Positions 1-62,459 of a stretch of 62,459 nucleotides of DNA are shown here, piece by piece. Every line of letters begins with the position of its first letter. Positions within the stretch are counted from its first letter, which is position 1. Below the pieces are notes generated by a model, which saw only the letters and a program-made list of their open reading frames with translations, searched no databases and was not told the origin of the DNA. This stretch comes from a virus: positions 1 through 62,459 of the IMG/VR virus record IMGVR_UViG_3300042549_003483; one strand, 5' to 3'. Made by a program: the position numbers and the translations under genes.

Positions 1-199
1 TATCAACCACCGGAAGCGAGCAGTGGAAACTGTTTAAGAACGGCGCGGAATGGGATAGCGCAACAATTACGAGCGTCTATACGGGGGTCAATAGCGCGAT
101 AGGTTCGTTGAATGGAACTGGATCATTGTTTCCATTCGACGGCACTGTATCAGAATTGATTTCGTTACCCTCCGTCATCTCCACCACCGACCGCCAACT
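1..199. repeat. Terminal direct repeat (circular overlap)
   Basis: Identical to 62261-62459. The reading frame of the LamG-type protein continues through the join, so this is either an assembly overlap of a circular or circularly permuted genome, or a true short terminal repeat. The unique sequence is 62,260 bases. Confidence 0.95.
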
Positions 200-287
200 T
201 CTTGAGGGCTACCTCGCCTGGAAGTGGGGGATTGAAGCCAGCCTTCCCACTGGGCACCCCTTCCGCAACACCCCACCAACGGTCTGA
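1..287 (+). CDS. LamG/concanavalin-like fibre protein, C-terminal part
   Basis: This is the 3' end of the gene that starts at 61723; joined across the circular junction it is 825 nt (274 residues), stop TGA at 285-287. The end matches the usual close of phage LamG-type domains: a short segment with LLEGYLAWKWG and then LPTGHPFRNTPP. The domain is a beta-sandwich often found on phage tail fibres or virion decorations, where it may bind surface sugars. It lies in a high-GC stretch unlike the backbone, and abuts the next gene by 2 nt. Confidence 0.8.
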   Translation, partial: STTGSEQWKLFKNGAEWDSATITSVYTGVNSAIGSLNGTGSLFPFDGTVSELISLPSVISTTDRQLLEGYLAWKWGIEASLPTGHPFRNTPPTV

Positions 288-289
288 AC

Positions 290-643
290 ATGAAATACAG
301 AATCTTTCAGGCAAAGGCCGATGCTGAAAACGCAGCCCGAAAACTATACGCCGACGCTGTACGCACACGAGCGGATGAGTTTGATGGGGTGCTCGACGAC
401 TGGAACAATGGACGCGCCAAGGCTTCCGTCGATAATCTGCCCGAATCCCAAATTGACGGCGACAGATTCCCGCTTTATGGCAAGAATGCTGCCACGAGTG
501 AATGGGAAGCGGAGCATGGGCATACAAAGGCATGGGCCATTCCTGTGCAAATTACTGACGGCCGCTGGGTGTTCCAGAGCCCGGACGACGAGGGCGTCGA
601 GGCCGAGCCCGATTGGTGGCATGTCGCCGACCTGACGGAGTAG
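290..643 (+). CDS. Hypothetical protein in high-GC cassette
   Basis: A 117-residue soluble, acidic protein starting 2 nt after the LamG-type stop, which suggests translational coupling. I recognise no family. It is rich in Ala, Asp and Trp and has no membrane segment or signal peptide. It ends with TAG and shares the high-GC base use of the fibre gene before it, so the two probably arrived together; a role as fibre chaperone or accessory protein is a guess from position only. Confidence 0.65.
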   Translation: MKYRIFQAKADAENAARKLYADAVRTRADEFDGVLDDWNNGRAKASVDNLPESQIDGDRFPLYGKNAATSEWEAEHGHTKAWAIPVQITDGRWVFQSPDDEGVEAEPDWWHVADLTE

Positions 644-647
644 AGCC

Positions 648-929
648 ATGCTCCTCACGCTGCTCAACACCGCCCGCGCCGACGCGGAGATCGCGGACAC
701 GACCGCGACTAAGCGTTTCCCATATAATGCTTCTATTGATAGAATAGAAGCAGGTGGCCCTTATAGCTTTGGCAACATCCAACTTGTTTGTCGGTGCCTA
801 AATTCTTGGAGGTCCGACACTCCGCTTGACGTCTTTGTAACTATTTGCAAAGCCATTGCTGAATTTCAGACCAAGAAAGAGAGAGAGGTAACTGATGGCT
901 CGCAATCGCGACTATCGATAGCGAAATGA
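648..929 (+). CDS. Chimeric ORF with HNH endonuclease C-terminal remnant
   Basis: 93 codons. The first 24 or so residues are encoded in high-GC sequence and resemble no nuclease. From about base 715 base use changes to backbone type and the protein reads NASIDRIEAGGPYSFGN followed by IQLVC and an Asn, the pattern of the C-terminal half of phage HNH homing endonucleases (SLDRI...GY..GN..LVC...N). The metal-binding HNH core is absent, so it is probably an inactive remnant fused to the edge of an inserted cassette. It overlaps the next reading frame. Confidence 0.6.
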   Translation: MLLTLLNTARADAEIADTTATKRFPYNASIDRIEAGGPYSFGNIQLVCRCLNSWRSDTPLDVFVTICKAIAEFQTKKEREVTDGSQSRLSIAK

Positions 930-1164
930 ATACAAAAACTACCAAGGATCACCAGAACAAATTGCCAGACGTTCAAGCCGTAACAAGGCACGTCGGGCAG
1001 CCTTAAAAGCTGGTGTTGTCACCAAAGGATCAAGTGCCGACATCGGACATAAAAATGGCAATCCTCTGGATAATCGCCCATCAAATCTTGAAGCAGTGCC
1101 CAAGTCCGTGAACCGATCTTATCCACGAACCAAGACGGCACGTAAGCGCAACCCAAAAGACTAA
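895..1164 (+). pseudogene. HNH-like small phage protein interrupted by an amber codon
   Basis: Read from ATG 895 the frame gives MARNRDYR, a TAG at 919-921, and then 80 further codons to TAA at 1162-1164. The downstream part (RNEYKNYQGSPEQIARR... KNGNPLDNRPSNLEAV... NRSYPRTKTARK) matches a small HNH-like family common in tailed phages that normally runs uninterrupted from MARN. The loss of one codon by nonsense mutation, or readthrough, explains this best. TAG ends other genes here (primase, 48332-48688), so the code is not reassigned. The stop overlaps the next ATG. Confidence 0.7.
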
Positions 1165-1877
1165 TGCAAAAGACAATTCAGAAAGACCTGCGGGGTGTGA
1201 AGGTTATGCTTTGCACCCCTGTAATGGATAAATTCACTGTTGAGTACGTTACCAGTCTCCTAAAGACTGTGCAAACAATGCTTCAATATGGGATTATTCT
1301 GACGCCCTTATTCAATGTTGGCGATAGTCTCGTTATGCGAAGCCGAAACAAGCTCGTTAGTTACTTTATGGACAGTGATAACGACTATTTGATGTTTATC
1401 GACTCTGATATCGGATGGGAACCAGAGGCAATCCTACGCCTGCTGGCCTTTGACAAAGATTTTTCCGGTGTCATGTACAGAAATCGGCATCAACACTACT
1501 CTCGATTTACGACAAACATCAAATTTCCAGTCAATCAGTGCCAAGATACAGGTCTTGTAGAGGCAAAACACATCGCCACAGGGTTCATGCTGCTGAAACG
1601 CAGCGTCATTGAAAAGCTTTTTGAAGCTCACCCTGAGCTAAAACTGACTGACGACAATGAAAATGACGCCGACCAGCACTACTACCGCCTGTTCGACACT
1701 GAACAGCGAGGTAACGTGATGTGGGGCGAGGATTTTACGTTCTGTAATCGATGGGTCGAAACAGGTGGAAGCATCTGGATCGACCCAAAGCCTAGTCTAA
1801 AGCACGTAGGTAAGACTTATTATGAGGGCAACTTTGAGGATGCCCTTAATGAAGCTATCAAGAAGGTAGAAAACTGA
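1164..1877 (+). CDS. Glycosyltransferase-like protein (GT-A fold)
   Basis: 237 residues. The N-terminal half has the GT-A nucleotide-sugar layout: a beta strand KVMLCTPV, then MRSRNKLVSYFM, and the acidic motif FIDSDIGWEP around residue 93, matching the DxD that binds a metal and a UDP- or GDP-sugar. A later segment (MWGEDFTFCNRW) resembles the acceptor-side acidic motif. Such proteins occur in phage genomes beside DNA-packaging genes; the acceptor could be phage DNA, a virion protein or host surface glycan, and cannot be told from sequence. ATG overlaps the preceding stop and its own stop is 3 nt from the next start context. Confidence 0.75.
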   Translation: MQKTIQKDLRGVKVMLCTPVMDKFTVEYVTSLLKTVQTMLQYGIILTPLFNVGDSLVMRSRNKLVSYFMDSDNDYLMFIDSDIGWEPEAILRLLAFDKDFSGVMYRNRHQHYSRFTTNIKFPVNQCQDTGLVEAKHIATGFMLLKRSVIEKLFEAHPELKLTDDNENDADQHYYRLFDTEQRGNVMWGEDFTFCNRWVETGGSIWIDPKPSLKHVGKTYYEGNFEDALNEAIKKVEN

Positions 1878-2134
1878 TGGCAAAATCGCCAGCATGGCAA
1901 CGATCTGAGGGAAAAGACCCTAAAGGTGGGCTGAACGCAAAGGGCAGGGCCAGCTACAACAAGGCCACTGGCGGTAATCTTAAGGCTCCTGCCCCAAATC
2001 CTAAGACCAAGAAGGATGCAGCAAGGCGTAAATCTTACTGCGCAAGGTCGGCTGGACAAGCAAAGATGTGGCCAAAGGCTGCCAAAGACCCAAATAGTCG
2101 TTTGAACAAAGCGCGGCGCGCATGGGACTGTTAA
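1877..2134 (+). CDS. Conserved small basic phage protein
   Basis: 85 residues, Lys/Arg/Ala rich, starting MAKSPAWQRSEGKDPKGGLN and with KSYCARSAGQ near the end. This pattern (SPAWQR..GK...GGLN.KGR.SY...) is one I know as a conserved uncharacterised family in many tailed phages, usually near terminase genes. High charge suggests nucleic acid contact. The start overlaps the glycosyltransferase stop, and the 3' end overlaps the endonuclease VII-like gene by 13 nt. Confidence 0.7.
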   Translation: MAKSPAWQRSEGKDPKGGLNAKGRASYNKATGGNLKAPAPNPKTKKDAARRKSYCARSAGQAKMWPKAAKDPNSRLNKARRAWDC

Positions 2135-2535
2135 CTTGTACAAAATGTAAAGTGGAAAAGCCAGCAACCCCGGAGTTTTTCCCCTTACACAATAAAAAGC
2201 ACAACGGCCTAGACAGTTGGTGCCGACAATGCAGGTCTTCATATCGCAGTGAAATACGCCGAGGGCATTATAGGCATTCTACCTCCGATGACGATCTAAA
2301 AATTATGATCGCCTCACAGATTGAATGCATAATTTGTGGATCAGACGAAAAACTCGTCGTAGATCACTGCCATAAAACCGGGGAAGTTCGTGGTATGCTG
2401 TGCAATCACTGTAATCGCGGGCTTGGGCATTTTCGAGACGATCCGATGCTGCTAGAATTTGCGCAAGTATATTTAAAATACTTTGATTCAGAGCGGTCCA
2501 CTGATGCCAAAGAGTACTTAGAGAGGCATTGCTAA
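2122..2535 (+). CDS. Endonuclease VII-like recombination endonuclease
   Basis: 137 residues. Two N-terminal Cys pairs (CTKCKVEKPATPEFF and WCRQC) precede the endonuclease VII core: CIICGSDEKLVVDHCHKTG, GMLCNHCNRGLG and FRDDP. The DH of VVDHCH supplies the catalytic HNH-type histidine and acidic residue, and four cysteines bind structural zinc. In T4 this family resolves branched DNA before packaging, which suits its place immediately upstream of the terminase genes; a homing role is the alternative. It overlaps both neighbours. Confidence 0.85.
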   Translation: MGLLTCTKCKVEKPATPEFFPLHNKKHNGLDSWCRQCRSSYRSEIRRGHYRHSTSDDDLKIMIASQIECIICGSDEKLVVDHCHKTGEVRGMLCNHCNRGLGHFRDDPMLLEFAQVYLKYFDSERSTDAKEYLERHC

Positions 2536-2897
2536 TGAAACCGGAACTAACGAAGCAGCAGAAGACATTTATCCAGCTTTTGCTTGATGAGGAGCTTAAC
2601 GGCGACCCCAAACTGGCTGCTGAAATGGCTGGTTACTCAAAAGCAGACGTTACAACCATCCTAGCCGATCTAAAAGACGAGATTGTCGAGGCTGCACGGG
2701 CTAAAATCGCTGCTCACAGCGTAGAAGCCGCCCATAATCTTATCCTAGGTATGCGTAAACCTGCTGAACCGGGGCGTGAGACGGCGCTAAAGTACCTAAA
2801 TAGTGTCCTAGACCGTGCGGATGTGAAGCCAACAGACAAAATTGAAGTCAAAAGCACAGGTGGCTTATTTGTGCTTCCTGCGAAAGACCCAAATTAA
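2535..2897 (+). CDS. terS: Terminase small subunit
   Basis: 120 residues from ATG 2535, whose A overlaps the previous TAA (TAATG). An N-terminal helix-turn-helix-like segment (LTKQQKTFIQLLLDEE... AAEMAGYSKADV) precedes a helical oligomerisation region and a beta-rich tail (KIEVKSTGGLFVLPA). This is the usual form of small terminases of the T7/P22-like type, which recognise the phage DNA and regulate the large subunit. Two genes lie between it and the large subunit, which is a common arrangement. Identified by pattern and context rather than a unique motif. Confidence 0.75.
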   Translation: MKPELTKQQKTFIQLLLDEELNGDPKLAAEMAGYSKADVTTILADLKDEIVEAARAKIAAHSVEAAHNLILGMRKPAEPGRETALKYLNSVLDRADVKPTDKIEVKSTGGLFVLPAKDPN

Positions 2898-3334
2898 TGA
2901 TAAGTACGAGTAAACGGGGCCAAATTGCAGAGCATTTGTTTGTAGTATGGGCGCTTCGAAACAACTACGATGTATATGCGCCAGTTATCCAGAACCAAGA
3001 AGGGCATGACCTTATTGTTGACTTCAAAGATGGCAAAGGCTACAAAAAAATTCAAGTTAAGCTGGCATATATCAACGACACCGGCAATGGCAACGTGTAC
3101 TTGCAAGTCAAAAACGGCGGCAATAAGTCTAGGGGCAGCAAAGAATATACTTACCCTAAGGGCGCCTACGACTATTTAGCCGTTGTTCATATCGACTCGA
3201 ATAATATTTGGATATTTCCACAAGAAGATGTGATTGACCACAGGTGGTTGACGCATAGATATGATGATATACCAAGGCGCGCCAAAAATAAGGGCGTTGA
3301 CTGGAATAGATACCATGTAGGTGAACTGACCTAA
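2897..3334 (+). CDS. PD-(D/E)XK family endonuclease
   Basis: 145 residues. After an N-terminal helix (KRGQIAEHLFVVWALR) comes the nuclease core: APVIQNQEGHDLIVDF and then KKIQVKLAY. GHD supplies the metal-binding Asp and the QVK variant replaces the usual E/D-x-K, as seen in the I-Ssp6803I-like and Holliday resolvase-like branch. Substrate unknown. Its position between the terminase subunits, adjoining genes with overlapping start and stop, suggests either DNA processing during packaging or a selfish homing insertion. Confidence 0.75.
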   Translation: MISTSKRGQIAEHLFVVWALRNNYDVYAPVIQNQEGHDLIVDFKDGKGYKKIQVKLAYINDTGNGNVYLQVKNGGNKSRGSKEYTYPKGAYDYLAVVHIDSNNIWIFPQEDVIDHRWLTHRYDDIPRRAKNKGVDWNRYHVGELT

Positions 3335-3666
3335 TGGCTGTATTACGACTAAAATGGACGACACGAACCAAGAAAGGGAAGTATATTCCCTATGGTTGGG
3401 AGGTGTCAAAGTACGATCAGAAGCTTCTCATACCTCGTGATGACGTGCTAGAGAAGCTTTATGATGCTTATAAATACTGGAAATCGGGCGATTACTCGCA
3501 TCGCAAGCTGGCCGAATGGCTAAATTCGATGTTTTCTGAGTCCCATCGCCCGGTCCACTACAACGGCTTGCTGTTCATCCTCCGACGAACATTCGCCAAA
3601 GACTTGAAGCGATACCGTGTCAAACCAGAAACCGCCTCTGCCGACGCCGAAACCAAGTGTGCGTAA
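3334..3666 (+). CDS. Hypothetical protein with helix-turn-helix-like segment
   Basis: 110 residues, basic. A middle segment (SHRKLAEWLNSMF... HYNGLLFIL) resembles the DNA-binding helices at the end of serine-recombinase or repressor-type domains, where a resetting helix follows a recognition helix. No catalytic motif. Its last 50 bases overlap the start of the large terminase gene, so the two are probably translated together. Function unknown; a packaging-related DNA-binding role is inferred from place. Confidence 0.6.
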   Translation: MAVLRLKWTTRTKKGKYIPYGWEVSKYDQKLLIPRDDVLEKLYDAYKYWKSGDYSHRKLAEWLNSMFSESHRPVHYNGLLFILRRTFAKDLKRYRVKPETASADAETKCA

Positions 3667-5251
3667 AAAAGTCGCGCATGAGGAAAAGGCCAAAACACAG
3701 TTAAAAGAAAAACAGGCTAAGCTACGGGCTAACATTCGTAACGCCCGCAAACTAGCTGCCAAGTCAACGGCTGAACTTGATACCATCCTTGCTCAGCGTG
3801 GTGTTGTTGACAATAAGATCGGTGTCGTTACAGACGACATTATCTCAAAGCTGCCAATTGAACTGCGGGATACGGTCAAGGAAGAAGATATCATCTTTCG
3901 TCCTAACCCCGGCCCACAGACACAGTTCTTGGCGGCTACGGAGAAGGAAGTATTTTACGGCGGTGCCCGTGGTGGTGGGAAGTCCTACGCCATGCTGGCC
4001 GATCCGCTTCGCTACTGTGACAACAAGAATCACCGTGCGCTGATCCTGCGTCGTACGATGCCGGAACTTCGAGACATGATTGCCAAGTCACAGCAACTTT
4101 ACCCAAGGGCCATTCCCGGCGCTAAGTGGCGCGAACAGGAAAAGGAATGGAGATTTCCGTCCGGTGCCCGTATTGAATTTGGTTACTGCGAAACTGATGT
4201 AGATGCCTATAGGTATCTAGGCCAGTCGTACTCGTGGATTGGTGTAGACGAACTGCCGCTGTTCCCGACTCCCGACTTGTGGAACTTCCTGCGTTCTTCG
4301 CTTCGATCACCTGACCCCACGCTGCCAACGTTCATGCGCGCAACGGGGAACCCGGGATGTATTGGGTCGGCATGGGTTCGGGAGATGTTTATTGATCCTG
4401 CGCCACCCAATACCCGGTTCACTATTGACATTGAAGTTCCCACGCCAACTGGCGTCATTCACAGTTCGATAAGTCGTCGGTTCGTACCGGCTACCGTATT
4501 CGATAACCCTTATATGACGTACGATGCTAGCTACATCACGATGCTAGCCTCGCTACCAGAAATTCAACGACGTAACTTCCTATATGGTGATTGGGATGCG
4601 TTTGACAACGCAGCCTTCTCCGACTTTAAAAAGGAAGTACACGTCATTGAGCCGTTTGAAATTCCGCACGGTTGGCAGCGTTTTCGGGCTGCGGACTGGG
4701 GGTATACCAGTCCTGCTTGCTGTCTCTGGTTTGCAGTCGATTACGACAACAACCTTTACGCCTATAGAGAGTTGTACGCAAACAAGCTGACGGCCGACCG
4801 ATTTGCACAGCGTGTGCTGGAATTAGAAGAGGGTGAGTCAATTCGCTACGGTGTGCTCGACGCCTCGGCGTGGGCCAAGCGTGGTGAGGTAGGACCGTCT
4901 ATCGCAGAAACAATGATTGCGAATGGTTGCCGCTGGCGGCCATCTGACCGCAGTCCAAACAGTCGAAAGAGTGGCAAGCTGGAGCTACATCGCCGCTTGT
5001 CTCTAGATGAGGAAGGAAGGCCATCGCTGTTTATTTTTTCAAACTGCCGCAACCTAATCCGTACTCTTCCTAAGCTTCCGCTGGATAATAATGATCCGGA
5101 GGATGTTGATACCACGGCAGAAGATCATGCCTACGACGCATTGCGTTACGGTGTGACCAGTCGCCCCAAGTCAATTGAAATGCCGTGGGACATGTCGAAC
5201 CCGACGAGGCGACCGGGATATGATGTTGCTTGTGGGGTGTTTGGGTATTGA
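3617..5251 (+). CDS. terL: Terminase large subunit
   Basis: 544 residues from GTG 3617. A charged, coiled N-terminal arm is followed by the packaging ATPase: Walker [14 protein letters not shown] with its Lys near residue 122, and Walker [10 protein letters not shown] near 209. The C-terminal RNase H-like nuclease shows acidic motifs AADWGY (about 358), VLDASAW (about 413) and [11 protein letters not shown] (about 502). It pumps DNA into the prohead through the portal and cuts the concatemer. The GTG start lies inside the previous gene; ATG alternatives are too far downstream. An HNH gene begins at its stop. Confidence 0.95.
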
Positions 5252-5799
5252 TCACAAAACATTGTAAATGGTGTAATTGTGAAAAATCTATTGGGGACTT
5301 TCACAAGCACCCCGGAATGCGAGATGGCCGACTAAATAAGTGTAACACTTGCGTTGTATCTGCCGTCAGTGCATGGAGAAAAGCAAAGCCTAACGCACGA
5401 TGTAAAGAGCTTAAAAAATGCGCTGTACGCTATAGGACAGATGCCGACTATAGAAATAAGAAACTGGTGCAGTCTGCCGCATGGGCAGCTCTTAATAAGG
5501 AGCGCATAAGGCTAAAAGCTAAAGAGCGGTGGCACAAGCATCCAAGATACAAAGCCCGTAAAGTCGCATATCGGTTAGGTAAACGTCACGCAACACTACC
5601 AAACATAGGACCAGAAATGTTTAACAGGCCGTATGAGTACGCTGCTCTAATGACCGAATTAACGGGTCAGAAATGGCACGTTGATCATATTGTACCATTA
5701 AACGGCAAGAGCGTTTGCGGTTTGCATGTTCCGTGGAATTTGCGCGCAATTCCCGCAATTGATAACCTACGGAAACATAATCATTTTACTCCGCATTAA
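5248..5799 (+). CDS. HNH homing endonuclease
   Basis: About 183 residues from TTG 5248, whose bases overlap the terminase TGA (TTGA); a TTG at 5230 is also possible. The N-terminus has two Cys pairs ([10 protein letters not shown] and CNTC) that form a zinc-binding element, a basic middle binds DNA, and the C-terminus carries [20 protein letters not shown] and [10 protein letters not shown]. The DH and the following N and H are the HNH catalytic set. A sister enzyme with the same C-terminal motif lies at 27576-28043. Free-standing, so probably a selfish element inserted between terminase and portal operon genes. Confidence 0.85.
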
Positions 5800-5816
5800 G
5801 GCGGTAAGGAGATACA

Positions 5817-6032
5817 ATGGCTACCAAGAATTTTAGCCCAACTGCTGACTACTCAAAGGTCAGCCCTGTTTATGAGAATGCAGCCAACAATGGCAAGGAG
5901 TCACTTGCCCTACTTGGTCAGGCTACATCAAAGGTCAGTGCTACCTACGAGAACGCTGCAAAGCGCGATGGTGGCAAGGGCGTTGATAAGGCTTTCTGGG
6001 CTTCTGCCAATACCAAAGTAACTGGTAACTAA
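5817..6032 (+). CDS. Small hypothetical virion-region protein
   Basis: 71 residues, soluble, Lys/Ala/Asn rich, with an internal near repeat (SKVSPVYENAANNGK and SKVSATYENAAKRDG). A strong ribosome binding site, TAAGGAG at 5805-5811, sits 6 nt before the ATG, better than most genes here, so high expression is likely. Its stop overlaps the portal start. Function unknown; it may be a minor capsid or assembly protein. Confidence 0.7.
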   Translation: MATKNFSPTADYSKVSPVYENAANNGKESLALLGQATSKVSATYENAAKRDGGKGVDKAFWASANTKVTGN

Positions 6033-8173
6033 TGAACTCATTTCTTCCGACTGATGACGAGACTTCGGCACCAGCGGTAGACGTACAGGTAGCCTTGGAT
6101 GACGTTTCAAGCGTCGAAAAGGCTATCGTTACGCCGGAACGGACAGATATCGTTGCTTACATTGAGGAACGGTTCCGGCGTGCAGAAGATGCCCGACGCA
6201 ACGATGAAGATCGTTGGCTACGATCCTATCGTAACTTCCGTGGCATCTACGGACCAGACGTACAGTTTACCGACACAGAGAAGTCACGGGCATTTATCAA
6301 GATCACCAAAACAAAGGTCATGGCGGCTTACGGCCAGCTTATTGACGTTTTGTTTTCCGGTGGGAAATTTCCTATCAGCATTGAGCCTACTGAACTTCCA
6401 GAAGGAGTTGTCGAGCACGTATACGTAGACCCACGCGAACCTAAGTCTCAGCCGGAAGAAGCACCTGCCCCCATTGATCCATACGGCTTTGCCGGGGATG
6501 GTCGTGAGATTCCTGCTGGTGCCACGCTTACACAGCTACTAGGTCCGCTACAGGAGAAACTTAACGGCCTTGACGTTAAGGAAGGTGTTGGGCAGACACC
6601 ATCTGCAATTACATTCAGCCCTGCTCTCGTTGCAGCTAAGGCCATGGAAAAGAAAATCCATGACCAGCTAACAGAGTCTCAGGCTTCTGTCCATCTTCGT
6701 TCGTTTGCACTTGAAATGGCCCTGTTTGGGGCGGGCGTTATGAAGGGTCCGTTCGTGCATCAGCGCGAATACCCACAATGGGACGCAGAGGGTAACTACA
6801 CCCCTGTCCAGAAGCAGCGCCCACAAGTCGCACAGGTCCGTATCTGGGATGCGTACCCAGACCCTGAGGCCACGAGCATGTCCGATGCAGAGTACTTTAT
6901 TGAGCGCCATAAGCTGTCAAAGTCTCAGCTTCGTGAACTAAAGCGTCGTCCTTTTTTCCGCCGCAAGGCTATCGAAGCCCTCATTGAAACAGGCTACAAC
7001 TATAACAAGAAGTGGTGGGAAGACGATCTGACGGAGACTGAAACCGTCAACTTCCTAGAGCGATTTGAAGTTCTTGAGTATTGGGGCTACGTCGATACAG
7101 AGACAGCAGAAGAGGCTGGCCTAGAGATTCCATCTGAGTTCAAGGATATGGATCAGGTCCAGATCAACGCTTGGGTCAGTGGTAATCACATCCTCCGTCT
7201 CGTCTTTAATCCGTTTAAACCACAACGCATTCCGTATCTTGTATGTCCTTATGAGCATAATCCATACAGCTTCTTCGGTATCGGTGTAGCTGAGAATATG
7301 GAAGATACTCAGACGCTTATGAACGGCTTTATGCGGCTAGCTGTTGACAACGCTGTACTATCAGGAAACGTCGTCTTTGAGATTGACGAAACGAACCTAG
7401 TTCCGGGTCAGGATTTCAAACTGCATCCCGGTAAGATGTTCCGCCGACAAGGTGGTCAGCCGGGCACTTCGATCAACGCCATCAAGATTCCTAACATCAC
7501 GAATGAGTTGATGTTGATCTTTGACAAGGCACGAAACCTCGCTGACGAAGCCACGCTCCCATCTGTTACCCACGGGTCGCAGAATGCGGGCGGTGCAACC
7601 AGCCTACGTACGTCGTCTGGAATGTCTATGCTAATGGGCGCTGCTGGCGTTACCATTAAGACTGTTGTCAAGAACATTGATGATTACCTGCTACGGCCTC
7701 TAGGTGAAGCGTTTTTTGCCTTCAATATGCAGTTTGATTTCGATGAGAAAATCGTCGGTGATCTGGCCATCAAGGCACGCGGTACTGAAAGCCTGATGCA
7801 GAATGAGGTACGTAGTCAGCGGCTTATGACGCTGATGCAGGTTGGAACCAATCCAGCACTTGCACCGCTGATCAAGTGGCCGTACGTGCTTTCGGAAATT
7901 GCTAAGTCTCTGGACCTTGACGCTGAAAAGGTGTCGAACAATCCAGACGAGGCCATGCGACAAGCGCTTCTAATGCAGAGCATGGGTATGAACCCCCAAG
8001 GCGCTCCCCAAGAGGCTCCTGCTGGCGCAAACCCCATGGACCCGACAGGGGCAGGGGGCGGTAATCAAGGCACTGGCGGTGTTCCGCAAATGGGTGAGCC
8101 GGGTTTCACTGGCAATGACTTAGGTGGTGGTAATGGGCAAGGACCAAGCAGCGCGGCTCCTGCCGTTCGTTAA
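6032..8173 (+). CDS. Portal protein (head-tail connector)
   Basis: 713 residues, the usual size for portals of large podoviruses. It has the acidic N-terminal arm, a long helical wing region, and the core with CPYEHNPYSFFGIGVAENM followed by TQTLMNGFMRLAVDNA, typical of the phage portal family. The last 70 residues are Gly/Pro/Gln rich and probably disordered. Twelve copies form the dodecameric gate through which terminase drives DNA and to which the tail attaches. It directly follows the packaging genes and precedes scaffold and capsid, which is the expected order. The 3' end overlaps the next gene by 41 nt. Confidence 0.92.
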   Translation: MNSFLPTDDETSAPAVDVQVALDDVSSVEKAIVTPERTDIVAYIEERFRRAEDARRNDEDRWLRSYRNFRGIYGPDVQFTDTEKSRAFIKITKTKVMAAYGQLIDVLFSGGKFPISIEPTELPEGVVEHVYVDPREPKSQPEEAPAPIDPYGFAGDGREIPAGATLTQLLGPLQEKLNGLDVKEGVGQTPSAITFSPALVAAKAMEKKIHDQLTESQASVHLRSFALEMALFGAGVMKGPFVHQREYPQWDAEGNYTPVQKQRPQVAQVRIWDAYPDPEATSMSDAEYFIERHKLSKSQLRELKRRPFFRRKAIEALIETGYNYNKKWWEDDLTETETVNFLERFEVLEYWGYVDTETAEEAGLEIPSEFKDMDQVQINAWVSGNHILRLVFNPFKPQRIPYLVCPYEHNPYSFFGIGVAENMEDTQTLMNGFMRLAVDNAVLSGNVVFEIDETNLVPGQDFKLHPGKMFRRQGGQPGTSINAIKIPNITNELMLIFDKARNLADEATLPSVTHGSQNAGGATSLRTSSGMSMLMGAAGVTIKTVVKNIDDYLLRPLGEAFFAFNMQFDFDEKIVGDLAIKARGTESLMQNEVRSQRLMTLMQVGTNPALAPLIKWPYVLSEIAKSLDLDAEKVSNNPDEAMRQALLMQSMGMNPQGAPQEAPAGANPMDPTGAGGGNQGTGGVPQMGEPGFTGNDLGGGNGQGPSSAAPAVR

Positions 8174-8348
8174 CAACGAACTGTTTGATCGTTTCGTAGA
8201 GTTTATTGAAGATGAATATCAGCGCACGGGTACCCAACTGGACCGTGCGACTGAGGTTCGTGACATTCGTAATCTACAAGGCAAGCGTGAGTTACTTCGA
8301 TATCTCTCACGTTTGCGCGATCATGTAAACGATGCGTCACGGAGATAA
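8133..8348 (+). CDS. Small hypothetical protein overlapping portal
   Basis: 71 residues from ATG 8133 (GTG 8124 is also open). Mostly helical and charged: LFDRFVEFIEDEYQRTG, then GKRELLRYLSRLRDHV. Similar small proteins that begin inside the portal gene are common in podoviruses. No recognised domain. It ends 1 nt before the next ATG. Confidence 0.65.
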   Translation: MGKDQAARLLPFVNNELFDRFVEFIEDEYQRTGTQLDRATEVRDIRNLQGKRELLRYLSRLRDHVNDASRR

Positions 8349-8349
8349 G

Positions 8350-9036
8350 ATGGAAGATTTAGATGCAATTGCTAATCGTCTCCCAGAGTTGCTGCAAGCC
8401 GCAACACTACAGGAACTAGAAGCACTTTATAAAGAGGCTATTGAAGCCGGGGAAGAGACTCAAGCTGGTATGGAACAGCTAATCCTCGCTGAAGTAGAGC
8501 GTCGAGGCGGGCCAGAAGCTTTCCTGCAAGAGCCGACTGCAGAGGAAGAGCCAGCCCCAGAACCAGCACCAGAGCCGGAACCTGCCCCTGCTGCACCTAG
8601 CTTCATGCAGATGCCGCAGCTACCACAAGACCCCAACCCACTGAGTGTTGGTCGGCAGATGGCAGCGGGCACACAGGCTGTGCCAAATACACCTGTCGAA
8701 GCCAATCAGATGCTTGGCGGTAAGCCAATGGGTTTTGCCGAGGGCGGTCTAATGGGCGAGCCGGTTGATATGGTGGAACAGGCCGATGGTGAAATGGAGG
8801 AAGTTCCTCCCGGCTCACTTCCTGACGAAGTTAAGGACGATGTTCCGGCTTTCCTAAGTGATGGTGAGTTTGTACTACCTGCTGATGTGGTTCGTTGGCA
8901 CGGACTAAAATCAATTTTACAGCTACGTTCTGAGGCGAAAGAGGGCATGGCCCAAATGCAAGCCGAAGGACAAATTCAGTCACCTTCGCAACAGGGTCTT
9001 ATGGGTTCTGAATACGAAGATGAAATGGACGACTGA
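8350..9036 (+). CDS. Virion-associated protein with PGEFV-type motif
   Basis: 228 residues from ATG 8350. A helical acidic N-terminus is followed by a Glu-Pro-Ala repeat linker, then the conserved segment DDVPAFLSDGEFVLPADVVR, which I know from virion-associated proteins encoded beside portal and scaffold genes of many podoviruses. Its biochemical role is not known to me. It lies between portal and scaffold, so assembly or head-content function is likely. Confidence 0.65.
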   Translation: MEDLDAIANRLPELLQAATLQELEALYKEAIEAGEETQAGMEQLILAEVERRGGPEAFLQEPTAEEEPAPEPAPEPEPAPAAPSFMQMPQLPQDPNPLSVGRQMAAGTQAVPNTPVEANQMLGGKPMGFAEGGLMGEPVDMVEQADGEMEEVPPGSLPDEVKDDVPAFLSDGEFVLPADVVRWHGLKSILQLRSEAKEGMAQMQAEGQIQSPSQQGLMGSEYEDEMDD

Positions 9037-9062
9037 TACATCTGACATAGGGGGACATATGA

Positions 9063-9143
9063 GTGAAGTTATTAGACCTAATTCTTCTTGTGTGTCTTCC
9101 TATCGTACTAATTGTAATTCTTAACATCATACTTATACTTTAG
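9063..9143 (+). CDS. Predicted 26-residue membrane peptide
   Basis: Starts at GTG 9063, 8 nt after a purine-rich GGGGG stretch (9050-9054), and ends at TAG 9141. After MKLLD the whole peptide is Leu, Ile and Val (LILLVCLPIVLIVILNIILI), a single membrane-spanning helix. It lies alone in a 148-base gap between two virion genes. A competing 21-codon frame from ATG 9059 has no such character. Function unknown. Confidence 0.45.
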   Translation: MKLLDLILLVCLPIVLIVILNIILIL

Positions 9144-9184
9144 GGCTACTCGCTGAGGCGACCCCCATAACAAGGAAAAGAATT

Positions 9185-10012
9185 TTGACCAATAAGACTG
9201 TAAAGCCAACTCCGTACAAGAACGCCTATCATCAGTTCCTAGATGACGATGATACGGTACAACCTGATGTAAAGGTTGATACGGCTACGGAGGAGGTAGA
9301 GACAGGCAATCCGCCAGCACAAGATACGACGGATTGGCAGAAGCGTTACTCTGATCTTCGGCGCTACAGCGACGAGCAGAACAAACTTCTGCGCAATGAG
9401 CTAAGCGATGTTCGACGCCAGCTAGGCGATGTAACCCGTACACAGGTTCAACTTCCGGCCACTGAGGAAGAGATTGACGAGTGGGCTAAGAGCTATCCTG
9501 AGGTGGCAAAAATTATCCAGACTCTTGCCATTCGTGAGGCTCGTAAGGTCGAGGAAGTTGCTCTAGGCCAAGTTGAAGACCTAAAGCGACAGCGGCGTGA
9601 GGCCGAGTTTGAGGCTGCTCAGTCTAAGCTGCTTACATACCACGCTGACGCCATGGACCTTCGCCGTGATCCCCGCTTTCACACGTGGGTCAAGGAGCAG
9701 CCCGCACTGCTTGTAAAGCCACTTTACGACACTGAAACGTTTGACGCCCGTGCTGTTGCACGAATCATCGACCTTTATAAGAAGGACGTTGGTCTTGACA
9801 AGCCACGTTCAAAGAAGAGCGACGATGCAGAGGCAGCCGGTGCTGTACGCGGTGCTCGTGGTGGCGAGCCGCCAACTGCTGACAAGAAGTTCCGCTTCTC
9901 AGAGTCACAGGTTAAGAAGATGAGCAACCGTGAATACGAGAAGTACTCCGACGATATTGATGATGCAATTCGTGACGGAACATTTCTTTACGATTTGACT
10001 CGCAAGGCTTAA
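9185..10012 (+). CDS. Capsid scaffolding protein
   Basis: 275 residues from TTG 9185, with GGAAAAG upstream. Acidic and strongly helical, with a coiled-coil region around residues 55-150 and a basic, helical C-terminus (KFRFSESQVKKMSNREYEKY), the layout of podovirus scaffolds whose C-terminus docks on the coat protein. It sits immediately upstream of the capsid gene, as scaffolds do. It would direct prohead assembly and then leave before or during packaging. Confidence 0.8.
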   Translation: MTNKTVKPTPYKNAYHQFLDDDDTVQPDVKVDTATEEVETGNPPAQDTTDWQKRYSDLRRYSDEQNKLLRNELSDVRRQLGDVTRTQVQLPATEEEIDEWAKSYPEVAKIIQTLAIREARKVEEVALGQVEDLKRQRREAEFEAAQSKLLTYHADAMDLRRDPRFHTWVKEQPALLVKPLYDTETFDARAVARIIDLYKKDVGLDKPRSKKSDDAEAAGAVRGARGGEPPTADKKFRFSESQVKKMSNREYEKYSDDIDDAIRDGTFLYDLTRKA

Positions 10013-10020
10013 AATAGTTC

Positions 10021-10050
10021 TTGACAAATTTATAAATTTGTGTACATAAT
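10021..10050 (+). promoter_or_regulatory. Sigma-70-like promoter for the capsid operon
   Basis: TTGACA at 10021-10026 and CATAAT at 10045-10050 (18-base spacer) or TACATA at 10043 (16 bases). The whole element is nearly the same, base for base, as the one at 58511: both read TTGACAAATTT, then a few variable bases, then TTGTGTACATAATG. Confidence 0.8.
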
Positions 10051-10064
10051 GCTAACAGTTTACT

Positions 10065-10092
10065 TGCGGACTTGACACTAGTCAGGTCCGCA
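10065..10092 (+). promoter_or_regulatory. Stable 5'-leader hairpin of capsid transcript
   Basis: TGCGGACTTGAC (10065-10076) pairs with GTCAGGTCCGCA (10081-10092) around the loop ACTA: 12 pairs with one G-U. It begins about 8 nt after the expected transcription start and is not followed by a T run, so it is more likely to protect the mRNA 5' end than to terminate it. Confidence 0.65.
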
Positions 10093-10216
10093 TTTAAGAC
10101 AACACTTTTAAAGACTACCTCACTAACAGGCCCCTTTACTGGACTACCCTGCCAACGAGCCTCTGTAAGAAGTGTGTGTCTATGAAAATAGCCATACATT
10201 CATTTTGGAGGTTCTT

Positions 10217-11155
10217 ATGGCATTTCCCGCAGCCCCCGGCTACGGCAACCTCCCTAACGGTAACTTTAGCCCAACGATCTTCTCACAGAAGGCACTAAAG
10301 GCATTCCGTAAGGTTTCGGTTGTAGAGGATATCACAAACACCGATTACTTCGGTGAGATTGCAAACTACGGCGACTCAGTTCGTATCATCAAGGAGCCAG
10401 ACGTTACGGTCGTTTCGTACGCCCGTGGCCAACAGCTAATCCCACAGGACCTGCTTGATGACGAGCTTTCGATGACCGTCGATCAGGCAAACGCATTTAG
10501 CTTCCTAGTTGACGACATTGAGCAGAAGCATAGCCACGTAAACTTTGAGACTCTTGCCTCAAATCGTGCTGCTTACAAGCTTAAGGATACTTTTGATTCC
10601 CATATTCTAAACCACATGGCAGTCAACGCAGGTATCGTTTCTGGTCTTGGTACCACGTCTGCTGCAATTGAGGTTCGTACTGGCGCTACTGGCGCTACTG
10701 AGTTCACCCCACTCTCCATTATGAACCGCGTTTCGCGTCTGATGGATCAGGCCAACATCCCTGAGGATGGTCGGTTCTGGGTGGCTGATCCCATCTTCTG
10801 GGAGCAGATGGGTGACGAGAACAGCAAGCTGATCAATCGGGACTTTGTTGCTGATGGCGACATGCTCCGCAATGGTCGTGTCACTGCCAACCGCATCCGC
10901 AACTTCACCTGCTACAAGTCGAACAACCTGCCTGTTGGCGGTACTGGTTCGGCTGCAACTTCTGGCGGCACCAACTACGGCACCATTGTCGTAGGTCACA
11001 TGTCTTCGACTGCGACCGTGAGCCAGATTGCAAAGACCGAAACGATCCGCTCACCTGACACCTTTGCTGACGTTGTTCGTGGCCTACACCTCTTCGGTCG
11101 TAAGGTTATCCGTCCAGAGGCTCTAGCGACTGTTCGTTGGCAAGTTGGTTCGTAA
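10217..11155 (+). CDS. Major capsid protein
   Basis: 312 residues from ATG 10217, preceded by TTTGGAGG at 10204-10211. The sequence has the podovirus coat layout: a short flexible N-terminus (AFPAAPGYGNLPNGNF), SQKALKAFRKVSVVEDITN, and DSVRIIKEPDVTVVSY, then a central domain and a C-terminal strand region ending RPEALATVRWQVG. This is the P22/T7-like HK97 fold family of T=7 heads. It is preceded by its own promoter and a leader hairpin, as expected for the most abundant virion protein. Confidence 0.92.
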   Translation: MAFPAAPGYGNLPNGNFSPTIFSQKALKAFRKVSVVEDITNTDYFGEIANYGDSVRIIKEPDVTVVSYARGQQLIPQDLLDDELSMTVDQANAFSFLVDDIEQKHSHVNFETLASNRAAYKLKDTFDSHILNHMAVNAGIVSGLGTTSAAIEVRTGATGATEFTPLSIMNRVSRLMDQANIPEDGRFWVADPIFWEQMGDENSKLINRDFVADGDMLRNGRVTANRIRNFTCYKSNNLPVGGTGSAATSGGTNYGTIVVGHMSSTATVSQIAKTETIRSPDTFADVVRGLHLFGRKVIRPEALATVRWQVGS

Positions 11156-11169
11156 AGGAGTATTGATTT

Positions 11170-11577
11170 ATGGGTACCCATGTTGCTAAGCAGTACCGCC
11201 CCAACGTTTACGTTGCTGAGCGGTACCTTGATCTTCGCCTTCCTGCTTTTGCACACACCGCTGGCGCTCTTCCGTTTACCGTAACTGGTATTTCGGTTCC
11301 TGCTGAGTCAATCGTACTAAATGCTGGTTATGAGGTTGTTACCGCCTCGACTGGCACTGGTACAGGCGCTATCTCAGACGGCACCACGACCTTCGTAACT
11401 GCTACTGCTCTGTCAGCGGCTGGTTACAAGACCCTTGGTGCAACACAGAAGGTGTTTGCTACTTCGGACACACTGGACCTTGTGATTGCTACGGTAATCG
11501 GAACTGACTCCGTGGTTCGTCTTTTTGCAACTATCGTTGACGTGGAAGATCGTCCGCGACCTGTTGCTGCTTCCTAA
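11170..11577 (+). CDS. Capsid decoration or head-fibre-like protein
   Basis: 135 residues, Thr/Ala/Val rich and probably all beta strand, with no Cys and no charged helices. It follows the coat gene after 14 bases with AAAGGAG upstream and is followed by a strong terminator, so the two are co-transcribed at high level. These features suggest a head decoration protein that binds the capsid exterior. No specific family is recognised. Confidence 0.65.
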   Translation: MGTHVAKQYRPNVYVAERYLDLRLPAFAHTAGALPFTVTGISVPAESIVLNAGYEVVTASTGTGTGAISDGTTTFVTATALSAAGYKTLGATQKVFATSDTLDLVIATVIGTDSVVRLFATIVDVEDRPRPVAAS

Positions 11578-11586
11578 CGGAAATGA

Positions 11587-11623
11587 GGGTAGTCCAGCCC
11601 AACGGCGGGGCTACCCTTTTTTT
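11587..11623 (+). terminator. Intrinsic terminator after capsid genes
   Basis: GGGTAG (11587-11592) pairs with CTACCC (11611-11616), with further GC pairs inside, followed by seven T. Partial readthrough would feed the tail genes, whose first start is 11634. Confidence 0.85.
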
Positions 11624-11633
11624 ATAGGCTGAA

Positions 11634-12323
11634 ATGGCGCTCACATTCCTTGATCTTACGAACACCACGCTGCGCCGATTAAACGAAGTTGAACTTACGC
11701 TGGACAATTTCGCTACCGTAGTAGGTGTTCACTCACAAACAAAAGACGCTGTTAATGCGGCTATTCGGGACATAATTGATATGCACCCCGAATGGCCTTT
11801 TATGCATTCTAGCTATACTCAGACACTCGTCGTCGGTACGCAGGAATACGCGCTGCAGACTTCCACAGACAAAGTGGATTGGGACAGCTTCCGCATCCTC
11901 CGTGACGATGCGAACGAGATTACGGCAAGTTACCTTAAGGCTATCGACTATAATCAATGGCTACAGCGTCGGTATGAAGAGGATGCACAGCGCAACTCAG
12001 ACAATCACGCAAAGCCAGTTTACATTTATCGCACACAGAATGATCGCTTTGGTGTAACACCAACGCCTGATAAGGCGTATCAGGTTCGCTACGAATATTG
12101 GATCACTCCGGTTGACCTAGTTGACTACGACGATGTTGCAGTAATTCCAGATCATTTTAAGAACGTTATTGTCGATGGTGCTATGTACCACACCTATATG
12201 TTTCGTGAGAATTTTGAGTCAGCCCAAAACGTCTTTGCACGGTTCAAGATCAAGACTGATCAGATGCGCCGTAAGCTGATTCCTCATCCCGATGCAATGC
12301 GAGATACGCGAGTTAAGTTCTAA
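11634..12323 (+). CDS. Head-tail adaptor / tail tubular protein A-like
   Basis: 229 residues. The N-terminus (FLDLTNTTLRRLNEVEL) and a central run of helices with HPEWPFMH match the T7 gp11 / P22 gp4-like adaptors that bind under the portal ring and begin the short tail. The next gene is the matching nozzle protein, with stop and start overlapping, which is the gp11-gp12 order of podoviruses. Confidence 0.8.
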   Translation: MALTFLDLTNTTLRRLNEVELTLDNFATVVGVHSQTKDAVNAAIRDIIDMHPEWPFMHSSYTQTLVVGTQEYALQTSTDKVDWDSFRILRDDANEITASYLKAIDYNQWLQRRYEEDAQRNSDNHAKPVYIYRTQNDRFGVTPTPDKAYQVRYEYWITPVDLVDYDDVAVIPDHFKNVIVDGAMYHTYMFRENFESAQNVFARFKIKTDQMRRKLIPHPDAMRDTRVKF

Positions 12324-13870
12324 TGCCTGATCGTTTCAAAACGTTCCCCGTAGAGTGTCAGGGGGGTTTGTATGTAAACGCCAGCCCTCTTGACCTTGCA
12401 CAAAAAGTGCCGGGGGCTGGAACGATTCTTCTGAACTTTGAGCCAGATACACGTGGTGGCTATCGGCGTATCAACGGTTATACGAAATACAGCACGACAG
12501 AGGTTACTGGCGAGGGCCGTGTCTACGGTGTTGGCCTAGAGTATGGTCGCGTGTATGCTGCGCGAAAAACTGTTGGCGCTGCTACTTACGACATCTACTA
12601 CTCAACAGGCACCACATGGACAAGCGTCCTTACTGGACGTACGAACATCGCTGCAAACCAGCGTGTGCGATTTGTAAATTACAACATTACAGCCCCTTTT
12701 CTAATGGTGACTGATGGTACGAACCATGCACTGAAAGTGGCATCAGGCAGCACTACTGTCATCAATGGCACTGGTGCTCCTGCTGATCCCAAGTTCGCTG
12801 CTGAGTTTCGGTCGCGTATCGTACTGGCTGGATACAGTTCCAATCCTGCTGCAGTTATCCTGTCAGAACCCAACACCGACACAGGATTTCGCGTTTCTCA
12901 TGGCGCTATTGAGTTTAACGTCGGTGATGAAATTGCAGCTATTCGCTTTCATCGTGACGCGCTCTACATCTTCTGCCGAAACAGTATCAAGCGACTTGTC
13001 GGTAAAACTTCATCAGACTTTGCTGTCGAGGAAGTTACGCAGCGGCTAGGTCTGTATGCAGATGATACGGTTGAGGAAGTCAACGGCGATCTGTTGTTTC
13101 TAGCTCCTGACGGCATTCGTCCAGTCAGCCAGACAGAGCGGGTGGATGATGTTGAGCTAGGTACAATTAGCCGATCCATTCAACCGATTGTGCGTGAATT
13201 GATTGATATCTATGCCTCCAACGAGTTTGTAGCTGTTCCAATCCGTGCCAAGAACCAGTATCGACTGTTCGCATCTGACCCTGATATCGGTGATGGCGCT
13301 ACACAAGGCATCCTTGGCGGTCTTCGGAATGCGCAGAATGGCCTGACGTGGGAATGGTTTGAACTGACTGGTATCCGCCCAAGCTGTTGTGCAGCACGAA
13401 TCATCAACAGTGACGAACTGATTGTTCACGGCGGCTACGACGGCTTTGTGTATCGCCATGACACAGGTAACAACTTTAACGGCGGTGACATTGAGTGGGT
13501 TTACACAACGCCATTTTATGATGTTGGTGATCCTACGATTCGCAAGGCTCTCTACAAACTGGACGTATTTTTCCGCACTGAGGGTGCTGTAGGCGGTACG
13601 ATTCAGACGCTGTTTGATTACGATTCACCGACTGTTGTGTATCCGCCCCCGATCAACTTTAGCATTGGTGGTAACAACGTAGCAATCTACAACAATCCTT
13701 TTTCTCTTTATGATACTGCTGTGTATGATGAAGGACAGAATAACAAACCTACCTACAATCTAATTGGCTCTGGTGTTTCCTTTGCCTATCAGTTTGCAGG
13801 AGCGGACCAAAATCCGCCGTTCACTATTCAGTCCCACGTCACACAGTACAACGATATGGGTAGACGATAA
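12323..13870 (+). CDS. Tail nozzle / tail tubular protein B-like
   Basis: 515 residues, almost all beta strand. It starts RFKTFPVECQGGLYVNASP and has GYRRINGYTKYS, the shape of P22 gp10-like tail accessory factors, plus a repeated strand pattern (DALYIFCRNSIKRLVG, GDLLFLAPDGIRPVS) like a beta propeller. This protein forms the hub of the short tail through which DNA leaves. It is shorter than T7 gp12 (about 790) and closer to P22 gp10 (about 470). Confidence 0.8.
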   Translation: MPDRFKTFPVECQGGLYVNASPLDLAQKVPGAGTILLNFEPDTRGGYRRINGYTKYSTTEVTGEGRVYGVGLEYGRVYAARKTVGAATYDIYYSTGTTWTSVLTGRTNIAANQRVRFVNYNITAPFLMVTDGTNHALKVASGSTTVINGTGAPADPKFAAEFRSRIVLAGYSSNPAAVILSEPNTDTGFRVSHGAIEFNVGDEIAAIRFHRDALYIFCRNSIKRLVGKTSSDFAVEEVTQRLGLYADDTVEEVNGDLLFLAPDGIRPVSQTERVDDVELGTISRSIQPIVRELIDIYASNEFVAVPIRAKNQYRLFASDPDIGDGATQGILGGLRNAQNGLTWEWFELTGIRPSCCAARIINSDELIVHGGYDGFVYRHDTGNNFNGGDIEWVYTTPFYDVGDPTIRKALYKLDVFFRTEGAVGGTIQTLFDYDSPTVVYPPPINFSIGGNNVAIYNNPFSLYDTAVYDEGQNNKPTYNLIGSGVSFAYQFAGADQNPPFTIQSHVTQYNDMGRR

Positions 13871-16227
13871 TGGCAGGTTATGTACGGCAATCTGCTGCCT
13901 TGATTGTGGCCGGTCAAACTATCCGCGCTGCACATCACAACGCAGAGTACAATGCGCTACAGACGGCTTTCAGCACAGGTAGTGGACACAAGCACGATGG
14001 TACGGCAGGAGAGGGCGCTTACGTACCTCTTATTCGAGAGGGCGACACGTACATTGAAGTTGACGATACTGGCACTGGCCTAGCTCGTTTTGTAGTAGAT
14101 GGTGTTACACAAGCACAGCTTATTACACCATCTGTGCCGACGAATAACAACGAACTCGTTACGAAAACTTATGTAGACGGGGTTGCGTTTAACACATCAC
14201 TACCGTCTCAAACGGGTAACGCAGGTCGGTTTGTAACAACAAACGGTACTACTGCGTCGTGGGCGCTGCCGTTTGCAGATCAGACTGGTAATTCGGGCCG
14301 TTTTCTTACTACAAACGGGACAGCAACATCGTGGGCACTTCCCATTGCCGACCAGACCGGTAATTCTGGCCGTTTTCTTACGACAAATGGCGCAGTAACA
14401 TCCTGGGCATTGCCGCTTCCTGATCAAGCCGGCAATAGTGGTCGTTATCTTACGACCAACGGTTCTGCGGCTTCTTGGGCCAATGTTTTTGGTGGTTCCG
14501 GATCACTTACGACTGCCACAACTCTAACGTCATCATCATCCCGTGTTCAGTCCGTAGCAATGACAACTGACGCGCAGTCCGTCACTCTTCCTAGTGCTAC
14601 GACACTACTGACCGGTGGCCCGCAATTTATCCTAACTAATACAGGTTCACGCACGTTTGGAGTACGCGATACTGCTGGAACCCTGCTCGCCGCCGTTCCG
14701 GCCGGCGGGGTGGCCGAGTGCTACCTGCGGGATAATACAACTCCTGCCGGCACTTGGTCCGTCTCCGGCCGCGACCTCCAACCCGCCCTGACGATCTGCG
14801 ACGCGACGCTCGCCAGCACGTTGACGCAGACCGTCGAGGTGGCGGTGCGGCTGACGGACACGTTGAGCCTCCACTTCGCGCGCAACGCCTCGGGCCATCC
14901 GTTCGTGTTCGCGGTGGACCACTCGACGGCCCCGGCGACCGTCGGAACGGCGGTGCTGATCAATGCCACAAGCGGTTCCATTATCAGTGCCTTCCGCATC
15001 AGCAACACGAAGGCTTTCATTGTCTGCTCGTGGAACAGCCCGGCACCGCTCTACAACATCACTGTGAGTGGCACGACTTGCACGGTTTCATCCGGGGCGT
15101 CGTCGGGGTTGTGGGTTAACGCCACGTTCACTGGTGCACCGTTAATCGCGCAATGTGGTGCAAACATCGATCAGTTCGTCGTGCTGTACGCAAGTGGAAC
15201 CACCATCGGTGCCCAAGCCTGTGATGCAAGTGGTACAAATCCGACAGTGGGCACGCAAGTCAATATCTCAGCGCTCGGGTCGTCGGACGTCGGCGTCAGC
15301 GGCATCTATCGCGTGAGCGACACGACCGCGCTGGCGATCTACACCGACAACAGTGGCACCGCCGGCACTCCATTCTCGATCCGTGCGGTCGTGCTCTCGC
15401 TTTCCGGCACGACGGTCACAGTCAACACGCCGGCCGGGTTGAACGACGTGACCACTCAGGGATCGATGGCGCTGGCCAACTGCCAGCTGTCGGCGACGTC
15501 CTATATCGTCGGCTTCCTGGACGCGACGAACAGCGATCGCAGCGCCGTTCACATCGGCGTCTCCGGAACGACTGTGACTTTCGGCACCAAGTTTGCCGTC
15601 GAAGTCGGGACGTTCGGCGACAACAACACCTTCATGGACGGGAACTCCAACCGGTTCCAGCCGTTGCTGTATCCTTTGTCTGCTACGACCGCTTTGTACA
15701 CTTACGGCGATAATGGCGCCGCGGATCGCCATGTCGTCCTGACGAATAGCGGCGGAACTCTCACCGCGGGCACCATTCTGTATGGACTGTGCAACTTCGC
15801 GGCCGGCGGAAACTTCCCTCAAGCGAGCGATGGATTTCTCGCCTACAGCGCGGTGACGAGTGAGAACTCTTTCTCCGCGATCACAATCTCGGGAACCTCG
15901 CTTTCCGTAACTGGTACGTTCATCCGCGCTGATGTGATGCCTCAGGCGACCGCGGCTGCAATCTTCGGCTTGTCGGGTGGCGTTCGCGGGATGCAGCAAG
16001 GATCGGTGGGGTTAAACAGCTATGCGTATTGGAACCTGTTCCGGTTCCGCGCGAATGCCGCGCCGCAGTTCCTAGGGTCCGTAGCACTAAACGATCGCGC
16101 CCGGAACACGGCGAACACCCCTGTCGAAGTGGCGGCAAATAAAGTCGCCATAACCGGCCCGTCCATGACCGGCCCGAACGCAAGCGATACCTACGTCAAA
16201 CTGTCCATCCTGGAGTTCGCCGCATGA
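13870..16227 (+). CDS. Tail fibre protein, chimeric
   Basis: 785 residues. Residues 1-110 form an N-terminal domain that should dock on the nozzle. Residues 114-209 are four 24-residue repeats (QTGNSGRFLTTNG..SWALP), a common stalk in phage fibres. After a short linker (to about residue 270) the base use changes sharply to high GC and stays so to the end; this 510-residue part is Thr/Ser/Gly/Ala rich beta sheet with regularly spaced strands, probably a propeller or helix-type receptor-binding domain. The change in composition inside one gene points to horizontal replacement of the host-recognition end. Confidence 0.8.
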   Translation: MAGYVRQSAALIVAGQTIRAAHHNAEYNALQTAFSTGSGHKHDGTAGEGAYVPLIREGDTYIEVDDTGTGLARFVVDGVTQAQLITPSVPTNNNELVTKTYVDGVAFNTSLPSQTGNAGRFVTTNGTTASWALPFADQTGNSGRFLTTNGTATSWALPIADQTGNSGRFLTTNGAVTSWALPLPDQAGNSGRYLTTNGSAASWANVFGGSGSLTTATTLTSSSSRVQSVAMTTDAQSVTLPSATTLLTGGPQFILTNTGSRTFGVRDTAGTLLAAVPAGGVAECYLRDNTTPAGTWSVSGRDLQPALTICDATLASTLTQTVEVAVRLTDTLSLHFARNASGHPFVFAVDHSTAPATVGTAVLINATSGSIISAFRISNTKAFIVCSWNSPAPLYNITVSGTTCTVSSGASSGLWVNATFTGAPLIAQCGANIDQFVVLYASGTTIGAQACDASGTNPTVGTQVNISALGSSDVGVSGIYRVSDTTALAIYTDNSGTAGTPFSIRAVVLSLSGTTVTVNTPAGLNDVTTQGSMALANCQLSATSYIVGFLDATNSDRSAVHIGVSGTTVTFGTKFAVEVGTFGDNNTFMDGNSNRFQPLLYPLSATTALYTYGDNGAADRHVVLTNSGGTLTAGTILYGLCNFAAGGNFPQASDGFLAYSAVTSENSFSAITISGTSLSVTGTFIRADVMPQATAAAIFGLSGGVRGMQQGSVGLNSYAYWNLFRFRANAAPQFLGSVALNDRARNTANTPVEVAANKVAITGPSMTGPNASDTYVKLSILEFAA
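14209..14496 (+). repeat. Four 72-bp in-frame repeats of fibre stalk
   Basis: Units at 14209, 14281, 14353 and 14425, each coding 24 residues around GNSGRFLTTNG and SWALP. The DNA differs at third positions, so they are old or selected to diverge. Confidence 0.85.
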
Positions 16228-16340
16228 CCACCCTCATCCTCGCCGGCGAGGTGATCGTCGCCGTGGCGAGCCTCGTTGAGACGACCGAGAGTAAAATTGC
16301 CAAACACAAATATACTATGGAGAATTATAATGGCTGTTAA
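16224..16340 (+). CDS. Truncated ORF at edge of fibre cassette
   Basis: 38 codons, ATG overlapping the fibre TGA (ATGA). The first 23 residues (MTTLILAGEVIVAVASLVET) are encoded in high-GC DNA; from about 16290 base use reverts to backbone type. It reads like the start of the donor's next gene cut off by recombination, and overlaps the next start. Probably not functional. Confidence 0.45.
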   Translation: MTTLILAGEVIVAVASLVETTESKIAKHKYTMENYNGC

Positions 16341-16710
16341 TATTGTTGTCGCTAATAAAATACTTATTAGCGTTGTAGAAAACTATGATATTACCGAAAC
16401 AGCCGTTGTATCCACAGAAGGTATTTTTCCTTTTAACGCCGGTGTAACAGGGGTCGTAAACGTAGCTGAACTCCCTTCGGATTTTTGTATCTCCAAGTAC
16501 GAATATGAGGAGGGGCAGCTAGTACGGCTGCCCGATCCAGAACCGGCGCCGACTACAAAGACAGAAGCTCAAAAACTTTTGGCGGAACTAGATAAAAAAT
16601 TCGACCCCCGCTGGTTTGAAGATTTAGTAACCGGCTCGCCTATGCATGACAGATATGTTGCGTGGTCTTCTCGTCGGGAGGAACTACGAGAGATTATTAG
16701 GAATGGATAA
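16330..16710 (+). CDS. Putative tail fibre assembly protein
   Basis: 126 residues from ATG 16330, with ATGGAGAA upstream. A beta-rich N-terminus is followed by a helical C-terminus (KLLAELDKKFDPRWFEDL... REELREII), which resembles the C-terminal region of phage fibre chaperones. It directly follows the fibre gene, as chaperones often do. The backbone base use suggests it belonged with the original fibre tip rather than the imported one. Function inferred. Confidence 0.5.
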   Translation: MAVNIVVANKILISVVENYDITETAVVSTEGIFPFNAGVTGVVNVAELPSDFCISKYEYEEGQLVRLPDPEPAPTTKTEAQKLLAELDKKFDPRWFEDLVTGSPMHDRYVAWSSRREELREIIRNG

Positions 16711-16714
16711 ATAA

Positions 16715-18109
16715 ATGTCAGAGTACAGTACGGAAGGCGGTGGCAATCCATTTGGTGATCCTGCCGACTCAAAAGCGGAGGCAATGGACAAAGACAGCCA
16801 GTCCGTAACTGGTCTTGGCGAATCTCCCGGCGCGTGGAACGACTATTCTGATAACGCAAAAGGCAGTGGTCCGGGCGATGCCAACATTGGTGGCGCGCCT
16901 GAAAATAATCTAAAAACCACATCTGCAACTGACCCCAGCAAAGAAACAGAGGAAGAAAAGAAGGCTAAAGAAACCTTCAAAGCTACCGTTCCTACAGTCG
17001 GCGGTCAGGATATTAACGCGTACATGCAGGGTCAGGCTACTGATCCTCGTCTACCTGCCGGGACACAGATCAATCCTGCAATGATCTACGACAGTCCCGG
17101 TATGAATGTTGCCAACGCTGACACTCTTCTAAATCCTAACGCTGCCCATCAGGCACAGGTCCATCTTGCTACAGCCACGACAGCCAAAGCCCCTGACAAG
17201 GTTGATGCTGCTACCTACGACGCTGCGACTATCGGTAAGGACGTTCCTCAGGCCGAAGCTGCTCAAGGTACGATGGACAAGATGGCTACCGTACAGGGCC
17301 AGCTATCCGGCCTTATGGAACAGTTTGAAGGTGGGAATAAGCCGGTCTGGGCACGGGCTGCAATGGAAGCCGTCGAGAACACGATGGCTGGTCGTGGTCT
17401 GGGTGCCAGTTCTCTAGCCGCTGGTGCGATTGTAGAAGCTGCAATGCGATCTGGTATCGACGTTGCCAAGCTAGACGCACAAAGCTACAAAGAACTTATG
17501 CTGGCTAATCTAAATAACCGCCAGCAGACAAATCTCGTAAACACACAGCTACGTTATCAGGCTATGGTTTCAGATGCGTCTATGGTGAACGCTGCAAAGC
17601 AGTTCAACGCCACTTCGCAAAACCAAGTCGGTATGTTCAATGAAAGCCTAAAGTCTGACATTGAAAAGTTTAACGTGCAGCAGGTTAACGCCATGGCTCA
17701 GTTCAACGCTGGCCAGCTTAACGCTGCAGAGCAGTTAAACGCACAGCTTCGTGAAAACCGGGCACAGACCTACGCCAAGATGCAGACTGAAATCAATCAG
17801 TCTAACGTCCAATGGCGTCGTCAGGCCAACATGGCTAATACTGCCATGATCAATGCTGCCAACGAAACCAACGCAATGAACTTGCTTGGTATTCAGCAGA
17901 CGGCATTGAACAACGTCTGGCAAGCCTATCGTGACGAGGCAGCTTGGGCATGGACTTCGGGCGAGAATGAACAGACTCGCGCCTACAACATGGCTATTGC
18001 CGCAATGGATCGTGACTATGCAAGTAGCGTCGGCACCAAGAACAAGCAAAATGCTCTGTATGGTGCTGCCGGTACTTTCGCTATCAACCTACTGGATAAG
18101 CTACTATAA
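16715..18109 (+). CDS. Internal virion protein, coiled coil
   Basis: 464 residues. The first 150 are polar and disordered. From about 190 on the protein is helical, poor in aromatic residues and rich in Asn, Gln and Ala, with repeats of the type QFNA..LNAAEQLNAQL, which suggests a long coiled coil. Such proteins lie downstream of tail genes in podoviruses and are ejected with DNA to form the channel across the cell envelope. It begins a run of five closely packed genes that probably build this complex. Confidence 0.65.
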   Translation: MSEYSTEGGGNPFGDPADSKAEAMDKDSQSVTGLGESPGAWNDYSDNAKGSGPGDANIGGAPENNLKTTSATDPSKETEEEKKAKETFKATVPTVGGQDINAYMQGQATDPRLPAGTQINPAMIYDSPGMNVANADTLLNPNAAHQAQVHLATATTAKAPDKVDAATYDAATIGKDVPQAEAAQGTMDKMATVQGQLSGLMEQFEGGNKPVWARAAMEAVENTMAGRGLGASSLAAGAIVEAAMRSGIDVAKLDAQSYKELMLANLNNRQQTNLVNTQLRYQAMVSDASMVNAAKQFNATSQNQVGMFNESLKSDIEKFNVQQVNAMAQFNAGQLNAAEQLNAQLRENRAQTYAKMQTEINQSNVQWRRQANMANTAMINAANETNAMNLLGIQQTALNNVWQAYRDEAAWAWTSGENEQTRAYNMAIAAMDRDYASSVGTKNKQNALYGAAGTFAINLLDKLL

Positions 18110-18348
18110 TGTTTGGATCAATTGCAACTGCCGTTATTGGCGCTGCTGCTAGCTCTTTTGGAAAGAGCAAAGGTGGCGGAACTCAAACCGTTCCACAAGA
18201 GGAAATGCCACGTCTCAAGACGCTTGGTATGTCCACCATGAGTCGGCCTATTGAGAGCACACAAACACAGCCAGCCAAGCTAGCTGATTATGATCGGATT
18301 GAGCAGAAGTGGCTTGGCCGCATGAACGCTTTTAGGAGCCTTGATTAA
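18109..18348 (+). CDS. Small hypothetical protein in internal-protein operon
   Basis: 79 residues, start overlapping the previous stop. The N-terminus (MFGSIATAVIGAAASSFG) is small-residue rich and could insert in a membrane; the rest is polar. A similar gene often accompanies the core proteins of podoviruses. Role unknown. Confidence 0.6.
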   Translation: MFGSIATAVIGAAASSFGKSKGGGTQTVPQEEMPRLKTLGMSTMSRPIESTQTQPAKLADYDRIEQKWLGRMNAFRSLD

Positions 18349-18815
18349 TGTTTGAAGGTCCAATTCCTCTACAGTCTTTGACAACTCCTCCGGGTGGCTC
18401 ACCTTGGGAGCAGCCTCCCCGGCATGTTCGTGTTGACGAAGCTGCTGAGGAAATCTTTGAGCGCATCACCAATCCTGAGTCGGCAGCACAGCTATTTGCG
18501 CTGCTTGACTCTGGGATGAGTATCGAGGCTGTCACACGTATTATTCTGTTCTCTGGTTTTGTAAAGGGTCACTGGAACGTTGATCTAATGATCCTTCTTA
18601 TGAAGCCTGTCTATTACATGATTGCAGGATTGGCTGAGCGAGCCGGTATCAAGGCACGTGGTCCTGAGAAGGATCGCACTGCCTTAGACGATATCATGGA
18701 CGATCTGACCGATCTGAAGGCGTCTGAGCCGCAAGAAGACGCACCTACACCTGCACCAGCCCCTTCTAAGCTGGCACCAACTGGCGGTCTAATGGGCTTG
18801 CCCACGGAGGAATAA
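18348..18815 (+). CDS. Hypothetical protein in internal-protein operon
   Basis: 155 residues, ATG overlapping the preceding TAA. Helical middle (SAAQLFALLDSGMSIEAVTR, FVKGHWNVDLMILLMKPVYY) followed by an acidic, Pro-rich tail ending GGLMGLPTEE, a motif pattern like the C-terminus of the 8350-9036 protein. Probably a minor virion component. Function not recognised. Confidence 0.65.
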   Translation: MFEGPIPLQSLTTPPGGSPWEQPPRHVRVDEAAEEIFERITNPESAAQLFALLDSGMSIEAVTRIILFSGFVKGHWNVDLMILLMKPVYYMIAGLAERAGIKARGPEKDRTALDDIMDDLTDLKASEPQEDAPTPAPAPSKLAPTGGLMGLPTEE

Positions 18816-19928
18816 TTGTCTGGATTTACATCATTTCTGACGGGTGCGCTCAATCAGATGAACCGTATGCACGAGGACGAGCGGGATAACGAACGTCGTT
18901 TTGCAGAGAAGTATGCGGCTCGTTTTGATGAGGCTTTGTCCGTCTACCGCACCAAGTCGGCGGCTGCTGATGAACGCCGCAAGCAAGGTGAGGCCATGCG
19001 TATGCAGGGTGTTCCTGATCCTGTCATTCGACAGATCATCCGTGGTCAACTCAAGCTGGAAGACTGGCAAGAGGGACGTGTCAAGCTTCGGAGCGGGCAG
19101 GTTATTGAAGCCGGTGCCCCTGATCCTGTCGTTCCTGACGGCCTAAGGCAGTCGCTTGCGCCTCAGCCAACTGGCCCAAGTGTGCCGGGGCAGGGTGCTC
19201 CTGCGCCTCGTGGGGATGATGTTTCCCAAGCTGGTCGTATGCTCTTTGGTCGCCGGTCTGGCCAGGAACTTATCGCTGCTGGTCGTCGGGCTACAGGTAT
19301 GGAAGATGGCATGATTGATCAGGTCATGTCTGGCAAGACACCTGATCCTGCGGAGTCGTTCGGCGGCGATCCTAACGCTACTGTCACGGTACAGGGTGAT
19401 CCGCTGGAAATCCTCGCTAAGCGCCGTCTACAGCCGGATGATTTCAAGGATCAGCCATCGTTCCAAGCTGCTATCGCTGCCCTTCGTGAAAACCCAAGTG
19501 CTGATATCAGCCAGTACATTGATCCGGAAGCTAAGGCACGTCGGGCTGCTGGAAGCCGTCAGGAACCTGCTAGTGCATGGCGTGAGAAAGAGATGCAGCG
19601 TCTCTACCAGATTATGTACGATCAAACCCAAGCTCCCGGAGCACGGCAAACGGCGCAGCAGCAATTCAATACGCTGACACGTATGACACCGAGTAACCAG
19701 CTTACACAAGGTATGCTGAATGAGGCTGGCATTCTTCCGGGTTTAGGCCCGTCTGATACACCGGCACCTACAGCAGCCGCACCTGATCCTACACAGGTAA
19801 AATCTGCAGCAGATCAAATTGCTCAGCAGAACCCGAATGATCGGGCAGCACGAGCAAGGGCTGTAGCAGGTTTGCCAGAGCCAATGCGTCGGCCAGTTGT
19901 TGATGAACTAAGAAAGATGGGAATGTAA
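18816..19928 (+). CDS. Internal virion protein, hypothetical
   Basis: 370 residues from TTG 18816, directly after the previous TAA. An amphipathic, highly charged N-terminus (HEDERDNERRFAEKYAARF) forms a coiled coil; the rest is polar, Gln/Ala/Pro rich and probably extended. No enzymatic motif. Its place between other internal proteins suggests part of the ejected channel or core stack. Confidence 0.6.
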   Translation: MSGFTSFLTGALNQMNRMHEDERDNERRFAEKYAARFDEALSVYRTKSAAADERRKQGEAMRMQGVPDPVIRQIIRGQLKLEDWQEGRVKLRSGQVIEAGAPDPVVPDGLRQSLAPQPTGPSVPGQGAPAPRGDDVSQAGRMLFGRRSGQELIAAGRRATGMEDGMIDQVMSGKTPDPAESFGGDPNATVTVQGDPLEILAKRRLQPDDFKDQPSFQAAIAALRENPSADISQYIDPEAKARRAAGSRQEPASAWREKEMQRLYQIMYDQTQAPGARQTAQQQFNTLTRMTPSNQLTQGMLNEAGILPGLGPSDTPAPTAAAPDPTQVKSAADQIAQQNPNDRAARARAVAGLPEPMRRPVVDELRKMGM

Positions 19929-19929
19929 C

Positions 19930-22900
19930 GTGGACGAATATGATCAAGTCCTAAACGCTAGCACAGGTACCGTGCCCGATGAGTACGACCTTATCGTGCC
20001 CGGTGCCAAGACAAGCTTTAAAGACCTTTACAAAGATAATCAGCTTATTGATGTAGCCCGTAGCTACTTCTCTCAGCGTGATGGACGTGATCTATCTCAG
20101 GCTTCTCCTGAGGAAGTTGCTGATCTGTTCGTGTCAGACCGTACTTGGAAACAATCCAATACGGTTTCGATCCTGCGTGAGTTGAACTACATCACTGGCG
20201 GAACCGTAGATGAAGCCGACGCTGCCCAAAAGCAGCGTTTGGCTTTTTTGCGTAAGCGGTGGGATGAACTACCCGGCTTGTTTGATAAAGGCGGTCGTGG
20301 CGTAAGCGGTGCGCTTTCCAACGTGTGGCGCGGTGCCCTAGACCCATCCATCGTAGCTGGTGGTGCTGCTGGTAAAGCTGCATCAACGCTTGTTGGTAAA
20401 GGCGCTGCAACAGCCGCAGGTATTGCTGCCGGTACTGCTGTCGATGCCGGTATCAGTGCTGGCGTTGATGCTGCCAATCAGCAGGTTGATGTAGAGACTG
20501 GTCGTCAGACTGAGGTTGACCTTGGCCAAGCTGCTGTAGCTGGTGCCATTGGCGGTGCTGCGTCACTTGGTGGTCAAGCCCTTGCCTCATGGCTCAACGC
20601 TAGGGGAGCTGGGAAGGCCGCTGGTGAAGTTGCAGAAGAGGTTGGTACTCCTAAGCCTACTTCCGCTGAGCGCGCTGCTGAGGCCATTGCAGGGGTAAAA
20701 ACGGACAATCCTGCAATCGTAGCTACAGAGGCTCTGATCAGTGCCCGTAGTGGGCAAGGTCCATCTACTACACCCGCCATGAACTTCTCCACGATCAAGA
20801 ACGATACCGATATCGTCAAGGCCATGAAGGGCCTGATTGATATCAACGGTAACTATGCTGATCCGGATGCAGTTCGTCGTGGTACGGTTAGTACGGCACA
20901 GACGATTCAAGACGCATTCTCGTTTGCTGATGATCCCAAATACATTGAAAATTATCTAAGCCGCCAGCGCGGTATGGGCTTCGTCAACACAGAAGACGTC
21001 GTTGCCGCAAAGCGTGTGATGATGCACATGTTCCAGAATGCTGCAAACCTTAACGACATTGCCAAAGCTGCAGGAGCAACTGCCGAAGACAAGGCACGTG
21101 CGCTACAGGCTATGCAGGTTGCTGGTCGGTCTTTTGAAGTGTTTACTGGCGCCCGTACGGAACAAGGTCGTGCGCTACGTGCGCTACAGATTATTCCGGG
21201 TGAGTCTCCTGAGAAGACGCTACAGATGTTCTTTGAGAACCTCAATAAGAGCAAGGGAACTGGCGCTGGCGTCGGCAAGATTGGTATTGGCTACGATGAT
21301 TTTGATAGCGTCAGCAAAATGTTTGACCAAGCCATTAAGGATGGCAACGCAAAGGGTGCTGCTGCTGTCGGCAAGGCTCTAGCTGATCCAACAGGATGGG
21401 ATAAGTTCCGTGAAGCCTACATCATGGGCCTACTAAGCAACCCACAGACGCTCATCGTTAATGCATTTGGTAACAGCCTAGCCCTAGGCATGAACATTGC
21501 GGAAACTTGGGTAACTGCTGGCGTTGGTGGTATGCGCGCTGCTGTCGGCTCTAAAGCACCACGTGTCACTTTTGAGGAAGCTGCTGCCAAGACCGGGGCT
21601 ATGTTTGCAGGTATCCGTGATGGCTCTCGTATGTTTATGAAAGCTCTCACTGACGAGAACTTTGCAGATAGCTACTACGGCATGGCACTAGAGCAGGTTC
21701 GTGGTCCTGCCATTGGTGGTGTCACCGGTAAGGTCATTAGAGTTCCCGGTCGGTTTATGGCTGCTACGGACCAGTTCTACCGCGCCCTTGCCAAGCACAT
21801 GGCAGAGCAAGAATTTGTCATGCGTGAGGTTGCTTCTGGTCGGCTGGCTAAAGAAGACGTGTCGAAGCTGCTACAGAATCCCACCAAGGAAATGATGCAG
21901 CATGTTGCCAAAGAAATGGACTATTGGACGTTCCAAAAGGAACTTGGCCAAGCTGGTAAAGCTCTACAAAGTATTTCACAGTCCAATGCAGTCGGTACTG
22001 TGCTGATGCCGTTCGTACGTACGCCGATTAACCTTCTTAAGTTCGTAGTCGAGCGCACACCGATGGCTAACATGCTTATGTCTGAGAGCCGCAATGCTCT
22101 CATTCCCGGTGGTGTTGGCAGTCTGGCGACTCCTGCTGGCCTAGCTGAACTTGTGACCAAGCACAGCATCGACCGGGACGTAGCTGTGGCCCGACTTCTG
22201 ACAGGCTCAATGCTGTTCTCCCTTGGTGCAATGATGGCACAAGCTGGTGTCCTTACTGGATCAGGACCGGCCGACAAGGACCAGAAGCGGGTATGGGAAG
22301 ACGCCCATAAGCCCTATTCGATTTGGAACCCGCTTAATAAAGAGTGGGTACAGATCAACAAACTTGATCCTATCGTAACATTCCTAGGTCTAGGGGCTGA
22401 TATTGGCTCTCTTGTAGAGGAAGTTATGGAGAAGGACAAGGGGGATATCTTTGCCGCCATTCGTCGTATTCACGGGGACAAGCAGTTTGAATACGTAATG
22501 AATATTCTCGGCTCAAACATCGCTGAAAAGACGATGCTGACTGGTATTTCAAACGTAATGGAAGCTTTCCAGAGCGAGAACATGTTTCAGAACTGGCTCA
22601 ATAACGTTGCCCGTACTGCGGTGCCACGTGTTGTTGCACAGGCTGAACGTGTTTTTGATCCTACTCAGCGTGCGCCAGAGAACATCGGTGAAGCCATTCA
22701 GCAGGATATTCCGGGGCTGTCTAGCGCCGTTCGTCCTCTTGTCGGTGCTTTTGGCGAAGAGCGTAAGCAGGGTGGCTCGACAGCTATTGCGGAAAATATC
22801 GGACGAGAAAGCGGGCCTATTCGTTCTCTGGACGATTTTCTTAGCCCTACAACTCTTGTTGATTTTCTCAGCCCATTCTGGAAGACGGTAGATAAGCCTA

Positions 22901-23310
22901 ACAAGTTCCGTGATGTAGTTATTGAAATGCACGAAGACCTTTATAGCCGTGGTAAGACTGGTCTTGTTATCAAGCCAGCCGAGCGGGACTATAAAGGTGT
23001 CAAGCTAAATCCGGAGCAGTATCAGTATCGGCAGACAAGGCTTGGTCAGCGTACAAATGAGTTTGGTAATTACTATGTAAAACAACCTTATTGGGAAAGG
23101 TTGCGAGATGACCAGAAAGCTCTTCTACTAGAAAGAGCTATTACGTTTGCTCGTGAGGTATCCAACAACGAACTGCTGGCTAAGTTCCCAGAACTAGAAA
23201 AGCAGACCAAGTACAAAGAGATGGATAGAATGTTCAATAACTTTACCCCAGAAAATGTTGAGCGGAATCTAAACCGTCAGTTGGGGCCACGTAACGAAGG
23301 GGCAAGGTAA
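19930..23310 (+). CDS. Large internal virion (ejection) protein
   Basis: 1126 residues from GTG 19930, the largest protein in the genome. Residues about 120-220 contain repeated Gly/Ala helices (AATAAGIAAGTAVDAGISAG, AAVAGAIGGAASLGGQAL) able to enter membranes. Later there are hydrophobic helices (LMAGSMLFSLGAMMA-type, near residue 765) and a long helical body. It matches in size and place the gp16-like proteins that podoviruses eject to make a trans-envelope conduit. I see no clear lytic transglycosylase motif, unlike T7 gp16. Confidence 0.75.
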   Translation: MDEYDQVLNASTGTVPDEYDLIVPGAKTSFKDLYKDNQLIDVARSYFSQRDGRDLSQASPEEVADLFVSDRTWKQSNTVSILRELNYITGGTVDEADAAQKQRLAFLRKRWDELPGLFDKGGRGVSGALSNVWRGALDPSIVAGGAAGKAASTLVGKGAATAAGIAAGTAVDAGISAGVDAANQQVDVETGRQTEVDLGQAAVAGAIGGAASLGGQALASWLNARGAGKAAGEVAEEVGTPKPTSAERAAEAIAGVKTDNPAIVATEALISARSGQGPSTTPAMNFSTIKNDTDIVKAMKGLIDINGNYADPDAVRRGTVSTAQTIQDAFSFADDPKYIENYLSRQRGMGFVNTEDVVAAKRVMMHMFQNAANLNDIAKAAGATAEDKARALQAMQVAGRSFEVFTGARTEQGRALRALQIIPGESPEKTLQMFFENLNKSKGTGAGVGKIGIGYDDFDSVSKMFDQAIKDGNAKGAAAVGKALADPTGWDKFREAYIMGLLSNPQTLIVNAFGNSLALGMNIAETWVTAGVGGMRAAVGSKAPRVTFEEAAAKTGAMFAGIRDGSRMFMKALTDENFADSYYGMALEQVRGPAIGGVTGKVIRVPGRFMAATDQFYRALAKHMAEQEFVMREVASGRLAKEDVSKLLQNPTKEMMQHVAKEMDYWTFQKELGQAGKALQSISQSNAVGTVLMPFVRTPINLLKFVVERTPMANMLMSESRNALIPGGVGSLATPAGLAELVTKHSIDRDVAVARLLTGSMLFSLGAMMAQAGVLTGSGPADKDQKRVWEDAHKPYSIWNPLNKEWVQINKLDPIVTFLGLGADIGSLVEEVMEKDKGDIFAAIRRIHGDKQFEYVMNILGSNIAEKTMLTGISNVMEAFQSENMFQNWLNNVARTAVPRVVAQAERVFDPTQRAPENIGEAIQQDIPGLSSAVRPLVGAFGEERKQGGSTAIAENIGRESGPIRSLDDFLSPTTLVDFLSPFWKTVDKPNKFRDVVIEMHEDLYSRGKTGLVIKPAERDYKGVKLNPEQYQYRQTRLGQRTNEFGNYYVKQPYWERLRDDQKALLLERAITFAREVSNNELLAKFPELEKQTKYKEMDRMFNNFTPENVERNLNRQLGPRNEGAR

Positions 23311-23540
23311 TGGACTATGAAAAAATCCTAGATGATCTATATGCAGATATGGAGGCGAACCCCGCGCCTCCATCCCCTGTCGGATCGCGTCTAGTTCCGG
23401 GTGGGCAGACTCAGAGGGACGATAGCTGGTTCACAGGTTGGCGTAATGATCAGCGCAAGATGCGGGATCAGATGAAAGAGCAGGGCCAAGAAGAGGCAGC
23501 ATTTCGTCGCCAATGGAATGATGCTTTTCTTAACCGCTAA
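23310..23540 (+). CDS. Small hypothetical protein
   Basis: 76 residues, charged, helical (DQRKMRDQMKEQGQEEAAF), with a Pro-rich middle. ATG overlaps the stop of the large internal protein. Probably a minor virion or assembly protein. It is the last gene before the lysis cassette. Confidence 0.65.
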   Translation: MDYEKILDDLYADMEANPAPPSPVGSRLVPGGQTQRDDSWFTGWRNDQRKMRDQMKEQGQEEAAFRRQWNDAFLNR

Positions 23541-23598
23541 AGCAATGGGCGTAGCAGGTGTCGCCGGCCCTATATTTTCTGATAATGAGGAGCGTTAG

Positions 23599-23880
23599 GT
23601 GGGAGAATGGCAACTATTCCTTATGATCGGAGGGTTCATTCTTATACTCTTCGCTCAAACATGGGCAGTTATTACGTATCTGCTGAACAAAATCTCAGAG
23701 GGTGATAGAGACGTGAAGACTGCTGTAACAGCCCTCCAAGATAAGATTGTGACAAGATCAGAATATGAGCGGGATGCCGGTAACACACAGGCAGAAATCC
23801 GAGCTATGAGGCAAGAGTTAAACAGCAAGTTTGACATGTTGTTTACTGCCCTGATTAAGAAAAAGGAAAGTAATGACTAA
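23599..23880 (+). CDS. Holin-like single-span membrane protein
   Basis: 93 residues from GTG 23599, 7 nt after GAGGAG. A short N-terminus is followed by one membrane helix (LFLMIGGFILILFAQTWAVI, residues 5-24) and a charged, coiled-coil cytoplasmic tail with a Lys-rich end. It heads the lysis genes and overlaps the endolysin by 8 bases, so a holin or pinholin role fits, though the sequence is not family-specific. An alternative is an inner-membrane antiholin or regulator. Confidence 0.6.
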   Translation: MGEWQLFLMIGGFILILFAQTWAVITYLLNKISEGDRDVKTAVTALQDKIVTRSEYERDAGNTQAEIRAMRQELNSKFDMLFTALIKKKESND

Positions 23881-24550
23881 GCAACTACCGCGTGGCGTAC
23901 GTCTTAATAACCCCGGTAATCTGGAAAAGAATGGTACGCCATGGCAGGGTCTTGCAAAGGACCAGCCTGACGAGCGGTTCTATAAGTTTGATGATGCTGC
24001 GTGGGGTATTCGGGCTATGGCCCGTACCCTGATCACGTATCAGGACAAGCACAACATCAAGACCGTACGCGGGATCATCAATCGTTGGGCACCGCCACAC
24101 GAGAACAACACGCAAGCCTACATGATGCATGTGGCTGAACTGTTGGAAGTGTCGGTTGATGAGGAGATTGACGTTCACCAGCACACTGTTACGGCACCGC
24201 TGGTCAAGGCAATCATCCGCCACGAAAACGGTCAACAGCCCTATTCGGATGATGTGATCAACGAGGGCCTAAAGAGGGCAGGGGTACTTGCTCCGGCAAA
24301 GCCCCTAACCAAGTCCCGCACTGTGCAGGGAACCACTGTAGCCGCTGCTGGCGGCGCTGTAGCAGCCACCGTAGGCGTTGCTGAGGCTGTCCAGCCGCTT
24401 GTGGAGAACGTCGGTATCCTTGCCCCGATGGTACAAACTATCATCGGTCTTGATCCGACAGTGCTGGCTGTAGTCGGCGCTATTGCCGTAGCTGGTGCTC
24501 TATACGCCCTATATGCACGTTGGCAGGATCGTAAGAATGGGATTCATTAA
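23873..24550 (+). CDS. Endolysin with C-terminal membrane helices
   Basis: 225 residues. The N-terminal catalytic domain (residues 1-140) has RGVRLNNPGNLE, then FDDAAWGIRAMARTLITY and IINRWAPPHENNTQAYMMHV, a layout I know from phage virion or lysis peptidoglycan hydrolases that start RGIRNNNPGN. Two hydrophobic helices close the protein (TTVAAAGGAVAATVGVAEA and LAVVGAIAVAGALYALYA), so it is probably membrane-tethered. It degrades the cell wall after holin action. The 3' end overlaps the spanin gene. Confidence 0.75.
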   Translation: MTKQLPRGVRLNNPGNLEKNGTPWQGLAKDQPDERFYKFDDAAWGIRAMARTLITYQDKHNIKTVRGIINRWAPPHENNTQAYMMHVAELLEVSVDEEIDVHQHTVTAPLVKAIIRHENGQQPYSDDVINEGLKRAGVLAPAKPLTKSRTVQGTTVAAAGGAVAATVGVAEAVQPLVENVGILAPMVQTIIGLDPTVLAVVGAIAVAGALYALYARWQDRKNGIH

Positions 24551-24770
24551 TACAATTTGGCTTAAGCTAGCCGGTGCGCTGGCAGCTATTGGCGCTGTTC
24601 TCGCTGTTCTTGGTATGGCTAAGCGTGCTGGACGCAAGGAGGCACAGGCAGAGCAGCTAGAAATTCAATTTGAGAAGGTAGAGAATGCTAACAAAGTTGA
24701 AGATGCTGTTCGCAAGCTTGGCGATGGCACTGCTGCTAGCGAGTTGCGCTCAAAGTGGAGCCGCGATTGA
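24537..24770 (+). CDS. Inner-membrane spanin (Rz-like)
   Basis: 77 residues from ATG 24537 inside the endolysin gene. One N-terminal membrane helix (LAGALAAIGAVLAVLGMA) is followed by a charged helical periplasmic segment (GRKEAQAEQLEIQFEKVE). The lipoprotein gene is nested in its 3' end in another frame, the classic Rz/Rz1 arrangement. With its partner it fuses the inner and outer membranes at lysis. Confidence 0.82.
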   Translation: MGFINTIWLKLAGALAAIGAVLAVLGMAKRAGRKEAQAEQLEIQFEKVENANKVEDAVRKLGDGTAASELRSKWSRD

Positions 24771-24882
24771 TCATTGTAGTTGGGTTAATCCCATTTATAT
24801 TAGTCAGTCTGATGTGCTTTCTGATGGAACCGCGCGGCAAATCCTGACACATAACCAAACATGGTCAGTGAACTGTAAGTAA
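24685..24882 (+). CDS. Outer-membrane spanin lipoprotein (Rz1-like)
   Basis: 65 residues. A lipoprotein signal peptide ends in the lipobox LLASC (MLTKLKMLFASLAMALLLAS, Cys at 21), after which a short Ser/Asn-rich periplasmic part contains two further cysteines. It starts within the Rz-like gene in a different frame and runs past its end. Longer than a minimal Rz1 but fits well by position. Confidence 0.82.
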   Translation: MLTKLKMLFASLAMALLLASCAQSGAAIDHCSWVNPIYISQSDVLSDGTARQILTHNQTWSVNCK

Positions 24883-24885
24883 AAC

Positions 24886-24929
24886 GAAAAAAGCCCCAAG
24901 GGAGAAATCCCAAGGGGCTTTTTTTTTTA
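24886..24929. terminator. Bidirectional intrinsic terminator
   Basis: AAGCCCC (24891-24897) pairs with GGGGCTT (24914-24920), with a run of A before and ten T after. It separates the converging rightward lysis operon and leftward operon. Confidence 0.92.
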
Positions 24930-25112
24930 TTTTAATTCTATTTTTCTACGGCGCTCGTCAAGCTGCGCTAGGCACGCTCGCTTCTCATCATTCTCCATTA
25001 CGGACCAGCTTTTAATCTCTGCAATGTTACGGTAGCAGCCCGCACACAGCCAGCCCCGAATCAGCGTACAGACACCGATACAGGGGCTGGGCCACTCTTT
25101 AGATGAGGACAC
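24927..25112 (-). CDS. DUF1289-like small cysteine protein
   Basis: 61 residues. SPCIGVCTLIRGWLCAGCYR with four cysteines, followed by EIKSWSVM, matches the DUF1289 family (SPC...C.....C.GC.R...EI..W), which is bacterial and of unknown function; the cysteines probably bind metal. Last gene of the leftward arm. It overlaps the upstream membrane protein gene by 14 bases. Confidence 0.8.
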   Translation of the reverse strand: MSSSKEWPSPCIGVCTLIRGWLCAGCYRNIAEIKSWSVMENDEKRACLAQLDERRRKIELK

Positions 25113-25695
25113 TGAGCGCCGTACCTACAGCTAGACCAGTCAGGATTTCACCCTTCTCAATCACACCCTTCGCACCTTCAATCGGAGGATCAGGCAGGAA
25201 GCGTGCAATGATGTAGGCCAACGGTGTTAGCAACGTCATTGCCAGCACGAACTGCCATGCTGCAACTGCACCGGCAAAATACCACATGGGCGCTAGGAAA
25301 ATAAGACCACGGAGCAGTCCCGTAAATCCGCCATGCACAAAGTCCGTGAGCAGCTTCCACCACTCCGGGTCTTCCCGGCGATAACGCCAACCCAGATTCC
25401 AAAGCCACTCAGTGTGCCATTCGGAATCGCTGTATGTTTGGGTTGGTCTGATCCACGTACCTGCATCTTGAAAACAGCTATGGGCAAGAAGCATAGTCAG
25501 AAATGCAGCTAGGCTCATGCTTGCTGCGAACAGCGGGTTGAAGGTGTTTAGCAGAGTGATTAAGAAGATGGGTGAAGCCCACCACACCACACGCTGCTTG
25601 AAGCTGGTATGAGGCCATACCTTCTCATGTCCTCGAAACCTATACGACAGCCCTGCAAAAACTGCATCGGCTGCAACACGTAGAAACTCAATCAC
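25099..25695 (-). CDS. Integral membrane protein, unknown
   Basis: 198 residues from GTG 25695, which overlaps the thyX stop (GTGA). At least four hydrophobic helices are visible: WWASPIFLITLL, FAASMSLAAFLTMLLA, LLRGLIFLAPMWYFAG and AWQFVLAMTLLTPLAYIIAR. A Trp-rich polar segment (SEWHTEWLWNLGWRYRRE) lies between. I know of no family. Perhaps it changes the host envelope or excludes other phages; this is a guess. Confidence 0.7.
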   Translation of the reverse strand: MIEFLRVAADAVFAGLSYRFRGHEKVWPHTSFKQRVVWWASPIFLITLLNTFNPLFAASMSLAAFLTMLLAHSCFQDAGTWIRPTQTYSDSEWHTEWLWNLGWRYRREDPEWWKLLTDFVHGGFTGLLRGLIFLAPMWYFAGAVAAWQFVLAMTLLTPLAYIIARFLPDPPIEGAKGVIEKGEILTGLAVGTALSVLI

Positions 25696-26354
25696 GATGT
25701 GAGAGCCTCCCAACTAACTGGAAAGAGCGGTTGAATTACGTCACCGACCATCTTGGCAAGGTCTTGGATTTCTTTCTGCGCATGGTCGTCTGTGCGTTGC
25801 TTATAGAACCGTGCGTAAGCGGCAAGAGAGCCGGTCCAATACCAGCTAGTCATCATCGACTGCGGAAGTACCATACGTGCTTGTTCTGGTGCTACGCCCT
25901 CCTCAATCATCTGTTTATACAGACTAAGAATGTCCTCACAATATCGTTTGTATGCTTCGGACAGCTTGATGTTAACCCCATCATCACCAAACCAAAACAC
26001 AACAGGATCAATCAGTTCATCAGAAGAACCTTGCTTCTTATTATCAGCCCGCTGACGCCAGCCGTCAGGTACAAAGAACGTAGGCTCCGCATCAACATAG
26101 CGACGGCTAACCTCGTTCCATACAAACCCCACCACATGCTTCTGGCACTGCCGAGCAACGAAGATAGGCGCTGTAATACGTAGACAAATTTGGGGATGTG
26201 CTAGCGGACTCCAATGAGCATGGTCTGCCAAGTATTTGATAAGCCGGGTGTTTTGTTCTGGGCTGTAGTTCTCATGGGTTTTGTCGAATGACACACGGGC
26301 TGCATCGACCACCCGCATGTCATCTCCCATATGGTCGATGTATTCAGCTTTCAT
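25692..26354 (-). CDS. thyX: Flavin-dependent thymidylate synthase
   Basis: 220 residues from ATG 26354 (MKAEYIDHMGDD). The core has AARVSFDK near the N-terminus, then HWSPLAHPQICLRI, VARQCQKHVVGFVWNEVSRR followed by YVD, and MVLPQSMMTSWYWTG, all typical of ThyX including the phage-type form of the signature. It methylates dUMP to dTMP using FAD, NADPH and methylenetetrahydrofolate. Located in an operon with glutaredoxin, ribonucleotide reductase and nucleotide hydrolases, it supplies dTTP for replication. It overlaps the glutaredoxin stop by 11 bases. Confidence 0.93.
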   Translation of the reverse strand: MKAEYIDHMGDDMRVVDAARVSFDKTHENYSPEQNTRLIKYLADHAHWSPLAHPQICLRITAPIFVARQCQKHVVGFVWNEVSRRYVDAEPTFFVPDGWRQRADNKKQGSSDELIDPVVFWFGDDGVNIKLSEAYKRYCEDILSLYKQMIEEGVAPEQARMVLPQSMMTSWYWTGSLAAYARFYKQRTDDHAQKEIQDLAKMVGDVIQPLFPVSWEALTS

Positions 26355-26595
26355 TAAAATACTTTTCCAAATCTGTGTAACCGCCAATTAGCGTGTCACC
26401 GTTGTAGATAATGGGAACCGTCTTGAACCCCTTGGCCATCATCCGCTCACGGATAGTGGGGTTCTTCGTAAGATTAATATACGCCCACCACATTTGTTTC
26501 TGCTCTAGAAGCTGTTTTGCTTTGACGCAGTATGGGCAGTTGTCCCGCCCATAAATCAGGAATGCGTCAACTGATTTGGTTTCCTCGGTCGTCAA
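26344..26595 (-). CDS. Glutaredoxin
   Basis: 83 residues of thioredoxin fold. The active site is DNCPYCVKAKQLL, and the cis-Pro loop TVPIIY with GG(Y)TDLEKY follows. It would reduce the phage ribonucleotide reductase or act on host thiols. It is the small type common in phages with their own reductase, and the gene overlaps both neighbours. Confidence 0.92.
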   Translation of the reverse strand: MTTEETKSVDAFLIYGRDNCPYCVKAKQLLEQKQMWWAYINLTKNPTIRERMMAKGFKTVPIIYNGDTLIGGYTDLEKYFNES

Positions 26596-26779
26596 AGTAC
26601 TTATGTCCGTCCTTGTATTGAATGGCCATGCAAGCAGCAGTTTTAACCGCGCTTAGTGCAGCCTCTTCGGTTTCATACGAGCTATAGTAAGCCCAATTAG
26701 GATACTCAGGCGAGCCCACATTTACGTCAACACGAAAGACGCCGCATAAGTATGCAATTCTATATTTACGCATTCTCAT
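26567..26779 (-). CDS. Small hypothetical protein
   Basis: 70 residues from ATG 26779 (MRMRKYRIAYLCG), with GAGGATT just upstream; a second ATG lies at 26773. Aromatic-rich (SPEYPNWAYYSSYETEE) with a helix ending. No known family. It overlaps the end of the phoH-like gene and the start of glutaredoxin. Confidence 0.65.
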   Translation of the reverse strand: MRMRKYRIAYLCGVFRVDVNVGSPEYPNWAYYSSYETEEAALSAVKTAACMAIQYKDGHKYFDDRGNQIS

Positions 26780-27426
26780 AATCCTCAAACGCCTGTACCC
26801 ACATGGCACAGCTTTCACTACGAACTACATCACGTCGTGAAAACTGAACGACAGGAACAGGCAGACGTTGGGTTTCAATGATATGCAGGATCGACGCTAG
26901 GCCGTTCTTTTTGTACACGTCAGTCTGTGCCAGATCGCCTGTCACGACAATCTTGGACCGTTGTCCAGCCCGTGTCAGGAACATCTTAATCTGGTCGTAG
27001 GACGTGTTCTGAGCTTCGTCTAGCAGCACGAACGCATCATCGAAGGTACGACCACGCATGGTGCTAAGAGGGGCAATTTCGATCTGCCCTTCCTTCATTG
27101 CAAACTGGCGTCGGGCTTTGCCCATGCGGCGATCTAGAGCCTCGATTACTGGAATCACCCAATGACCGAATTTCATTTCCATATCGCCGGGGAAGTAGCC
27201 TAGCTCCTCACCGCCAGCGCCGATCACTGGCCTCGTGATGACGATCCGGTTGATCTTGCCATCCATGAACGCATCCAGTGCCAGCAGGACCAGCGCCGAT
27301 AACGGCGTCTTCGGATAGAACTGATTTGATATAGGTTTTCTGCTTGTCATTGAGAGGTACTAACGGCTCCCTTTGTGGCGGAATTTTACTTGGTGCGTTC
27401 TTACGTACTGGCTTTGTTCGTGGCAT
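26766..27426 (-). pseudogene. phoH: PhoH-like ATPase, broken within Walker A
   Basis: From ATG 27426 the first frame encodes LNDKQKTYIKSVLSEDAVIG and GAGPAGTG, the beginning of the PhoH P-loop, but then runs into nonsense. A second frame, shifted, carries the remainder from LALDAFMDGKINRIVITRPV through GDMEMKFGHW, MRGRTFDDAFVLLDEAQNTS (Walker B), VVTGDLAQTD to the end. The Lys-Thr of the P-loop and the next helix are missing. The break is at CTGGCACTGG (27275-27284), a sequence that would code both for AGTG in the first frame and LALD in the second, which suggests a deletion between two copies, real or assembly-made. PhoH is an RNA-related ATPase common in phages. Confidence 0.82.
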
Positions 27427-27589
27427 TGGTTCGCTTTAGGTTATCGAAATAAGCTGCGTTCACACCGGCTTCCCACTCTTTGTTGGGCAGGGTACCCGGC
27501 TTGTATGGATTGTCCCATAGACGTCCATACCGGAAGGCGTCCCGACCTTGGTAGAAAGCCGGGAGCCGATCAGACTTAGTTGGTGTCAA
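27401..27589 (-). CDS. Small protein resembling ribosome modulation factor
   Basis: About 62 residues from TTG 27589. FYQGRDAFRYGRLWDNPY, then EWEAGVNAAYFDNLK, matches the general pattern of RMF-type proteins (G..A...G...NPY.....W..G...A). RMF pairs ribosomes into inactive dimers. The likeness is by short pattern only. The upstream HNH gene ends 14 bases inside its start, so the HNH insertion may have replaced its original start. Confidence 0.5.
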   Translation of the reverse strand: MTPTKSDRLPAFYQGRDAFRYGRLWDNPYKPGTLPNKEWEAGVNAAYFDNLKRTNATNKAST

Positions 27590-28043
27590 ATTTGTTACCT
27601 TTACTAAGGTTCTCTTTTGCAGGAAGATATTGTAGGTTCCAAGGAACATGAAGCCCGCACACAATTTCATTTGTGATCGGCACTATGTGATCCACGTGAT
27701 ACCCCGGTGGGCACCCTATATACACAGCTTCAATGTCTGCCTTGGTTAGCTTAGATAGCCTACAGTTCCACATAAGAATACGACGGAGAGCTTCTCGCGC
27801 CCTGTATCGTGGTTTGTTTCTTTTATAGTGTCCTCGTGACGAGATACGTTTAATTTCTAGCCATCGCTCTCTATTTTCACTACGCCAGCGGTACATGGTG
27901 GCGCGGACAGTTTCCCAATTTTCAGCACGGTATTTTTTACCGTGCTGCCTGTCATATTCTTTCTGGTGCTCTGATGTGGCACGGCGGCGCCTCATATACT
28001 CGCGCCGAAACGCTCGCCGCTTCTCAGGATCAGCGTACGGCAT
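27576..28043 (-). CDS. HNH homing endonuclease
   Basis: 155 residues. The first 100 are very basic (YMRRRRATSEHQKEYDRQ, then a series of Arg/Lys/Trp helices), probably for DNA binding. The catalytic end is GYHVDHIVPITNEIVCGLHV followed by PWNLQYLPAKENLSKGNKF. The same HVDHIVP...CGLHVPWNL pattern is seen in the gene at 5248-5799, so they are sister elements. ATG overlaps the stop of ribonucleotide reductase (TAATG); it is free-standing between genes. Confidence 0.88.
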   Translation of the reverse strand: MPYADPEKRRAFRREYMRRRRATSEHQKEYDRQHGKKYRAENWETVRATMYRWRSENRERWLEIKRISSRGHYKRNKPRYRAREALRRILMWNCRLSKLTKADIEAVYIGCPPGYHVDHIVPITNEIVCGLHVPWNLQYLPAKENLSKGNKFDTN

Positions 28044-29719
28044 TAAATACCGCAGCTACCGCCCTTGCCGGTCACGTCACAGATATCGACGTGGACCACG
28101 TTCTCATCGAAAGTTTTACCTAGGTTTTCCACAGCTTCTGAATAGGAAACGGCAGTGATTGGCTGCCCGCCTCTTGCGCCATCGCTGTAGCAGGTGAACC
28201 CACGTAGGCGGTGTGCATATTTGGCCAAAGTCTGTGCAAACGGCGCTACTGTATCCTCATTGTTCAGTCCCGAACCCCACCGGGGAAGATTGATCGTGGA
28301 ACTGATTGCCATATCCACATAATCCTGCACGTCAGCTTGGAATTTGATACGCTTCTCAAAATCGTTGGCTAGGTCTAGTGCACTTTCGATCTTGTCCGGA
28401 TCAGCGCCATACCTGTCGATCAGGTCACGGGCAGCACCATCAACTACGTATTGATACTTCCACTTTGTTCCGTCGAGGAACCGCCGCTTGTACGCAACAG
28501 CAAAGATAGGCTCAATACCAGTAGAAGTCCCGGCAAGAATACCAATAGTGCCAGTTGGGGCGATAGCACGGTTAGCAACAGGGCGAGAGATACCAAGTGC
28601 ATCAGCGTACTCTCTAGAAACCTTATCAGACACGCTCTTATAAACGGCCAGCCAACGATGGAGTTCTGGACCGACTTCATATGGAAGTCCTCGCTGAATA
28701 AGCCACTCGTGAAGGCCCATGAGGCCAAGCCCTAGCCGCCGGTTCTTGGCACGTACGGCATGTACCTTCTGGAAAGGTAGATGGGCACGAAGAGTGCCGC
28801 AGATTAGGAACTGTGTGGCTAGTGTTACAACATCAACTAGCTCTTCTAGAGAGCTAATACGGCTAAGGTTAATAGACCCAAGGTTACAAACATCAGAGTC
28901 ATCCTCAGACGTAACCTCAGTACATGCATTACGTAGTGTCTCTCGCTCCTTGCCAAAGAAGTTGAAACTAAATCCCGGCTCTGCCGAAGAAAGCGCCTGA
29001 CGTACGTTCTGCAGGAATGTCTCACCAACATCACCTGTCTTCCAATAGTTGAGAAGCCAATCTGTATCGTAGTTCAAACTGATATTGGTCATGTCCAGCG
29101 GGGCAGGGAAGTTGAAGTCCTGCTGCTTAATATCCCACAGCGTCTTGCCCGTACCGCCGACCGGCATAGAGTGCCAATCCTTAGCCTTGAGAAAGGCACC
29201 AGCATCAGGATGCTTCCAGTTGAGGCTGGCGTAGATGGCGGAACGACGGGAACCACCCTGCATAATCTCACGACCGATTTCGTTGATCATGCGCATCTTG
29301 CTGATCGGACCAGACGCCACACCACCTGTGCGGCTCAGCTTGGCACCGGAAGGGCGGTACACAGAGTAGTCAACACCAATGCCACCACCTGTGGCTAGGC
29401 AGGACTCAGCACGCCAGCTAAGGTCAGCCCAATCCTCTCGGGTATCCTCTTCTGCACGGAGTAGGTAACAGTTGTTATAAAAACGATTAGGGCGGCCAGC
29501 GTAGTACAGATAGCGGCCACCCGGAATAAAGCGCATTTCAGCGATATGCTTTGCAAGGTCTGCCTTGTCGGTAGGAGGCATGTTAATACCGACAACATCC
29601 TCAACCAGTGTTACGGCCAGTTCATCCCATGTCTCTGCACCGTCATGGGCATACTTCTGGTCGAAAATTCTCTCAGCAAACTCTGTGCGAAATGCTGGAT
29701 TACGATTAGACTTCCACAA
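28043..29719 (-). CDS. Ribonucleotide reductase, probably class II (B12-dependent)
   Basis: 558 residues from TTG 29719. Substrate-site landmarks appear in order: RPNRFYNNCYLL (first redox Cys), SCLATGGGIGVDYSVYRPSG, SRRSAIYASLNWKHPD, VCNLGSINLSRIS (second segment), and APTGTIGILAGTSTGIEP. The C-terminus ends GKGGSCGI, where cysteine passes electrons to the active site. There is no separate small subunit gene, and length and motif order suit monomeric phage class II enzymes using adenosylcobalamin. It makes deoxynucleotides for replication, with a glutaredoxin nearby. It has its own promoter. Confidence 0.9.
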   Translation of the reverse strand: MWKSNRNPAFRTEFAERIFDQKYAHDGAETWDELAVTLVEDVVGINMPPTDKADLAKHIAEMRFIPGGRYLYYAGRPNRFYNNCYLLRAEEDTREDWADLSWRAESCLATGGGIGVDYSVYRPSGAKLSRTGGVASGPISKMRMINEIGREIMQGGSRRSAIYASLNWKHPDAGAFLKAKDWHSMPVGGTGKTLWDIKQQDFNFPAPLDMTNISLNYDTDWLLNYWKTGDVGETFLQNVRQALSSAEPGFSFNFFGKERETLRNACTEVTSEDDSDVCNLGSINLSRISSLEELVDVVTLATQFLICGTLRAHLPFQKVHAVRAKNRRLGLGLMGLHEWLIQRGLPYEVGPELHRWLAVYKSVSDKVSREYADALGISRPVANRAIAPTGTIGILAGTSTGIEPIFAVAYKRRFLDGTKWKYQYVVDGAARDLIDRYGADPDKIESALDLANDFEKRIKFQADVQDYVDMAISSTINLPRWGSGLNNEDTVAPFAQTLAKYAHRLRGFTCYSDGARGGQPITAVSYSEAVENLGKTFDENVVHVDICDVTGKGGSCGI

Positions 29720-29754
29720 AATACTACTCCCTCAAATTAAGACAAAAGAGGGTA

Positions 29755-29784
29755 TATATACCACAGTACAGTAGAGTTGGTCAA
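29755..29784 (-). promoter_or_regulatory. Leftward promoter for ribonucleotide reductase
   Basis: On the minus strand TTGACC (29784-29779) and TATATA (29760-29755) are 18 bases apart. The -10 lies in the self-complementary GGTATATATACC (29751-29762), a possible regulator site. Confidence 0.7.
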
Positions 29785-30221
29785 GGCTTTTTTACCAGAT
29801 CAGTAAGGTTTACCTTGGGATGATCGGCTGGCTTTACTAGCTTTCCATCCTCACGAATAGTACCGTTCTTGATCTTGGCTAGATTGTTCTCATGGATACG
29901 GGCACGAGCAATGCTAACGGAAGAGGAGTCAAAGAACGTAGCAAGGAAGTAGTGCAGAACATACTCTAGGTCGAGAGCTTCCTTTAGAACGTTCTCTGCT
30001 GGCTCGCCAGTATTGACGGCAGTCTCTAGCTCGTTAATCTCCTCATTGATCAGGTTGGCGCAAAGCTCTAGGGCATCTGCGTAGGTCTGGCCAGCGTTAG
30101 CCACACTCAGTTGCCGGGTTACGCCATAGTCGAAGATGTTGCCCTGTTGCCCCTTGGTTTTCGTATGAATGGCCTCAAGGAAGTAGTTGAGATTGTGCTC
30201 AGGCTGCTGGTTGATTAACAT
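29781..30221 (-). CDS. MazG-like nucleotide pyrophosphohydrolase
   Basis: 146 residues from ATG 30221 (MLINQQPEHNL). All-helical. LINEEINELETAVNTG and LKEALDLEYVLHYFL carry the paired acidic motifs (EExxE and E/DxxxD) that bind magnesium in MazG/phosphoribosyl-ATP hydrolase folds. It would hydrolyse an NTP or dNTP to the monophosphate. It lies with other nucleotide enzymes and overlaps the next gene by 23 bases. Confidence 0.8.
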   Translation of the reverse strand: MLINQQPEHNLNYFLEAIHTKTKGQQGNIFDYGVTRQLSVANAGQTYADALELCANLINEEINELETAVNTGEPAENVLKEALDLEYVLHYFLATFFDSSSVSIARARIHENNLAKIKNGTIREDGKLVKPADHPKVNLTDLVKKP

Positions 30222-30777
30222 ATAGGTCCCACATTGGATTAAAAAGTCTGTTAAAACGGCGGAGGAACATTTCTTCGGCTTTTGCCGGTTTCCAACACGC
30301 AATAATTGTCATATCGAGAATAGGCTTAACTTTATCTAGGCCCCACGTCGAGGTATCTACTTCTGGTTTTAGATGAAGTACCTCAGTAACAAGCATTCGA
30401 TCATCAATGTTATGCACTGCGTCTGGCATTGGGTATTGAAGACCGAAGTGCTTAAAGATGGCAGCATGCAGCGTCTCTTCGTATTCGGCTAGGCCCGGAA
30501 TGGCGTACTTGATAGGTCGTGGAATATCTCCGATGTAAGCCTCAGAAGCATCATGCATCAAAGCTTCTCGCATGTAACGAGTATCACTGACGTAGAAGCT
30601 GGCCCAATAACTATGTTCAGCTACGGAATAAAACTCAGAACAGTGTCCGTTGAACCGGCACTGCTTTGACAGAGCATTTGCAATGTCACGGATATTGAAC
30701 TCTGACTTGCTGAAATCGCCGGGGTAAAACCGGCGACCCTCACCTAGTGTGAGAAAGCGGGTCGGATCAACCTGCAT
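30199..30777 (-). CDS. HD-domain phosphohydrolase
   Basis: 192 residues. The HD set is visible: AEHSYWASF (His), ALMHDASEAYIGDIP (HD) and a later Asp in HNIDDRMLVTEVLH. The spacing resembles YfbR-like deoxynucleoside 5'-monophosphatases and other HD nucleotide hydrolases. It may control dNMP levels or degrade signalling nucleotides; substrate cannot be set from sequence. It overlaps both neighbours. Confidence 0.85.
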   Translation of the reverse strand: MQVDPTRFLTLGEGRRFYPGDFSKSEFNIRDIANALSKQCRFNGHCSEFYSVAEHSYWASFYVSDTRYMREALMHDASEAYIGDIPRPIKYAIPGLAEYEETLHAAIFKHFGLQYPMPDAVHNIDDRMLVTEVLHLKPEVDTSTWGLDKVKPILDMTIIACWKPAKAEEMFLRRFNRLFNPMWDLYVNQPAA

Positions 30778-31339
30778 CCACCTTCACCCGATCATCGTTG
30801 CCGATCTTGCGCATGGCGTACGTGTAGAGGGCGATTGCATTCCATGCCACTGCAATCATATGGTGTGTCCCTGTCTCGTTGTCAAGGTCCTCACCCTGTG
30901 CCCATGCCCAAGAGTGCCGCTGCATGGACGCAAAGCACTTGCCCCAATCCATACCCCGCTCCCAATTGCGGTCAGCGTACTTTCGTGCGCCCCGCTCGTA
31001 GTGGGCTGCCAGTTCGATCATGGCCTCGGGCGGTACTAGGTCGAACCGAGGCTTGCCGCTGTCGTACCGAAGACCACTGTTAGTGGTTGGGGATGCTGTG
31101 CGAAAGACCTTCCCCGGAGTGTCAGCAGTAAGGATTTTTCTTAGCTCATATTCGGAAATGACAGGAGTGGCAGTAGCGACAGGATCACGAAGCGTAACAG
31201 CATCCTTAGTTGCAGCTACCACATCGAACTTGGCGTTGTTGTGGTCAACCCACTCCGTATAGTCTTCAGGCGGGCCAGAACGGTCTGGATGTAGGTCAAT
31301 CTCATCTTCTTGCATGGTAAGGGAGGTTGGATTAGGCAT
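30767..31339 (-). CDS. dATP/dGTP diphosphohydrolase-like protein
   Basis: 190 residues. The first 90 are variable. The C-terminal domain begins GLRYDSGKPRFDLVPPEAMI and continues ELAAHYERGARKYADRNW, then RHSWAWAQGEDLDNETG and AVAWNAIALY. I know this pattern (RYD.GKPR..L.P......ALA.V...GA.KY..RNW) as the phage dATP/dGTP diphosphohydrolase-type family, which is MazG-related. It probably trims particular dNTPs. It overlaps the metallophosphoesterase gene by 8 bases. Confidence 0.85.
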   Translation of the reverse strand: MPNPTSLTMQEDEIDLHPDRSGPPEDYTEWVDHNNAKFDVVAATKDAVTLRDPVATATPVISEYELRKILTADTPGKVFRTASPTTNSGLRYDSGKPRFDLVPPEAMIELAAHYERGARKYADRNWERGMDWGKCFASMQRHSWAWAQGEDLDNETGTHHMIAVAWNAIALYTYAMRKIGNDDRVKVDAG

Positions 31340-32108
31340 ATAGCTTCCTCATTCGGTCAAGTGAAACACGCTCTAGATCGTAAATACCGTCTTGTACATT
31401 GTGCTTGACTACTACACCCCGCCACCAATCCTTGACGGTATCAGTTGCATAAGGTGGGTTGAAGTCGATGAAGCACCCTGCGGCTAGGCCCATGATGTAG
31501 CGGCCGTCACCAGTGCTATCGTCTGCCACATCAAAGGTGTGAATGTGGCCTACAGTTACGGAACAGTGCAGCTTGTTCAGAAGCTGGCGGGCAATGTTCT
31601 TGCCGCTGATAGGTCGTCCGCTGGGGCCGGTCGGGAAATGATGACAGTAGGAAACCCCATCAACAACGACTGGCTTTTTGTATGGAATGTACTCTGACCA
31701 GAATTGGGAATAGCGAAGGTTAGCCAGAGAAACAAACTCATGCAACTCAGGGTGATCTTGGGTTACTCGCTCAATACGTCCTTCGTCATGGTTGCCGCCT
31801 AGTAGGATTGTACGAGGGCTGTACTGCCTGATCTTGAAGCGACGACAGCGGTTGTTATGCTCTATCAATGGTCCGAACATGCGCTGCTGTGCGTCGATCA
31901 CAGCATCTACGTCACGCTTGTACCGGGCACCCTCAAACGAACGCCGCCCTTTGTCGTACGAAGACAGGCTAGGCATACATCCGAAATCACCAGCACACAA
32001 AATGACTTCGGGGCGACGATCCATGATCATAGCCCCGAGAAGGTCAAATCGTACGTTGTCGTGATCTGGGTTGGCGTGCGGATCAGGTACAACTAAATGG
32101 GTAGACAT
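31332..32108 (-). CDS. Calcineurin-like metallophosphoesterase
   Basis: 258 residues. The metal-binding motifs are in the usual order: VPDPHANPDHDN (D-x-H), LCAGDFGCMPS (GD), LGGNHDEGRIE (GNHD), YCHHFPTG and TVGHIHTFDV (GHxH). Such phage enzymes act on nucleic acid ends or nucleotide phosphates. A second member is found at 52494-53018. Stop and start are overlapped with neighbours. Confidence 0.88.
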   Translation of the reverse strand: MSTHLVVPDPHANPDHDNVRFDLLGAMIMDRRPEVILCAGDFGCMPSLSSYDKGRRSFEGARYKRDVDAVIDAQQRMFGPLIEHNNRCRRFKIRQYSPRTILLGGNHDEGRIERVTQDHPELHEFVSLANLRYSQFWSEYIPYKKPVVVDGVSYCHHFPTGPSGRPISGKNIARQLLNKLHCSVTVGHIHTFDVADDSTGDGRYIMGLAAGCFIDFNPPYATDTVKDWWRGVVVKHNVQDGIYDLERVSLDRMRKLYA

Positions 32109-32398
32109 TAGTGAATTTCATCAGACGACGGTGCGTTTTGTGCAGAGTCGTTCATAAGAACCTCAACACCAACACCAGTAATGAACTCAGGATCGTCTAC
32201 AGCCAAGAATGCTAGGCCGCGACCAAGAGCCAGAAAAAACTGGTCATCCTCAAAGTCGTCCGTCGTATCATCCTCTAGGTCTGACTTGGCACCGTAGAGA
32301 ACGCCAGCCTCATACGTATCCTCACCATTTGGTGTGACAATGACGAGTAGCTGCCCACGGATCAGCGCATCTTTTAGTTCAGAGAAGTTTTCTGCCAT
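32108..32398 (-). CDS. Acidic hypothetical protein
   Basis: 96 residues with a very acidic middle (DLEDDTTDDFEDDQFF). Beta strands flank it (LLVIVTPNGEDTYEAGVLYG). No family is known to me. Such DNA-mimic-like acidity could mean inhibition of a DNA-binding host protein, but no evidence beyond charge. It overlaps a nuclease gene by 20 bases. Confidence 0.65.
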   Translation of the reverse strand: MAENFSELKDALIRGQLLVIVTPNGEDTYEAGVLYGAKSDLEDDTTDDFEDDQFFLALGRGLAFLAVDDPEFITGVGVEVLMNDSAQNAPSSDEIH

Positions 32399-32735
32399 TT
32401 AGAATATCCATAAAGTGTGTAGCCGACACGATGGCGAGCGGCGGTTTATTATTCATTTTGATGACCAGTAACGGTTCATCCGTACCATGTGACGCAGCTT
32501 GCTCATACATGCGGTACACTGTTGTAAAAATCTCTTGATTTTTAGCTTCAATCGAATATGGAAACAAGGCTTTTGCAGCCGTTGACAACTGCACGTCAGC
32601 CCCGGTTTGACCCATTCCAGTAGAGCGAACATCATCGGCGGTGAGCGTTGGGTAGCGTTTGAGAATTTCGGAAACAATCCACGCCTGTAACCTTCTTCCC
32701 TTAGCCTTCCGTGCCGCTACTGTCTTCGCTGGCAT
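32379..32735 (-). CDS. PD-(D/E)XK nuclease, resolvase-like
   Basis: 118 residues. A basic start (ARKAKGRRLQAWIVSEIL), then TGMGQTGADVQLSTAA with the Asp and PYSIEAKNQEIFT with the E-x-K, followed by helices. Size and order fit small phage Holliday-junction resolvases or RecB-like nucleases. It lies between polymerase and nucleotide genes, where branch processing during replication or recombination is expected. Confidence 0.82.
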   Translation of the reverse strand: MPAKTVAARKAKGRRLQAWIVSEILKRYPTLTADDVRSTGMGQTGADVQLSTAAKALFPYSIEAKNQEIFTTVYRMYEQAASHGTDEPLLVIKMNNKPPLAIVSATHFMDILNGRKLL

Positions 32736-32979
32736 CTGTGATTGGGATGGTTACACATGACACAATGCGGTGTTTTAGTAGACCCCATGTTTGACCCTTT
32801 ACGTCAACGATAGCAATAGGGTCATTGATCATCGGGTCTAGGCCGCACATACGTTCGCTAAACCACTGCACGAAGTCGTCTTCCATATCCGCATCAACAA
32901 TCAGTTCAAACTGCCGGTTCTCACCGGGGGCAACCATGTAGTTGATGCCGAGTGCGTACTTACTCACTTTTTGTGTCAT
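32701..32979 (-). CDS. Hypothetical protein
   Basis: 92 residues, mixed alpha/beta, acidic, with no motif I recognise (ELIVDADMEDDFVQWFSERM, KGQTWGLLKHRIV). It overlaps the nuclease upstream and downstream genes, 35 and 20 bases, so all three are translated together. Confidence 0.65.
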   Translation of the reverse strand: MTQKVSKYALGINYMVAPGENRQFELIVDADMEDDFVQWFSERMCGLDPMINDPIAIVDVKGQTWGLLKHRIVSCVTIPITDASEDSSGTEG

Positions 32980-33868
32980 TTGGTGTGTGCTTTACTTCTG
33001 TGTACCACTCCCACTCTGGGCTTGCGGATTTGCTATGAGTCTTAGGGCGATACTGAGCATCAGGCCAACAGGCCCGCTTGAATGGGCAGAACTGACAGCT
33101 ACGTGAGAGCACACGGTTGCCGGTTTCTTTCTTGTAGTAGGTTTCAACTTCGTCAGTAAACTGACGCTCAAAAGGGGCGTTTGTTACGATCTTTGTTACG
33201 TTTGTGTATAGACCACCTAGAGCGATACGACGTGCTGTCTGATAAGCATCCATATCCCTAGGTGTTTCAAGAACCGTAAACTCACCCGTCTCTTTGTTTA
33301 CTGCGATCCATCCACCAAAAAGTGCATTGTCTGCGGCGGCATATCCGAAACCTTGGGCGACGTATCCGAATGGATCGTCTCTGGCAAAAGCTTCAAAGGT
33401 GCCTGAAAATTTATGGCGGAACGAATAGCTGCTTGCCGATTTGATATCGTAGATCGCATTGTTGATCTTGACGTCATATGTGCCATTCAGAGATACCGTA
33501 TCAGTTTGGTTGATGGGGATCGTCATTGACACTTGCTGACTGACCGCTTGAATTGGCACGCCAGCAAGCCGCATAATTGCGAGAGTAGCAACTTCGGTCA
33601 GATCACCGAACAACATCCTCATGCGCAGACTGTAGGATGGTACTTCGGATGGTGCTCCGTCTCGCTCCATCTGTAGCTGGCACAGAGGCTTGCCTACATT
33701 GGACATGCGGAGCGTAAAACCACGTGAGGCAGACTGCTCTTCAATCTGCCTCCGTAGAGCCTCACGACACTGCGCCGCAAACTCGTCCAAAATCTCGTCG
33801 GGCACCTTGCCCGGTGCGTGGCTCAATCCATCTAGGTAGCTTTGAATTTGTACGAGGATTGGCGACAT
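32960..33868 (-). CDS. RecB/Cas4-like exonuclease
   Basis: 302 residues. The N-terminal helices are followed by the PD-(D/E)XK core NGTYDVKINNAIYDIKSASS, where D and D-x-K are the metal-site residues. The C-terminus has SRSCQFCPFKRACWPDAQ, and with an earlier Cys these could hold an iron-sulphur cluster as in Cas4 and AddB. Phage members act with single-strand binding proteins in recombination and concatemer formation; the probable ssDNA-binding gene lies next to it. Confidence 0.85.
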   Translation of the reverse strand: MSPILVQIQSYLDGLSHAPGKVPDEILDEFAAQCREALRRQIEEQSASRGFTLRMSNVGKPLCQLQMERDGAPSEVPSYSLRMRMLFGDLTEVATLAIMRLAGVPIQAVSQQVSMTIPINQTDTVSLNGTYDVKINNAIYDIKSASSYSFRHKFSGTFEAFARDDPFGYVAQGFGYAAADNALFGGWIAVNKETGEFTVLETPRDMDAYQTARRIALGGLYTNVTKIVTNAPFERQFTDEVETYYKKETGNRVLSRSCQFCPFKRACWPDAQYRPKTHSKSASPEWEWYTEVKHTPNDTKSE

Positions 33869-33871
33869 TAA

Positions 33872-34732
33872 TTAGATGTTGTCCAGTGAGGCATTACCAA
33901 AGTCATCATCAAGCGATGATCCTACGGCATCAATCACGTCATCGGCGTCATCATTCTTGGAAGTCTTTGACACAGCCTTGCGATGCTTAGCCAGTACTGC
34001 GTCATTTTCAAACTTGATTGTCTCTTGGAACTTGGTAAAGAGTTCCATGTCGCCAGCGGTAAACTGAACAGACTTGGTTAGATCGACTGACACCACAGGT
34101 ACGTAATAAATGGTCGCGCCATTCTGCTTGCGAACAGGCGTGCCAAGATCAAGGTTGTGATTAAACATCAGTCGCTTGTTCTTGTTGAGTTCGTCAATGG
34201 CATCCTGCGGAACCATGAACGACTCGCCAGATAGACGCCAGTAGACAGGCTCGTTCTCTAGCTTACGCTTGTTGCCCTCTTGATCAACACCATCAACAGT
34301 GACGGTGCCGTACATCAGGCGATAGGTGCGAATTGCCTTCTGGGCCTTAATGACAGACTCAGGCTGGCCATCAAGCTGTCGCTTGGTCAGCTTGCCACAG
34401 CGCATTCCGCCCAACTCGTCGGGCTGGTCTTGACGCCAATCGGTGAAGATCACCGACTTATTAACGTACTTGTTTGTGTCCGCATCATACACAGAGTGCT
34501 GATACGCATTGATGAATGGTCGGAACTGGATCGGCCTACCGAATACGATGCTGGCATCTGGCAGTGTGACGGCGTAGCGTCCTACGGGATAAGGCTTATC
34601 GTCGTTTGGACCGACGTCCTTATTGATCCATAGTCGCGCTAGGGAAGGTGCCGACTGCTCAGTCTGCTGACCAGTAAGGGCCGCAATCTGCTCGTATGAA
34701 AGGTCAGTGATGTTTGCTGGAAGATTAGTCAT
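33872..34732 (-). CDS. Probable single-stranded DNA-binding protein
   Basis: 286 residues from ATG 34732, with TTGAGGA 7 nt upstream. A beta-rich body is followed by a basic stretch and a strongly acidic C-terminus (KNDDADDVIDAVGSSLDDDF), the sign of many phage ssDNA-binding proteins, whose tail contacts polymerase and helicase. Placed between polymerase and recombination exonuclease. There is no single conserved motif, so this is an inference from tail, size and place. Own promoter at 34758-34787. Confidence 0.6.
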   Translation of the reverse strand: MTNLPANITDLSYEQIAALTGQQTEQSAPSLARLWINKDVGPNDDKPYPVGRYAVTLPDASIVFGRPIQFRPFINAYQHSVYDADTNKYVNKSVIFTDWRQDQPDELGGMRCGKLTKRQLDGQPESVIKAQKAIRTYRLMYGTVTVDGVDQEGNKRKLENEPVYWRLSGESFMVPQDAIDELNKNKRLMFNHNLDLGTPVRKQNGATIYYVPVVSVDLTKSVQFTAGDMELFTKFQETIKFENDAVLAKHRKAVSKTSKNDDADDVIDAVGSSLDDDFGNASLDNI

Positions 34733-34757
34733 GCATATCCTCAATTGATATGAAGTA

Positions 34758-34787
34758 TATATATGGGGATGATCTGTAGAATTTCAA
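34758..34787 (-). promoter_or_regulatory. Leftward promoter for putative SSB gene
   Basis: On the minus strand TTGAAA (34787-34782) and TATATA (34763-34758), 18 bases apart. Confidence 0.6.
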
Positions 34788-34814
34788 GGGGTGCTGTACA
34801 AAAAAAGTTGTGGT

Positions 34815-35291
34815 TTACGTTTCTTGAACGATTAAATTTTCATAGAAAATTAGGAGCGACCGCATTTGTGCAATAGTTGCGTTACGTTTCATGGCGTTGG
34901 CAAGAACAGAAACTACAACAACATTACCTTTAATATACCCTCGTTCTGGTATAATGCGATCTAGAGAAGGGCTATTGTCACAAATTTTTCCTTGTCCTAA
35001 AAGTATTGGAATACCTATTGCTGGACAAACATCAGGAACGACAATATCTTCAACAGAAATATCAAATGGGAGGTTTCGTTTTTTTGAGCGCGATTTAGCG
35101 CTTTCCCACAATCGTAAAGCAGGATTTGTATGATATTTATTGTTGGCTTTTGCGTTTCGTTGTTCTCTGTGTTTTATTAAACAATCTCTGTTTATTTGTA
35201 AATTTTTTTCAGGGTTGTTTTGTCGCCAGCGACGTACATTTTCTCTGTGTCGCTCTGGATTACGACGATGCCATGGAATGTTGTCTGACAT
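34815..35291 (-). CDS. Free-standing HNH endonuclease
   Basis: 158 residues. A basic N-terminal part (WHRRNPERHRENVRRWRQNN and two more Arg/Lys helices) precedes the nuclease end: PDVCPAIGIPILLGQG, SPSLDRIIPERGYIKGN and SVLANAMKRNATI. SLDRI..GY..GN.V.S..AN..K is typical of phage HNH genes of the GIIsup-like group. It is A+T richer than neighbours and has its own promoter with an inverted repeat. It lies between polymerase and SSB genes as a selfish insertion. Confidence 0.85.
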   Translation of the reverse strand: MSDNIPWHRRNPERHRENVRRWRQNNPEKNLQINRDCLIKHREQRNAKANNKYHTNPALRLWESAKSRSKKRNLPFDISVEDIVVPDVCPAIGIPILLGQGKICDNSPSLDRIIPERGYIKGNVVVVSVLANAMKRNATIAQMRSLLIFYENLIVQET

Positions 35292-35300
35292 TTACACCTT

Positions 35301-35351
35301 TAATACTGTTGCATGTACAGTATTAAATACTCAAAATTGCATAAATGTCAA
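35301..35351 (-). promoter_or_regulatory. Leftward promoter with inverted repeat for HNH gene
   Basis: Minus-strand TTGACA (35351-35346) is 18 bases from TTTAAT (35327-35322). TAATACTG (35301-35308) and CAGTATTA (35318-35325) form an 8-bp inverted repeat across the start region, suitable as an operator. Confidence 0.7.
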
Positions 35352-38152
35352 GATAATTCTTTTGTGTCAAGCCAATTTGGCCCTGCTTTTATTTCACATT
35401 CCAAGTCCAATTGCATCGCGTATCCATATCGCTTTTCAATTGCGCTGCGTACGTTTCTCATTTCATGCGCCATTATGGCCGCAGCCTTATTTACTTCATC
35501 AGCAGGGGCGTCTAGAACAACGGAATCATGTACTGAATTTATCAGAACTGCCCGTAAACCCTCGGCTTTGAGACGGCGATGGATCGCAATAACCGCCAGC
35601 GGCACAATGTCGGCTGTGGCAAACCCCTGTACCGGATAATTTTTAATCTGGGTCGAACCGGCGACGTAGCCGTACTTGTTACGGCGGGCGTTAGGGAACG
35701 AGTATTGACGACCAGAAGGGAGCGTAATGACTTTCTGACTAACTGCTGTAGAGAGTAGTACTTCGTGCCATTTGGCAACTCCGCCGTACTTTTCAGCGAA
35801 AGCTTTATAATAAGATTGCTCAGCTTCCGTTCCCGAGGAGCCACCGTATACATTATGTTCAATGCAGTTCGCTAAGCTGCACCCGCTTTTCAGCAGCTAC
35901 ACGTCGCCGTGTAGATCAGACTATATCATCATCCCATAGGGATGCCCGGCGCTTCCGCCCGCTTGGGCGTACTCCATTACTGGATAGTCGTTGCACCTTC
36001 AAATGCTTTCCAACATTCATGCTCAACCTGATGACACCGCTTACACAAAAGCTCTAAATTGTCTTTTGCGTAGTTGTATTGGTTATGATCGCGGTGATGG
36101 ATGACCCACATATAGTGGGTGGCTTCTTCTAGGTTGGTAGCGCAGCGTTCACAACACTTGCGCTCTGCACGAATTTCACGACGTATTGTTTCGTAAGTGT
36201 AGCGCCCATGTTTGAATAGTGGGTGGGCTTCTCCACGATGTGGGTAGCCGCCCTTGCCTACACCGGGCATTTTTGCACGCTTACGAATTTGTCGCGTTAC
36301 AGCTTCTTTGCGTTTATCAGCAGCACACGTAACACAATACTTTGCTGCTGGTCCTGTGGGCGTAAACGTCACACCGCAGCAGGAACAACTCTTATCTTTA
36401 AGCAACGTATCTTCAATCCTTGGATTAAATGTATGTTGCTTATATACACTAAAAGCTGTAAATTGTCAAGACATTTGTTTGGATCAGGATTATCTCGTAG
36501 AGACTTCCCCTGAGTTCACCGGGTTTTCATAGCGCAGTTACCTGCACTAGCCGCTATATGTTTAACGGTTTGAACGTGTGAGATTTCGCCCCTTGACGGT
36601 CAGTAGTTTGTCCCGACTCCGTGAGAATTTGTGCTGTGTACGAATGTACGTCAAACTTCGATAATACATCCTGCTTTACCTGCTCATCACCACTCAACTC
36701 TCCTGCGACCCGAAATTCAAGCTGAGAGAAGTCAGCTTCGATAATTAATCCTCCATCGAAACGGGATACCACGCAACGACGGATAGGGAACGTTTTCCCT
36801 CTGGGTTGATTCTGGAAATTTGGATCGCTAGATGACAGCCGGCCTGTGGCGGTAATACACTGATTAAATCGTGGATGTAAGATACCGTCCGGTCGGGTGT
36901 TACGTCGGATGCCCCCAACGAAACTGCTGAGATAAGTTTCGATTGCATTTACTCGCACCATAGCTGATAGAAAGTCGGCAGCGTCCTTGTTACCCTTGGC
37001 TGCTGCCGCTTCCGCCAAGTGTGTTAAGGTTTCTTTATCTGTGGCAAATCCGTTTGCGGTGCAGTCCCAGATGTTTCGAGGTGATTGGCGCAGACCGGCG
37101 TACTCTGCCAAATCCGTGTATACGACTCCCGATCCACCGCAAGTAGGGCATTTGTTTGGGCGCTTATGAAATTCTCCATTGATGCGCGTTCTGTAGTAAT
37201 GCCCCGTACCTTTGCAATCCACGCATTGTTTAGCCTGAGTCTTGCGAACAAGGGTAGTTTGTTCTCGGACATTTGCAGCAAACCTCCCGGCAGACATGTC
37301 GGGCCGAGGCAAAGGCTTACCACGGGCATTTAGCCCAATGCTAAACGTCTCAGCCCAAGCCTTCTTGTCCTTAACACGCCGAGAGTAGATAAGACAACTT
37401 AACTGTTCTGGTGAAGCTAGGTTGATGGGCGTGTCACCCATGACCTTATGCTTAATCTCCTCTAACCGAATGGTTAGGTTGGCAAGTTCTTTTTTGTACT
37501 CGGCTTCAACAGCGTCAAGGGTAACTAGGTCAATCTTGATGCCGTTTCGTTCCATGTCTGTAAGAACGTACAAAAACTCATTCATCATATCCCGTGTCGG
37601 GACAAGACCTACGTTGTACGGATTTGCATAAAGTTTTTGCTGACTGATAAAAAGATCAGCAGTTGAAACGATATCTCCCTCGCCGTATTCCCGCAATTCA
37701 TCAATGGGAATTTCGGCTACTGAAACACCCTTGTCAAAATACTTGTGGAAAATGTCAGACTTTTTAAGTGTGACACCACGCCGGATGCAGGAACCCTCCA
37801 GCGACAGGTCGTCCTTGAGGCCCCGGCTGAACACATACTCACCGATCATCGTGTCGTAGCACGCACCACTGTAGGTGAAGCCAGCTTCCAGAAGCCAAGC
37901 CAGATCGTGCTTGAGGTTATGACCGACGAGTAGGGTTGTTTTATCCAGAACCGATTGGATGTACGAAATATCCTGCGGTGTGCATTTGTATTCCGAATGG
38001 TCGATGAACACGTACGGCAATAGCTGTACGTCACCATCCACGACATGACCCAAGCCCACGCTGACGAGTTTGTTACCCGGATTGTATGGGCTTAGGTCAA
38101 TGCCTCTTTCGTGTTTGGTAACTGTGTTCTCTACGTCAGCGATTGTGATCAT
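35348..38152 (-). CDS. polA: Family A DNA polymerase, split by a group I intron
   Basis: Two exons, 38152-36565 and 35850-35348, join to 2091 nt (696 residues). Exon 1 has a 3'-5' exonuclease domain (VGHNLKHDLAWLLEA, CYDTMIGEYVF) and polymerase motif A (IIEADFSQLEFRVAGELSGD). Motif B is cut: exon 1 ends QGAKSHTFKP and exon 2 resumes YGGSSGTEAEQ. Motif C is INSVHDSVVLD. An unusual zinc-finger-like insert CVDCKGTG...CPTCGGSG lies near 37130-37230. It copies the phage genome. If unspliced, exon 1 is followed by three codons and TAG. The HNH gene and promoter inside the intron are listed separately. Confidence 0.92.
35977..36405 (-). CDS. Intron-encoded HNH homing endonuclease
   Basis: 142 residues. 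Zinc-type pairs at the start (KSCSCCGVTFTPTGPAAKYC, then CVTC), a basic linker, and a C-terminal HNH domain: CERCATNLEEATHYMWVIHH, RDHNQYNYAKDNLELLCKRC and HQVEHECW. The HH and later N and H are catalytic. It should cut intronless polA genes to spread the intron. It lies entirely in the intron with its own promoter. Confidence 0.92.
   Translation of the reverse strand: MLKDKSCSCCGVTFTPTGPAAKYCVTCAADKRKEAVTRQIRKRAKMPGVGKGGYPHRGEAHPLFKHGRYTYETIRREIRAERKCCERCATNLEEATHYMWVIHHRDHNQYNYAKDNLELLCKRCHQVEHECWKAFEGATTIQ
36441..36469 (-). promoter_or_regulatory. Promoter inside the polA intron
   Basis: Minus-strand TTGACA (36469-36464), 17-base spacer, TATATA (36446-36441): close to ideal sigma-70. It lies 36 bases before the HNH start, so the endonuclease can be made apart from the polymerase transcript. 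Confidence 0.82.
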
Positions 38153-38161
38153 TCAATTCTC

Positions 38162-38344
38162 TTAGTAAGGTCCATCAAATGTAGCTAATGCAAAAAGCAT
38201 AAGCGCACCAACCCAGAACATTGACAGAAAGAACGCTGGCCAAAAAGGTAGCCAGCTAATAAACCAAAGCCCTAGGCTCAATGCGCCTACTCCCGCACTT
38301 ATCATGGCACCATAGGCAGCATAATCAAGCAGTTTTTTAGACAT
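38162..38344 (-). CDS. Small membrane protein
   Basis: 60 residues with two hydrophobic helices (AAYGAMISAGVGALSLGLWF and FWPAFFLSMFWVGALMLFAL). ATG overlaps the helicase TAA; it ends 10 bases before the polymerase start. No family known. Confidence 0.65.
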   Translation of the reverse strand: MSKKLLDYAAYGAMISAGVGALSLGLWFISWLPFWPAFFLSMFWVGALMLFALATFDGPY

Positions 38345-39597
38345 TAGCTTTCATACCTCGATACTTGCGGATTAAGGATGCACGTAACTGGCCCATGCCA
38401 GCCCGTAAGTTTGTTCTTCGATACATACAGAGTACGAGTAAGATCGTCATTCGGTCTGCCGGGGTCGATATCGACGCCGATACCGATGATCAGGTCTGCC
38501 TCGCCAGCCTTGCCTGTTTTTGATCCTGCGAGGGTGGAGTAGTGAACATAGGCTTTGCCCTCTGCATCGGCACTGGCTTGGCAGATAGCGAAAACCGCAC
38601 AGTTGTTACGTTTAGCAATTTCACGGGCTCGGCGGTAAAGCTCAGTAAGGCTTTCGTCGCCACGGTTGAATTGTCCATCAATTTGCACCTTATCTAGCTG
38701 GTCAACGATAACAACATCAGGCTTGTGCTCTGCAACTAGAACCTCCAACTCCTTAACGCTGACCGTAGCCGCGTCGATAACGACGAGATTGCGCCGGATC
38801 GTGTCCCACTGTTTACGGATTGACTCCGGGTCTGCGAGGAGTTGTTCTTTGGTCTTTCCCGTGCAGCAAGTGAGCGCTCTAAGGATCGTACGATTAGCCG
38901 GTTCCTCGTTACAGATGGCGAGGACTCTGGCTCCTTGGTCAAGGAACCCGCCGGGGAATACCTCTCCCGTACTAGGACTGGTTCTTGCTCCCGCTGCCAC
39001 CAATGTGACCCAGAAGGCGGTCTTACCGATCTCGGGTCTGGCAAAGGCGATTGCAAATTCTCCGCCTGAGATACCTGCGACTCGCTCAGCCAACGTTGGG
39101 ATTGCAAATTTCCACGCTGCAAATCGGTCTGTCGCAGCAAGGATTGTATCGAGTCCTGTATCAACCACGGGTAGTGTCGAGGACTGATCGACAGTCCCCG
39201 CATTATCAAGTAGTCGGGCAACTCCCGAGAAATCGATCTTTCCATCTCCGAAATCGAGCGCTGCATCTGCAATCCTTCGTGCTAATTCCGTACGCCAGAT
39301 CGCAGATAAAACGTCACGCGCTACATCAGCACCAATTTCGTCTGGCAATTCCCCGACTTCATCAAGCAGGGTAGCCACCTCCGTACGGGTGGCACGGGTC
39401 AGGGTTGGGTTGTTTGAGAAATGTAGAGACTGGATTTCGCTAACGGTAAGGTTCCGTTGATAACGCTCGTGAGCGTCGGCAATCGTATCGAAGATTGCGT
39501 CAATCGGGTTTGGGAACATTGACCGTGTTAGCTTGGCCCGGTTCTCTGTAAAGAACGAATGATCAAGTAGTAGCTTTAGTAATTGCTTTTCTTGCAT
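38344..39597 (-). CDS. Replicative DNA helicase, DnaB-like
   Basis: 417 residues from ATG 39597. The N-terminal helical domain (to about 170) is followed by the RecA-type ATPase core. Walker A is a variant, FARPEIGKTAFW, in which the first Gly is missing but GKT is kept. Later come VLAICNEEPANR, VVIVDQLDKVQIDG (Walker B) and AVFAICQASADAEG. It unwinds DNA in front of the polymerase, together with the separate primase at 40162; in T7 the two are fused. Confidence 0.85.
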   Translation of the reverse strand: MQEKQLLKLLLDHSFFTENRAKLTRSMFPNPIDAIFDTIADAHERYQRNLTVSEIQSLHFSNNPTLTRATRTEVATLLDEVGELPDEIGADVARDVLSAIWRTELARRIADAALDFGDGKIDFSGVARLLDNAGTVDQSSTLPVVDTGLDTILAATDRFAAWKFAIPTLAERVAGISGGEFAIAFARPEIGKTAFWVTLVAAGARTSPSTGEVFPGGFLDQGARVLAICNEEPANRTILRALTCCTGKTKEQLLADPESIRKQWDTIRRNLVVIDAATVSVKELEVLVAEHKPDVVIVDQLDKVQIDGQFNRGDESLTELYRRAREIAKRNNCAVFAICQASADAEGKAYVHYSTLAGSKTGKAGEADLIIGIGVDIDPGRPNDDLTRTLYVSKNKLTGWHGPVTCILNPQVSRYES

Positions 39598-39631
39598 TGA
39601 GAACCGTATTCTTTGCAAACACCTATGACAT

Positions 39632-39778
39632 TTACATAATGTACAATACGTACGCCAGCATAGCCAGTGCTACTAAACCTAGGAACAGCACTAGAAAAGC
39701 CGGAATACCAAATGCTTCCATAAACAAGTAAGAAAAGGTATAAGTAAAAATACCCACGACTATGGCCACAGGATGCAT
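39632..39778 (-). CDS. Small two-span membrane protein
   Basis: 48 residues from ATG 39778, with GTAGGAA upstream. MHPVAIVVGIFTYTFSYLFM and IPAFLVLFLGLVALAMLAYV are two hydrophobic helices; the end is LYIM then TAA. The composition is clearly non-random against its other frames. Lies between a terminator and the helicase gene. Function unknown. Confidence 0.6.
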   Translation of the reverse strand: MHPVAIVVGIFTYTFSYLFMEAFGIPAFLVLFLGLVALAMLAYVLYIM

Positions 39779-39802
39779 AGAACAATGTTCCTACATATAT
39801 GG

Positions 39803-39835
39803 GAAAAAGAAGGGCAGGGGGATTAGCCCTGCCCT
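39803..39835 (-). terminator. Leftward intrinsic terminator / attenuator
   Basis: On the minus strand GGGCAGGG (39835-39828) pairs with CCCTGCCC (39819-39812), followed by TTCTTTTT. It stands about 30 bases after the expected start from the promoter at 39873-39901. Confidence 0.88.
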
Positions 39836-39872
39836 CAGTTTATTAGAGTGTGTGCATCAACTGCATTTCGTA

Positions 39873-39901
39873 TATATAGGAACTTACGCCGCGTTTGTCA
39901 A
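39873..39901 (-). promoter_or_regulatory. Leftward promoter before helicase
   Basis: Minus-strand TTGACA (39901-39896), 17 bases, TATATA (39878-39873). It overlaps the end of the upstream gene. The terminator at 39803 lies directly downstream. Confidence 0.75.
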
Positions 39902-40153
39902 GAGGTCGTTGTTGATAACGCCACGGCTGACGGTACGGGGCTTACGGGTCTTGGGGGCAGGGGAGGCGATCACCTCCTCAACGACCTTGGGGGTACGAGG
40001 ACCACGACGCTCCTTGAGGTCGAGTTCCGAATCCTCAGCCTTAAACTCAGTGACCAGATCAGCAAGGGCCTTGGCCAGCCGGTCTTCCAGCTTGGCAGCA
40101 TCGCGGAAACCATTGGCCTCCACGTCAAGGGTGAGGGTAGCACGCAGCTTCAT
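39884..40153 (-). CDS. Hypothetical protein with basic tail
   Basis: 89 residues. An amphipathic helix region (RDAAKLEDRLAKALADLVTE) leads to a charged, Pro/Arg/Lys-rich tail. Placed between primase and helicase, so a replication accessory role such as helicase loading is possible but unproven. Confidence 0.65.
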   Translation of the reverse strand: MKLRATLTLDVEANGFRDAAKLEDRLAKALADLVTEFKAEDSELDLKERRGPRTPKVVEEVIASPAPKTRKPRTVSRGVINNDLLTNAA

Positions 40154-40161
40154 GTTAACTC

Positions 40162-41001
40162 CTACAGTTTAAGGATGGAACGTATCTGTTCCGGGTTGTA
40201 GTACTTCAAATCGTCTGGAATGCGCACAACTTCAGTGTCAACAATATACCTTAGCTTGGCTGCTATGTCAAGTGCCTTACGTATGGCATCAGGGTCCAGT
40301 GCAACTAACACCTTTGAGAACTGCCTTAGTGGTGTGAGCATAGCATCAGCTAGGTTCGTACCCATCAGGGCCACACCAGCAACACCGGCAGCAGACACGG
40401 CACATGCACTGGCTGCGTCTTCTACGAGGACAGCAGTATCCGAAGCAGGTTGAAGATTACGATTAGTAGCTTTAAGAGTACTAGCAAGATCGCTATACTC
40501 AAACTTGCTATTAGTATAAACGATAAAAGGAAAACTGCTTCGGTCATATCTCCACCATTTAGGTTTGTCGTCTTTATTCAGTGCCCTACCTACGGCACCA
40601 ACGATATCAGCACCATTACGATTGACGAAGACACAGCGATGCAGTTTAGGATCATAGCGAATATCAGCAGTGCGCCTAGAATACGCAGCAAGGCAGTTGT
40701 TCCTTTTGAGATAGGAGACAGCAGCCTCATTGCTTAGCACGTTAACGAAGTGATCTGGTAGTGTGAAGATGGTAGCCGTATGTTCAGATTTCCTACGTAA
40801 TCGTAGATCGTCAATGGATCGTCCGACAGAGGCTTTTCCCTTCGTACCACAGGAGGCACGATAGCAATGCCAGAGGAGTAATCCATCGATCTTTGAAACG
40901 GAAAACGTATTGGGGCCACCACAGAAAGGACAGTTGGTACGGGCATGGTTGTTGTTATTTAGTTTTATGGATTGAACTATATCAAGTGGTTTCAGTGCCA
41001 T
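40162..41001 (-). CDS. DNA primase
   Basis: 279 residues. N-terminal zinc ribbon: RTNCPFCGGPNTFSV with two Cys, and LLWHCYRASCGTKGK with two more ligands. The TOPRIM core follows: AVLVEDAASACAVSA (with the conserved Glu), ALMGTNLA and VLVALDPDAIRKAL (DxD-type). It makes RNA primers for the lagging strand. It resembles the primase half of T7 gp4 without a helicase. It ends with TAG, then 8 bases to the next gene. Own promoter upstream. Confidence 0.9.
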   Translation of the reverse strand: MALKPLDIVQSIKLNNNNHARTNCPFCGGPNTFSVSKIDGLLLWHCYRASCGTKGKASVGRSIDDLRLRRKSEHTATIFTLPDHFVNVLSNEAAVSYLKRNNCLAAYSRRTADIRYDPKLHRCVFVNRNGADIVGAVGRALNKDDKPKWWRYDRSSFPFIVYTNSKFEYSDLASTLKATNRNLQPASDTAVLVEDAASACAVSAAGVAGVALMGTNLADAMLTPLRQFSKVLVALDPDAIRKALDIAAKLRYIVDTEVVRIPDDLKYYNPEQIRSILKL

Positions 41002-41057
41002 GGGCTTTGAGTGGCTGTGGGTATATGTGACCCCCGTGAATGAACTAAGGTTAATTC

Positions 41058-41086
41058 TATATGGGTATGCGTAGGAGGTTTGTCAA
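41058..41086 (-). promoter_or_regulatory. Leftward promoter for primase
   Basis: Minus-strand TTGACA (41086-41081), 17 bases, CATATA (41063-41058). Its sequence, including GCATACCCATATAG, recurs at 55742-55770. Confidence 0.75.
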
Positions 41087-41126
41087 GGGGTAAGACTAAA
41101 ATAATTTTTATCGTTGAGGTCGTACA

Positions 41127-41246
41127 TCACTTCCTCTCCTTCCCGGTCAGCCACTCCACCTTAGCCTCCAGTTCCGCGACGCGGGCGGCGAGGGCCGCCG
41201 GCCGCCGCGACGGTTCGCCTGCCGATACCGCTTGGCCATGGCGCAC
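41127..41246 (-). CDS. Small helical ORF in high-GC island
   Basis: 39 codons from GTG 41246, directly after TAAAGGAGA. The end, AALAARVAELEAKVEWLTG, forms a heptad-type helix. A competing frame from ATG 41238 (MAKRYRQANRRGG) has better spacing from the same Shine-Dalgarno but a less protein-like end. One of them is probably real. Confidence 0.35.
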   Translation of the reverse strand: MRHGQAVSAGEPSRRPAALAARVAELEAKVEWLTGKERK

Positions 41247-41499
41247 TCTCCTTTAGCGCGGTGGCCACGATGGGGCCGAGGTTGAAAGCGCGGGCGTCCA
41301 GCCGGCTGCCGAGCCGCAGAAACCCTACGCTGAACTCCGGGACTATGCCCGTCTGCGGCTGCAATTCTCCGAAGCGATCAACGCACGTTTCGCAGCGGTG
41401 AATTTCGCGATCGGGGGCCTGCGGGAAGCCGCTATAGACCATCTGCCACATCGCGCGCGGGGACGCTTTGAAGAAGCGGCCACAACAGTCGCACTTCAT
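41161..41499 (-). CDS. Zinc-finger-like hypothetical protein in island
   Basis: 112 residues from ATG 41499, overlapping the previous stop (ATGA) with GGAGGGGG upstream. MKCDCCGRFF and IHRCETCVDRFGE are two Cys pairs able to bind zinc. The Arg/Pro/Gly-rich end (GGPRRPRRGTGG) may be read-through past a shifted original stop. No known family. Confidence 0.55.
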   Translation of the reverse strand: MKCDCCGRFFKASPRAMWQMVYSGFPQAPDREIHRCETCVDRFGELQPQTGIVPEFSVGFLRLGSRLDARAFNLGPIVATALKESAPWPSGIGRRTVAAAGGPRRPRRGTGG

Positions 41500-41837
41500 C
41501 ACGCCCCCTCCCGGTCCAGCCGGCCGGCGGCGATGCCCTCGTGCAACGTAAAGTGCGCCAGCAGGTCTTGAGCGTCGTCCATTGGATTGCTCGCCCGCAC
41601 CATCTCTATCGTGGGCTCCACCGGCACCACCGCCGCCTCCCCCTTGATCATCGCCTCCGCCGCCGCGTCGCCGACCCGGTTGAGGAGCGCGAGGGCGCGG
41701 GCGATGTGGGGGTCTTTCAGAACGGTGCGGACCGAGATGCGGTCTATCTCCCGCCAGTCCGAGTGCGAATGCGTGTTGTCGTGGTGCGCCTCGCGTATCG
41801 CGACCGCGCACCGCTCGATCAGGTCATTTCTGTTCAT
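41499..41837 (-). CDS. Hypothetical protein in high-GC island
   Basis: 112 residues, soluble and helical. It starts MNRNDLIERCAVAIREAHHD, a style common in prophage proteins of high-GC proteobacteria. It overlaps neighbours by 1-4 bases, so it is part of one translation unit. Function unknown. Confidence 0.6.
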   Translation of the reverse strand: MNRNDLIERCAVAIREAHHDNTHSHSDWREIDRISVRTVLKDPHIARALALLNRVGDAAAEAMIKGEAAVVPVEPTIEMVRASNPMDDAQDLLAHFTLHEGIAAGRLDREGA

Positions 41838-42145
41838 CGGACCTTCTCCGGGGCACGAAGCGGAACGTGTCGCGTTGCCTCTCCGAGGATGTGCCGCACG
41901 CGGTCAAATGGCACGGAACCCCATCCTGTGTGCGCGCTAGCCCCGTTGGTGTTCGGGCGTATCCACTCCCCGCGGTTGGCAGGCCCCGACTCCGGCCGGG
42001 TCTCAAAGACCATCAGCGACGCGCCCCGCGCGGGCGTCGCGTGGTTCGCCCATACGTGTGCGGCGCGGCCTCGGCCTCCTATGGCGCGGATTTCTGCGGC
42101 GGCGACGTTCAAATCGTGCTCAAAATCCGCGAAGACGTTTCGCAT
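41834..42145 (-). CDS. Hypothetical protein in high-GC island
   Basis: 103 residues from ATG 42145, inside an ATGA junction with GAGGGG upstream. MRNVFADFEHDLNVAAAEIR starts a helical part; the rest is polar. No domain recognised. Confidence 0.55.
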   Translation of the reverse strand: MRNVFADFEHDLNVAAAEIRAIGGRGRAAHVWANHATPARGASLMVFETRPESGPANRGEWIRPNTNGASAHTGWGSVPFDRVRHILGEATRHVPLRAPEKVR

Positions 42146-42741
42146 CACCCCTCCTCCCCTGTCTTCACGCCGGCCAGGACGGCGGCGAGGTCGATGGCGT
42201 CCATTCTGTGATGGTTCCGGGCGTCGCCATACGTCCCGATGACCGCCTGCTTGCAGGCATCCCGCACCGCCTCGGCAACGCGATGGGCGAGGGCGGCGCG
42301 GTCGGCAACCATTCGCTGGATCGCCTCTTCCGGGTACACGGTGCCGCCGTCGGGCGGGTCCAAGAGGAAGCGGTCGGGGATCGCCCTGCACACCGCGTCA
42401 TGATCCCGCGTCAGCCGCTCGTTCTCGGCCCGAAGGCGGGCGATCTCGTCGGCGGCTTCCGGGGTCAGGTTGCGGAGGAGGAGGAGGTCGTGCATTCCAG
42501 TCGGGCTATTTTCCGGCCACAACCTCACGCGATCATATGCCCCCCGCAACCGCTCCACGATGTCCGCTTTCCCGTCCGGGACATCCGCCCCCGCCGGGGC
42601 GCCATCGGACGCGGGAGTTTCCCGCTCGGGATGCCGCACGCATCCGGGGCGGCCGGTGCAGGATGGGTCGCGCCACTCGCCCGGCCCGCCGGGATCGACG
42701 ACGCGGATTACGCACGCCGGGCAATTCAGATTGCCGCTCAT
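42145..42741 (-). CDS. Ead/Ea22-type hypothetical protein in high-GC island
   Basis: 198 residues. A Cys-containing start (LNCPACVIRVVDPGG) and Pro/Gly linker precede KADIVERLRGAYDRVRLW and EAADEIARLRAENERLTRD, a coiled coil. The DIVERLR...AADEI.RLRAEN pattern is common in accessory proteins of alphaproteobacterial and enterobacterial phages, of unknown function. ATG overlaps the stop of a 20-codon leader ORF. Confidence 0.65.
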   Translation of the reverse strand: MSGNLNCPACVIRVVDPGGPGEWRDPSCTGRPGCVRHPERETPASDGAPAGADVPDGKADIVERLRGAYDRVRLWPENSPTGMHDLLLLRNLTPEAADEIARLRAENERLTRDHDAVCRAIPDRFLLDPPDGGTVYPEEAIQRMVADRAALAHRVAEAVRDACKQAVIGTYGDARNHHRMDAIDLAAVLAGVKTGEEG

Positions 42742-42800
42742 CGCGGGCCTCTGTAGTTATCAATCTCTACAACATGTTCAAACTTGAGTATATCAACCAT
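42738..42800 (-). CDS. 20-codon leader ORF or truncated gene
   Basis: ATG 42800 follows GGAGATT. Encodes MVDILKFEHVVEIDNY and four more residues, then TGA overlapping the next ATG. The first 17 codons are backbone type and the end is high GC, so this is probably the head of a backbone gene cut by the island; it may now couple island translation. Confidence 0.4.
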   Translation of the reverse strand: MVDILKFEHVVEIDNYRGPR

Positions 42801-42904
42801 GTTCAATCTCCATACCTATGATAGTATTAGACCTCTACCGTCCATTTGCGAGTGACGGTACCCGTTGGCCATGTACGGTGGGCAAAATACAAAACACACT
42901 CCAT

Positions 42905-42933
42905 AAAAAAGTGGCGGGGCCTTACGCCCCGCC
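42905..42933 (-). terminator. Leftward intrinsic terminator after peptidase gene
   Basis: Minus-strand GGCGGGGC (42933-42926) pairs with GCCCCGCC (42920-42913), then AC and six T. Confidence 0.92.
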
Positions 42934-42943
42934 TTGGTTGAAA

Positions 42944-44581
42944 TTACTTCTGGCCGATGCGATCACGGAAGGCAGACAGTTCGTCTTCTAGATTGTTGTT
43001 CTCTTCGATGATGTATCGGTTCTCTTGCAGCAGTTCCATAAGCGTCACTGCCATTTCGTCATACGTCACACACTCACGAACAAGGAAGGCAGTGATGATA
43101 CGCTTCATGGCGACATTGGACACGCCGTCGATAAGCCCGTCTGCGGGCTCCCACTTGGGAACCTTGTTGAGCGGTGTATCGGCAGTAACCTCGTCAAGTG
43201 GAACAACGTTAGTGTCTCGATTAGCGATAGCAGTACGAGTGGTGACGTGGGTGTTAGTCCCAGTCGCCGTACCCGAAAGCTGCACTACGTTCGTACTTCC
43301 GGTTGAGGTAGGTGACGAGGTAGTGCCAGCTACGTTTGTAGGGCGCGAGCCGGTTTTATCCTCCGGGTACATGCCCTTCCACTTGTCCTGCGGGTAGCGA
43401 GAGATGTCATCCTTGAACTCCTTTTCATACCAGTTATCGAAGTCGTGACCATGCACACCCACGCCCCGGTATGTGCCATAGCCGCCATGAAAGGAGTACG
43501 AAGTATCGTTGACATCACGGACAGTGGGTAGCGTAGACCAGTTGACTGACAACAGCGCCGGAATGAAGATTGCCTCTAGCCAGATCAAATCGAAATTTTC
43601 ATTGGTCGTGTGCTCGCTATTGTAACCGCACGAGACATTAGTGCATTCTGGGATCAGGCCAGTATATTCGGCGGTGTCTGTGTAAACACCATGCGATGAT
43701 GGTGCAAACTTAGGTGCCATGTTAGGCGTGTGTGCATTAATCTGATCAGCAAGAGCACTAGCAAACTCATTAGATGCGCACTTACCACCAGACTGATGTG
43801 TAATGATGTCCGTATGTCCGCGACGATCAAAGGCAATCGCACGCTTGATGCCCTTAACCACTTCAGGGCTGCGAGTAGAGATATGCCGAGAGCCGACACC
43901 ACCAGACTCCTCGCCAACGTGGAAGATGTACAGACCCCCCACATTTTCCTTGATCAGCCGGCACATGATGTAGCAGCCAACCTTATCGTCAGCGCCAAGC
44001 CCAGATGGGTTGTAGATTGGCTCACCTACAACCTTGGTCAGAAGCACACCATCACGCTTGACCATCTTGCCATTCTCAATGACGAAGAAGTCAAACTGCT
44101 CGTTGCCCTTGGCGCTGGTACCGTTACGCTTTAGGCTGAAATGCTCGCTGTCTGCAATTTCCTTGGCAAAATCCTTGAGGTCCGTAACCTTGATCTTACG
44201 ATTGGTGTGGACTTCGTGGAAGTACACGTTTGAGTTCTTAGTCGAGCCGTAGATATAGCCCTCGCGCTGCGAATCGCCTGTCGTAATAACAGGGGTGATA
44301 CGACCGGATGCCGCAGACACGGTGTCCATATGTGATGAGAACATCGTCTCATGTGGGCCGTCGCCAACAGTGACGATCAGATTACCGACACTATCCGTAT
44401 TGTAGATGATCTTGTGCGGAAGACGGTCGAGGAAGTGAGTGATGATCTTCTCGACCTTATCCTCACTGTGGCGTGGGCTACCCTGCTGTAGAAGATCATA
44501 CAGAAGATCAGGGATATCCTTACCGCGTACCGCTTCTCGGAAGGAAAGCTGCGTACGGTGCGTAAAGCTGGCGTAAGACAT
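42944..44581 (-). CDS. MH-clan zinc metallopeptidase-like protein
   Basis: 545 residues. All ligand motifs of co-catalytic zinc peptidases (M20/M28/M42 type) are present in order: FSSHMDTVS (H-x-D), GLGADDKVGC (bridging Asp), HVGEESGGVGS (Glu-Glu), AFDRRGHTDI (Asp) and NSEHTTNENF (His). A 60-residue insert lies between the first two. After residue 370 there is a Gly/Tyr segment, a Thr/Ser/Gly linker and a C-terminal helix (YIIEENNNLEDELSAFRDRI). It probably cleaves a peptide or amide bond; target unknown. Start overlaps the stop of the 591-residue protein, so the two are coupled. Such an enzyme is rare in phages. Confidence 0.8.
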   Translation of the reverse strand: MSYASFTHRTQLSFREAVRGKDIPDLLYDLLQQGSPRHSEDKVEKIITHFLDRLPHKIIYNTDSVGNLIVTVGDGPHETMFSSHMDTVSAASGRITPVITTGDSQREGYIYGSTKNSNVYFHEVHTNRKIKVTDLKDFAKEIADSEHFSLKRNGTSAKGNEQFDFFVIENGKMVKRDGVLLTKVVGEPIYNPSGLGADDKVGCYIMCRLIKENVGGLYIFHVGEESGGVGSRHISTRSPEVVKGIKRAIAFDRRGHTDIITHQSGGKCASNEFASALADQINAHTPNMAPKFAPSSHGVYTDTAEYTGLIPECTNVSCGYNSEHTTNENFDLIWLEAIFIPALLSVNWSTLPTVRDVNDTSYSFHGGYGTYRGVGVHGHDFDNWYEKEFKDDISRYPQDKWKGMYPEDKTGSRPTNVAGTTSSPTSTGSTNVVQLSGTATGTNTHVTTRTAIANRDTNVVPLDEVTADTPLNKVPKWEPADGLIDGVSNVAMKRIITAFLVRECVTYDEMAVTLMELLQENRYIIEENNNLEDELSAFRDRIGQK

Positions 44582-46356
44582 TATGCTGCGATCCTTACTT
44601 CGGTTGCAGTGGTGACGGTGGTAAACTCAGGGATAGCAGCAGCAGTAATTACGCCATCCATGGGAGCAAGCCATTCGATCTTGGGGAAAACAATGTCGTT
44701 GCTAACTGGTACAAGCGACATAGGTTCAAACAACGTAGCCGGATCAAACTTCATAGAACGTACACTTTGTAGAGCAACACTTCTGATCCGCGCAGCGTAG
44801 CGGGACATAATACGTCCCCCTCCGTGAGTCATCCTCCTAGTGGCATCTCTGTTTGTGTTGTTAATGCGCACACCAACACGGGTCATATTGTGTTCGCTTA
44901 AGTCTGGCGAAGTATGACGAAATACTACAATGTGAGAAGCGTATGACAGGTCAGCGTACTCATTCTCTTCCATTACCGTTTCTTGAAACGATGTGCAGAT
45001 CGACTCGGCTGCACGACGGTTTGTGAAGAAGTACCCATCTGTGGACTCATAAACATCCGGCGTACGACTGGTCCAAATGGTTGAACCGTCGTTCCGAATT
45101 GCACTGACCAGACCCTCAGCCCGAGCATGCGCTTCCGAACAGAACACCCGATCATCGGTGTCGCTGTAGATTGCGTCATCCGGGTGGAATGCCCCACCAC
45201 AATGGTCGCAGGTAAGTCGTACGTAATGGCGACTGTTAATGTAGCCAGTCGTGGAATCTGTGTTGTTGTAGTTACCTTCCCGATAACGCTCGCAGTGTGT
45301 GACGTGAAACTCCTTCGTAGCCTGATCAAACTTAATATCGAAGGAGCCGGCGATGTTATCGAAGTACGGCATGGGTGCGTGCCACTCATCGCGAGTAGCG
45401 TGTTTGAGACCCGGCATCGTAAAGCTGCACCCACGAGCGAAGCTGTCGGTAAGCTGGGTCGTACCAGCCTCTTCCAGCATCTTGACCAACTTCGTAGACC
45501 ACATATCACCGCCCGGATATACACGACCGTAGCGCCAGCCCTTCCTCGTTTCATAGACGATGCAGCGGGCTACGACACGGTTGCCACGAGTGATAAACGC
45601 ACCCCGAGTGTGGGGGTGATATGCGAAGAACGAAGTTGGGCAGTGCTTGTTGGTAAGCAGCGTGTGCCAGTGTTCCACATTATGGCGGGGGTCGCCGTCC
45701 CCACGAACGAACATGCACGAGCCGGGACCGGAACCGTACATGATCAGGAAGTCTTCCGGCTTGTCTGCATAGGTGATTTCCAGCGGACGACGCATGTCTT
45801 CGATGTACTGAGACATGTTGCGCACTAGATGATCACCAATACCCAGTTCCTTGACGTTAGAGAAGCGAGACACGGCACGGGCGATAGTCATCTCCTCATA
45901 CCGCTTGAGCCGACGCCATGCACGGTTAGTAGTGGCCCATGCCTGTGCCCGACGTGGGTCAGCCAGATCGTCCTTGAGTTTTGTGAGGAAGTCGGGGAGG
46001 GCCTCGTCGTAGCAGAAGAACGGCGTGCAGAACTTGTAGATATCGTCACTTGCCGTACCCGTCATGCTGATGTTTGTGAATACACGAACCGTGTCCGGTT
46101 TGGACCCGAACATGATGGGGGCGGTGAAAGCGAAGCGAGTGTTCTGCAAATTCTCACAGGCATACCGGCGAAGCTCCAGAAAATCCTTGGAGACAAACCG
46201 GACAATGCGCGCTGCCATGGCAAGCGGCGCGCTGTTGATGTTGAAGTCATAGCCCCCGTTGGCCATGACCTCATCCGGATTCTGCCCCTGCTCCTTAATG
46301 GCAGCGCGCAGACAATTGATTTGTTCTCGTGTGCTCAGTGTGAACATGCGAGTCAT
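44581..46356 (-). CDS. Large protein of unknown function
   Basis: 591 residues, one of the largest early proteins. The only recognisable piece is a zinc-finger-like module near residues 395-425: LTCDHCGGAFHPDDAIYSD and VFCSEAHARAEG, which has C-x2-C then C and H. The rest is globular, rich in Arg, Tyr and Phe, with no membrane part. Its stop shares bases with the peptidase start, and a 44-residue gene overlaps its own start. The two large proteins may work together. Confidence 0.75.
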   Translation of the reverse strand: MTRMFTLSTREQINCLRAAIKEQGQNPDEVMANGGYDFNINSAPLAMAARIVRFVSKDFLELRRYACENLQNTRFAFTAPIMFGSKPDTVRVFTNISMTGTASDDIYKFCTPFFCYDEALPDFLTKLKDDLADPRRAQAWATTNRAWRRLKRYEEMTIARAVSRFSNVKELGIGDHLVRNMSQYIEDMRRPLEITYADKPEDFLIMYGSGPGSCMFVRGDGDPRHNVEHWHTLLTNKHCPTSFFAYHPHTRGAFITRGNRVVARCIVYETRKGWRYGRVYPGGDMWSTKLVKMLEEAGTTQLTDSFARGCSFTMPGLKHATRDEWHAPMPYFDNIAGSFDIKFDQATKEFHVTHCERYREGNYNNTDSTTGYINSRHYVRLTCDHCGGAFHPDDAIYSDTDDRVFCSEAHARAEGLVSAIRNDGSTIWTSRTPDVYESTDGYFFTNRRAAESICTSFQETVMEENEYADLSYASHIVVFRHTSPDLSEHNMTRVGVRINNTNRDATRRMTHGGGRIMSRYAARIRSVALQSVRSMKFDPATLFEPMSLVPVSNDIVFPKIEWLAPMDGVITAAAIPEFTTVTTATEVRIAA

Positions 46357-46487
46357 CGTAGATACCTCACGTAGATTTTGCCTGTTTGGATTGAGCGCAA
46401 GAAGACGTGCTTAATCGTCTTGTTGACGTAGCGCCACTTAAGGTACGTCAACCAACTGGGAAACTTATGATTAAACAGCTTCTTCAT
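46353..46487 (-). CDS. 44-residue basic protein
   Basis: From ATG 46487 to TGA 46353, linked by ATGA-type overlaps to both neighbours. Very basic and aromatic: MKKLFNHKFPSWLTYLKWRY and then NKTIKHVFLRSIQTGK. It may bind RNA. The exact fit into the gap supports it as a gene. Confidence 0.7.
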   Translation of the reverse strand: MKKLFNHKFPSWLTYLKWRYVNKTIKHVFLRSIQTGKIYVRYLR

Positions 46488-46969
46488 CAAACTACGACGG
46501 TTGCCTCGATACCGAACGTGCCGATGGATCGACCAACGTTGTGCTGATTGATGTCAGAAATCAGCGTGCCGTTGTTAAGGTCTAGGCCGTACCACGTCGC
46601 ACGATCACTGATGCCGAGTAGACCGATAGGAACCATCTTGTCCTCACGCATAAGCGTGTTGGTAATGATGACGTTACCCGGCTGGAAATTGTTAACACTA
46701 AGAGCGTCTTGATTACTCTTGTATGCTTCAAGTTTAGTGAATTTGATCTTGCCCATACCAACAATCGTTGCATCGCGCCCCGATAGGCCGAGGGCTAGCG
46801 AATGAGAGCGAAGGTTGATGCTGAGATACCGATCAAATGGGTCTACCTTGCCAAGATTTAGAAACAGTGACGAGCCAGTGCCACGATCCGTCTTAAAGAC
46901 GGACAGCATGGGCACGTCTTCGCGTCGAACTGTGACGAATGCAGAGCCGTCACGAGAAAGAGTAAGCAT
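46487..46969 (-). CDS. Hypothetical early protein
   Basis: 160 residues, mostly beta strand, no motif known (AFVTVRREDVPMLSVFKTD, SLALGLSGRDATIVGMGKI). Six bases separate its ATG from the upstream stop, and its own stop overlaps the 44-residue gene. Confidence 0.7.
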   Translation of the reverse strand: MLTLSRDGSAFVTVRREDVPMLSVFKTDRGTGSSLFLNLGKVDPFDRYLSINLRSHSLALGLSGRDATIVGMGKIKFTKLEAYKSNQDALSVNNFQPGNVIITNTLMREDKMVPIGLLGISDRATWYGLDLNNGTLISDINQHNVGRSIGTFGIEATVVV

Positions 46970-46975
46970 GGTTCA

Positions 46976-47371
46976 TCAATCCTGTAGTGGAGTGGAGGAG
47001 ACAGTTCGATACATATTTGCTGCATCGAACAGAAACTTAGCAACAGTAGTTGGTCGCATGTTGCGCATGATTGCTGGATTGGGATTAGGCTGTGACTGGA
47101 CAACGCCAACAACATCTTCTCTTGTCATGCGTTTTAGGTCACGTGCCTGCACTTGCTTGGGGTGTTGCAGGAAATGAGGAAGCTGCGTTGACCAGCGATA
47201 GAGAAATGGATCACGGTACGCAAAGATGCGCCGTGCTACTGCTTGCACTTGGTAACGGCTGTTCCTATACCCCACAATACGACCAAGGATTTCTGTAGTG
47301 GGATCGTACCTAGCAAACCTAATAGGAAAGGTTACAACCTCTCCTACATCGAACATCCTACGTCGAGCCAT
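46976..47371 (-). CDS. Hypothetical early protein
   Basis: 131 residues, basic. The first part (DVGEVVTFPIRFARYDPTTE, ILGRIVGYRNSRYQVQAVA) looks like an SH3-type or KOW-like small beta barrel and is followed by helices. First gene after the promoter at 47400-47428. Unknown function. Confidence 0.7.
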   Translation of the reverse strand: MARRRMFDVGEVVTFPIRFARYDPTTEILGRIVGYRNSRYQVQAVARRIFAYRDPFLYRWSTQLPHFLQHPKQVQARDLKRMTREDVVGVVQSQPNPNPAIMRNMRPTTVAKFLFDAANMYRTVSSTPLQD

Positions 47372-47399
47372 TGATGTCCTTTGTTTTTTATTGTTATGA

Positions 47400-47428
47400 A
47401 TTATAGCCTAAAGAGGTATCTATGTCAA
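47400..47428 (-). promoter_or_regulatory. Leftward sigma-70 promoter
   Basis: Minus-strand TTGACA (47428-47423), 17 bases, TATAAT (47405-47400): both hexamers perfect. It overlaps the last codons of the glutamyl-tRNA synthetase-like gene and drives 46976 and on. Confidence 0.88.
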
Positions 47429-48321
47429 GCCGCCTTACGACTGTAGACCTTTTGGAACCAGTCGAGTTTCGCTTGATCGAAATTCGCATTAGTGTTGCGC
47501 ATGGAACCTTCGGTAAGGAACATGCGGATAGCCTTGTCCTTACCAATGATGCTGTTCTCTTTGTTATCCTCCCGTGGACCCCAGCCTAGGCGCAGCATGA
47601 AGTTTAGAAGGGCATCAGGAGAGTAACCGCGATCACGATAATCAAGGAGAGAAGCAGCACCATCACGCTTACTCATCTTCTTCTTGTCTTTGAAGATCAG
47701 ACCGACATGGGCGAACTTAGGTGGTGGCGCACCATGTAGTTGATCACGGTCATCACACTTCTGAATAGCTGACCAGATAGCTAGCTGCTTGGCCGTGTTA
47801 GTAATGTGGTCGGTGCCACGAATAATAAAATTAACACTCATCAAGTAGTCATCAATAACACTGGCGAACTGGTACGTCGGCTCACCTAGTTTGTCACCGC
47901 CGCGTAGCAGTACGGTACGCCCGTTAATCTGCTCGATATTGGTGTCGGTAATAGGGATTCTATCGGCAACTTCATCACGCCATGAGCGAGGCATGAAGTC
48001 CTGCCAGTTGAGGATGATTGCGCCATTGTCGGCACGGAACGCAAAGCCATGTTCCAGAAGACGCTCGGCTTCCGCCTTGTAGATGGACGTGCGCTGAGAC
48101 TGGCGCTCAAAGCGATCCCAATCCAGCCCAAGCCACTTCAGCCCATCATAGATAGGTTGGATGGCCTCAGGCTTATTACGCTCAGTGTCCGTGTCATCCA
48201 AACGAAGGATGAACTGGCCACCTGTAGCCTTGGCAGCAAGCCAGCAGAAGTATGCTGTGCGTGCCGTGCCGAAGTGCATCATCCCGGTAGGGGACGGGGC
48301 GATGCGAGTAACATATTCCAT
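47425..48321 (-). CDS. Truncated glutamyl-tRNA synthetase-like protein
   Basis: 298 residues from ATG 48321, after GGAGTGCTCAC. Class I synthetase signatures: TRIAPSPTGMMHFGTARTAY (HIGH region), ILRLDDTDTERNKPEAIQ, GLKWLGLDWD, and KDKKKMSKRDGAASLLDYRD (KMSKS loop). Full GluRS is about 470 residues; this ends soon after the catalytic and stem-contact parts and has no anticodon-binding domain. GluQ-RS (YadB) has a similar length, but that enzyme has a weaker KMSKS and a zinc site which I do not see here. It could charge a non-standard acceptor or modify tRNA. Confidence 0.88.
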   Translation of the reverse strand: MEYVTRIAPSPTGMMHFGTARTAYFCWLAAKATGGQFILRLDDTDTERNKPEAIQPIYDGLKWLGLDWDRFERQSQRTSIYKAEAERLLEHGFAFRADNGAIILNWQDFMPRSWRDEVADRIPITDTNIEQINGRTVLLRGGDKLGEPTYQFASVIDDYLMSVNFIIRGTDHITNTAKQLAIWSAIQKCDDRDQLHGAPPPKFAHVGLIFKDKKKMSKRDGAASLLDYRDRGYSPDALLNFMLRLGWGPREDNKENSIIGKDKAIRMFLTEGSMRNTNANFDQAKLDWFQKVYSRKAA

Positions 48322-48331
48322 GTGAGCACTC

Positions 48332-48688
48332 CTATGCTGCACGAAGGTTCTTATGAAGATACTTAACTGCTAGGTCTGACCTAGACATAGCTAGCTTTCT
48401 AAGCGAATTTCGTCTTACAATAACAAGGTATGGACCGGCTGTGGTAATGCCACTACCATGGGTTAGGTACGCGTCCATACCATTTGAAAAAACTTTATCT
48501 AGTGTAAAGGCTTGAAAGCTATAGTCGTCGAACAAGACTCTACCTGTGACGAACATAGTTCTGTCCGACCAGCGATCAATAATGCTGTAACTAGCCTCTA
48601 GGGCTGATCGCACATGGGTATGGGAAAAGACTTCCGCCCCTGCTACGTCGTATGGTAAGCCCATCGTCTCAGTAATGGGGTAGATCAT
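48332..48688 (-). CDS. Hypothetical early protein
   Basis: 118 residues, mixed alpha/beta; ATG overlaps the stop of the zinc-finger protein (ATGA). Contains a beta segment TMFVTGRVLFDDYSFQAFTL and a basic end. Ends with TAG. No known family. Confidence 0.65.
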   Translation of the reverse strand: MIYPITETMGLPYDVAGAEVFSHTHVRSALEASYSIIDRWSDRTMFVTGRVLFDDYSFQAFTLDKVFSNGMDAYLTHGSGITTAGPYLVIVRRNSLRKLAMSRSDLAVKYLHKNLRAA

Positions 48689-48873
48689 GTCATACCTACC
48701 AGTTTAGGGTTGATGACCAATTCTTCTCGCTTGGTAACGAGCATATAGTTGCTCTTGTGGAATGGAATAACTGTGCGCACAGGCGCAGGGCTACCACAGT
48801 CAAGGCATGTGCGATAACCTAGCTGTAGGCGTGCAGTGGGATACTCTTCCCCGCATTTGCAGCAGTGGGCCAT
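48685..48873 (-). CDS. Zinc-ribbon small protein
   Basis: 62 residues. HCCKCGEEYPTARLQLGYRTCLDCG has two C-x2-C knuckles typical of a zinc ribbon. The rest is polar. It is the first gene after the promoter at 48905-48933. A regulator or RNA-binding adaptor is possible. Confidence 0.7.
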   Translation of the reverse strand: MAHCCKCGEEYPTARLQLGYRTCLDCGSPAPVRTVIPFHKSNYMLVTKREELVINPKLVGMT

Positions 48874-48904
48874 TGCCGACTCTCCATAACCGGATTATGC
48901 ACAT

Positions 48905-48933
48905 ATTATAAGATAAACATCCTACTATGTCAA
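48905..48933 (-). promoter_or_regulatory. Leftward sigma-70 promoter
   Basis: Minus-strand TTGACA (48933-48928), 17 bases, TATAAT (48910-48905), both perfect. Confidence 0.88.
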
Positions 48934-48942
48934 GTCGGCAAG

Positions 48943-49359
48943 TCAGAAAGCTGCAGCAAAGCTGCCATCGGCTACGTTCCACACCTCGGGCTTGTCATCC
49001 GTGGTGTAGAATACGCGCCGAACACCCGCTTGACGAATGATCGCTTGGCAAACAGTGCAGGGTTTGGCAAGGGCTACAGAACCGTCGCGCTTGACCCGTG
49101 ATACAGCCAGATCAACGCCATGGCTGGCATCGAATCCGGCATGTAGAATGCAGCTAGACTCAGCGTGTAGAAACGGCCACGGACTGTATCTAGCCAGCTT
49201 TGGATGAGTTTTGAGTTCATTATGTTTTGCCGATATTACATGGTTGCCAGAGAAAAGAACGGCACCAACCCGGAAGTTAGTGCCGTTGCGACCGCCTACG
49301 CCGGGACCAGATAAAGCTACCGCTTTAGCTGCTTCCAGCATTCGCCCGATTCGGGCCAT
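48943..49359 (-). CDS. Cytidine/deoxycytidylate deaminase-like
   Basis: 138 residues. The zinc motif is LHAESSCILHA (H-A-E) and AKPCTVCQAIIRQAGVRRV (P-C-x2-C), standard for the CDA fold. It would deaminate cytidine or dCMP, feeding dUMP to ThyX. An ATG at 49341 (MLEAAKAVALSG) is an alternative start. The 5' end overlaps the previous gene by 35 bases. Confidence 0.87.
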   Translation of the reverse strand: MARIGRMLEAAKAVALSGPGVGGRNGTNFRVGAVLFSGNHVISAKHNELKTHPKLARYSPWPFLHAESSCILHAGFDASHGVDLAVSRVKRDGSVALAKPCTVCQAIIRQAGVRRVFYTTDDKPEVWNVADGSFAAAF

Positions 49360-49561
49360 CGCGCAACTCGCGCAGCATCCTGTTTACTGGCTTTTCTCCA
49401 TATCGGTGTACAAGATATTCATACTTGTGCCACGGCATGTTTGCCATGCGCCGTGCTTCTGCACGAAGATTACGAGTTGTTTGGTCGAGGCGAGGCTCTT
49501 GCGTGATAGTTGGTGGCACGAACGACGGATCGCAGAGTTGGCCTTTGAAGGATAGACTCAT
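49325..49561 (-). CDS. Small hypothetical protein
   Basis: 78 residues, helical and basic (TRNLRAEARRMANMPWHKYE). ATG overlaps the stop of the 27-residue membrane peptide gene (ATGA). Unknown. Confidence 0.6.
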   Translation of the reverse strand: MSLSFKGQLCDPSFVPPTITQEPRLDQTTRNLRAEARRMANMPWHKYEYLVHRYGEKPVNRMLRELRDGPNRANAGSS

Positions 49562-49641
49562 TTGTGTAAACCTTTCTCAATTTTGTAAGCGTGGTAACAA
49601 ACCATGACGATGTAGGCGAATACAGCTAGGCTAATAATCAA
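49558..49641 (-). CDS. 27-residue membrane peptide
   Basis: From TTG 49641, overlapping the RNA ligase stop (TTGA), to TGA 49558, overlapping the next ATG. LIISLAVFAYIVMVCYHAYK is a membrane helix followed by a basic end. Exact overlap at both ends supports it. Confidence 0.6.
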   Translation of the reverse strand: MIISLAVFAYIVMVCYHAYKIEKGLHK

Positions 49642-50567
49642 GGGGTGATTTCCCCATTCTCAAGCCAATGCTTGTACGTCTCGGGAAAATTCTTGATTGC
49701 CATCCGCATAAGGTCTTTGTGAAACAGGCGGTAAAGCATGTTCTTGATATTTGTCTCCTCCTCCTCAGAGATATCAGTGACGATACTCTTCATAAGAGGG
49801 CCGATATCACGAACAGTGCCAGTCAGTGTGCCGTCCTCACGAGCACGCTGGATTGCCTTACGCCAGCGAGCCTGACTGTTGTAAGCAGCACCGATCTGCT
49901 CTAGGGCAGAAGGATTGGACTGCTTCCAACCGTCAACGTGCTTCTCCTTGAACTCAGCGCTGACCAGCTTAGCGAAGGTGCCGAGGTAGTCCTTGCCGTT
50001 GAAGTGGCAGGGACGGCTATAGTTTTTGACGACCACACCTTCCATGGTCGCTTTGCCTAGTGCTGACTCCTTACCCATGAAGGAGTGAAGCCACTCACGC
50101 CCCTCAACTACATCAGGGGCAGGGCCTTGGTAAAGCACAGGCACAGGCTCGCAGCCTAGACGCTCAGCCCATTCTGTACGATCAGCCGCATGGCTTTCGG
50201 GAGTTGTGTAGACAGGGCGCTCAGTAAGGTAGGTAATCCCAAATAGCATGAAGTGTCCTTTGGGGACACGTGCGTAGTCCAGCGTATTGTGCTTGGGTGA
50301 TTGGAGATATTCGCCGTGAAAGATGGCGTTGCTTGGCAGCTTGTCTTCGATGCTCTTCACATACTCCTTGGCAGCGTTGAACATCTTATTGGAGTCACCG
50401 TGGAATACATTAGCGTTCTTGGAACGCATGTATACAATGCCATCCAGCTTGCCGAAGTTGAACTGGCTGCCGTCGATCTTCTCCGTTACTTCAACAACGG
50501 CATCTTTAAGCATTCCGTGAGTAGGATGATCACCCCACGAGAATAGCTTTTGAAAACCTTGGATCAT
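49638..50567 (-). CDS. Rnl2-like RNA ligase
   Basis: 309 residues from ATG 50567 (ATG 50573 also open). Nucleotidyltransferase motifs: VEVTEKIDGSQFNFGK (motif I, adenylated Lys in K-x-D-G), IFHGEYLQSP (III), EGVVVKNYSRP (IV) and GTFAKLVSAEF (V). A helical C-terminus follows. It would seal broken RNA, for example tRNA cut by host defence nucleases. A polynucleotide kinase-like gene lies 3 kb upstream in the same arm. Confidence 0.9.
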   Translation of the reverse strand: MIQGFQKLFSWGDHPTHGMLKDAVVEVTEKIDGSQFNFGKLDGIVYMRSKNANVFHGDSNKMFNAAKEYVKSIEDKLPSNAIFHGEYLQSPKHNTLDYARVPKGHFMLFGITYLTERPVYTTPESHAADRTEWAERLGCEPVPVLYQGPAPDVVEGREWLHSFMGKESALGKATMEGVVVKNYSRPCHFNGKDYLGTFAKLVSAEFKEKHVDGWKQSNPSALEQIGAAYNSQARWRKAIQRAREDGTLTGTVRDIGPLMKSIVTDISEEEETNIKNMLYRLFHKDLMRMAIKNFPETYKHWLENGEITP

Positions 50568-50671
50568 TGCCATAGTAAAACACCTAGAAAGGGAACAATG
50601 AACGCAATTAAAATAATCCCGACTGTGCTTGTTGCGTAATCAGGATGTGTCGATCTTTTTGACTTTGGCAC
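50564..50671 (-). CDS. 35-residue membrane peptide
   Basis: From GTG 50671 to TGA 50564, overlapping the RNA ligase ATG (ATGA). A polar start (PKSKRSTHPDYATSTV) leads to a membrane helix (GIILIAFIVPFLGVLLW). It overlaps the basic 42-residue gene in another frame. Confidence 0.5.
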   Translation of the reverse strand: MPKSKRSTHPDYATSTVGIILIAFIVPFLGVLLWQ

Positions 50672-50768
50672 GGATATATTTCTTTCTATTCAGTTTCGCC
50701 TTGGGCGTAAAGAAACGTAACGCAGCAGCAATGCCGTTGCGCTTACGCTGTTTCTTACGCTGTTGCAT
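50640..50768 (-). CDS. 42-residue highly basic protein
   Basis: From ATG 50768: MQQRKKQRKRNGIAAALRF followed by another Lys/Arg-rich half, similar in composition to small ribosomal proteins or RNA chaperones. ATG overlaps the end of the upstream gene by 14 bases. Likely nucleic acid-binding. Confidence 0.6.
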   Translation of the reverse strand: MQQRKKQRKRNGIAAALRFFTPKAKLNRKKYIRAKVKKIDTS

Positions 50769-51102
50769 GACGGCCTTTCGCAAGCACAGCTTGGCGAAAG
50801 TTTAGAAATGCCTTTTGCTGTGGCGTGACAGCGTAAGGATGAAAGCAGTCATCTGGCAGAAACCACGTCCGCGCACGTCTACCATCTGGGAGATAGCCTC
50901 CTACGTCTTGTTCATCCTCTTCAAAATTTGTAACGCACCAACTACTCTTGTAAAACCCCGTACAGATTACTTGGTCCAAAACGGAATTATAAGAGTAGTT
51001 ATCGTACGCGGAAAAACAAGTTGGAAAACTTGAGATACCAACAAATGCACACTGAGCACGAGTTGCTACAATAGTAACACGATCACCTTGATTGTAGTGC
51101 AT
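50755..51102 (-). CDS. Hypothetical protein, paralogue 2
   Basis: 115 residues from ATG 51102 (MHYNQGDRVTIVATRAQ). It is alike in plan to the next gene upstream: a start M..N.GD.V..VAT, a middle with SFP, a W(F)P..C motif (TWFLPDDCFHP) and TPQ then a helix. A small beta barrel is probable. The pair looks like a diverged tandem duplication. Confidence 0.65.
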   Translation of the reverse strand: MHYNQGDRVTIVATRAQCAFVGISSFPTCFSAYDNYSYNSVLDQVICTGFYKSSWCVTNFEEDEQDVGGYLPDGRRARTWFLPDDCFHPYAVTPQQKAFLNFRQAVLAKGRHATA

Positions 51103-51436
51103 GGCACTTCTCCTTGAACAAATACAATGCGCGTCGTTGTGGAGTGCTAACGCGAGGCACCACACAGTGCTCTGGAAACCACCAGACACCAGCGCCCCGC
51201 GTAGGTACTAAGTGAATACGGTCAGGGTTGCGAATTTGCACAAGTGTAATTGGACGACCTTTAAGGACGCGCCAGTTGGGCCTTAGTTCACCAGTTGCCA
51301 CGGCGTGGAATGCGACAGTATCGCTTATATGGCTGAAATTAGGAAACGACTCAACGTGGTAAAAATCCAGACGAACCATATGGAGGTCATCACTAGTTGC
51401 AACAACCTCAACTTCATCACCACGATTAAACGGCAT
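51083..51436 (-). CDS. Hypothetical protein, paralogue 1
   Basis: 117 residues from ATG 51436 (MPFNRGDEVEVVATSDD), with TTGGAGG upstream. It shares its plan with the next gene downstream: GVWWFPEHCVVPRVSTPQRR matches TWFLPDDCFHPYAVTPQQK in order. Function unknown. Confidence 0.65.
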   Translation of the reverse strand: MPFNRGDEVEVVATSDDLHMVRLDFYHVESFPNFSHISDTVAFHAVATGELRPNWRVLKGRPITLVQIRNPDRIHLVPTRGAGVWWFPEHCVVPRVSTPQRRALYLFKEKCHALQSR

Positions 51437-51488
51437 GACAACCTCCAACAGAGATAGCCCCACCCTATCGCTAGGGCAGGGCTATTAC

Positions 51489-51665
51489 TCAGCGAATACG
51501 CGACAACTTAACTAGGGCAGCAGCACCCAGCACTGTGAAGATCAGACCAGCGATAACGATAGGTGCCCACCAGATAATCCATACCAGCGCGGGCACAGTG
51601 AATAGACCAGCCGCTTCCATCAGCAGCACGGCCATGGCGAGTAGTACCCACCCAAAGAACGGCAT
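51489..51665 (-). CDS. Small membrane protein
   Basis: 58 residues from ATG 51665. Two hydrophobic helices (FFGWVLLAMAVLLMEAAGLF and WIIWWAPIVIAGLIFTVLGA) and a basic end. 1 base after the upstream stop region. Unknown role. Confidence 0.65.
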   Translation of the reverse strand: MPFFGWVLLAMAVLLMEAAGLFTVPALVWIIWWAPIVIAGLIFTVLGAAALVKLSRIR

Positions 51666-51666
51666 G

Positions 51667-51939
51667 TTACGCAGCCTTCTTCTGCTTGGGAAACAGGATA
51701 CCGGCGTTGGTCGTGCCGAAGTCCTCAGCACACACCACACCGTTACGGAAGTGGCTCATCACCCGCGAATAAGTGAAGGGATCACTCTTGTCACGAGACT
51801 GCGCAAAGCTGGCGCAAACATGGGCCACTTTCTCCGCACGGTCAGGCAGTAGCCGCCCGAAGGCGGCTAGTTCTGCCCGATGCTCACGAAGAGCAGCTTC
51901 GGGACGGTCGAACGAGAAGTGGTTGTTCTTGTCAGCCAT
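51667..51939 (-). CDS. Hypothetical early protein
   Basis: 90 residues, charged and helical (FDRPEAALREHRAELAAFGR). ATG overlaps the stop of the upstream gene. Ends LFPKQKKAA. No family known. Confidence 0.65.
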   Translation of the reverse strand: MADKNNHFSFDRPEAALREHRAELAAFGRLLPDRAEKVAHVCASFAQSRDKSDPFTYSRVMSHFRNGVVCAEDFGTTNAGILFPKQKKAA

Positions 51940-52294
51940 TGGTCAGGCCCTCGCCTTCGGTTAGGGTTTCAATGATATTCAGTTCACGAACAGCAAACAC
52001 TTCTCGTGAACCCATGGGGAGCGGTTCACTACTTAGCAGACTGGTTCCATCGTTGAACACGATGAGCCAGCGTCGGACAGTAATTGTACGCTTTACTGGC
52101 ACGTTGACTAGATCGAAAGGATGTATCGACGAACTGCGCGAGTTGCCCTCTGCGTAATAAGGATGCGCTGCTTCAGAGCCATCGAACATAGTTACGAGAG
52201 CGATAATAGGGAAAGAACTCTTTGCGTCTGTACAAAGGATTCGGGCGGGACGACCATCTCGCGTCTGGACCGGCTTCTTAGGATCGAAAGCCAT
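51932..52294 (-). CDS. Conserved phage hypothetical protein
   Basis: 120 residues from ATG 52294, after CAGGAGTGTATGCA. MAFDPKKPVQTRDGRPARIL and CTDAKSSFPIIALV is a beginning I know from many uncharacterised phage proteins (FDP.KPVQTRDGR.ARI....). Mostly beta strand. Function unknown. Confidence 0.7.
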   Translation of the reverse strand: MAFDPKKPVQTRDGRPARILCTDAKSSFPIIALVTMFDGSEAAHPYYAEGNSRSSSIHPFDLVNVPVKRTITVRRWLIVFNDGTSLLSSEPLPMGSREVFAVRELNIIETLTEGEGLTNG

Positions 52295-52308
52295 TGCATA
52301 CACTCCTG

Positions 52309-52509
52309 TTAGTTGATCTTGGCGTTGACGATGCGGGCACCCACAGTGCGGGCAGCGGCTTCCTCAGCACGGAGAACAGCCGTCAGCTTGTCAGCCTTGC
52401 CACCCTTGTTGACATGGGTGACGGGGAACTGAGCACCGTCAGGATAAACGCGGGTGTAAGTCAGCGTAGCAGTGTTGGTCTTGGCTGCCGACTTTACTTC
52501 CTTAGCCAT
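52309..52509 (-). CDS. Small hypothetical protein
   Basis: 66 residues, basic, Ala/Thr/Lys rich (KEVKSAAKTNTATLTYTRVY). It overlaps the metallophosphoesterase stop by 16 bases. Unknown. Confidence 0.65.
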   Translation of the reverse strand: MAKEVKSAAKTNTATLTYTRVYPDGAQFPVTHVNKGGKADKLTAVLRAEEAAARTVGARIVNAKIN

Positions 52510-53018
52510 GAAAGAACCTCATCAAGTGGAATAGGGCTGTACTTAGTGTGCTCTACGCACACGTTGATGTAGCGTGTGTCAGGTACAAGCACGTCTGAGA
52601 ACGGATCGTCGTACTTGGCAACACGCACGATTTCATCATGCAAATGTCCGTGGACATTCGCTTTGAACCGACCTAGTTGAAACGGGTGGATGGGAACATG
52701 CGTCAGCACACAGTCCGCAAGGACATGCATTGCACGCACATCACGAAAATACTCAGCATAGGCACTGAGAGAAGCAACATCATGGTTGCCCTTGATTAGT
52801 ACCTTGTTGCCATTACATTGACCAATTAAGTGCAACCATTTGGAGTTTATTGTTACGTCCCCAAGATGGTACACTTTGTCCTCAGGACGAACGACTGTAT
52901 TCCAGTTGGCGATCAACTGGTCGTTCATTTCTGTGATGGACCGGAATGGTCGGTTGCAGTATTCGATGATATTACCGTGTCCGAAATGCGTATCGGACGT
53001 TAAGAATACGTCGGGCAT
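52494..53018 (-). CDS. Calcineurin-like phosphoesterase
   Basis: 174 residues. LTSDTHFGHGNIIEYC (D-x-H), YHLGDVTINS (GD), VLIKGNHDVASL (GNHD), LTHVPIHPF (H) and NVHGHLHDEIV (GHxH) are all present, a phage/bacterial single-domain type often fused or placed with RNA-repair kinases. It is the first gene after the PNK-like gene, so it may remove 2',3'-cyclic or 3' phosphates from cleaved RNA; inference. Confidence 0.9.
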   Translation of the reverse strand: MPDVFLTSDTHFGHGNIIEYCNRPFRSITEMNDQLIANWNTVVRPEDKVYHLGDVTINSKWLHLIGQCNGNKVLIKGNHDVASLSAYAEYFRDVRAMHVLADCVLTHVPIHPFQLGRFKANVHGHLHDEIVRVAKYDDPFSDVLVPDTRYINVCVEHTKYSPIPLDEVLSWLRK

Positions 53019-53032
53019 CGAACCTCTCTTGA

Positions 53033-53071
53033 TTATGGGTATATTATCCCATAAATCAGGGCCTATGTCAA
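53033..53071 (-). promoter_or_regulatory. Leftward promoter with palindromic operator
   Basis: Minus-strand TTGACA (53071-53066), 17 bases, GATAAT (53048-53043). TTATGGG (53033-53039) and CCCATAA (53048-53054) are 7-bp inverted arms over the -10. It drives the phosphoesterase gene at 53018. Confidence 0.85.
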
Positions 53072-53541
53072 GTCGGGACAGGCCAAACCATGCCTTCGTG
53101 AGGCACGAACTCGTCTTTCATGCGGGCGATAGTGGCCAGCGGCACACCATGAGTGTTGCGCTTGGCACACTCCTCAACATCCCACGCCCAAGGCGTCTCA
53201 GGCACGACATACTGCACAGACCAGTTGTTACGAGTTGCCAACTGCACGTAAGGCAGCATATGAACAAGGCGGATGTTGGTGTTGTCCACGATCACGAATG
53301 GAAGGAAATGCTCCTCAACAGTCTTGCGCACCTGTTCCTGATTCCACGCATGAGCATGGCCCAGCAAAGACGGGTTGAAATCATAATAACCGTCAGGGCG
53401 AAGCCAGTAATTGTCGGTGCTGTAAATGGCCTCGTTGTCAAGGAGCCACATGTCGTCGGTATAAAGCTTGTCGAACAGGGCTTGGGCAGCAGTGGACTTA
53501 CCAGAACCCGGCAGTCCGCGCATGATGTACATTGTGGGCAC
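53068..53541 (-). CDS. P-loop polynucleotide kinase-like protein
   Basis: About 157 residues from GTG 53541, 5 nt after AAGGAGG; ATG 53532 is an alternative. The start is MYIMRGLPGSGKSTAAQ, a Walker A as in T4 Pnk and related kinases; FVIVDNTNIRLVHMLPYV and an Arg-rich lid follow. It has only the kinase domain, without phosphatase. It probably adds 5' phosphate to RNA or DNA before ligation by the Rnl2-like ligase. Confidence 0.85.
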   Translation of the reverse strand: MPTMYIMRGLPGSGKSTAAQALFDKLYTDDMWLLDNEAIYSTDNYWLRPDGYYDFNPSLLGHAHAWNQEQVRKTVEEHFLPFVIVDNTNIRLVHMLPYVQLATRNNWSVQYVVPETPWAWDVEECAKRNTHGVPLATIARMKDEFVPHEGMVWPVPT

Positions 53542-53569
53542 AGTTGCCTCCTTGTTAGCGTGATAGTTC

Positions 53570-53752
53570 TTACTCAGGCTTCCAATCTGCATGATCCCTG
53601 ATCACGCAGCTAAGAGCACTGTTCATTTTCTGCACAGCCGTAAACATATCACGGACAGTGAAGAGCATGTTATTTCCTAGGTATTGGCGCATGTGGGGGA
53701 CGTTATGCACATCCATCACCAACTCATGCCAGAACATTTGCATTTGTTGCAT
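53570..53752 (-). CDS. Small hypothetical protein
   Basis: 60 residues, Met-rich and helical (MQQMQMFWHELVMDVHNVPH), after GAGGAGTGTGAACA. Ends DHADWKPE. No family known. Confidence 0.6.
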   Translation of the reverse strand: MQQMQMFWHELVMDVHNVPHMRQYLGNNMLFTVRDMFTAVQKMNSALSCVIRDHADWKPE

Positions 53753-53783
53753 TGTTCACACTCCTCGCTGTTGTTGAACGCAT

Positions 53784-53815
53784 AAAAAATCCCCACCAAT
53801 GTTGATGGGGATTTC
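53784..53815 (-). terminator. Leftward intrinsic terminator
   Basis: Minus-strand AAATCCCC (53814-53807) pairs with GGGGATTT (53794-53787), followed by a T run. Confidence 0.85.
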
Positions 53816-53826
53816 TAATGCACACG

Positions 53827-54015
53827 CTATGAAGCGTGTTTGTTAACTGCTTTGATCTGTGCTTGGCTAACCACCAGATCACGTCGAAATGGTGGTGCTG
53901 GCCAAACGGTTCCAAAGCCAGCGCATTGCGGACATGCCACATAGGCTGGCTTGGTAGTGGTGCGGAAACCTGCGAACAGGCATCCGCTACCACCACAATG
54001 AAGGCAGGTTCTCAA
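53827..54015 (-). CDS. DnaJ-type zinc-finger small protein
   Basis: 62 residues from TTG 54015, 2 nt after the upstream TGA. CLHCGGSGCLFAG and VACPQCAGFGTVW are CxxCxGxG repeats as in DnaJ zinc centres. It could bind RNA or unfolded protein. Followed by a terminator. Confidence 0.7.
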   Translation of the reverse strand: MRTCLHCGGSGCLFAGFRTTTKPAYVACPQCAGFGTVWPAPPFRRDLVVSQAQIKAVNKHAS

Positions 54016-54369
54016 TCAATCTTCCACTCGAATCCCGCCCTCAATCTTCTTGTCGAGGTAGTCGAGATAGTCCCGCTCGCTGATCCATGCCATGTAGGCA
54101 GAGTTGCGAGTTTCCACGAGAACAAGCAGTTCTCCGCGATCACTCACATCTGCGCCCATTTCCAGCATGGAAACGATGTAGGACGAGCGAAAGTAGGGCG
54201 AGTCCCCTAGCGAACCCATCAGGAAAGCATACCCACGGCCGTAATAAATACGACCGTTACGCACCAGCCCACGGAAGGGCTTGCCGATTCCGACCGCACT
54301 GGCACGGGCTGCATTGTGCAGCATGGCGCGAGTGGTGGGCGAAACAGGGTCACGAGCAATGGTAGGCAT
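54016..54369 (-). CDS. Hypothetical early protein
   Basis: 117 residues after GGAGTGTGTGTAA. Aromatic middle (RIYYGRGYAFLMGSLGDSPY) and acidic end (WISERDYLDYLDKKIEGG). Unknown. Confidence 0.65.
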   Translation of the reverse strand: MPTIARDPVSPTTRAMLHNAARASAVGIGKPFRGLVRNGRIYYGRGYAFLMGSLGDSPYFRSSYIVSMLEMGADVSDRGELLVLVETRNSAYMAWISERDYLDYLDKKIEGGIRVED

Positions 54370-54395
54370 TTACACACACTCCGTTGGTTTGTTGT

Positions 54396-54566
54396 TTAGA
54401 AGTCGCCACGCATTTCGATGCGGGCGTTTTCTTCACGCACGATGGGCTCCCAGTCCACACTGTAAACACACAAAGCCAGCACACAGATGGAACCACGATC
54501 CGCTGTGGTCAGCGTGCCCTCACACAGCTTGCGCCACGCACGGGCATAGGCTTCCGCTTTGCTCAT
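54396..54566 (-). CDS. 56-residue hypothetical protein
   Basis: From ATG 54566 (overlaps the upstream TGA) to TAA 54396. MSKAEAYARAWRKLCEGTLT then a hydrophobic helix (SICVLALCVYSVDW) and an acidic end. No family known. Confidence 0.65.
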   Translation of the reverse strand: MSKAEAYARAWRKLCEGTLTTADRGSICVLALCVYSVDWEPIVREENARIEMRGDF

Positions 54567-54714
54567 CACATGTCCTCCCCTTCCGCACCGAGCCAGAAGC
54601 AGAACGAGCGGAACTGCTCCTCTGGCATAGCGGCTTGATAATCGGTGAAAAACTCTGCGTCAGTGTGGACAGCCAATCCCGGATGGGTCAGCCGTCATAC
54701 CAAATACCACGCAT
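54566..54714 (-). pseudogene. Small gene with single-base frameshift
   Basis: ATG 54714 follows GAGGAGTGTGTG and codes MRGIWYDG, then TGA. In the next frame, without its own start, the line goes on as THPGLAVHTDAEFFTDYQAA and MPEEQFRSFCFWLGAEG to a TGA overlapping the next ATG. The total is 149 nt, one base short of 50 codons. One lost base at about 54690 explains it, real or from sequencing. Confidence 0.6.
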
Positions 54715-54735
54715 CACACACTCCTCTTCTGGTTG

Positions 54736-55083
54736 TCAGTTGTCGTAAACTGCGTTGAGCGCCCAAGTATGCCCGGCCCCATACCAAGCCAGACGAGCAA
54801 CGCGCATTTGTATGTGCGCGATGCGTAGCGTCCTTTGTTTGATACGGCTAGGTATATTGGGCACCATACCCGCGCGCATACCGCCAACAGCAAGGGACGA
54901 TGCCTCGTCTGCTACGGCAGCTATGCTAACGTCCGCACCGTTGCACCATCTTTCAACCTGTTGCAATAATTGCCCGGCCTTGCGTATTCCGCCTGAGAAA
55001 TCGTCACCAAAGTCGATTATCTCAGCCCGCACACGGGGAATTAGTGCAAGTATGGCGTGGGCGGGTTGAGTAGCCTCGTCCAC
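54736..55083 (-). CDS. Hypothetical early protein
   Basis: 115 residues after GAGGAGTGCGCTGTGG. Helical, with Ala/Arg-rich C-terminus (LRIAHIQMRVARLAWYGAGH). First gene after the promoter at 55102-55140. Unknown. Confidence 0.6.
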   Translation of the reverse strand: MDEATQPAHAILALIPRVRAEIIDFGDDFSGGIRKAGQLLQQVERWCNGADVSIAAVADEASSLAVGGMRAGMVPNIPSRIKQRTLRIAHIQMRVARLAWYGAGHTWALNAVYDN

Positions 55084-55101
55084 AGCGCACTCCTCTTCTG
55101 A

Positions 55102-55140
55102 TTGTGGGTATATTATCCCACAATTCTGGGGTTATGTCAA
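55102..55140 (-). promoter_or_regulatory. Leftward promoter with palindromic operator
   Basis: Minus-strand TTGACA (55140-55135), 17 bases, GATAAT (55117-55112). TTGTGGG (55102-55108) and CCCACAA (55117-55123) are the arms, a two-base-pair variant of the 53033 and 55655 sites with compensating changes. Confidence 0.85.
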
Positions 55141-55151
55141 GTGGGCACAAA

Positions 55152-55179
55152 TAATCCCTGAGTATTTCATCAGGGATTA
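55152..55179 (-). terminator. Leftward hairpin terminator
   Basis: Minus-strand TAATCCCTG (55179-55171) pairs with CAGGGATTA (55160-55152), followed by TTTG; a short T run, so moderate. Confidence 0.65.
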
Positions 55180-55204
55180 CTTACGACCACTTATGGCAGA
55201 GAGA

Positions 55205-55348
55205 TTACATCTCTGCCAACTGACACGCCTCATGGTAAGAGGCGAGGCTATAGCCCCGCTCCCACTCAGCACGGGCATCGGTGCCAACATCGAATGGATT
55301 GACTTTGCTGCTATAGAAAGCAGCATAGCCCATGTCGAATGGAGACAT
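55205..55348 (-). CDS. 47-residue RMF-like protein
   Basis: ATG 55348 overlaps the upstream TAA (TAATG). FDMGYAAFYSSKVNPFDVG and then ARAEWERGYSLASY follow the RMF pattern (GY.A....NPF.....W..GY..A). E. coli RMF is 55 residues. A role in ribosome hibernation or takeover is inferred from this short pattern only. Confidence 0.55.
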   Translation of the reverse strand: MSPFDMGYAAFYSSKVNPFDVGTDARAEWERGYSLASYHEACQLAEM

Positions 55349-55611
55349 TAAAAGTCCTCCGGGTCGGGGGTTTCGTTAAGATCGCGGAACTCGTGCCACA
55401 GATCATACGGCACGTAGAGAACTGCCGTAGTCTCATCGGTGGTGACAACAGCAACCAGAACGTCGCTGTCGGCATTGAAGTCGGTGGCCAGCACCTTGAT
55501 CGTGCCGGGAATGATAAGAAGGGGTTCGACCACCGCAACCCCCTCATACGTCGTCAGAACGACGCCACGCTGCTTGTTAGCAGCAAGGCGATAAACGGCA
55601 GGTGAGTACAT
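55348..55611 (-). CDS. Hypothetical early protein
   Basis: 87 residues, beta-rich, with an acidic end (DLNETPDPEDF), after CGGAGTGTGTC. First gene behind the tandem promoters at 55655 and 55742. Unknown. Confidence 0.65.
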   Translation of the reverse strand: MYSPAVYRLAANKQRGVVLTTYEGVAVVEPLLIIPGTIKVLATDFNADSDVLVAVVTTDETTAVLYVPYDLWHEFRDLNETPDPEDF

Positions 55612-55654
55612 GACACACTCCGTTGTTGGTGGTGGTTGCTCATGTCTTCCTTGA

Positions 55655-55693
55655 TTATGGGTATATTATCCCATAACCTAAGGGCTATGTCAA
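55655..55693 (-). promoter_or_regulatory. Leftward promoter with palindromic operator
   Basis: Minus-strand TTGACA (55693-55688), 17 bases, GATAAT (55670-55665). Inverted arms TTATGGG (55655-55661) and CCCATAA (55670-55676), the same 22 bases as 53033-53054. Confidence 0.87.
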
Positions 55694-55741
55694 GTGGCAC
55701 ATAGGGTATGTTACCCCGGAGTAATAAAGGAAGGTTATATC

Positions 55742-55770
55742 TATATGGGTATGCAAATGACGTTTGTCAA
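55742..55770 (-). promoter_or_regulatory. Leftward promoter, same type as primase promoter
   Basis: Minus-strand TTGACA (55770-55765), 17 bases, CATATA (55747-55742), with GCATACCCATATAG as at 41058. It is upstream of, and in tandem with, the operator-bearing promoter. Bases 55771-55971 show no convincing gene. Confidence 0.7.
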
Positions 55771-55971
55771 GGGGTAAAGAAAAATATATTTTCATGGTTA
55801 CGTAAAAACCATAACCACAGACATAGCGTTACGCACATAATTTTGACATACGACAACATCTCTACTTCGCACAAACATAGCTTTATCCTGACCTACGCAG
55901 GCAGCGAACTTGCCAGCGAAATGATAGTAGACAACTTATGATAGTTCGGCCCTGCCGCCAAAATTCGGGCA

Positions 55972-56003
55972 CAAAAAAACCCCCGACCTTTCGGCCGGGG
56001 GCT
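55972..56003 (-). terminator. Leftward intrinsic terminator
   Basis: Minus-strand GCCCCCGGCC and GGTCGGGGG form the stem around GAAA, followed by seven T (55980-55974 region). It ends the transcript of the first leftward gene. Confidence 0.92.
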
Positions 56004-56021
56004 TCGATGTGGGGTTGTGGA

Positions 56022-56942
56022 TCAGGCGGCGGCGCTCAACTTGGGCGCGTTCTCCTTGTCAACCGGCTTAATGGAGAACGTCCCATCATCCATGACATGC
56101 GCGTCAAGGGTGACGTAAAGGTCCGCCATGGCGTTGCGGAGGTTTTCGGTCTTGGCGATAACCGCGCGAACCTTGCTGGACTTAACCGCATTGACCATCG
56201 CACCGATCAGGGCGAGAAGGTTAGTCGGGTCCTTCAGATCGGACGCAATCTCAGCAAGGGTTTCGGCAGGGGTGGCGGTCTTACCTTGTCCCGCACCAAC
56301 ACCATTCTTGCGCTTTTCGGCTGTCAACTTGCCCGCACCATTCGACCCCTTGTTCTGGATCAGGATGGCGTATGCCAGATCAATTTCCGCGCGGCTACCC
56401 GGCTCGTCGATGGACGGGCGGGTTTCGGTAACGGTCTTCTTCTTGACCGTCTTTTCGATATTGGGGGCGTAGATCGACTTATTCAGCATGAGGAGCCGCA
56501 CCCATCCCTTGCCGGCCGGGCACGCAACAGACTTACTAACCTGTTGCTTGCTGTTTTCGACGCGCCACCATCCGACGTAAACACCAGTCCGGGCACCCTG
56601 CGACACAAGAGCGGCCGCTTTCCGCGCCGTCACCAAGTGGCTGTCAAGCGTCTTATACGACGACGTGGCGTTTTCCTTTCCGCCCATCGCGTCGTGAACA
56701 AACGCAGTGGCATCCTTTTCGGCCGGCCACTGTCCGTTCTGGCAGAAGTACAGCGCATAGAAGTCCGCGACGGACACGATCAGGTTAGAGAGATTGCTTT
56801 CTTCGATCTTGACCACTGCGGTTGCGATGGCGGAAGCCGCTACCGCGACGTTCTTACGCACAGCGTCAAGGTTATCGACGGTAGGGGTGTAGCCAAAAGC
56901 CGAAACCTTGGTGACATCATGCTTCTTTGCGGTGACAGACAT
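56022..56942 (-). CDS. First leftward early protein, unknown
   Basis: 306 residues from ATG 56942, after CGGAGTGTCAA. Ala/Lys/Val rich, mostly helical. Segments: NLDAVRKNVAVAASAIATAV, then WPAEKDATAFVHDAMGG, an unstructured GKLTAEKRKNGVGAGQGKTA and a last helical part. It stands alone between its own promoter and terminator, closest to the control region, so it is likely among the earliest and most expressed leftward products. A DNA-binding or host-takeover role is possible. No family recognised. Confidence 0.75.
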   Translation of the reverse strand: MSVTAKKHDVTKVSAFGYTPTVDNLDAVRKNVAVAASAIATAVVKIEESNLSNLIVSVADFYALYFCQNGQWPAEKDATAFVHDAMGGKENATSSYKTLDSHLVTARKAAALVSQGARTGVYVGWWRVENSKQQVSKSVACPAGKGWVRLLMLNKSIYAPNIEKTVKKKTVTETRPSIDEPGSRAEIDLAYAILIQNKGSNGAGKLTAEKRKNGVGAGQGKTATPAETLAEIASDLKDPTNLLALIGAMVNAVKSSKVRAVIAKTENLRNAMADLYVTLDAHVMDDGTFSIKPVDKENAPKLSAAA

Positions 56943-57013
56943 TTGACACTCCGTAGGTTTGCCCACCTTTAGGGCGGTTTCGTTGGGGCGGAATTGCCTT
57001 CCAACTGTTGATA

Positions 57014-57042
57014 AGTGTAGTCCCTTTTAACCCCTATGTCAA
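57014..57042 (-). promoter_or_regulatory. Leftmost early promoter
   Basis: Minus-strand TTGACA (57042-57037), 17 bases, TACACT (57019-57014). It drives the gene at 56942. Confidence 0.75.
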
Positions 57043-57084
57043 ATCATTGGCTATGCGTTTTCGGAAGGGTTGACCCCACAGTTT

Positions 57085-57104
57085 TGCATTTACCGGTAGA
57101 TGCA
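57085..57104. repeat. Near-palindrome
   Basis: TGCATTTACCGGTAGATGCA, a 20-base palindrome with a single mismatched pair, 43 bases upstream of the leftmost early promoter. Possible binding site. Confidence 0.6.
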
Positions 57105-57229
57105 TAAATGAGAGGTCCCGAAAGGGTAGCTATGCATTTTTGTGGTATCTCCCACGGTTGCATCCCTCACCACAAAGGGTTGCATCTTTCGTGTATGTAT
57201 AAGGTGTGGTCCTATACAAGTAGTCGTGA

Positions 57230-57285
57230 GACTAGCCTAAGACAGTTTGGAGTATCGTATAGATTCCTAAAGACTAGCCTAAGAC
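57230..57285 (+). repeat. 14-bp direct repeat
   Basis: GACTAGCCTAAGAC at 57230-57243 and 57272-57285, spaced exactly 42 bases, four helix turns. Confidence 0.75.
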
Positions 57286-58071
57286 TAGAGAAGGGGAGTT
57301 GATGGGGTGCAAGTAAAGGCGAAGATGACGTGAAGTATTGCCTAAGTGTAGATGATCGGTTGTAGAAGTCTGATAGATGCAACCGCTCCACCCCCATTCC
57401 TAGGTTTAGGAAAATGATCTGGGCGCTAGGCTGTCTGGGGTGGCTCTACGTGCGTCCTAGCTGGCACCATGTCGTGGTATGGGTGGAGTCACAGGCGGTC
57501 CTAGGGCGATCCTAGAGGCTTATGGCAGGTACAACCAACGCGCACATAGCACAACTCACGGGTGTGACAGTAACTACGGGTTGAAGATGTGGTATAGGTG
57601 TTCTACTGTTTGGTGTATTGGTGTAGTGTACGAATGGTTGCAGTCTGTATTAATCAACCCCATCCCCGGTTGCATTTGGAATGGGCATAGGACTGTTTCA
57701 ATAGGTGAAACAAGGATGATCGGGGGGATGGCTGGAACAACCTTTGACGCATGATGATCGGAACACACAACCAACGATGACAGTACGTCCATAGTCCTAT
57801 TTGAGCGTGTGGGCTAGGATTTCTACCCTATTTTGGGACTATGGTCACAAGCATTGGGCTTGGGTGGGCAAGGGGCAGAGGGGGTACGGAGGAACGTATA
57901 TACACGGTTGGGATAAAATCTCTAAAATAAAAGTCGTACACTACTCTGTAACAATCTGTAACAATTCAATGTATACACCCCATATTGGTATCAAGTGCAA
58001 CTAAAATATAGTGTTGAAGAATCTGTACACTAGTGTTTAGGCCATGGCTTTAGTAGTGGCATTCGCCATTA

Positions 58072-58117
58072 ACAGAATAAAAAAAAAAAACACAGGCCCT
58101 ATAGAGGAACCTGTGTT
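58072..58117 (-). terminator. Leftward terminator in the control region
   Basis: Minus-strand AACACAGG pairs with CCTGTGTT, followed by a run of about twelve T (58091-58080). Strong, though no gene lies upstream of it on that strand. Confidence 0.85.
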
Positions 58118-58305
58118 GGTGGATTGTTAGCTGGTGGTTAGGCTTATATAATGCCATTCGGCAATTGTATTACAACAGCCAGTACCAGTTGGGCCATGAC
58201 CTAAGCTAGCTTATAATAGGGGAGGGGGTATTTTTTGTGAGTGGGGATATATTAGATCCCTCAAACAAAGCTCTTATTAAATACCACATTTTTAAAAAAA
58301 GTCAA
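58118..58305 (-). ncRNA. Candidate short leftward transcript
   Basis: A promoter-like pair (minus TTGACT 58305-58300, 16 bases, TATTTA 58283-58278) lies 160 bases upstream of the strong terminator at 58072. The product would be about 200 nt. It holds only a 17-codon frame (58197-58144, MAQLVLAVVIQLPNGII). A regulatory RNA or small peptide is possible. Confidence 0.35.
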
Positions 58306-58455
58306 GCAGATAATTAATATAGAGTGAATATTTTTTATCCGAGGTAGGTTGATATATGTTAACCCCGGAGATATAATCAATAGATGTATATCTATGAACA
58401 CTTTTTGAGCAAAATTATTCCATAGAAAATTTAAAAAAGTTAAATATTTTTTTTC

Positions 58456-58484
58456 TTGACAAATATCCAACTTTGTGGTATAAG
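58456..58484 (+). promoter_or_regulatory. Rightward sigma-70 promoter
   Basis: TTGACA (58456-58461), 17 bases, TATAAG (58479-58484). Its transcript would begin near 58491 and include the ATG at 58539. Confidence 0.85.
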
Positions 58485-58510
58485 TTTTTATCAATTGAGT
58501 AAAATAATGC

Positions 58511-58540
58511 TTGACAAATTTTTATTCTTGTGTACATAAT
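58511..58540 (+). promoter_or_regulatory. Rightward promoter, twin of the capsid promoter
   Basis: TTGACA (58511-58516) and CATAAT (58535-58540) or TACATA (58533-58538). Nearly identical to 10021-10050. The -10 covers the ATG of the next gene. Confidence 0.78.
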
Positions 58541-58772
58541 GACAACATTAGAAAAACTATACCTTCTCGCGAGGAAGGGTGATCAATTCCGCCTTTACGT
58601 GCCGGGTTCTTATGTGATCTACACACGGTGGGCGATTTACGAAAAGACCGGCATCTGGCTAGAGCCAGAACAAGTAGAGCAATACCTTTATGAAGAAGGT
58701 CTGTTGCCAAAACACGAAATCCGGTCTGTAAAAAAGGCTCTAATTGAGCGACGACAGATTAAAGATGGGTAA
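58539..58772 (+). CDS. Small hypothetical protein, first rightward gene
   Basis: 77 residues from ATG 58539 (GTG 58530 also open). KLYLLARKGDQFRLYVPGSY and YEKTGIWLEPEQVEQYLYEE look like a small DNA-binding or adaptor protein. No Shine-Dalgarno is visible because the start lies in a -10 element. Overlaps the next gene by 8 bases. Confidence 0.65.
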   Translation: MTTLEKLYLLARKGDQFRLYVPGSYVIYTRWAIYEKTGIWLEPEQVEQYLYEEGLLPKHEIRSVKKALIERRQIKDG

Positions 58773-58917
58773 GACATTCAAAGACCGTCCTGAGCAGGAT
58801 GATGATGCAGACTTCCGCCGTAAGGTCATCAAGCGACGGGAAAATACCAAAAAGAAAAAGTCCACGCTTGAAGCGGATAATCTGGACCTTTTCGATAAGT
58901 ATGGTTTAGGTGGATGA
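58765..58917 (+). CDS. 50-residue charged protein
   Basis: From ATG 58765 to TGA 58915. MGKTFKDRPEQDDDADFRRK, then a Lys-rich stretch and a hydrophobic end (NLDLFDKYGLGG). TGA overlaps the next ATG. Unknown. Confidence 0.65.
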   Translation: MGKTFKDRPEQDDDADFRRKVIKRRENTKKKKSTLEADNLDLFDKYGLGG

Positions 58918-59252
58918 AAGCGGTTATCGCATTTCTCGTAGCTTTGTTTATTTCTGTTGGTGCTCAAGCCCAACTTGCCACAAGTTTTGTCTGTAAAGAC
59001 CCTGCACCGTATTTCAATGCGGAACAGGTTTACAAATCAGAAGGCAACCAAGGCGCTGTGACATACATGAATATGTCTGTTGCGACTGGTCAATGCCTCG
59101 TACTTCCGGTGCCCGTACCTGTAGAGGTGGTTCATGAAGTGGGCACCATCAATGTTGACGGTGATCAAATCGTCGTTGTGCATGTTCGTAATGCAGCCGG
59201 TGGAGAGGGCTACGCCCTAGTATCTCCAAAAGACCTTCCCGGTAATCTTTGA
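58914..59252 (+). CDS. Secreted (periplasmic) hypothetical protein
   Basis: 112 residues. A clear signal peptide, MKAVIAFLVALFISVGAQAQ, with probable cleavage after AQA. The mature protein has two Cys and a beta-rich end. An exported early protein may change the periplasm or cell surface, for example to stop other phages, but that is only a guess. Confidence 0.72.
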   Translation: MKAVIAFLVALFISVGAQAQLATSFVCKDPAPYFNAEQVYKSEGNQGAVTYMNMSVATGQCLVLPVPVPVEVVHEVGTINVDGDQIVVVHVRNAAGGEGYALVSPKDLPGNL

Positions 59253-59521
59253 TGCCAAAGCCCAAGATTCTAAAACGGCTAGAATATCAGCTTTCTCAGA
59301 AAGGATATTCTGAAGAAGCCGCAACTAAAATTGCTGTAGCTGGTTTGCAGAAAAGTGGCAATCTTAAGCCCGGTTCTACGGAGCCTACTGCAAAAGGTGT
59401 TAAGCGCGGTAACATGACCGCTGCTGAGCGCGCTAAGGATAGAGCAGCTAAAAAGACTGGGCGAAGCGCGTCAGAGTATAAATACAACCAGCTAAATAAT
59501 ACAGCTAGGTTGAAAAAGTAA
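59252..59521 (+). CDS. Conserved phage basic protein
   Basis: 89 residues from ATG 59252 (TGATG overlap; TTG 59249 is open too). KILKRLEYQLSQKGYSEEAA, and KRGNMTAAERAKDRAAKKTG with RSASEYKYN is a pattern I know from uncharacterised proteins of many phages. Very basic; likely virion or nucleic acid associated. tRNA-Tyr follows after 3 bases. Confidence 0.7.
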   Translation: MPKPKILKRLEYQLSQKGYSEEAATKIAVAGLQKSGNLKPGSTEPTAKGVKRGNMTAAERAKDRAAKKTGRSASEYKYNQLNNTARLKK

Positions 59522-59524
59522 ATT

Positions 59525-59606
59525 GGATGGGCTGTCACTGGCGAGACTAGCTGACTGTAAATCAGTGGCTTTGGCTGTGGTGGTTCGACTCCATCCCCAT
59601 CCACCA
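59525..59606 (+). tRNA. tRNA-Tyr (anticodon GTA)
   Basis: Acceptor GGATGGG pairs fully with CCCATCC, followed by discriminator A and an encoded CCA. Anticodon arm CTGA-CTGTAAA-TCAG, D arm with GTC/GAC, a long variable arm as tyrosine tRNAs have, and T arm GGTGG-TTCGACT-CCATC. Position 8 is C rather than the usual U. 82 nt. Confidence 0.92.
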
Positions 59607-59612
59607 TGCTCC

Positions 59613-59645
59613 AACCCTGTCATCCCTGATGGCGGGGTTTTTCTT
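59613..59645 (+). terminator. Intrinsic terminator after tRNA
   Basis: AACCC (59613-59617) pairs with GGGTT (59634-59638), with an inner CAT...ATG pair, followed by T. Confidence 0.75.
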
Positions 59646-59667
59646 CATTTGAAAGGAATCCCCCACT

Positions 59668-61044
59668 ATGGCAGGGAAGGGTACCAATCCAACAAGCAAG
59701 GCTCGAAACACACGAGCCAAACCCCCCGCTGCAAACGCTGCTGCTGAACCAGCAACTAAGTCCTCATCTCCTCGCGTAGCACGCCCAAAGCCCGCTGCAA
59801 GCCCGCCTGAGGCTCCTTATCGGCCAGCCCCGGCCCCACGCCCTGTGGTCAGCCCAAGCCCGGATGCGCGTCCTGTAGGCCCTGTTCCCGGTGATCAGCC
59901 TATGAACGGTCGTCAGGCACTAGCTCGTAACGTAGAGCGCGTAAGCGGCTCTCCCAACGCTGCTCCGAACCGGCTTACTCCCCAGCCTAACCCAAGCGCC
60001 CGTGCTGCTTTCAACAATCTGAGCCCTGTGGCTCGTGCTGGTGGTGTGCTTGCTGTCGGCGCTGCTGCGGCCCCTATCCTTGAACAGCTTATTCGACGTG
60101 CCCAAGACAATGGTGTGTTTGATCGTCTTAGTCCGAACAACCTATCGCAACGTCAGCAGGATATGGCTCGTCGGCGTGAGCAAGAGCGTTTGGCAGCAGA
60201 TGGAAATCGTTCAATGGCCGAGGGCCGTCGTGAATCACGGGTTGACTACGGGCTAGACGATATTGCAGAAAACAATTTGCGTCTGGAGTCAGCCCCGCGT
60301 GCTGCTCCTTCGGCACCAGCCCGTCCACAGCCCCGGCCTACTGCTCGTCCGCGTAACGAGAGTGACGACATGGCTGCATCCCTTAATCGCGCCATGCTGT
60401 CGCGGCAGGGTCGAGAATTTGTAAACAATGAAGCACCGGGCATTTCGGATGCCAGTGAATTGAAGCGTCGTCTTGGCGGATTCTCCCCAGACGTCGAAAT
60501 GGCCCGTGGGGGCATGGTTAAAATGTCAAGAGGTGGTGACGTGAGCACATTTGGTAAAGCATTTCGTGAGGCCCGTGATTCCGGCCTAAAGGAATTTGAT
60601 TGGAACGGTAAGCGGTATAACACTCGTACCCGTGAGGAAGAGAGCCGCAGCCGTACTGAGTCGGTTCGCCCAACAGCAAAGCCTTCACTAGCTGATCGCG
60701 CTAAGGCAGCTTCCAGCGGTTCGACTGATGACTACAAGGACACATCAAAGCCGATTGATCGGGCCAGTGCTCTTCGTGAGACAGATCGCGTCAGCCGTGG
60801 TGTAAAGATGGCCAAGGGCGGCATGGTGTCATGCGATAAGCCAAAGAAGATGGCCAAGGGTGGTCTGGCCGGTACATTCGATATGCCCGGCATGTCTGAC
60901 ACTCCGGGTCGTGCCCCGCAGAATCGTCGTCCCAAAATGATGAAGTCTGCTGCAAAGCCAAAGGTTAAGGCCACGATGAAGGCTAAGAACAACATGCCCA
61001 TGCCAAAGATGGCCAAGGGCGGCATGTCCAAGCGAGGCAAGTAA
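59668..61044 (+). CDS. Virion-associated protein with MAKGG repeats
   Basis: 458 residues. Low-complexity, Ala/Pro/Arg-rich, with a hydrophobic segment (AGGVLAVGAAAAPILEQLI) near 125-145. The last third has several copies of MAKGG or MARGGM (for example KMAKGGLAG, PKMAKGGMSKRGK), a motif common in uncharacterised phage structural proteins. AAAGGAA lies upstream. Function unknown. Confidence 0.65.
   Translation: MAGKGTNPTSKARNTRAKPPAANAAAEPATKSSSPRVARPKPAASPPEAPYRPAPAPRPVVSPSPDARPVGPVPGDQPMNGRQALARNVERVSGSPNAAPNRLTPQPNPSARAAFNNLSPVARAGGVLAVGAAAAPILEQLIRRAQDNGVFDRLSPNNLSQRQQDMARRREQERLAADGNRSMAEGRRESRVDYGLDDIAENNLRLESAPRAAPSAPARPQPRPTARPRNESDDMAASLNRAMLSRQGREFVNNEAPGISDASELKRRLGGFSPDVEMARGGMVKMSRGGDVSTFGKAFREARDSGLKEFDWNGKRYNTRTREEESRSRTESVRPTAKPSLADRAKAASSGSTDDYKDTSKPIDRASALRETDRVSRGVKMAKGGMVSCDKPKKMAKGGLAGTFDMPGMSDTPGRAPQNRRPKMMKSAAKPKVKATMKAKNNMPMPKMAKGGMSKRGK
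60979..61007 (+). repeat. Inverted repeat, left arm
   Basis: 29 bases that match the complement of 61735-61763 at 27 positions. It encodes KAKNNMPMPK in the MAKGG protein. Confidence 0.85.
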
Positions 61045-61046
61045 GC

Positions 61047-61331
61047 ATGACTGCTGCGACACTCACCAGATTTCGGAATGGCCAGTCTAACGCTGGCCTA
61101 TTTTCGGCTTCATCTGTATTTGCAATTGTGCCATCGGACAGCGCCGATCTTACCCCCAATTTTGCACGAGGGCTTTGGACTGGCACTGGTGGATCAATCT
61201 CCGTAATTCTTGTAGATGACACTACTGAAATTACACTTACAAACGTACCTGCTGGCACAATTCTGCCGCTATTTGTAGCGCGTGTTCGCGCAACTGGTAC
61301 AACTGCTACTAACCTACGAGGTTTTCGTTAA
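61047..61331 (+). CDS. Small virion/tail-decoration-like protein
   Basis: 94 residues, beta-rich. GGSISVILVDDTTEITLTNV followed by PAGTILPLFVARVRATGTTA resembles small phage proteins found next to fibre genes (T.T.....TNVPAGT.LP..V.RV..TGT.A). Probably a virion surface protein. Stop and next ATG overlap. Confidence 0.68.
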   Translation: MTAATLTRFRNGQSNAGLFSASSVFAIVPSDSADLTPNFARGLWTGTGGSISVILVDDTTEITLTNVPAGTILPLFVARVRATGTTATNLRGFR

Positions 61332-61723
61332 TGACCAATGCGTCAAACTATCTAGAGAGTTCCATTGCCAACTGGCTTCGTGGTACGACTCTTCCTGCTG
61401 CTCCTGCATCCCTCTTCGTTGGTCTGTTCAATGGTGATCCAACTGATGCCGGTTCTGGCGGTACTGAGGTAACGACCACAATCCGCGTTGCGGGTCGTGT
61501 CGCTGTCACCCTAAGTGCTCCGTCTGATGGCGTGATGACCAACTCTGCAGAAGTCAGCTTTGGCGCTGCGGCCGGGGCTGCAACCGTCACACACTACGGT
61601 ATTTTCGACGCTGCGTCATCGGGCAACCTACTTATTCACGGTGCTGTTAGCACATCTCGTACGTATGCTATTGGGGATACCTGCCGGTTTGCTGCCGGTG
61701 CGCTGAGTGTAACCGTAGCCTAA
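61331..61723 (+). CDS. Phage tail/fibre-associated protein
   Basis: 130 residues. NYLESSIANWLRGTTLPAAP then SLFVGLFNGDPTDAGSGGTE and THYGIFDAASSGNLL match a family I know from phage structural regions (NYLE..I..W..G.......YV.LF...P.D.G.GGTE). All-beta. Stop overlaps the LamG gene start. Confidence 0.78.
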   Translation: MTNASNYLESSIANWLRGTTLPAAPASLFVGLFNGDPTDAGSGGTEVTTTIRVAGRVAVTLSAPSDGVMTNSAEVSFGAAAGAATVTHYGIFDAASSGNLLIHGAVSTSRTYAIGDTCRFAAGALSVTVA

Positions 61724-62459
61724 TGCAGTTTGGATTTGGCATGGGCATGTTATTCTTGGCCTTTACGATAGATCGTCCGTGGACACCCGCGCAACTGCCG
61801 GGCTTGGCGCTGTGGCTGGATGCCGCCGACGCCAGCACGATCACGCTCAACGGATCGACCGTCAGCCAGTGGCGGGATAAGAGCGGAAATGCTCGGCACG
61901 TCTCACAAGCAACCGCAGCCAATCAACCAACATTGACTGCTGCTGGTCTGAACGGAAAGCCAGAAATCAGTTTTGATGGCGTGGATGATTATTTAGCTGC
62001 CGCTTCTCCGCTTATTGACACAACTCACAGTTTGTTTGTTGTATTCACACCGACGATTGAAAATCAAACTGGGTCTCTTTTTGGGCAGTGGTCTGCTGGG
62101 CAAAATGGCCGTTTTACAATTCTTGTAAACCAAATTTCAAGTGGAGCTCCGGGGGCGGGGTTTTTGAACATGTTCAACTCTTCAGCGACGGGAGGCGGAG
62201 GAAGCGGTGGTCTCGCCGTAGAAGTTGCTATTTCAAATACACCCACTTTAATCACATCTATATCAACCACCGGAAGCGAGCAGTGGAAACTGTTTAAGAA
62301 CGGCGCGGAATGGGATAGCGCAACAATTACGAGCGTCTATACGGGGGTCAATAGCGCGATAGGTTCGTTGAATGGAACTGGATCATTGTTTCCATTCGAC
62401 GGCACTGTATCAGAATTGATTTCGTTACCCTCCGTCATCTCCACCACCGACCGCCAACT
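61723..62459 (+). CDS. LamG/concanavalin-like fibre protein, N-terminal part
   Basis: Runs open to the window end and continues at 1-287 (274 residues in total). After a hydrophobic start (MQFGFGMGMLFLAF) comes PAQLPGLALWLDAADASTIT, SQWRDKSGNARH and PEISFDGVDDYLAA, the standard beginning of LamG-type domains in phage tail proteins. Base use turns to high GC after about 61770. The start is coded by the right arm of an inverted repeat. Confidence 0.85.
   Translation, partial: MQFGFGMGMLFLAFTIDRPWTPAQLPGLALWLDAADASTITLNGSTVSQWRDKSGNARHVSQATAANQPTLTAAGLNGKPEISFDGVDDYLAAASPLIDTTHSLFVVFTPTIENQTGSLFGQWSAGQNGRFTILVNQISSGAPGAGFLNMFNSSATGGGGSGGLAVEVAISNTPTLITSISTTGSEQWKLFKNGAEWDSATITSVYTGVNSAIGSLNGTGSLFPFDGTVSELISLPSVISTTDRQ
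61735..61763 (-). repeat. Inverted repeat, right arm
   Basis: Complement of 60979-61007 with two mismatches in 29 bases. It lies over codons 5-14 of the LamG-type gene. Confidence 0.85.
62261..62459. repeat. Terminal direct repeat, second copy
   Basis: Identical to 1-199. Confidence 0.95.

What the first reader, a model, noticed from the sequence alone, without database searches (positions are those of the whole stretch)
42944..46356. Phage zinc peptidase coupled to a 591-residue unknown protein
All five ligand motifs of the MH-clan peptidases are intact in the 545-residue protein, which also has a flexible linker and C-terminal coil. Its start shares bases with the stop of the large unknown, which has its own zinc-finger-like module. 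Two large, coupled, early proteins of about 3.4 kb cost in a phage genome suggest a real function, such as removing a peptide or acyl-amino modification from a host or phage molecule. This is my best candidate for an undescribed system.
Basis: partly seen in the sequence, partly recalled or inferred. Interest (0 to 1): 0.7.

Follow-up and report, generated by a model that had tools for sequence, protein, structure and literature searches.

The report
Conserved phage peptidase and partner pair
Two adjacent genes of this phage, a zinc peptidase and a large protein of unknown function with a predicted transferase-like fold, travel together in very different phages (about 43 kb to 735 kb genomes), so they very probably work as one undescribed unit whose target is not yet known.

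Summary
A 545-residue MH-clan zinc peptidase (42944-44581, minus) follows a 591-residue unknown (44581-46356, minus); stop and start share one base (TAATG). All five metal ligands and both catalytic acids are kept in every relative that covers them. The peptidase belongs to an annotated phage family (phrog_4191; 364 phage records). The unknown has no single-sequence database match, but an HMM built without it finds it at E 4e-52. Its family, which includes phrog_6980 and phrog_13313, lies directly upstream of the peptidase in 72 of 74 viral contigs with room to show it; the other two carry it nearby, one downstream. Thermus phage P74-26 has both genes about 29 kb apart; three huge phages carry several copies of each; six unrelated phages have neither. 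The partner's model (residues 1-460 confident) matches GNAT/FemX/LF-transferase folds in all top PDB hits, with weak scores; it lacks the usual acetyl-CoA loop signature and carries a zinc module. Best reading: a two-protein module in which a GNAT-like zinc-binding protein selects or modifies a substrate that the peptidase trims, probably in host takeover or counter-defence. Pairing is well supported; substrate and purpose are inference.

The parts
42944..44581 (-). MH-clan zinc peptidase, 545 aa: catalytic part about residues 20-360 with an insert at ~96-190, disordered linker ~365-470, helical C-terminal tail 489-544
   Evidence: phrog_4191 E 3.6e-64; profile hits to PepT/tripeptidase and M42; Foldseek to M42/TET and PepT, best E 2e-11; ligands invariant
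44581..46356 (-). Partner protein, 591 aa: helical N-terminal part, GNAT-like core about residues 190-355 with invariant S213-C214-M215, R264, P330 and D333 and nearly invariant R278/Y280, zinc module C383-C386-C406-H410, low-confidence C-terminus from ~465
   Evidence: HMM built without the window finds it at E 3.7e-52; BLAST to L034 E 2.6e-55; model mean pLDDT 76; Foldseek
44579..44583 (-). TAATG junction: partner stop TAA and peptidase start ATG share the base at 44581; consistent with translational coupling
   Evidence: sequence; 13 of 80 surveyed pairs show exactly this one-base overlap and 9 a four-base overlap
42913..42933 (-). terminator-like hairpin (8 G-C pairs, then a T run) after the peptidase

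Best explanation
The two genes form one conserved phage module. Shown by computation: the 545-residue protein has a complete MH-clan (M28/M42/M20-like) zinc peptidase active site, and the 591-residue protein belongs to an essentially viral family that co-occurs with the peptidase, adjacent in nearly all loci. Inferred: both proteins act on the same substrate. The partner, a GNAT-like-fold protein without the usual acetyl-CoA loop signature and with a zinc module, recognises an amino group on a polypeptide or amino-acid conjugate and either transfers an acyl/aminoacyl group there or simply presents it. The peptidase then removes an end residue or N-acyl group, helped by its linker and helical tail docking to the partner or target. 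The likely purpose is host takeover or counter-defence before or during phage DNA replication, because the genes sit just before the primase-helicase-polymerase block here and in Autographiviridae.
For: Pairing: partner directly upstream in 72 of 74 viral contigs with room; in the other two it is one ORF further upstream (L058) or directly downstream (L085/L131). 73 of 80 pairs lie within 50 bp and 36 overlap. The order is swapped in L131, in huge phage LR756502 (L133) and in a spirochaete-MAG contig (L104). Both genes are present but unlinked in Thermus phage P74-26. Six unrelated phages (T7, T4, phiKZ, N4, HMO-2011, phiKMV) have neither; VP93 has both. Catalysis: ligands invariant; fold and profile matches to PepT/M42. 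Partner fold: the top 50 PDB fold hits are all GNAT-superfamily, FemX or LF-transferase structures (E 3e-3 to 8e-2, probabilities up to 1.00, target-normalised TM up to 0.50). Viral rather than cellular: of 198 genomes of one phylum only one had a match, on a 3.2-kb contig carrying both genes. Position: before primase and helicase in SU552A, PP16, VP93 and the window.
Against: Partner fold E-values are weak and whole-query TM-scores low. Profile-profile comparison with GNAT and LF-transferase gave nothing, but its positive control (LF-transferase against GNAT) also failed, so it is uninformative. The acetyl-CoA loop signature is absent (0 of 48 in the aligned segment; 2 of 37 in a wider set match the pattern as RAYGDA/RIYGDA), so transferase activity may be absent; the same simple pattern also missed the GNAT-like phiKMV gp13, so it is a crude test. 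No direct evidence of a physical complex, a substrate or expression time. The distance correlation (Spearman 0.805, 52 pairs, null maximum 0.317) is also expected from gene linkage alone. More distant peptidases in a Lactococcus and a Bacillus phage have no convincing partner.
Confidence: 0.5

Rival explanations
1. The partner is not an enzyme but a zinc-binding adaptor or scaffold that delivers particular host proteins to the peptidase; the GNAT-like fold is degenerate.
For: No acetyl-CoA loop signature in A3; long variable N- and C-terminal parts and a zinc module that becomes repeated CxxCxGxG-like motifs in huge-phage versions; only a few columns are invariant.
Against: The invariant S-C-M, R, R-x-Y and P-Y-x-D set across very divergent proteins looks like a working site rather than a mere surface.
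Confidence: 0.25
2. Writer and eraser: the partner transfers an amino acid or acyl group to an amino group (like FemX or leucyl/phenylalanyl-tRNA-protein transferase) and the peptidase removes such groups, so that the phage remodels N-termini or an amino-acylated metabolite.
For: FemX and LF-transferase structures are among the fold hits; MH-clan enzymes include aminopeptidases and N-acyl amino acid deacylases (general knowledge; NCBIfam sub-threshold hits to LysW-lysine hydrolase and acetylornithine deacetylase); a GluRS-like protein lies 1 kb away in the window.
Against: Only 5 of 46 searched records carry a Glu/Gln-type aminoacyl-tRNA synthetase, so the link to it is not general; fold evidence cannot tell transfer from binding.
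Confidence: 0.2
3. [quoted passage not shown] here phage-encoded GNAT-like protein and peptidase would do both steps.
For: The jumbo-phage review links phage GNATs and peptidases in host takeover (PMC7824862); Rac is an acetyltransferase-dependent trigger of alpha cleavage (PMC7552054); phiKMV ORF13, a GNAT-like protein, sits just before the primase region, where the pair sits in KP34-like phages.
Against: Rac acts with host proteases and the cut is at an internal bond, whereas MH-clan enzymes are normally exopeptidases; phiKMV has neither family and no homology was found. LUZ19 Rac is numbered Gp28 in the paper, so its equivalence to phiKMV ORF13 is not established here.
Confidence: 0.08
4. 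No shared function: the genes are neighbours because both belong to the same early or replication cassette.
For: Fixed position in related Autographiviridae genomes.
Against: Same pair in unrelated genome contexts, swapped order, unlinked co-occurrence in P74-26, multiple copies of both in huge phages.
Confidence: 0.05

Closest known systems
phrog_4191 phage peptidases (e.g. Klebsiella phage SU552A gp10, Pectobacterium phage PP16 gp11, Rhizobium phage Pasto 'zinc peptidase')
   Same: Clear homologue (E 3.6e-64); same ligands; same kind of neighbour upstream
   Different: About 200 residues longer: insert between H-x-D and the bridging Asp, linker and helical tail
phrog_6980 / phrog_13313 / phrog_23053, proteins of unknown function (KP34-like phages, Kotilavirus PP16, Thermus P74-26)
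   Same: Same family by iterated HMM or profile search; shared SCM, R, R-x-Y, PYxD and (mostly) the zinc cysteines
   Different: Only about 13-26% identity to the window protein in A3-type alignments; not detected by single-sequence search against the annotated phage collection
M42/TET aminopeptidases and M20 peptidase T
   Same: Fold and active-site layout
   Different: Scores below the Pfam and NCBIfam cut-offs; short members of the phage family lack an inserted domain
GNAT superfamily, including FemX and LF-transferase
   Same: Predicted core strand-helix order; all top 50 PDB fold hits
   Different: No usual acetyl-CoA loop signature; no significant sequence or profile match; zinc module added
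phiKMV-group Rac acetyltransferase
   Same: GNAT-type phage protein acting on the host
   Different: No detectable homology; no phage peptidase partner

Membership tests
MH-clan zinc peptidase | Five metal ligands (H, bridging D, E, D, H) plus catalytic D and E | tested here: met
   H84, D86, D198, E224, E225, D252, H324; kept in all of 89 relatives that cover the site. Roles assigned from general knowledge of the clan
MH-clan zinc peptidase | Aminopeptidase-type alpha/beta fold | tested here: met
   Model with confident core; 119 PDB hits at E<=0.001; the best 50 are M42/TET and related aminopeptidases plus PepT-type peptidases, best E 2e-11
MH-clan zinc peptidase | Measured peptidase or deacylase activity | not testable with these tools
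   -
Pfam M42 / M28 / M20 (individual families) | Score above the curated cut-off | tested here: not met
   M42 17.2 of 23.2 bits; M28 13.9 of 21.3; M20 no hit for the window. Some relatives pass M28 (PP16 35.4, SU552A 22.8)
phrog_4191 | Significant profile match over the catalytic part | tested here: met
   E 3.6e-64, residues 24-358
Partner family (phrog_6980-like) | Significant match to an HMM built without the window, plus the conserved motif set | tested here: met
   E 3.7e-52; SCM, R264, R278/Y280, PYxD
GNAT superfamily | GNAT fold | tested here: inconclusive
   All top 50 PDB hits are of this superfamily but E is 3e-3 to 8e-2; profile test uninformative
GNAT superfamily (acetyl-CoA dependent) | R/Q-x-x-G-x-G/A pyrophosphate loop between beta4 and alpha3 | tested here: not met
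   0 of 48 in A3; 2 of 37 in a wider set by RxYGDA. The simple pattern also misses phiKMV gp13, so it is a crude test
FemX / LF-transferase (aminoacyl-tRNA dependent) | Sequence homology | tested here: inconclusive
   LF-transferase: hhalign non-significant, control also failed; FemX not compared by sequence
PcfJ (PF14284) | Sequence or profile homology | tested here: not met
   hhalign E 0.74-0.8 with a small PcfJ set; loose resemblance of the C...Y...strand order only
Known anti-phage defence proteins | PADLOC model match | tested here: not met
   No match for either protein or for the relatives tried

The most novel reading that the evidence does not exclude
A widespread, undescribed two-enzyme phage system: a zinc-binding GNAT-like aminoacyl- or acyltransferase of a new, essentially viral family coupled to a dedicated MH-clan peptidase, which together rewrite N-termini (or amino-acyl conjugates) of host proteins or metabolites to take over the cell or defeat a defence.
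Probability: 0.2. Interest if true: 0.85.

Novelty: new variant of a known kind. Interest (0 to 1): 0.58.

Why it matters
Hundreds of sequenced phages, many infecting Klebsiella and Pectobacterium, carry this peptidase labelled only 'peptidase', and in the phrog_4191-type genomes examined its large neighbour is an unlabelled homologue of the window's partner. Showing that the two are a conserved unit from 43-kb podophages to 735-kb huge phages turns two unknowns into one testable question, gives model systems for it (Thermus phage P74-26, Escherichia phage Minorna), and points to a predicted fold and a small set of residues to mutate.

Tried and rejected
Single-protein searches of viral contigs, phages and PDB for the partner found nothing useful; only profiles worked. 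The full partner alignment was too divergent for the pattern search. The GluRS-like neighbour as part of the system: rejected as general (5 of 46 records), although a related 63-kb contig also has it beside the pair. Carboxysome shell carbonic anhydrase hits (Pfam E 0.09, NCBIfam E 0.013) are far below cut-off, lie over the zinc region only and were rejected. PcfJ: not supported. Profile comparison with GNAT and LF-transferase: uninformative because the control failed. Defence-system membership: no match. Homology with phiKMV early proteins including its GNAT: none. A sigma-70 scan over the pair found no promoter-like site.

Full report
The observation. The window is a 62.5-kb phage record with terminase, portal, DNA polymerase, helicase, primase, ribonucleotide reductase and thymidylate synthase genes. 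On the minus strand the 591-codon gene ends TAA and the 545-codon gene begins in the same TAATG, with AAGGA a few bases before it. The next features downstream are a G-C-rich terminator-like hairpin (42933-42913) and a G+C-rich stretch at 41.0-43.0 kb.

The peptidase. It matches phrog_4191 'peptidase' at 3.6e-64 over residues 24-358 and by tblastn 364 phage records at E<=1e-5, mainly Klebsiella, Pectobacterium and Vibrio phages. A 43-sequence alignment (A4) gives hits to tripeptidase/peptidase T and M42 aminopeptidases in PDB, and the AlphaFold2 model finds M42/TET and PepT structures (best E 2e-11). It misses the Pfam M42 and M28 cut-offs, so I place it in the MH clan and in phrog_4191, not in a Pfam family. 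D198, E224, E225, D252 and H324 are kept in 89/89 relatives and H84/D86 in 88, the remaining one being a truncated ORF. Compared with the short relatives, the window protein has an insert at residues ~96-190, a disordered linker (~365-470) and a C-terminal set of helices; similar helical tails recur in relatives such as L011, L020 and L133 by eye.

The partner. Alone it looked like an orphan. In annotated phages, however, a large hypothetical protein sits directly before the peptidase: SU552A gp09/gp10 (one shared base), Minorna gp49/gp48, PP16 gp10/gp11 (overlapping), Pasto 004/005, Vibrio DE10. An HMM seeded only with five of these and iterated over fetched loci, never using the window protein, found the window protein at 1.3e-11 after one round and 3.7e-52 at the end. 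Direct BLAST links it to L034 (2.6e-55) and L011 (1.2e-29). Known members are phrog_6980 and phrog_13313, unknown function; the P74-26 homologue is phrog_23053.

The pairing. Of 80 viral contigs fetched with the peptidase, 6 end too close to the gene to tell; 72 of the other 74 have the partner directly upstream; L058 has it one ORF away; L085 has it directly downstream. Across 80 pairs, 73 gaps are within 50 bp, 36 overlap, 13 share exactly one base and 9 share four. In the huge phages the profile finds 3, 6 and 2 partner-like proteins and 4, 5 and 5 peptidases; in LR756502 and LR756501 some lie side by side, in other orders. Thermus phage P74-26 has both about 29 kb apart. Bradyrhizobium phage BDU-MI-1 has the pair followed by rIIA. 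T7, T4, phiKZ, N4, HMO-2011 and phiKMV have neither; VP93 has both. Of 198 genomes of one bacterial phylum, only one matches the partner, on a 3.2-kb contig that carries both genes in swapped order. This makes mere cassette neighbourhood unlikely. The distance correlation between the two families (Spearman 0.805, 52 pairs) agrees, but linkage alone would give it.

What the partner may be. The model is confident for most of residues 1-460. Foldseek against PDB gives GNAT-superfamily structures, FemX and LF-transferase as all of the top 50 hits, with E-values of only 3e-3 to 8e-2; against viral models the first hit is the Klebsiella phage KpV48 homologue (6e-10), with several NAT_SF proteins below. 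Across the window, autographivirus, environmental, Thermus and huge-phage versions the columns S213, C214, M215, R264, P330 and D333 are invariant and R278 and Y280 nearly so. The R/Q-x-x-G-x-G/A signature of acetyl-CoA-binding GNATs is missing in all 48 A3 members; this simple pattern also misses phiKMV gp13, so it is only a crude test. The zinc module (C383, C386, C406, H410) is kept as four ligands in most members, and in some huge-phage versions it becomes CxxCxGxG-like repeats. I therefore call it 'GNAT-like fold, probable', and do not file it as an acetyltransferase.

Function. Shown: a complete peptidase active site, a viral partner family, strong pairing. Inferred: shared substrate, and host takeover or counter-defence as purpose. 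The Rac precedent (PMC7552054) and the proposal that phage GNATs and peptidases act on host proteins (PMC7824862) make this plausible, but Rac is not detectably homologous and works with host proteases. The GluRS-like neighbour is not part of the general system.

Novelty. The peptidase is annotated and the KP34-like pair is listed as consecutive shared genes (PMC4411677); the papers found treat neither as a system. What is new here, as far as the held open-access library shows, is that the two form a conserved module far beyond Autographiviridae and that the unknown has a GNAT-like predicted fold.

Noticed in passing
window 47425-48342 (-): 305-residue glutamyl-tRNA-synthetase-like protein with catalytic domain only (HFGT and KMSKR motifs, no room for an anticodon-binding part); scores high for GluRS and GluQRS models but below both cut-offs. 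A related 63-kb contig (G005, beside L031) has a similar gene next to its pair.
   Followed up: partly
window 41001-43000: G+C-rich island (63-64% against about 50% around it) between the primase and the peptidase, with small ORFs, one with GC3 of 0.83; looks acquired.
   Followed up: no
huge phage records LR756501, LR756502, LR745206 (L127-L136): Several paralogues of both the peptidase and the partner-like protein per genome; some partner versions carry repeated CxxCxGxG motifs like the DnaJ zinc region.
   Followed up: partly
LR756501 666883-667881: A peptidase-like match interrupted by many stop codons of all three kinds (5 TGA, 2 TAG, 6 TAA); possibly a decayed copy or an alignment across a gap.
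   Followed up: no
window 59525-59606 (+): tRNA-Tyr(GTA) gene in the phage genome.
   Followed up: no
window 48943-50573 (-): RNA ligase (49638-50573) and dCMP-deaminase-like (48943-49359) genes upstream of the GluRS-like gene.
   Followed up: no
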